A DNA stretch of 20,653 bases from the IMG/VR virus record IMGVR_UViG_3300043410_000861, positions 1 through 20,653 of that record; one strand, written 5' to 3'. Position numbers and translations under genes: made by a program. This document shows, piece by piece, positions 1-20,653 of the stretch (its first letter is position 1; each line of letters opens with the position of its first letter). This DNA is from a virus. A model generated the notes under the pieces. That model was not told the origin of the DNA, did no database searches, and was given only the letters and a program-made list of their open reading frames with translations.

Positions 1-1
1 T

Positions 2-1732
2 GTTGATTCTAATACTCAAATTACTTTAGTTGCTAATGCTGCAGTTGCTGTAACTGCAGGTGCGTATAATATTGTATCTACTGGTATTACAACTAAAAAT
101 TCCCCATTAACTAATGCTGAAATTGATGCTAACTTTATTAACATCAATAATTCAGTTGTTGCTGGTGCAAACTCTTCTACAAACAACGTAGCAAATACTT
201 TAGTAAAACGTGATTCTTCTGGTGGTTTTTCAGCTGGAGCAGTAAACGTTACTTCAGTAACAACAAGTGGTGTAACATATCCAACTACTAATGCGACACA
301 AGCGCAAATGGAAGCTGGTACTGATACAACTACTCGCTACATGACACCTCAGAATATTCAACAAGCTATTAACGTATTAGCACTACAATCAATTGGTGCT
401 ACTACTAAAGATATGACTGGTTTTGAAACTATTGCTGGTTCTACTTTAGCATATGTTGACGCAACTCGTGTATTTACTCTTGGCACATCCACATCATATA
501 ACGTTTGGTATCGTGGTACAAAAACTACAATCTCTACTAATAAAACTATAACCTTATCAAATTCAGCAGGTTTGCATATCATTGCTCTAAACCCATCAAC
601 TATGAATTTAGTTGAAGTTACTAACGATGATACAATGTTTACTGATACAATTTTAGTTGCATCAATTTATTTGAATACTGGAGCAACTAAAGGTATTATT
701 GTCGGAGACGAGCGTCATGCTGCATCTAGAGATACAGATGCTCACAAAATGATGCACAATAATGTTGGTGCTATCTGGAGATCTGGTGGTGCATTAACTT
801 ATACTCTTAATAATGATTCAGCAACAACATTAAGTTTTGCTTCCCCTATCCTATTACAAGATGAAGATTTAGTACATACTATCTCTCACAACCCTACTCC
901 TTCTGGTTATCTACAACAAATTTTAACTGGCACTGCTCAGCTTCCGACTCTTTATATGAACGGAACAACATATGACCAGACATCATTATCTACAACCCCA
1001 TGGGTTGCTGGTACTGTTACTGCTCGTATCAATTCAATTTCTAGTGGCAGCGGTTCTCTAGCAGATGCTGGTGAAGGTAAATATTTAAACTATTGGATTG
1101 TTGCAACGCACGACGTTGTTTCTCCAATTAAAGCAATCATGGGTCGTGTTGCATACACAACTCAAAGCGAAGCATACGCTGAACAATGGACATCTTACGA
1201 TTTACCATTCCCAGAAATTGCTCCTATGTATCAAGTTACTTTATTAACATCATCTACATATGCTGGTAATAAAGTAAGAATTGTAAACGTAAGAACTCTA
1301 CCAGACAGAGTTGGCTCTAATACTAAAACTCTTGGTGTTCTTGCGCACAGTCAGATGGCTGCATTAACAACTTCTGATGATCATACACAATATGTGCATA
1401 TTTCTAATGCAAGAACAGTTTCTGCCGCAAATACTTATAGTGGAAATAACACATTCCAAGGTACACAAACGTTTGCGACAATTCTAGTTAATACTGGGGT
1501 TGGATCAAGTTTAATTCCAACATCAGCCTCTGCATACGACCTTGGTTCTACAGGTGCTGCATGGCGTCACGTTTATACTTCTGACTTACATTTATCTAAT
1601 GAACAACATGAATCTGGTAACGTTGTAGACGGAACACGTGGTAATTGGACTGTTCAAGAAGGTGAGGAAATCCTTTACCTTATTAATAATAAAAATGGGA
1701 AACGTTACAAGTTTAAACTAGAGGAAGTATAA
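2..1732 (+). CDS. Tail-fibre-like structural protein, 5' end outside the window
   Basis: The frame is open from position 2 with no start needed, so the N-terminus lies upstream; 576 residues are visible. The first ATG, at 308, is internal. The upstream part reads KNSPLTNAEIDANF and NTLVKRDSSGGFSAG, motif styles recurrent in fibre proteins of aquatic T4-like phages. TTTRYMTPQNI follows, and then a DDHTQY motif near visible residue 460, a type seen in fibre collar regions. The C-terminus has LGSTGAAWRHVYTSDLHLSN and ends in a WTVQEG...INNKNGKRYKFKL block typical of these fibre proteins. I see no S74 chaperone domain. The composition (Thr, Ser, Asn, Gly, Ala) suits a beta-structured trimeric fibre. 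The stop TAA shares its last base with the next gene's ATG, indicating translational coupling. The fibre role is inferred from motifs. Whether this is a long, short or whisker-type fibre cannot be told. Confidence 0.8.
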   Translation, partial: VDSNTQITLVANAAVAVTAGAYNIVSTGITTKNSPLTNAEIDANFININNSVVAGANSSTNNVANTLVKRDSSGGFSAGAVNVTSVTTSGVTYPTTNATQAQMEAGTDTTTRYMTPQNIQQAINVLALQSIGATTKDMTGFETIAGSTLAYVDATRVFTLGTSTSYNVWYRGTKTTISTNKTITLSNSAGLHIIALNPSTMNLVEVTNDDTMFTDTILVASIYLNTGATKGIIVGDERHAASRDTDAHKMMHNNVGAIWRSGGALTYTLNNDSATTLSFASPILLQDEDLVHTISHNPTPSGYLQQILTGTAQLPTLYMNGTTYDQTSLSTTPWVAGTVTARINSISSGSGSLADAGEGKYLNYWIVATHDVVSPIKAIMGRVAYTTQSEAYAEQWTSYDLPFPEIAPMYQVTLLTSSTYAGNKVRIVNVRTLPDRVGSNTKTLGVLAHSQMAALTTSDDHTQYVHISNARTVSAANTYSGNNTFQGTQTFATILVNTGVGSSLIPTSASAYDLGSTGAAWRHVYTSDLHLSNEQHESGNVVDGTRGNWTVQEGEEILYLINNKNGKRYKFKLEEV

Positions 1733-2883
1733 TGGCATATTACGTTTCAAATGTCTTAGTAAAAGAAGTTCCAGCTACACCAGATGCATCACGTGGTGCA
1801 TTTTTGATGTCAACAGGAACTTCTGGTACTGGTTATGGTTGGGCATATATTGGTGGATCAACAACTGGTATCGCTATTGATAACAGTGCTTGGAGATATC
1901 GTTCAATCTACACTCATGGTTATATTGCTTGTGGATACAAAGGTTCAAACCCATGGCGTTCTGTTAATAAAACTTGGCACCCAACTGACACTACATTCTA
2001 TTGTGGTGAACAGATTATGAATACTCAGTCATATACAAATGGTACATGGTCTGACTATAATGGTTATATTGTTGCTAACGGTGGTATGTCTGCTTCTGGT
2101 TCAGTTGTTGCTTCTTATGGTTTACACAATGGAACTTGCCGTATGTATTCTGGTGATGGTTATTCTTCTTCTGGTATTTCATATGATTATGTTGGTAATG
2201 ACCCAAAGAACGAAGGTCTATCTTATGGTAGTGCTGGTTTTGGTTCGCACGTTGGTGGTATGCGTATGGATAGAAACCGTGTTGACCCATGCTGCGCAGA
2301 AGATATTAAAGGTCAATCTGGATGGATTGTTGGTGGCGGTTCATCTGTAACTTCTCGATTAAACTTTACATCAGAAGTAATGTACGCTGGTTGGGATTCT
2401 GGTACAGATGGTATTGGAGACGGTGCTTCTGGTGAACTAAGAGGTTGGTTCGCTTGGCCAGCAACATACAGATATGTTACATGGTCTAATTCTACATGGT
2501 CTGGTACAGGTGTTTGGGGTAACTGGAGTAGAGATGGCCAGTGTAATACTCAATCCACAAAATATGGTTGGCATTATATTGGTAATGGTTCAAACGTTAC
2601 ATCAGGTAAATCAAAATTCAGAGATTCAGATGGAGTTACATTAACTAACTTCAACAAGGTTCGTGCTTATGGTGAAGAGAACGTTGAAGAAGGACAAGAC
2701 TGGGGTTATATTATGGGGCATTATGATGGCCAACAAAATAACCATACAATTAAACAAGATCACTCAACTGATACTGAAGTGACAATGGGTGCAACTTGCA
2801 TGCCAAAAGGACACTATGGACAATCTTCAGGAGCATGTTCAACAGCCGCAGCAACTGTAACTGCTTCTGGTGTAGGGATGTAA
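1732..2883 (+). CDS. Virion structural / adhesin-like protein, paralog A
   Basis: A 383-residue protein very rich in Gly, Ser, Tyr, Trp and Asn, with no transmembrane segment. It shares a family with the next gene. Common blocks are SAW-YRSIYTHGY (residues 52-64), GSNPWRSVNK (71-80), YCGEQI (90-95), DPKNEGLSYGSAG, GASGELRG and the C-terminal KGHYGQSSGACST. I associate this block pattern with proteins of T4-like cyanophages and related marine phages that lie near fibre genes, but no biochemical function is known to me. Its position after a fibre gene, the aromatic and Gly-rich make-up and the TAATG overlap with that gene suggest a distal fibre or adhesin component made together with it. Conserved cysteines could be structural. 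The start is fixed by the overlap and by GAGGAAG just upstream. Confidence 0.75.
   Translation: MAYYVSNVLVKEVPATPDASRGAFLMSTGTSGTGYGWAYIGGSTTGIAIDNSAWRYRSIYTHGYIACGYKGSNPWRSVNKTWHPTDTTFYCGEQIMNTQSYTNGTWSDYNGYIVANGGMSASGSVVASYGLHNGTCRMYSGDGYSSSGISYDYVGNDPKNEGLSYGSAGFGSHVGGMRMDRNRVDPCCAEDIKGQSGWIVGGGSSVTSRLNFTSEVMYAGWDSGTDGIGDGASGELRGWFAWPATYRYVTWSNSTWSGTGVWGNWSRDGQCNTQSTKYGWHYIGNGSNVTSGKSKFRDSDGVTLTNFNKVRAYGEENVEEGQDWGYIMGHYDGQQNNHTIKQDHSTDTEVTMGATCMPKGHYGQSSGACSTAAATVTASGVGM
2187..2239 (+). repeat. 53-bp block identical to 3355-3407 (copy 1)
   Basis: Direct comparison shows that these 53 bases match 3355-3407 exactly, third codon positions included. They encode the shared DPKNEGLSYGSAG block of the two tandem paralogs. 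Shorter identical blocks pair 1941-1972 with 3100-3131 and 2815-2845 with 3989-4019. Much of the sequence between the blocks has diverged. Confidence 0.9.
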
Positions 2884-2884
2884 C

Positions 2885-4060
2885 ATGTCGTTTTATAAAG
2901 CAAATGCTTTGTTACGTTCAGTACCAATCACAACGACGGTTGGTTCAAGATTATCATCTAATGGAACAACATCATCTGGTGTAGGTAATTATTTTTGGAA
3001 TTATCCAGGAAATACAAATACTGGAAGCGGGACACCAGATAATTCAGCTTGGTTATATCGCTCAATTTATACACACGGTTACCTTGGTGGAGGATATAGA
3101 GGTTCAAACCCATGGCGTTCTGTTAATAAAATGTGGTTTGGTACAGAAACTACAATGTATTGCGGTGAACAGATATTTCAGGTAGCATCTTATACTAAAG
3201 GTGTTTGGTCTGATTATAATGCTTATGTTGTAGCTCATGGTAATACCGCAACATATGCTGCAACAACAACTGCAATTGGTTCTTATAGTTTATTTAATGG
3301 AACTATGAGGATGAGATCATCTGATGGTTTTTCTTCTTCTGGTATTTCTTATACTTATGTTGGTAATGACCCAAAGAACGAAGGTCTATCTTATGGTAGT
3401 GCTGGTTATGGATCTCACGTTGGTGGTATGGCCATGGATAATGCTCGTTCTGATAATGGCGGATCTAATGACATTAAAGGTCAATCTGGGTGGCTTGTTG
3501 GTGGTGGCTCAACGTCAACTAATAGATTATATTATTTAACAGAAGTTATGTATAGTGGTTGGGATTCTGGGGATTCTGGTATTAATGATGGAGCTTCTGG
3601 AGAGCTTCGTGGATATCATGCTTGGACTTCTTCTTACAAATATATAACATGGTCTACCTCTTCATGGACTAGCGGTTGGCAAAACGGTGGTGGTTGGTCA
3701 CGTGGTGACTATCAATGTAAAATTATGAGTTCTAAATATGGCTGGCATTACATTGGAACTTCAAGCAATGTTACATTACCAAAAGCTAGATTTAGAGATT
3801 CTGATGGTACAACCCTTGCTACATTTAATAAAGTTAGAGCATATGGCGAAGATAACTGTATGATGGGACAAGATAATGGATATGTGATGGGTCATTTTGA
3901 TAATCAACAAAACAATCATACTATTCGCCAATCATATAGTACAGATTCAGAAGTAACACTACCATCTACTGCTCAACCAAAAGGACATTATGGACAATCT
4001 TCAGGAGCATGTTCAACAGGTGCTATGACGGTATGTTCAAATAGCCCAGTAACATTCTAA
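2885..4060 (+). CDS. Virion structural / adhesin-like protein, paralog B
   Basis: A 391-residue tandem paralog of the preceding gene, one base after its stop, with AGGGATG upstream as a possible ribosome site that lies inside the previous coding region. The conserved blocks are in the same order: YRSIYTHGYL, GSNPWRSVNK (73-82), YCGEQI, DPKNEGLSYGSAG, GQSGWLVGGGS, GASGELRG and KGHYGQSSGACST at the end. The N-terminal 50 residues and the stretches between blocks differ, and the final residues end ...CSNSPVTF instead of ...ASGVGM. The pattern suggests a conserved scaffold with variable segments, as expected for surface-exposed recognition proteins. That reading is inference, and a purely structural role is possible. 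A late-promoter-like octamer overlaps the stop codon. Confidence 0.75.
   Translation: MSFYKANALLRSVPITTTVGSRLSSNGTTSSGVGNYFWNYPGNTNTGSGTPDNSAWLYRSIYTHGYLGGGYRGSNPWRSVNKMWFGTETTMYCGEQIFQVASYTKGVWSDYNAYVVAHGNTATYAATTTAIGSYSLFNGTMRMRSSDGFSSSGISYTYVGNDPKNEGLSYGSAGYGSHVGGMAMDNARSDNGGSNDIKGQSGWLVGGGSTSTNRLYYLTEVMYSGWDSGDSGINDGASGELRGYHAWTSSYKYITWSTSSWTSGWQNGGGWSRGDYQCKIMSSKYGWHYIGTSSNVTLPKARFRDSDGTTLATFNKVRAYGEDNCMMGQDNGYVMGHFDNQQNNHTIRQSYSTDSEVTLPSTAQPKGHYGQSSGACSTGAMTVCSNSPVTF
3355..3407 (+). repeat. 53-bp block identical to 2187-2239 (copy 2)
   Basis: Second copy of the identical block, 1168 bases downstream of the first, in the same reading frame of paralog B. See copy 1 for the other identical blocks. 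Confidence 0.9.
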
Positions 4061-4066
4061 TAAATA
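4059..4066 (+). promoter_or_regulatory. Late-promoter-like octamer AATAAATA
   Basis: Matches NATAAATA, the relaxed form of the T4 late promoter -10 element (TATAAATA). It overlaps the TAA of the previous gene and ends 21 bases before the ATG at 4088, leaving room for a short leader with an AGGA ribosome site. Spacing and sequence resemble the copies before gp13 and gp19. In an A+T-rich genome a chance match is possible. Confidence 0.5.
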
Positions 4067-4087
4067 GATAAAAGTTTAGGAAATGTA

Positions 4088-4912
4088 ATGAGATACATTA
4101 TAACAAAAACAGACCCTTTTAAGAAATACTTCGGTATGGGTGGAATGGATCCTGCAATGTATTGTAGAGATTTGTACACTTTATTTGATATTTCTTGTAT
4201 TGAAATAGCTGAGCCATTATTAGATTCTTTGTATCCAATTCTACCAATTGGTTATGAAGAAGTAACTAAAGATGAAGCTCTATATGGAAGCACATTCTTC
4301 TCAGAGATACGAGATAAAATTAAAATTATAAATCCAGCTTCTCCAATGGCAGAAACAACTGCCATGCCAGAAACTGAAAAAATTCAGATTGATATGACTG
4401 GCGAAATGAGACAACATATTGTAACATTTATGTATCGTTTTGCTAAAGAACTTATTGAAGACGAATTTAATTATAGATTCAAAGATATATCTAAAACTAA
4501 TGATATTGAAACAGCTTCTTGGCAAATTCAAAAACATGAAGCGCAAGAATGGCTTACATATCAAGGTGCTGATGGACACACAACTAGATTTTTAGATTAT
4601 CTTGCACAAGAACATAATGTAGATAAAACAGAGTTGGCCAATAAAATTCTGCAAAAGGCAGAAGAATATGAAGATAGATTATCTGATATGTTGGTCGTGC
4701 AGCAGAAATTAATTAAACAATTTAAAAACGCTCAAACTGTAAAAGATATGAACGTTTTGTATGAAAAGTATTTTGGTATTATGATGCCTATTCAACAAGC
4801 GCAAGAATTAGGGCTTTCTGATGAATGGGGTAATAGAATTTTTTATAATGATAATGGTGATAAAATGTATGAGATTGTTAATCCATATATGGGACATAAA
4901 TTTAATTTTTAA
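4088..4912 (+). CDS. Protein with a DUF4376-like segment, possibly fibre-associated
   Basis: A 274-residue soluble protein with no signal or membrane segment. Residues about 139-225 follow the pattern I know from DUF4376-type phage proteins: an ETASW...EAQEWL segment, then FLDYLAQEHNVDKTELANKI, then a helix with LVVQQKLIKQFKNAQTV. DUF4376-like segments commonly occur in small proteins encoded next to tail-fibre genes and are often taken as fibre assembly or attachment factors. The N-terminal half (KYFGMGGMDPAMYCRDLY and following) is unknown to me. The gene directly follows the fibre-like paralogs. The upstream AGGAAATGTA supports this start. Domain assignment is by remembered pattern only. 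The Asn codons are mostly AAT (about 10 of 12), unlike gp23. Confidence 0.6.
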   Translation: MRYIITKTDPFKKYFGMGGMDPAMYCRDLYTLFDISCIEIAEPLLDSLYPILPIGYEEVTKDEALYGSTFFSEIRDKIKIINPASPMAETTAMPETEKIQIDMTGEMRQHIVTFMYRFAKELIEDEFNYRFKDISKTNDIETASWQIQKHEAQEWLTYQGADGHTTRFLDYLAQEHNVDKTELANKILQKAEEYEDRLSDMLVVQQKLIKQFKNAQTVKDMNVLYEKYFGIMMPIQQAQELGLSDEWGNRIFYNDNGDKMYEIVNPYMGHKFNF

Positions 4913-4932
4913 ACTGATTTGAAGGAAACAAA

Positions 4933-5757
4933 ATGAGTGATTTGACAACTACTGCATGTAGAGTATACGATATCGTTAAACCAGATAGTAAAGTGGTTAG
5001 CGATTTAAAATTAGATGAAAAAGAAATGAGAATTGTTGTTGGTGCTTTAAATATGAGCAGCAACCAGTCTGAATATCAAAATAAATTCTTCGTAACTGCT
5101 TCCCAATTAACACCTTATAGAATGCTAAAACAATGCATGCTTGAGATTGAATCAAGACATCATTCTTGGTATAATGTTAAAAATAAACATAAACGTAAGT
5201 TAATTGAAATTCAAATGGCAAAACGAGAACTTGAACATATTAAAGATCCTTTAGCCAAACAAATGCTTGAAATTGATATTGAAGATATGGAAAATGATTG
5301 TCGTATCTGGGAACGTAAACTACTTCAAGCTGAAGATGAGATGATGGGATTCATCAGACAAGTAAAAGAAATTGCTGGTGATGATGAAGAAATGTTAAAC
5401 AAAGCATTTACATATGATGCTGAAGAAGAACGCCAATACTGGGTTACACGTATGGCAAAACAGGCTGCTATGGATATGATTTCTTATGGTCGTATCGGTA
5501 CTGGTAATATGGATAGTATTGCTATGATGCCTGAAGAAGATCAAATTCTAACATTAGCAACTACACTTCAATATAATGAGAGATTAATTGGTGGGTTAAG
5601 CCAAATTAGTGCTGCTGTTAGTCAGGGATTATTAGAAAATAAAGAACATCTTCCTAAATTTGATGTACCGAAAGTTACCGATAAATTATTAGCTACTGAG
5701 TTTTTAAAAGATGTTCAGCATACCGTACAATCCAAAGTTAAACCAGAATCAGTTTAA
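4933..5757 (+). CDS. Hypothetical helical protein
   Basis: A 274-residue protein that I cannot assign. It looks mostly helical. Residues about 83-148 are dense in Lys, Glu, Arg and Leu (KHKRKLIEIQMAKRELEHI and following), suggesting a coiled coil. A conserved-looking patch, YWVTRMAKQAAMDMISYGRI, occurs at 169-188. There is no catalytic motif or signal peptide. A clear GAAGGAAAC ribosome site precedes the ATG, 20 bases after the previous gene. The last 47 bases overlap the start of the U32-methyltransferase gene in another frame, so the two are probably translationally coupled. A structural, fibre-assembly or partner role for the next gene's product are all possible; none is shown. Confidence 0.7.
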   Translation: MSDLTTTACRVYDIVKPDSKVVSDLKLDEKEMRIVVGALNMSSNQSEYQNKFFVTASQLTPYRMLKQCMLEIESRHHSWYNVKNKHKRKLIEIQMAKRELEHIKDPLAKQMLEIDIEDMENDCRIWERKLLQAEDEMMGFIRQVKEIAGDDEEMLNKAFTYDAEEERQYWVTRMAKQAAMDMISYGRIGTGNMDSIAMMPEEDQILTLATTLQYNERLIGGLSQISAAVSQGLLENKEHLPKFDVPKVTDKLLATEFLKDVQHTVQSKVKPESV

Positions 5758-7345
5758 CGAATTTATACAATTCATTAAACGTCATAGAAATTTAATCTAT
5801 GACGTTTATTTCACTTGTAGAATAGCACCTTTTACTCAAGATGCTATGGGTGATGTTTTCATTAACGATCCTCAAGATCTTATTGAAAATGCTTTGTATA
5901 TTCAAAATGAAACTGGCATTAAAGTCTCAGCCACGTTTAATAATCTTGAAGTTAGACCAGACCAAGAAAATCTAGATCTTTGGATTGAAAACTTTAAACC
6001 ATTATATGAGCGTGGTATTCGTTCATGCACATTACCACACACTCACTGGATTTTAACTGGTAAGATTCAAAAAGAGTTCCCAGAACTTCTTATCAAAAAT
6101 ACCATCTTAAGAAATCTTAATACTGCTGGACAGGTAGCGAAAGCTGCAGAGGCAGGATTTCATTATATCAACATTGATCGTGTATTAATGCGCGACACAG
6201 ACACTCTAGAACGTATCCGTCAAGTAAAAGAAAAATATGGTGTAAGAATTGCTCTGTTAGCTAATGAGGGTTGTCTTGGTAATTGTCCAGTTATGGATGA
6301 ACACTTTCAATTCAATAATACTCGTAAAGATGGACCACAGTATTTTACTGATCCAATTTCAAGAATCTCTTGTCCAAAATGGGATGTTCTTGAACCTGCT
6401 TCCTCTTTAAAATCTGCTACCCTTCCTCCTTGGAGAGAAGACTGGGAAGAAATGTTCAAGTACGTTGATGTGCTTAAAATGCACGGTAGGGAATCTGTAA
6501 TTCAAATGTACTCAACAATGGATATTATTAATCGTTATGCTAACGGTGAAGAAATCCTTTTTGACGAGTTCAACGATTACATCAATGATAAAAACCTAGC
6601 TGGTAAACCTATCCAAGCATGGAGACAGTTTATCAAGAACTGTAAGTTTGATTGTTGGGATTGTAACAAATGTGATAAACTATTTGAAGCAAAGAATAAA
6701 AATCATACTTCAGAAAAGGTTATCAAAGTTGTTAAAACCCTAGCATTCCACGATAATGAAGTTAGACCAGAGATTGATATTACTGGACTTTCTTCTAGAA
6801 GAATGCAAAACCTACTGACTGAACTTGGTGGATTATCTACAAAGTATCTAGAAGTCGGTTCTTATTTGGGTGCTTCTGGAGCAGCGGTTCTACGTTCTTC
6901 AGTGGAAGAAGCAACGTTTGTGGATCACTGGAAAGATAACGTTCAACCAGCGAACGGGGAAAATCTCCCTGTTAATAACAAAGCTCAATTTATTGAGAAT
7001 ATCAAACGCTTTAAGAATGGTAGAGATCTAAAAGTATTTGATTGTGATATGTTATCTGTAGATAAAAGCGGTCTAAAAGATATCGACTTTTTCTTCTATG
7101 ATGGTGCTCATGATTTTGAATCTACTTCTAATGCAATCAGATACTATGCTAGTTGTTTAGCAAACGAGGCTATTATTCTGGTAGATGACGCCAATTGGGA
7201 TGGAGTTGTTGATGGAGCTGAAGATGGTATTGAAAGAGCTGGTTTAGAGATTTTATTTAAAAAGATATGGCTAAATAATCAAGAATCTAAAGAACAATGG
7301 TGGAATGGGTTCTTTATTGCAGTTGTGAAAAAAATAAATAAATAA
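5711..7345 (+). CDS. Peptidase-U32-like domain fused to a class I methyltransferase-like domain
   Basis: A 544-residue two-domain protein. Residues 1-330 resemble the U32 family: an N-terminal FSIPYN, DVYFTCR (31-37), and NEGCLGNCP (185-193) followed by a His at 198. Cysteines at 36, 188, 192 and 221 could bind an Fe-S cluster, as in UbiU/UbiV of that family. A second group, C311-C315-C318-C321, follows. Residues about 350-544 look like a Rossmann SAM-dependent methyltransferase: YLEVGSYLGASG (379-390) as the glycine-rich motif, FVDHW, DIDFFFYDGAHDFE, and IILVDDANW. The target is unknown: RNA, a glycan on fibres, or a small molecule are possible. The start is the first available, because an in-frame TAA at 5705-5707 precedes it. 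The ribosome site is weak, and the 47-base overlap implies coupling to the upstream gene. I know of no such protein in T4's structural region. Confidence 0.7.
   Translation: MFSIPYNPKLNQNQFNEFIQFIKRHRNLIYDVYFTCRIAPFTQDAMGDVFINDPQDLIENALYIQNETGIKVSATFNNLEVRPDQENLDLWIENFKPLYERGIRSCTLPHTHWILTGKIQKEFPELLIKNTILRNLNTAGQVAKAAEAGFHYINIDRVLMRDTDTLERIRQVKEKYGVRIALLANEGCLGNCPVMDEHFQFNNTRKDGPQYFTDPISRISCPKWDVLEPASSLKSATLPPWREDWEEMFKYVDVLKMHGRESVIQMYSTMDIINRYANGEEILFDEFNDYINDKNLAGKPIQAWRQFIKNCKFDCWDCNKCDKLFEAKNKNHTSEKVIKVVKTLAFHDNEVRPEIDITGLSSRRMQNLLTELGGLSTKYLEVGSYLGASGAAVLRSSVEEATFVDHWKDNVQPANGENLPVNNKAQFIENIKRFKNGRDLKVFDCDMLSVDKSGLKDIDFFFYDGAHDFESTSNAIRYYASCLANEAIILVDDANWDGVVDGAEDGIERAGLEILFKKIWLNNQESKEQWWNGFFIAVVKKINK
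5776..5811 (+). terminator. Perfect 13-bp inverted repeat, terminator- or attenuator-like, inside a coding start
   Basis: The arms at 5776-5788 (TAAACGTCATAGA) and 5796-5808 are exact reverse complements around a 7-base loop, followed by TTT. It begins 18 bases after the stop of the upstream gene, where an intrinsic terminator would be expected. It is also translated as residues about 22-33 of the U32-methyltransferase protein. The stem is long but has only four G-C pairs and a short T tract, so termination may be partial. Other roles, such as attenuation or mRNA protection, fit equally well. Confidence 0.5.
7333..7344 (+). promoter_or_regulatory. Two overlapping late-promoter-like octamers before gp13
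   Basis: AATAAATA occurs at 7333-7340 and again at 7337-7344, overlapping the final codons and stop of the U32-methyltransferase gene. The second copy ends 23 bases before the gp13 ATG, the same distance as the copy before gp19. Both match the NATAAATA form of the T4 late -10 element. The overlap arises from an AAAT tandem run, so only one is likely to be used. Confidence 0.5.
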
Positions 7346-7367
7346 TAGACAACTTAGGACAAAAACA

Positions 7368-8333
7368 ATGGCTGTCGCTACAAGAGAACAATTAAAACAA
7401 TACGCACTTCGTAATCTGGGAGCACCTGTCCTAGAGATTAACGTAGACGACGCCCAGCTCGAAGATCGTCTAGATGAAGCATTAGATTACTTCAATCTCT
7501 ATCATTACGAAGGTGTAGAACAGATGTATTTGAAGCATATGATTAATGCTTCACTACTTACTGTCACTTCATCTGCAGGAATTCCTGCAATTGGCACTAA
7601 ATTGATTAATACGCAAGGTGGTACTTGCGAGGTTATCCGTCAATGGAATAAAGATTCAACTTCAACTGTTTGGACTGTTAAAAATGTTCAAGGCGATTGG
7701 ACTGTTGTTGGGAGCGAGATCAAGGATACTACCAACCAGTCTGGTCCAGTTTTAGGTTTAGTTAGCACAATGGTTAAGGGTGAGTGGGATTTAAAATATA
7801 TTACAACACCAGATTATGTTTATGGTGTTACTAAGATTTTAAACATCGGTCAAGCATCTTCTTCTAAGAATATTTTTGATTTACAGTATCAATTACGTTT
7901 AAATGACTTATATGACCTTACTTCAACATCTATTGTATATTATAAAACTGTAATGTCGCATTTAGCGATGCTCGATCTTGAGTTAAATGGACATCCTTTG
8001 TATCGTTTTAATCGCATGCAAAATCGTTTATATCTTGACGTCAACTGGGAAACTGATGTTATTGTTGGTGACTATATTTTAATTCAAGGGTATCGTGGAT
8101 TAAATCCAGAAGATTATGTAAAGATTTTCAATGAACCATGGTTAAGAAAATATGTAACTGCTCTTTTTAAACGTCAATGGGCTATTAATATTAAGAAATT
8201 CTCTGGATTACAATTGCCAGGTGGTGTAACTCTTGATGGCGATAAATTATACGTTGAAGCCACTAAAGAAATTGAAGATCTAGAAGATGAATTAAGAACA
8301 AAATCTGCACCACTAGATTTCTTCTTGGGGTAA
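7368..8333 (+). CDS. 13: Neck protein gp13
   Basis: A 321-residue protein, close to the 309 of T4 gp13. gp13 and gp14 complete the head after DNA packaging and form the neck to which the tail joins. The N-terminus REQLKQYALRNLGAPVLEIN (6-25), followed by VDDAQLEDRLDEALDYF, is the characteristic gp13 signature. A beta-like segment with many Thr and Val lies at about 62-135 between the N-terminal helices and YITTPDYVYGV. The C-terminal part (WLRKYVTALFKRQWAINIKK) also fits. The gene order 13-14-15 matches T4. TTAGGAC upstream may be the ribosome site, and the late-promoter-like octamers above may start this transcript. Confidence 0.92.
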   Translation: MAVATREQLKQYALRNLGAPVLEINVDDAQLEDRLDEALDYFNLYHYEGVEQMYLKHMINASLLTVTSSAGIPAIGTKLINTQGGTCEVIRQWNKDSTSTVWTVKNVQGDWTVVGSEIKDTTNQSGPVLGLVSTMVKGEWDLKYITTPDYVYGVTKILNIGQASSSKNIFDLQYQLRLNDLYDLTSTSIVYYKTVMSHLAMLDLELNGHPLYRFNRMQNRLYLDVNWETDVIVGDYILIQGYRGLNPEDYVKIFNEPWLRKYVTALFKRQWAINIKKFSGLQLPGGVTLDGDKLYVEATKEIEDLEDELRTKSAPLDFFLG

Positions 8334-8336
8334 ACT

Positions 8337-8999
8337 ATGCCAAGAAATCCGTATTTCACCCAAGGTACTTCAGGTGAACAAGATTTAATTGAGAATATTA
8401 TCATAGAGTCTTTGAAGATCTATGGTCAAGATTTTCTATATATTCCTCGCACTCAAATATCAACAGATAGAATATTCGGAGAAGACCGTCTATCAAAATT
8501 TGAACACGCATATCCAATTGAAATGTATTTCGATAACATTGAAAGTTTAGCAGGTCAAGGTGCAATTATTCAAAAATTTGGTCTATTAATGGATCAATCA
8601 GCAACTCTTACTGTTGCTCGTAAACGTTGGAATGATTTGATTGCAATTCATGGCACTACCCATTTACCAAATAGACCAAACGAAGGTGACTTAATTTACT
8701 ATCCTTTGACAAAAGGTTTATTTGAAATTAAATTCGTTAAACATCAAGAGCCTTTCTATCAATTGGGTAAGTTGTATACATACAAACTTGATATTGAATT
8801 ATTCCAATACAGTAGCGAAAAAATTGATACAGGTATTCCTGAGGTTGATGTATTCGAGAACCTTAAATCGTTTGATGTTACAGTCAATCCTAATGTACAA
8901 GATGCTACGGGATTTGCTGATAATAATGCATTCAAAACAGCAGCTTCTACTGAAAATGCTTTGTTTGATGAATCTAATCCATTTGGAGAAGTTAAGTAA
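8337..8999 (+). CDS. 14: Neck protein gp14
   Basis: A 220-residue homolog of T4 gp14 (256 residues), the partner of gp13 in the head-tail neck. MPRNPYFTQGTSGEQDLIEN at the start, DFLYIPRT and the LIYYPLTKGLFEIKFVKHQE region are typical of the family. The C-terminal tail is Asn- and Ala-rich and less conserved-looking. It starts 3 bases after the gp13 stop with a GGGGT ribosome site inside the gp13 end, and its stop overlaps the gp15 start as TAATG, so 13-14-15 appear translationally linked. Confidence 0.93.
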   Translation: MPRNPYFTQGTSGEQDLIENIIIESLKIYGQDFLYIPRTQISTDRIFGEDRLSKFEHAYPIEMYFDNIESLAGQGAIIQKFGLLMDQSATLTVARKRWNDLIAIHGTTHLPNRPNEGDLIYYPLTKGLFEIKFVKHQEPFYQLGKLYTYKLDIELFQYSSEKIDTGIPEVDVFENLKSFDVTVNPNVQDATGFADNNAFKTAASTENALFDESNPFGEVK

Positions 9000-9757
9000 T
9001 GTTAAACAATAGCGTATTTTATCATGGTGTAGTTAGAAAATGTATTATCGGCTTCGGTCGTTTATTTTCTAACATCTATATTGATCGTAAACAAACAGAT
9101 CCAGTTAATGGTACAACTGTTCAACGTTTGCACGTTCCACTTTCATATGCACCTAAAGAAAAGTGGTTAGCACGTTTGGATGAAGATCAAACGTTAGAGA
9201 ACCACACGCTTACTTCTCTTCCACGTATCTCATTTGAAATTATTGCATATACTTACGACTCTTTGCGTAAAATGAATCGTATGCAGTATATGAAAAATGA
9301 TGCTGCTTCTGCAAATGAAAATGGTGCTGCTTTAATCAGAACACCTGTACCATATAACATCGATATGTCTGTGTATATTATTACAAAAACACAAGAAGAC
9401 GCTTTACAAATTCTTGAACAAATTCTTCCATGGTTTACGCCAGAATATTCTATGACGATTAATGCTGTTGATGAGATGGGTATTAAGTTGGATGTTCCAG
9501 TTGTTTTAAACTCAGTTATTGTGTCAGATGAATTTGAGGGTACTTTCCAAGAACGTCGTTTCGTTATTCACACGATTAACTTGCAGATGAAAGTTTCTCT
9601 ATTTGGTCCACAAAGCGACCAAAACGTTATTGGTACTGCAAATGTTTCTGTTTCTCAACAACCGTTAGAAGCGAATGCTCCATCTACTCATTATCATGCG
9701 GTTGGGGATATTCCAACCAAAACAATTACTGACGAAAGCTGGATTGACGAACTATAA
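8999..9757 (+). CDS. 15: Tail sheath stabiliser / tail completion protein gp15
   Basis: A 252-residue homolog of T4 gp15 (272 residues), which forms the hexameric ring capping the tail tube and sheath where the neck docks. NSVFYHGVVRKCIIGFGRLF (4-23), the PLSYAPKEKWLARL segment and LPRISFEI are recognisable family blocks. Residues near 110-200 (NIDMSVYIITKTQEDALQIL...LPWFTPEY) also fit. The short C-terminal tail, rich in Pro, His and Thr, looks variable. The start shares an A with the gp14 stop. Only 8 bases follow before the large terminase gene, leaving no room for gp16. Confidence 0.93.
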   Translation: MLNNSVFYHGVVRKCIIGFGRLFSNIYIDRKQTDPVNGTTVQRLHVPLSYAPKEKWLARLDEDQTLENHTLTSLPRISFEIIAYTYDSLRKMNRMQYMKNDAASANENGAALIRTPVPYNIDMSVYIITKTQEDALQILEQILPWFTPEYSMTINAVDEMGIKLDVPVVLNSVIVSDEFEGTFQERRFVIHTINLQMKVSLFGPQSDQNVIGTANVSVSQQPLEANAPSTHYHAVGDIPTKTITDESWIDEL

Positions 9758-9765
9758 AGTAAATT

Positions 9766-11343
9766 ATGGCTGAGATTTATAATAGTAATGCGAATTTAAA
9801 AGCTGCTGGCGTTTCTGTACAATTTACTCCTGATCAGATTCAGGAGTATATCAAGTGCGCTCAAGATCCAATATACTTTATTCAGAATTATTGTTATATC
9901 GTTACGCTTGATCACGGTCTTCAAAAGTTTGACTTATATGAATGTCAGAAAAAGAAGATTGATGTAATTCATAATAATCGTCGTGTGATTCTTATGGAAG
10001 GTCGTCAACAGGGTAAGACTACGACCTCTGCAGCATACATTCTATGGTACACTTTATTCCAAGCAAATAAAAACGTAGCGATTTTGGCTAACAAAGCTGC
10101 AGCTGCACGTGAAGTTCTTGACCGCTATCAAACGATGTATGAGAATTTACCACACTGGATGCAACAAGGTGTTACAGGTTGGAACAAAGGTGACATCGAA
10201 TTAGAAAACGGTTCAAAGGTATTCACTGCTGCAACAGGAAAGTCTGGTATTCGTGGTAAGTCTGTAAACTTACTATATGTTGACGAAGCTGCAATTATTC
10301 CAAACAACGTTGCTGAAGAATTCTTCACTGCGGTTTACCCGACTATTTCTGCAGGTCAAACTACTAAGATTCTTCTTTCCTCTACTCCACTAGGTTACAA
10401 TCACTTCTGGCGTTTCTGGAATGACGCTGAGAACGATCGTAATGGTTTCGTTCCATTGTTTATTCCTTATTGGGAAATCCCAGGAAGAACTAAAGAATGG
10501 GCTGAAGAACAACGTAGGATGTTGGGTGAGCTGAAGTTTAACCAAGAGGTTCTATGTAACTTCCTTGGTTCTAGTTTAACTTTAATTCGTGCTGACGTTA
10601 TCGCTAAGATGACCGTTGATCAACCTATCTATCAGAAAGATGGTTTAGATTGTTACGTTAGACCTCAAAAGAATCACACTTATTGTATGACGGTTGATAT
10701 TGCAGAGGGTGTTGGTGGTGACTATTCTACATTCCAAGTTGTAGATATTACTGAAGCTCCATATAGAATCGTTGCAAAATTTAGAAAAAATGACATAACT
10801 CCACTTTTATTCCCTAATATAATCCATAAGGTTGCTACGGAATATAACAAAGCCTTTGTTTTAGTTGAGATAAATATGTCTGATCAGGTTGCTCAAATTC
10901 TTCATCAAGAATTAGAGTATGAAAATATATTGATGGTTAATAGAACCGCAGGAAGCCAAGTAGTTGGTGGTGGTTTTGGTGGAGGAAAATCTTATCTAGG
11001 TGTAAGCACAGATAAGAGAGTAAAACGTGTCGGATGCCATAACTTTAAAGCGATGGTTGAAGAAGATAAACTTCTGATTACAGACCCAGATACTATTTCT
11101 GAGATCTCTACATTTATTGAAAAACGCAGCTCTTATGAAGCTGATGAAGGTTATCATGACGACTTAGTTATGCCATTGGTTCTGTTTGGCTGGCTTACTA
11201 CCCAGTCTTATTTTAAAGAACTAAATAATATTAATATGCGTAAAATTATGTATGAAAAGCAGATGCAAGCTATCGAAGAAGATTTGACACCGTTTGGTTT
11301 CTACGATGACGGCAAACCCGAAGCTGATCCTTTGAATTTTTGA
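9766..11343 (+). CDS. 17: Large terminase subunit gp17 (packaging ATPase and nuclease)
   Basis: A 525-residue motor that cuts concatemeric DNA and pumps it through the portal into the prohead. The ATPase domain has Walker A GRQQGKTT (79-86), Walker B LLYVDEA (169-175) and a coupling motif LLSSTP (203-208). The nuclease domain shows candidate metal ligands D311 (VDIAEG), E368 (LVEIN) and D465 or D466 (YHDDLV). The 57-residue D-to-E spacing equals that of T4 gp17 (D401 and E458). The protein is shorter than T4 gp17 (610), mainly at the ends. It follows gp15 directly; no clear Shine-Dalgarno site precedes the ATG, so reinitiation after gp15 is likely. Confidence 0.95.
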   Translation: MAEIYNSNANLKAAGVSVQFTPDQIQEYIKCAQDPIYFIQNYCYIVTLDHGLQKFDLYECQKKKIDVIHNNRRVILMEGRQQGKTTTSAAYILWYTLFQANKNVAILANKAAAAREVLDRYQTMYENLPHWMQQGVTGWNKGDIELENGSKVFTAATGKSGIRGKSVNLLYVDEAAIIPNNVAEEFFTAVYPTISAGQTTKILLSSTPLGYNHFWRFWNDAENDRNGFVPLFIPYWEIPGRTKEWAEEQRRMLGELKFNQEVLCNFLGSSLTLIRADVIAKMTVDQPIYQKDGLDCYVRPQKNHTYCMTVDIAEGVGGDYSTFQVVDITEAPYRIVAKFRKNDITPLLFPNIIHKVATEYNKAFVLVEINMSDQVAQILHQELEYENILMVNRTAGSQVVGGGFGGGKSYLGVSTDKRVKRVGCHNFKAMVEEDKLLITDPDTISEISTFIEKRSSYEADEGYHDDLVMPLVLFGWLTTQSYFKELNNINMRKIMYEKQMQAIEEDLTPFGFYDDGKPEADPLNF

Positions 11344-11360
11344 GTGAAAATATGTAAAAA

Positions 11361-11390
11361 CTAAATATGTTTGTAGACAATTTTTGTCTA
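11361..11390 (+). other. gp17-gp18 gap: weak late-promoter-like site and small hairpin
   Basis: CTAAATA at 11361-11367 is a poor relative of the late -10 element. TAGACAA (11374-11380) and TTGTCTA (11384-11390) form a 7-bp inverted repeat around TTT, followed by GGCAATC with no T tract, so it is not a normal intrinsic terminator. It could be an RNA-processing or mRNA-stability element ahead of gp18. A good ribosome site, AAGGAG, lies at 11408-11413. Confidence 0.35.
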
Positions 11391-11419
11391 GGCAATCATT
11401 ATAAACAAGGAGAATAACA

Positions 11420-14101
11420 ATGCCGTTTCAACTATCTCCAGGCGTTGCAGTCGTTGAAAAAGACTTTACTTCCATCGTCCCTGCCGTAGCTACCTCTATT
11501 GGTGCGTTTGCGGGTCAGTTCGACTGGGGTCCAGTTTTGGAACCAATTACAATTAGTTCAGAAGATGATCTAGTTCGTCGTTTCGGTACACCAAATAATA
11601 GTAACTTCCAGTCTTGGTTTACTGCTGCTAACTTCCTATCATATTCAAATAATCTTCTATTAGCTCGTCAAAAGACAACTAATATGAAAAACGCAGTAGT
11701 AACACCATCTGGTGGTTTATCTTCTATTTCATTAGATAATGCTGGATATGGATATATTTCAACTCAACCAGCACCAGCAGTTGTAATCCATACAGCGGGT
11801 CTTATTAAAAGCGTTACTGTTTTAACTGGTGGTACTGGTTATACTTCTGCTCCAACTGTAACAATAAATGACACAACTGGTCATGGAGCTGCAGCAACTG
11901 CATCTATTAACAGTACTGGTCAAGTTATTGGTATTAGTATAACTAAACGTGGTTATGGATACACTAATCCTTCAATCACATTAACTGGCGCAGGATCTGG
12001 CGCAACTTTCTCTATTGTTACTGAAACAAGTATTCAAGAAGAGGGTGGTACAGCACCATCTGCATATGCAGTATTATCTGGTGGTGGTATTACTGGTATT
12101 ACTTTGGGTAATAACGGTACTGGTTATACTTCTGCTCCAACTGTTTCTATTATCCCAGCAGCAGGCGACCAAGGTACTGGCGCAAGTGCAACTGCAGTAT
12201 TATCTGGTGGTCCGATTCAAACTATTACTTTAACTAGCGGTGGCGCTAATTACGTTTCTCCAGTTGTTAACATTACTGGCGGTGGTGGTACAGGTGCTGT
12301 TGCTCATGCAGTAGTTTCATCTGGTGTTATTACTTCTATCGTAGTTGATGCTGGCGGATCTGGTTATATTTCTAATCCAACTGTTACAATTACTGATAGC
12401 GGTGGTGGATCTGGATATGTTATTAATACAATTACACGTGGTACATCTACAGTAACTTCTATTACAATTAATAATGCTGGTGGTGGATATCGTGCTACCC
12501 CAACTGTTACATTATCTGGTGGCACATCAGGAACTCCAGCAACTGTTGGTTCAGTTACAATTGGTCCTTCTACTTTGTTGTCAGTTCAAATCGTTGAACC
12601 AGGAACTGGTTTATTTGCAGTTCCAACAATTAGTATTGCTGCTCCTCCAGTTGGTGGAACGCAGGCTACTGCAACTTCAACAATTAATCCGCTTGGTGTT
12701 GCAATCTATAATGGTCAATTCTATTCTGCTAACTTCATTAATGGCGCAGGTGTTGTTGGTGAGTGGGCTGCTAAGTATCCAGGAAAACTAGGTAATACTT
12801 TAAAAGTTTCCATGGCTGACCGTGACACATATTCAACTTGGGTATATAAGAATGAATTCGATGCTGCTCCAGGAACTTCTGAGTCTTGCGCACGTATTGG
12901 TGGTTCTAATGATGAAATGCATATTATCGTTATTGACGAAAAAGGTTTCATCTCTGGCGTTGAAAATGCAGTTCTAGAGAAATATGCTTTCGTGTCTAAG
13001 GCTTCTGATAACAAGAAACCAGACGGCACTAATAACTATTACAAAGACGTTATTAATGGTCGCTCTGAGTGGCTATGGTGGATGGATCACACTAACCAAA
13101 TTGAAGTTCCAGTAGCTGATAGTAACTGGGGTTCATTAATGGCTGGTACTGATTTCCACTCTATGACTACTTCATTGACACAATCTTTATCTGGTGGTTT
13201 TGATGACGCTGCAGCTACTGATGCTCAAACACAAGAAGCATATCAGTTGTTCTCTAACGCTGAATTATATGACGTAAGTCTAATTATGTGCGGTAAAGCA
13301 AATGCTAATATTGTTAATTATGTTATTGACAATATCGCTCTAGAACGTTTAGATTCTGTTGTGTTTGCTTCTCCAGAAGATATGGATACTGGTGAAGTTA
13401 TCATTGGTGATAATTCTGAACATATCCAATCAATTATTGATTTCCGTAACGCTCTAAGCAGTAACTCTTACTCAGTTCTTGACTCTGGTTACAAATATCA
13501 ATATGACCGCTACAATGACGTATATCGTTGGGTTCCATTAAACGGTGACATCGCTGGTCTATGTGCTCGTACTGATTACACTAACGACCCATGGTGGTCT
13601 CCAGGTGGTCTAAACCGTGGTCAAGTTAAGAACGTTGTTCGTTTGTCTACTAACCCAAATCAAACTAACCGTGATACCCTATATCGTAACTCTGTAAACC
13701 CAGTTGTTACTTTCCCAGGTCAAGGTACTGTTCTATTCGGTGATAAGACATTACTAAGCAAACCAAGTGCTTTCGACCGTATTAACGTTCGTCGCTTGTT
13801 TATCGTTCTTGAAAAATCAATCGCAACTGCTGCTAAGTATCAACTATTTGAATTTAACGATGCGTTCACTCGTGGTCAGTTTAAGAACCTAATTGAACCG
13901 TTCCTACGTGACGTTCAGGGTCGTCGTGGTATTACCGACTTCCTAGTTAAGTGTGATGAGTCTAACAACACTGGTGAAGTTATCGATCGTAACGAATTCG
14001 TTGCCGATATCTTCGTTAAACCAACTCGTTCGATCAACTTTATTACTCTTAACTTCGTTGCTTCTCGTTCTAGCATTGCCTTTAGCGAGATCGGTGGCTA
14101 A
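11420..14101 (+). CDS. 18: Tail sheath protein gp18 with a large repeat insertion
   Basis: An 893-residue contractile sheath subunit; T4 gp18 has 659. The N-terminus LSPGVAVVEKDFTSIVPAVA (5-24) and ...FDWGPVLEP are typical of myovirus sheath proteins, which begin with the inter-subunit linker strand. Residues about 97-425 are an insertion of Gly-rich repeats, annotated separately. The core resumes with GVVGEWAAKYPGKLGNTLKV (444-463) and continues to the conserved C-terminus (RRLFIVLEKSIATAAKYQLF, FNDAFTRGQFKN, ...SIAFSEIGG). The insertion lies early in the protein, where a surface-exposed domain on the outside of the sheath would be tolerated; that placement is inference. Ribosome site AAGGAG. 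A terminator-like hairpin follows 6 bases after the stop. Asn codons shift from AAT-rich to almost all AAC in the last 220 codons. Confidence 0.93.
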   Translation: MPFQLSPGVAVVEKDFTSIVPAVATSIGAFAGQFDWGPVLEPITISSEDDLVRRFGTPNNSNFQSWFTAANFLSYSNNLLLARQKTTNMKNAVVTPSGGLSSISLDNAGYGYISTQPAPAVVIHTAGLIKSVTVLTGGTGYTSAPTVTINDTTGHGAAATASINSTGQVIGISITKRGYGYTNPSITLTGAGSGATFSIVTETSIQEEGGTAPSAYAVLSGGGITGITLGNNGTGYTSAPTVSIIPAAGDQGTGASATAVLSGGPIQTITLTSGGANYVSPVVNITGGGGTGAVAHAVVSSGVITSIVVDAGGSGYISNPTVTITDSGGGSGYVINTITRGTSTVTSITINNAGGGYRATPTVTLSGGTSGTPATVGSVTIGPSTLLSVQIVEPGTGLFAVPTISIAAPPVGGTQATATSTINPLGVAIYNGQFYSANFINGAGVVGEWAAKYPGKLGNTLKVSMADRDTYSTWVYKNEFDAAPGTSESCARIGGSNDEMHIIVIDEKGFISGVENAVLEKYAFVSKASDNKKPDGTNNYYKDVINGRSEWLWWMDHTNQIEVPVADSNWGSLMAGTDFHSMTTSLTQSLSGGFDDAAATDAQTQEAYQLFSNAELYDVSLIMCGKANANIVNYVIDNIALERLDSVVFASPEDMDTGEVIIGDNSEHIQSIIDFRNALSSNSYSVLDSGYKYQYDRYNDVYRWVPLNGDIAGLCARTDYTNDPWWSPGGLNRGQVKNVVRLSTNPNQTNRDTLYRNSVNPVVTFPGQGTVLFGDKTLLSKPSAFDRINVRRLFIVLEKSIATAAKYQLFEFNDAFTRGQFKNLIEPFLRDVQGRRGITDFLVKCDESNNTGEVIDRNEFVADIFVKPTRSINFITLNFVASRSSIAFSEIGG
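11708..12694 (+). repeat. 18: About eight degenerate Gly-rich repeats inside gp18
   Basis: Encodes gp18 residues about 97-425. Each unit of about 36-43 residues follows the plan I-x-S/G-I-x-L/V, G-G-x-G-Y-x-S-x-P-T-V-x-I, then a Gly/Ala-rich turn. Approximate units: 98-124, 126-165, 166-201, 221-262, 263-300, 301-339, 340-380 and 381-423, with an extra segment (EEGGTAPSAYAV) at about 207-218. Two units share 29 identical bases (11831-11859 and 12116-12144), and two share 18 (12068-12085 and 12194-12211). I have seen repeats of this GYTSAPTV type in structural proteins of marine phages. A beta-rich, surface-exposed role is inferred. Confidence 0.85.
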
Positions 14102-14107
14102 TGAAAT

Positions 14108-14133
14108 CTGGGGAGAGAAATCTCTCCAGTTTT
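14108..14133 (+). terminator. Rho-independent terminator after gp18
   Basis: A nine-pair stem (14108-14116 with 14121-14129, one G-T wobble) closes a GAAA tetraloop and is followed by TTTT. It begins 6 bases after the gp18 stop. GNRA-type loops stabilise such hairpins. It should end or reduce transcripts from gp18 before the next promoter-like site. Confidence 0.8.
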
Positions 14134-14137
14134 GACG

Positions 14138-14145
14138 AATAAATA
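14138..14145 (+). promoter_or_regulatory. Late-promoter-like octamer AATAAATA before gp19
   Basis: Lies 4 bases after the terminator T tract and ends 23 bases before the gp19 ATG. Matches NATAAATA. Its position straight after a terminator strengthens the case that it starts a new late transcript for tube and head genes. Confidence 0.6.
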
Positions 14146-14168
14146 AGGTAATAACAAGGAGATTTTAA

Positions 14169-14756
14169 ATGGCAAATATTGCTGACTTTAAAGCCCAGAT
14201 GATCGGTGGTGGTGCACGTCCGAACCAATTCAGAGTTGAGTTGACTTTCCCATCATTCGTTACACTAGGTGTTATTGCTGGTCAAAGAGCACAGTTCCTA
14301 TGCCGTGCTGCTTCCCTACCAGCTTCTAGTATTGAAACAATTTCGATCCCGTATCGTGGTCGTCCTGTTAACTTCGCTGGTGAGCGTTCTTTCCAGCCTT
14401 GGACAGTTTCAATCTATAACGATACAACTTTCAACATTCGTAATGCCTTAGAGCAATGGCAATCAGGTATTCAGCAGTACAATACGACTAACGGTCGTAC
14501 TAATCCTACTGATTATCAAGTTGACTTGTCTGTTCACCAGTTAGACCGTAATGGTGCTACTATTAAGAGTTATAAATTTACTGATGCTTTCCCAACTAGC
14601 ATTGGTGCTATTACTCTTGACTATGAACAACAAAACGCTATTGAACAGTTTGACGTTGAATTCGTTTACAACTTCTTCACTTCTAATGAAGGTGCTGGTG
14701 CTAACTTTGGTGTTAATGCAACTATCAATACCCCAATTGGTAGCTTCCCAGTTTAA
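14169..14756 (+). CDS. 19: Tail tube protein gp19
   Basis: A 195-residue homolog of T4 gp19 (163 residues), the subunit of the inner tail tube through which DNA passes. Typical family blocks are RPNQFRVELTFPSFV (17-31), FLCRAASLPASSIETISIPY (43-62) with FAGERSFQPW shortly after, LEQWQSGI and the C-terminal YEQQNAIEQFDVEFVYNFF. The C-terminal tail after about residue 170 (NEGAGANFGVNATIN...) is longer than T4's. A strong AAGGAG ribosome site precedes the ATG. It has its own promoter-like octamer after the gp18 terminator, which would allow separate tuning of tube and sheath amounts. Confidence 0.95.
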   Translation: MANIADFKAQMIGGGARPNQFRVELTFPSFVTLGVIAGQRAQFLCRAASLPASSIETISIPYRGRPVNFAGERSFQPWTVSIYNDTTFNIRNALEQWQSGIQQYNTTNGRTNPTDYQVDLSVHQLDRNGATIKSYKFTDAFPTSIGAITLDYEQQNAIEQFDVEFVYNFFTSNEGAGANFGVNATINTPIGSFPV

Positions 14757-14781
14757 TTTTTAATTAGAAGGAAATTTTATA

Positions 14782-16521
14782 ATGCAGCTTTTTGGCTTTG
14801 AAATCAAACGTGCAAAGGATGAACAGGTTCTACCGATTCCATCGGTAGTGCCTCCATCCAACCAAGACGGCTCCACCGTAGTAAATACTGGCGTAAATGC
14901 TGGTGGTTACTACGGCATGGTTGTCGATTTAGATGCATCTTTAAAAAACGAAAACGACCTTATTCGTCGTTATCGTGAGATTTCTCAATACTGTGATTGT
15001 GATGCAGCTATTGAAGATATTGTTAATGAAGCATTAATATCTGATGAATCAAAACGTTCAGTTGAGATCGTTCTTGATGAACTAAAAGTATCATCAGCTA
15101 TTAAAACTAAAATTGAAACAGAATTCTATCAAATCCTTAAACTATTAAAGTTTAATGATAAAGGGCATGATATTTTCCGTCAGTGGTATGTTGACGGTCG
15201 TTTGTATTACCAAGTATTACTTGACGAGAATAACGTCAAGGATGGTATTCAAGAATTACGTTTTATTGATCCACGTAAAATTCGTAAGATCAAAAACATT
15301 AAAAAAGAAAAAACACCACAAGGTGTTGAGATTATTAAGACAATTGATGAATTCTACCTTTATAACGATAAGGGTATGTCTGAACAATCAACACAAGGTG
15401 TTAAACTACCATTAGATTCAGTTGTACATTGTCCTTCTGGTGTTATGGATGCAAACTCTGGTATGGGTTTGGGTCACTTACATAAAGCAATCAAACCAAC
15501 TAACCAATTAAAGATGATTGAAGACTCTTTAGTCATCTATCGTATTTCACGTGCCCCAGAGCGTAGAATTTTCTACGTTGACGTTGGTAACTTACCGAAG
15601 CTAAAAGCTGAACAGTATGTTAACGACATTATGAACAAGTTCCGTAACAAGATTGTTTATGACGCAACTACTGGTGAAACTCGTGACGATCGTCGTCATC
15701 TTTCAATGATGGAAGATTTCTGGATGCCTCGTCGTGAAGGTGGTAAAGGTACTGAGATTTCTACACTTCCAGGTGGTCAAAACCTTGGTGCTATTGAAGA
15801 TATCGAATACTTCCAGAACAAACTATATCATTCATTGAACGTTCCTGTATCTCGTATGCAGCAATCACAAGGTTTCTCTATTGGTCGTTCAAATGAAATT
15901 ACTCGTGATGAAGTTAAGTTCAATAAGTTCATTGTTAGACTTCGCAAAAAGTTTGCAGTTCTATTCTTAGAATCATTGAAAGTACAATTGATCGCTAAGA
16001 ATATTATGACGTATAAAGACTGGAATGAAATTAGTCAGCAAATTCGTTTTGATTTCTTAGAAGATAATCATTATGCTGAATTAAAGGATGCTGAACTATT
16101 AACTCAACGTGTTACTCTATTGCAACAAATTGATCCATATATCGGTCGTTTCTATTCTGATGATTGGGTAAAACGTAAATTATTGCGTATGACCGATGAT
16201 GAAATTGATGCAATGGATAAACAGATTAAAGCTAGTTTGGAAACTAACGTTGCGTTTGCCCAAAATAAAGGTGAACAACAGTTAGCTCAACAACAGCCTA
16301 CTATGGATTATCAAGCTGATCAACAAGCTCAACAAATGCAGCAAGGGCAAGCTCCACAAGCTGCTGCTAAACCAGATCAACAACAAAGAGTAGCGCAAGA
16401 AGCTGATATTCAAACTGCTGATGACCAAGCTGAAAAGAAAGTTGTTAATTTGGCAGATAAAAAACCAGTAGGTAAAAAGAAACCTACTGGCGAACAAAAA
16501 GATTCATTTGATTGGAATTAA
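14782..16521 (+). CDS. 20: Portal vertex protein gp20
   Basis: A 579-residue homolog of T4 gp20 (524 residues). Twelve copies form the portal ring that starts prohead assembly and carries the gp17 motor. The family blocks are clear: RRYREISQYCDCDAAIEDIV (62-81), FRQWYVDGRLYYQVLLD, ELRFIDPRKIRKIK, LYHSLNVPVSRMQQ, and the adjoining SIGRSNEITRDEVKFNKFI. The extra length is a C-terminal low-complexity tail from about residue 495, first Gln/Ala-rich (QQQP, QQAQQMQQGQAPQAA) and then Lys-rich, ending DSFDWN. Such tails could touch the core proteins or lie in the head; this is inference. Ribosome site AGAAGGAAA. Confidence 0.95.
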   Translation: MQLFGFEIKRAKDEQVLPIPSVVPPSNQDGSTVVNTGVNAGGYYGMVVDLDASLKNENDLIRRYREISQYCDCDAAIEDIVNEALISDESKRSVEIVLDELKVSSAIKTKIETEFYQILKLLKFNDKGHDIFRQWYVDGRLYYQVLLDENNVKDGIQELRFIDPRKIRKIKNIKKEKTPQGVEIIKTIDEFYLYNDKGMSEQSTQGVKLPLDSVVHCPSGVMDANSGMGLGHLHKAIKPTNQLKMIEDSLVIYRISRAPERRIFYVDVGNLPKLKAEQYVNDIMNKFRNKIVYDATTGETRDDRRHLSMMEDFWMPRREGGKGTEISTLPGGQNLGAIEDIEYFQNKLYHSLNVPVSRMQQSQGFSIGRSNEITRDEVKFNKFIVRLRKKFAVLFLESLKVQLIAKNIMTYKDWNEISQQIRFDFLEDNHYAELKDAELLTQRVTLLQQIDPYIGRFYSDDWVKRKLLRMTDDEIDAMDKQIKASLETNVAFAQNKGEQQLAQQQPTMDYQADQQAQQMQQGQAPQAAAKPDQQQRVAQEADIQTADDQAEKKVVNLADKKPVGKKKPTGEQKDSFDWN

Positions 16522-16530
16522 GGAGATACT

Positions 16531-16731
16531 ATGTCTACAACATTAGAATTAATTAACGCAATTGCATCTGGTGATGCAGCTGCAACTGAAGATGCTTTTC
16601 AAGCTGCAATGGCAGAAAAGATTGGTGCTAGATTAGACGACATGAGAAGTGATGTCGCTAAAACTATGTTTAATAAAGTTGATCAACAATCTGAAGAGCC
16701 AGCTTCTGAAGAAGAACAAGTTGAACAGTAA
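16531..16731 (+). CDS. 67: Prohead core protein, gp67-like
   Basis: A 66-residue protein between gp20 and a gp68-position gene, exactly where T4 gene 67 lies (T4 gp67 has 80 residues). The N-terminal plan LINAIASGDAAATEDAFQAA resembles the T4 start (LIEAIKSND...FAEAMA), with an -AMAEKIGARLDDMR- helix next. The C-terminus is acidic (EEPASEEEQVEQ), as in T4. T4 gp67 is an internal core component cleaved by gp21 to small peptides. An AAGGAG ribosome site lies just before the ATG. The assignment rests on position, size, a short motif and acidity. Confidence 0.7.
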   Translation: MSTTLELINAIASGDAAATEDAFQAAMAEKIGARLDDMRSDVAKTMFNKVDQQSEEPASEEEQVEQ

Positions 16732-17156
16732 TGCATTTTAAGCAATTCTTAGAAACAATTAAACTAAAACAAGAGGAAGATAAAACTGTTTCTCTTGTAG
16801 AGGAAGTCACAAAAGAAATATACGAAGAAATACCAAACAATAAAATTGCTGAAATTATTAAAGAATATCACGACGTTAAAGTTACTGATACATTAATCGA
16901 AACATATATTGAATTGGCTTCCTCTAATATTTTTTCTGTAGATCCTGTTATTTGTGAATTGCGTAAATATAATAAATTAGATCGCTTAATTGAAGGTAAA
17001 TTAAATTATACTTTGAATGATGGTGGTGTTATTGCAATTGATGAATCTACGCAAGATTACCTAAATAAACTATTAAATAATCAAAACGAAATTGTTGAGT
17101 ATATGAAAGAGTCAAAAGCGAACTTCCTTCATGTGCTTAAAAGAATCGGAGAATAA
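16731..17156 (+). CDS. Probable prohead core protein at the gp68 position
   Basis: A 141-residue charged protein whose ATG overlaps the stop of the gp67-like gene (TAATG), so the two are probably made together. Position and length match T4 gp68, a minor prohead core protein. I cannot see a convincing residue-level match. It is Glu- and Lys-rich and probably helical at the N-terminus (FLETIKLKQEED, LVEEVTKEIYEE), with a compact middle (SNIFSVDPVICELRKYNKLD) and a C-terminal helix ending in HVLKRIGE. This pattern recurs in my memory in aquatic T4-like phages as an unnamed protein. A core role is inferred from context. Confidence 0.55.
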   Translation: MHFKQFLETIKLKQEEDKTVSLVEEVTKEIYEEIPNNKIAEIIKEYHDVKVTDTLIETYIELASSNIFSVDPVICELRKYNKLDRLIEGKLNYTLNDGGVIAIDESTQDYLNKLLNNQNEIVEYMKESKANFLHVLKRIGE

Positions 17157-17159
17157 CAA

Positions 17160-17621
17160 ATGGCAATGACGCTAACTACTCTTAAAAATACAAACCAGGA
17201 AACTGTGATTCATTTCGCATCTACTGCTGCTGAGTCAGGAACTATTACTATTGCTAACTTGACTGCATCAACTCAAGCAAGAAATGCAGATACCCCTGTT
17301 GTTGATATTGTTAAATGGGCAATGACAGGAGAACTAGGTTCTCATGTAAGAGTTACAAGAAACGGAAGTTCAGTTATTTCTGCTGCTCCAGAAAATGCTC
17401 CATATATGGAAGCTAATGCATGGGGAATTCCATTAAATATTGCTAACACAAGCGATATTGTTATTAATAATAACTCAGCAAAAGATGTAACTGGAATTTT
17501 AGTATTGCGTAAACAAGCTGGTTGGTCTACTAAAGTTGAACCTGCTACATATGGTGCATATGACGACGTTACTCGTGTTGGGGCATCTACTACACTAAGC
17601 GGTTCACCAGATAAGGTATAA
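17160..17621 (+). CDS. Unknown beta-rich protein within the head cassette
   Basis: A 153-residue protein rich in Thr, Ala, Ser and Val, with no membrane segment or catalytic motif. Blocks such as LKNTNQETVIHF (8-19), GSHVRVTRNGSSVI, SDIVINNNSA and VEPATYGAYDDVTRVG look ordered and conserved-like. Nothing at this place in T4 (between 68 and 21) corresponds to it. I have an impression of similar proteins at this place in marine T4-like phages. A virion structural or decoration role is plausible because it is embedded among head genes, but unproven. GGAGAATAAC just before the ATG favours this start over the ATG two codons later. Confidence 0.65.
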   Translation: MAMTLTTLKNTNQETVIHFASTAAESGTITIANLTASTQARNADTPVVDIVKWAMTGELGSHVRVTRNGSSVISAAPENAPYMEANAWGIPLNIANTSDIVINNNSAKDVTGILVLRKQAGWSTKVEPATYGAYDDVTRVGASTTLSGSPDKV

Positions 17622-17625
17622 AACA

Positions 17626-18276
17626 ATGAGACTAATTAAAGAGATTTTCGAATCAACTAACCTTATTGTTGAAGAACGTAAAGGTAAGAAAGAATATTTT
17701 ATTGAAGGTATTTTCCTTCAATCAGAACTACAAAACCGTAATAAACGTATGTATCCTGAACATGTAATGGACAAAGAAGTTGCCCGTTACATGAAAGAAG
17801 CAGTTGAGAAAAATCGTGCTTACGGTGAACTAGGTCACCCAGATACTCCAAGCATCAACCTTGACCGTGTATCGCATATGATTACTTCACTTCGTAAAGA
17901 AGGTACTAATTATATTGGTCGAGCAAAGATTATGGAAACTCCAATGGGTAACATCGCTAGAGGTCTTCTAGATGGTGGTGCTAATCTTGGTGTTTCTAGC
18001 CGAGCACTTGGCTCTCTCAAAATGAACAATGAGGGTGTCAATATCGTTCAGGATGACTTCATGCTGTCTACCGCAGCTGATATCGTTGCTGATCCTTCTG
18101 CTCCTGATGCATATGTCCGTGGAATCATGGAAAGCAAGGAGTGGGTATTCGTGGATGGAAAATTCGTGGAACAGAATATTGAGGAAACACAGAAGTTTAT
18201 TAGAAAGGCATCTAGCAAGAATTTGCAAGAAGCTAAGATTTTAGCCTTCCAAAATTTCCTGAGTAAAATTAAATAA
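17626..18276 (+). CDS. 21: Prohead maturation protease gp21
   Basis: A 216-residue homolog of T4 gp21 (212 residues), a serine protease assembled in the prohead core that degrades the scaffold and trims capsid proteins after L/I-x-E sites, including its own precursor. The conserved NRNKRMYPEHVMDKEV (38-52 region), GELGHPDTP with catalytic His71, and NLGVSSRALGS with the nucleophile at Ser124 or Ser125 are all visible, followed by DFMLSTAADIVADPSAPDAY. The C-terminal helical end is probably the self-cleaved part. It starts 4 bases after the upstream stop, without a strong ribosome site. TATAAATA follows the stop directly. Confidence 0.95.
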   Translation: MRLIKEIFESTNLIVEERKGKKEYFIEGIFLQSELQNRNKRMYPEHVMDKEVARYMKEAVEKNRAYGELGHPDTPSINLDRVSHMITSLRKEGTNYIGRAKIMETPMGNIARGLLDGGANLGVSSRALGSLKMNNEGVNIVQDDFMLSTAADIVADPSAPDAYVRGIMESKEWVFVDGKFVEQNIEETQKFIRKASSKNLQEAKILAFQNFLSKIK

Positions 18277-18278
18277 TT

Positions 18279-18286
18279 TATAAATA
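18279..18286 (+). promoter_or_regulatory. 22: Perfect T4-type late promoter TATAAATA before gp22
   Basis: Exact match to the T4 late -10 consensus, 2 bases after the gp21 stop, in a 45-base gap whose only other signal is the gp22 ribosome site (TTAGGAG). It ends 35 bases before the gp22 ATG. It would give extra transcription of the scaffold and major capsid genes, the most abundant head products. Confidence 0.75.
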
Positions 18287-18321
18287 ATCTTATAGAACTA
18301 TCCAAGTTAGGAGAACAAACG

Positions 18322-19344
18322 ATGTCTATCGAACAAAAAATCGCTGAACTTCTTGCTGAGTCTCGCAAGTCTCAGGAAATCCAAGAAGAAAAAGTTAAAC
18401 CAGATGGCAAAGAAGGTGGAAGCAATTCTGCTAAAGAAGGTGCTGTTTCTGGTGACCAATCTGCAGTTAAAAAAGGTGACGCTGTTGAACCAAAGCATGA
18501 TGGTGAAAATCCAGACAATGCTCGCAACAACGTAAAAGATGAGAAGCAAGCTGAAGAAGTTAAGGGTGGTTCTATGAATCCTCATAACGGTGACCAGTCT
18601 TCTGTCCGTAAAGGTGATGCTGTTAAAGGCATGAAAGAAGATATGGATGCACTATTCACTGGCGAAGAACTAACAGAAGAATTCAAAACAAAAGCAACTA
18701 CTATTTTTGAAGCAGCCGTTATGGTTCGTGTCAATCAAGAAGTTGCTCGTATTGAAGAAGAATTTGCAGCCAAGCTAGAAGAAGCTACTGCACAACAAAT
18801 TGAGGGTCTTGTTGAACAAGTTGATGGATATCTTGGCTATATTGCCGAGCAGTGGATTGCACAGAATGAATTAGCCCTTGAAAATGGCATTAAGTCCGAA
18901 ATCGTTGAGAGCTTTATTGACGGCATGAAGGGTCTTTTTGAAGAACACTATATTGACGTTCCAGCTGAGAAGTATGATATTCTTGGTGAAATGAACGAAA
19001 CAATTTCTTCTTTAGAAGAGAAACTAAATGCACAAGTTGCTTCTAATGTAGAACTAACTAAGCAAATTGCTGAGTCTACAAAAGCATCTATCGTTGCTGA
19101 AGCAACTGAAGGTCTATCAGATGTTGAAGTTGAAAAATTCAATGCGCTAGTTGAAGAGCTAGTATATGAATCAGCTGAGACATTCTCAACTAAAGTAAAG
19201 ACTATCCGCGAAAGCTATTTCACTAAACAAACTACTGAAGTTAAATCAGTTGTAACTGATACTCCAGTAGAGACTTTGACTGAAGAGAAGAAAACAAATA
19301 TCGATCCAACTATGGCTCGTTATGTTTCCGCTCTTACTAAGTAA
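18322..19344 (+). CDS. 22: Prohead scaffold protein gp22
   Basis: A 340-residue homolog of T4 gp22 (269 residues), the main internal core around which gp23 assembles and which gp21 then digests. The family region runs from about residue 104: MDALFTGEELTEEFKTKATT, IFEAAVMVRVNQEVARIEEE, LGYIAEQWIAQNELALENGI and LFEEHYIDVPAEKYDI. It is strongly acidic and helical. Residues about 24-103 form a Lys/Gly/Asp-rich linker containing two copies of GDQS(A/S)V(K/R)KGDAV at 44-55 and 90-101, which makes the protein longer than T4's. Several L/I-x-E sites could serve gp21. The C-terminus MARYVSALTK is also typical. Confidence 0.93.
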   Translation: MSIEQKIAELLAESRKSQEIQEEKVKPDGKEGGSNSAKEGAVSGDQSAVKKGDAVEPKHDGENPDNARNNVKDEKQAEEVKGGSMNPHNGDQSSVRKGDAVKGMKEDMDALFTGEELTEEFKTKATTIFEAAVMVRVNQEVARIEEEFAAKLEEATAQQIEGLVEQVDGYLGYIAEQWIAQNELALENGIKSEIVESFIDGMKGLFEEHYIDVPAEKYDILGEMNETISSLEEKLNAQVASNVELTKQIAESTKASIVAEATEGLSDVEVEKFNALVEELVYESAETFSTKVKTIRESYFTKQTTEVKSVVTDTPVETLTEEKKTNIDPTMARYVSALTK

Positions 19345-19365
19345 TTCACTTAAAAGGAAATTAAA

Positions 19366-20653
19366 ATGACAACTCGTCAACAATTAATGGAAAAATGGGC
19401 ACCAGTCCTTAATCACGAAGGTGCACCAAAGATCGCTGATAACTATCGTAAAGAAGTTACTGCTGTTCTTTTAGAAAACCAAGAACGTGAGATGGCAAAA
19501 GCACGTGAAGCTCTTTTTGAAGCTGCACCAGCTAACGCTGTTGGTTCTTATGGCGACACTGGCGGTTTCGCTAAGTTTGATCCAGTATTGATCAGCCTAG
19601 TACGTCGTGCAATGCCACAACTTATCGCTTATGATATCGCTGGCGTTCAGCCAATGACTCAGCCAACTGGCTTGATCTTCGCTATGAAGTCACGCTATGG
19701 CACTCAAAGTGGCTCTGAAGCTCTTTTCAACGAAGCTGATTCTGACTACTCTGGTACTGGTACTCACTCTACTACTCTTGATGGTTCTACTCTAACTAGC
19801 CAAACTAACGGTACTGGTCTAGATACTTCTGCAGCAGAACGTCTTGGTCAAGGTGGTTCTGGTGACGGTTCTTTCGGTCAAATGGCTTTCTCAATCGAGA
19901 AGACTTCTGTTACTGCTAAGACTCGTGCTTTGAAAGCTGAATACTCAATCGAATTGGCTCAAGATATGAAATCTGTTCATGGTCTTGACGCTGAAGGTGA
20001 ATTGAGCAACATTCTTTCTGCTGAGATCCTAACAGAAATCAACCGTGAAGTTGTTCGTACTGTATATCGTACTGCTAAACCAGGTGCTGCAGTTGGTACT
20101 GCTACTGCTGGTACTTTCGACCTAGACGTTGATTCTAACGGTCGTTGGTCTGTTGAAAAGTTCAAAGGTCTATTGTTCCAAATCGAGCGTGAAGCTAACG
20201 CTGTTGGTCAATTGACACGTCGTGGTCGCGCAAACTTCATCATCACTTCTGCAGACGTTGCTTCTGCTCTAGCGATGGCTGGCGTTCTTGACTACACTCC
20301 TGCTCTAAACGGCAACAACAGCTTGAACGTAGATGACACTTCTACTACTTTCGCTGGTGTTCTAAATGGCAAGTACAAAGTATATGTTGATCCATATGCT
20401 GCTAACATCTCTGCTAACCAATATTTCGTTGTTGGTTACAAAGGTCAATCAGCTTTTGATGCTGGTCTTTTCTACTGCCCATACGTTCCTCTACAAATGG
20501 TTCGTGCAGTTGATCCTAACAGCTTCCAACCAAAAATTGGTTTCAAGACTCGTTACGGTCTAGTTGCTAACCCATTCGTTAACTTGGATGATGGTACTTC
20601 TGGTCAAGACAACTTGACTTCTGATGCAAACTACTACTACCGTAAAGTTAAGG
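19366..20653 (+). CDS. 23: Major capsid protein gp23, 3' end outside the window
   Basis: The ATG at 19366 follows an AAAGGAAA ribosome site, 21 bases after the gp22 stop. The frame stays open to the window end: 429 codons, against 521 residues in T4. The first residues MTTRQQLMEKWAPVLNHEG, GGFAKFDPVLISLVRRAMPQ, FAMKSRYG, SIEKTSVTAKTRALKAEYS with ELAQDM after it, and QFFVVGYKG-like and FKTRYGLVANPF blocks identify gp23. LFE (50-52) followed by Ala fits the L/I-x-E cleavage rule of gp21 and would remove a 52-residue propeptide, compared with 65 in T4. About 23 of 25 Asn codons are AAC, far from the AAT-rich accessory genes, in keeping with high expression. Confidence 0.96.
   Translation, partial: MTTRQQLMEKWAPVLNHEGAPKIADNYRKEVTAVLLENQEREMAKAREALFEAAPANAVGSYGDTGGFAKFDPVLISLVRRAMPQLIAYDIAGVQPMTQPTGLIFAMKSRYGTQSGSEALFNEADSDYSGTGTHSTTLDGSTLTSQTNGTGLDTSAAERLGQGGSGDGSFGQMAFSIEKTSVTAKTRALKAEYSIELAQDMKSVHGLDAEGELSNILSAEILTEINREVVRTVYRTAKPGAAVGTATAGTFDLDVDSNGRWSVEKFKGLLFQIEREANAVGQLTRRGRANFIITSADVASALAMAGVLDYTPALNGNNSLNVDDTSTTFAGVLNGKYKVYVDPYAANISANQYFVVGYKGQSAFDAGLFYCPYVPLQMVRAVDPNSFQPKIGFKTRYGLVANPFVNLDDGTSGQDNLTSDANYYYRKVK

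Follow-up and report, generated by a model that had tools for sequence, protein, structure and literature searches.

Which reaction might be carried out by a protein that joins a U32-like half to a methyltransferase-like half, and why does its gene lie among the structural genes of a phage? These questions are raised by a viral DNA of 20,653 nucleotides (IMG/VR record IMGVR_UViG_3300043410_000861, positions 1 to 20,653), the whole of which is referred to as the window in the following. The terminase encoded in the window is closest to those of Synechococcus and Prochlorococcus myoviruses (approximately 51%), and the contig is therefore taken to come from a Kyanoviridae-related phage of the T4-like type. 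The gene under study and its surroundings are arranged as follows:

1732–2883, plus strand: copy a of the GC351-like fibre protein (PHROG 1417), a putative substrate
2885–4060, plus strand: copy b of the GC351-like fibre protein (PHROG 1417), likewise a putative substrate
4088–4912, plus strand: T4-GC 352-like gene (PHROG 1604), cassette member
4933–5757, plus strand: T4-GC 353 gene (PHROG 1409), cassette member, the 3' end of which overlaps the fusion gene by 47 bases
5711–7345 (including the stop codon), plus strand: fusion gene, 544 aa, T4-GC 354 / PHROG 1458, ATG start
7368–8333, plus strand: neck protein resembling gp13 (head-tail adaptor Ad2 in PHROG), not part of the cassette
8337–8999, plus strand: neck protein resembling gp14 (head closure Hc2 in PHROG), not part of the cassette

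An earlier note on this DNA had placed the gene between fibre-like genes and the neck genes. The PHROG assignments Ad2 (gp13) and Hc2 (gp14) confirm this position; the label "fibre-like" of the GC351 proteins derives from annotation and position only.

The fusion gene belongs to a widespread family

We confirmed that the open reading frame at 5711–7345 is real and conserved. A chance origin is excluded, because 123 phage records match its protein and 270 IMG/VR stretches encode relatives. In the PHROG profiles the protein matched PHROG 1458 with an E-value of 2.8e-150, and the homologues in P-SSM4, Syn33, P-HM2 and S-ShM2 are annotated as T4-GC 354. The 123 records were obtained from INPHARED by tblastn with the fusion protein as query. 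All of them are Synechococcus, Prochlorococcus or "Cyanophage" entries, the aligned length reached at least 80% in 121 of them, and the identity was 38–44% among the matches listed. Relatives of the N-terminal domain were found in at least 582 IMG/VR stretches.

The same fusion, for which a search in other phages had been suggested, is thus common in T4-like cyanophages, and many T4-like marine and freshwater phages carry the two-part protein within a tail-fibre gene cassette. T4-GC 354 and PHROG 1458 are the identical family, with the gene order GC352-353-354 kept, and public annotation knows it as "hypothetical protein" only. T4-GC 354 is an unrecognised, widespread family that is not unique to this phage. 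The earlier expectation of an undescribed system is supported in part only, as the pairing of a U32-fold enzyme with an O-methyltransferase is of a known kind.

In several public records and in the PHROG model the start is set at M46, such that 45 conserved residues are missing. An unusual start codon or a frameshift at the 5' overlap was considered and rejected, as all relatives possess an in-frame ATG, GTG or TTG: the codon aligned with the first codon is often ATA, ATT or GTC, and a usable start is found there or a few codons upstream.

The C-terminal half resembles O-methyltransferases

The protein consists of two domains, and a boundary near residues 330–345, as read from the sequence before, was right:

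5711–6682, plus strand: N-domain, residues 1–324, a TIM barrel of U32-like fold in which seven cysteines are conserved (AlphaFold2; 5D88 match)
6683–6742, plus strand: interdomain linker, within which the gene break of split relatives falls (split-locus comparison)
6743–7342, plus strand: C-domain, residues 345–544, Methyltransf_24-type with a catechol/TrmR-like O-methyltransferase fold (PF13578; structural Z 15–17.6)
7100–7195, plus strand: D464, D492, D493 and N495, probable metal or substrate site by putative role (invariant in 41 sequences)

The methyltransferase half that had been suspected was borne out by PF13578 (Methyltransf_24), which scored 33.9 bits for the whole protein and 36.3 bits for the C-half alone, above the Pfam cut-off of 26.3. 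For the C-domain, the full-length AlphaFold2 model (pLDDT 83.6) predicts the fold of class I SAM-methyltransferases. The residues of the SAM site are conserved, and G383, G387, D405, D464, D492 and D493 do not vary among 41 sequences. Its structural matches were O-methyltransferases, among them TomG (Z 17.6), a bacterial catechol O-methyltransferase (17.4), SafC (16.7), Rv0187 (16.6), the TrmR structures 5zw3 (16.2) and 5zw4 (15.4), and MeT1- and SpnH-type enzymes. Since these matches are nearly tied, they do not single out an exact subfamily. The acidic residues of the C-domain are likely metal ligands, as in this methyltransferase family. From the model, the C-domain is probably a SAM-dependent and presumably metal-dependent O-methyltransferase. 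It shares the passed Pfam cut-off, the fold and the conserved acidic residues with the Methyltransf_24 and catechol-type enzymes, but differs from them in being joined to a U32-like domain.

The N-terminal half is U32-like at the level of the fold

As methyltransferases dominate the structure search with the full-length protein, the N-domain was modelled alone (AlphaFold2, pLDDT 85.8, pTM 0.87). The model contains eight barrel strands (residues 2–5, 29–35, 72–75, 105–108, 127–130, 152–155, 179–183 and 254–256). Among 999 PDB chains, the U32 peptidase domain 5D88 matched it best, with a Z of 16.5 and an rmsd of 3.2 over 222 of 247 residues, and MTHFR was the next family (Z 13.7). A review (PMC11574389) refers to 5D88 as the experimentally determined example of the U32 fold, and its U32 status rests on the structure title and that publication, a small U32 profile having given no sequence match to it. 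Among viral models, the first distant match with a name came from Escherichia phage OLB35, where the protein is called "Peptidase" (TM 0.74, relative to the target).

At the sequence level, the U32 profile PF01136 gave no match at E up to 10 for the whole protein, the N-half or 41 relatives, nor in a six-frame search of the whole window, and the fusion protein matched nothing in NCBIfam, U32 included. A profile-profile comparison of the N-domain with U32 scored 30.7–34.4 with E-values of 0.001–0.005, but with a probability of 7–21% and over barrel strands 3–6 only. The corresponding scores against the TIM-barrel families MTHFR and AP_endonuc_2 were 16–19 (E 0.15–0.3), and U32 itself scored 22–23 against these two families. 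Searches of PDB sequences with the fusion protein, family profiles and E. coli U32 proteins returned nothing useful; matches to 1c2y, 7odf, 4h14 and de novo TIM-barrel sequences were treated as chance. Given 5D88 as the best fold and the weak sequence evidence, we call the N-domain U32-fold rather than a member of PF01136. The U32-type character claimed for this half is hence supported for the modelled fold and, weakly, by the profile-profile comparison. It failed on the Pfam U32 profile and on the usual cysteine spacing.

Conserved residues and cysteines of the N-domain

The sequence motifs that had been quoted for the N-domain were located at residues 2–6 (FSIPY), 31–37 (DVYFTCR) and 185–193 (NEGCLGNCP, with H198 downstream), and most of their residues are invariant or nearly so in 37–41 relatives. 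Three elements stand out:

6263–6373, plus strand: NEGCxxxCP..EH (C188, C192, H198) to C221, first cysteine group, invariant in phage and bacterial homologues
6476–6490, plus strand: K256-x-H-G259-R260 after strand 8, which by eye resembles the U32 motif K-[IV]-E-G-R
6641–6673, plus strand: C311-x3-C315-x2-C318-x2-C321, second cysteine group, located after the barrel and conserved in a 12-row set

In this set, which spans phage and bacterial homologues, none of the 12 rows lacks C188, C192, C221, C311 or C315. C318 and C321 reach 92%, the sole exception being a row that ends at a contig edge. K256, G259 and R260 are invariant. The usual cysteine motif of U32 proteins is CX6CX15CX3/4C, and that of the UbiV type CXnCX12CX3C (PMC6747719). 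Neither form of this four-cysteine motif is present in the N-domain, which instead possesses C188-x3-C192-x28-C221 and a CX3CX2CX2C group at 311–321. An Fe-S cluster in the N-domain is likely, with the conserved cysteines as candidate ligands.

The seven cysteines could also bind zinc. The U32-fold half might then lack redox activity and be a zinc protein, a binding module or a peptidase, for example a factor for fibre folding or processing, beside which only the methyltransferase would be an enzyme of the modification. Such a role would agree with the original classification of U32 proteins as peptidases (PMC6747719, PMC11574389) and with the presence in the cassette of GC352 and GC353, for which their position would allow a role in assembly. 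We nevertheless consider it rather unlikely. The catalytic face of the barrel is lined by invariant polar residues, and invariant residues are concentrated in the barrel-top loops of this face (29 of 64 positions versus 42 of 260 elsewhere, p = 2e-6). Furthermore, the N-domain is the more conserved half, with a mean identity to the window residue of 0.64 versus 0.46 for the C-domain, and it is found without the methyltransferase in bacteria.

Fused and split versions of the gene

Of 152 parsed loci, 139 carry a fused methyltransferase according to a motif test. The other 13 comprise 8 split loci, 2 fused cyanophage records in which the motif is missing, 1 locus that is cut off and 2 copies of one bacterial gene. 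In the 8 split loci (L108–L113, L117 and L118) the N-domain gene ends without a methyltransferase. The three that were read (L108, L112 and L117) contain an N-domain gene of approximately 352 aa and a methyltransferase gene of 184–196 aa, which overlap by 22 bases. Within the tree the split loci adjoin the clade of the window, with uneven support. Because fused and split states both exist in nature, the two halves appear to work together; this is good evidence of their joint action.

The gene is inherited together with a fibre cassette

GC351-like genes and GC353 accompany the fusion gene or the split pair in all 134 phage loci with at least 2.5 kb of upstream sequence, with one to four GC351 copies per locus. 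Two tyrosines of the window's copy a, Y69 and Y101, are invariant among the GC351 proteins. In isolate records, compared as counts rather than as accession lists, GC354 was found in 123 entries (Synechococcus 77, Cyanophage 38, Prochlorococcus 8), GC353 in the same numbers of each plus 2 others (125), and GC351 in 75, 28 and 6 (109). The phage distributions of GC353 and GC354 are thus nearly identical. A related terminase was present in 377 Synechococcus and 61 Cyanophage records. From these counts it follows that the cassette occurs in a minority of the phages and that its members are inherited together. In S-ShM2, GC354 lies approximately 5 kb away from its cassette partners.

Three kinds of gene are frequent downstream of the fusion in relatives: among 112 loci, 91 have one for a DUF401 membrane protein, 46 one for a 2OG-Fe(II) oxygenase and 45 one that is DUF6065-like. 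The window possesses none of the three downstream of the fusion gene, where gp13 is the next gene.

Bacterial homologues lie next to secretion genes

A stand-alone N-domain of 353 aa with 43–45% identity is encoded in a Campylobacteraceae genome bin. Its gene overlaps a TolC gene by 4 bases, and ABC-C39 and HlyD genes follow. In a second genome (G520) the N-domain is part of the same operon of type I secretion genes (TolC/ABC-C39/HlyD). In a third (G333) its gene is located on the opposite strand to adjacent TolC, HlyD, M50-HlyD, SecA-like and tryptophan-halogenase-like genes, and genome G351 contains two tandem paralogues of 540–555 aa. Directly upstream of the Campylobacteraceae gene, the end of a secreted-type repeat protein was noted by eye, which Pfam did not confirm.

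The methyltransferase half is absent from the bacterial homologues. Within Campylobacterota the N-domain is rare (3 of 397 sampled genomes). Three N-domain-bearing bacterial genomes were checked, and each contains one true U32 protein as a separate gene elsewhere. Homologues in a Dehalococcoidia and a Euryarchaeota bin (L092, L093) appear to lie on phage contigs that were binned wrongly; they were left out of the cellular homologues.

A proposed hydroxylation followed by O-methylation

The hydroxylation of rings by U32 enzymes requires no O2, the oxygen apparently being supplied by prephenate (PMC6599085, PMC11574389). The hydroxylated products are often O-methylated: TrmR converts ho5U to mo5U after hydroxylation by U32 proteins (PMC6599085), and in ubiquinone synthesis C6-hydroxylation precedes O6-methylation (PMC6747719). 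Since such pairing is known and split two-gene versions exist, the two-step modification that had been suggested for the fusion protein is plausible.

Our leading reading, which we put forward tentatively as possible though somewhat short of probable, is a bifunctional protein-modifying enzyme of the tail-fibre cassette, in which a U32-fold hydroxylase and an O-methyltransferase act on GC351. In the pathway that we infer, the N-domain would be an oxygen-independent hydroxylase with a divergent U32 fold and, probably, an Fe-S cluster. It would hydroxylate a residue, most likely an aromatic one, of the neighbouring GC351 fibre protein with prephenate as the oxygen donor. The fused, probably metal-dependent O-methyltransferase would subsequently cap the new hydroxyl with a methyl group from SAM, such that the modified residue would carry a net mark of +30 Da.

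With the U32 oxidases (UbiU, UbiV, TrhP/YegQ and RlhA; PF01136) the phage protein shares the TIM-barrel fold as in 5D88, cysteines that are conserved close to strand 7 and, following strand 8, K-x-x-G-R; it would also share a hydroxylation paired with O-methylation. It differs from them by the absence of a Pfam U32 match, by its own cysteine spacing, by the fused methyltransferase and by the fibre or secretion context. The substrates described for U32 enzymes are RNA or a quinone precursor, none being a protein (PMC6599085, PMC6747719, PMC11574389). Among the substrates considered before, i.e. RNA, a sugar or a virion protein, the genomic context favours the virion protein: taken together, the fibre cassette of the phages and the secretion operon of the bacteria point to a surface protein rather than RNA.

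RNA as the substrate we judge unlikely. The U32-like half would in this case hydroxylate a pyrimidine of tRNA or rRNA from the host or the phage, and the methyltransferase half would O-methylate it, like TrhP/YrrNO and TrmR in the formation of mo5U34. This tRNA pathway is the closest chemical precedent for U32 plus an O-methyltransferase (PMC6599085), and TrmR is among the best C-domain matches, but many non-RNA O-methyltransferases match equally well. The gene is also co-inherited with the fibre cassette and not with translation genes, secretion genes adjoin the bacterial homologues, and the window contains no tRNA gene. TrhP1/TrhP2 (YrrO/YrrN) and TrmR of Bacillus subtilis likewise combine a U32 hydroxylase with a SAM-dependent O-methyltransferase whose fold is near that of the C-domain; they differ in being separate proteins that act on tRNA U34, in belonging to PF01136 and in being unlinked to fibres or secretion.

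Less likely again is that the enzyme acts not on an amino acid but on a sugar or another small group carried by the virion or by a secreted surface protein. Methyltransf_24 includes sugar O-methyltransferases, and the MeT1- and SpnH-type structural matches fit such a target. A glycan would also be compatible with the secretion and fibre context, but no glycosyltransferase is found among the recurrent neighbours, and bacterial homologues lack the methyltransferase half. Most improbable is a radical-SAM-like N-domain with its cluster on C311-x3-C315-x2-C318: CX3CX2C, which is conserved, has the radical SAM spacing and such enzymes form barrels too (PMC11574389), but the motif sits after the last strand (strand 8) and not the first, PF04055 is unmatched in any member although the same library detects radical SAM in the gene next to locus L041, and a U32 structure is the best structural match; radical SAM membership was rejected.

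The reading as a hydroxylase and O-methyltransferase of fibre proteins can be extended to a doubtful but more far-reaching form, in which the N-domain would be the first protein-acting U32-fold hydroxylase. Its targets would be tyrosines (or other aromatic residues) that are conserved in adhesive proteins, and their hydroxylation would need no O2. The phage methyltransferase would then yield an O-methylated DOPA-like fibre residue, and the stand-alone bacterial enzyme would act on surface proteins exported by type I secretion. Among hydroxylases that work independently of oxygen, the U32 oxidases form a young class with described roles in RNA and ubiquinone modification; if the proposal is true, this class would be extended to protein (or surface) modification. 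The enzyme would be of a known kind, a U32-fold enzyme with an O-methyltransferase, and the new substrate class, which is only proposed, is plausible. The proposal provides a large "hypothetical" cluster of marine phages with an enzyme hypothesis and predicts a specific, testable mass shift for named phage proteins. Putative hydroxylases of another type, the 2OG-Fe(II) oxygenases near the fibre genes of Kyanoviridae, often occur in the same region; they are oxygen-dependent and of an unrelated fold and family.

The genes next to the fusion gene, which joins a U32-like N-domain to a methyltransferase domain, were recorded among its relatives. Downstream of the fusion gene, 91 of 112 loci carry a gene for a multi-spanning membrane protein of the DUF401 type (e.g. 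L010:7663-8709). Directly 3' of the fusion gene many relatives carry a 2OG-Fe(II) oxygenase gene as well as one whose product resembles the DUF6065-like protein of locus L052 (e.g. L016:7575-8967).

Two GC351-like fibre genes stand in tandem in the window (1732-4060); among relatives the copy number ranges from 1 to 4. The encoded proteins share a conserved C-terminal G..GQSSG stretch as well as the invariant residues Y69 and Y101. In one relative a radical SAM gene (PF04055, L041:4983-6020) is flanked by a GC352-like gene and the fusion gene. At L112, where N-domain and methyltransferase are separate genes, a subtilisin-like protease gene, recognized by eye from its GTSMAAP motif, is located inside the phage fibre region (8794-10623).

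For S-CAM4, P-SSM4 and P-RSM1 (L082, L083, L088) the annotated start at M46 cuts off about 45 conserved residues. L092 and L093 appear to be phage contigs misbinned into Dehalococcoidia and Euryarchaeota metagenome assemblies.

On contig 72 of the bacterial genome G333 (L099 and L104) a U32-like gene and a SelO gene adjoin a cluster comprising TolC, HlyD, GAF-HlyD, M50-HlyD, SecA-like, tryptophan-halogenase-like and two APH-type genes. Contig 27 of another bacterial genome, G351, carries two tandem paralogues of 540-555 aa (L100), in which the C-terminal 320 residues match the N-domain and the region before them appears to be a further copy in degenerate form.
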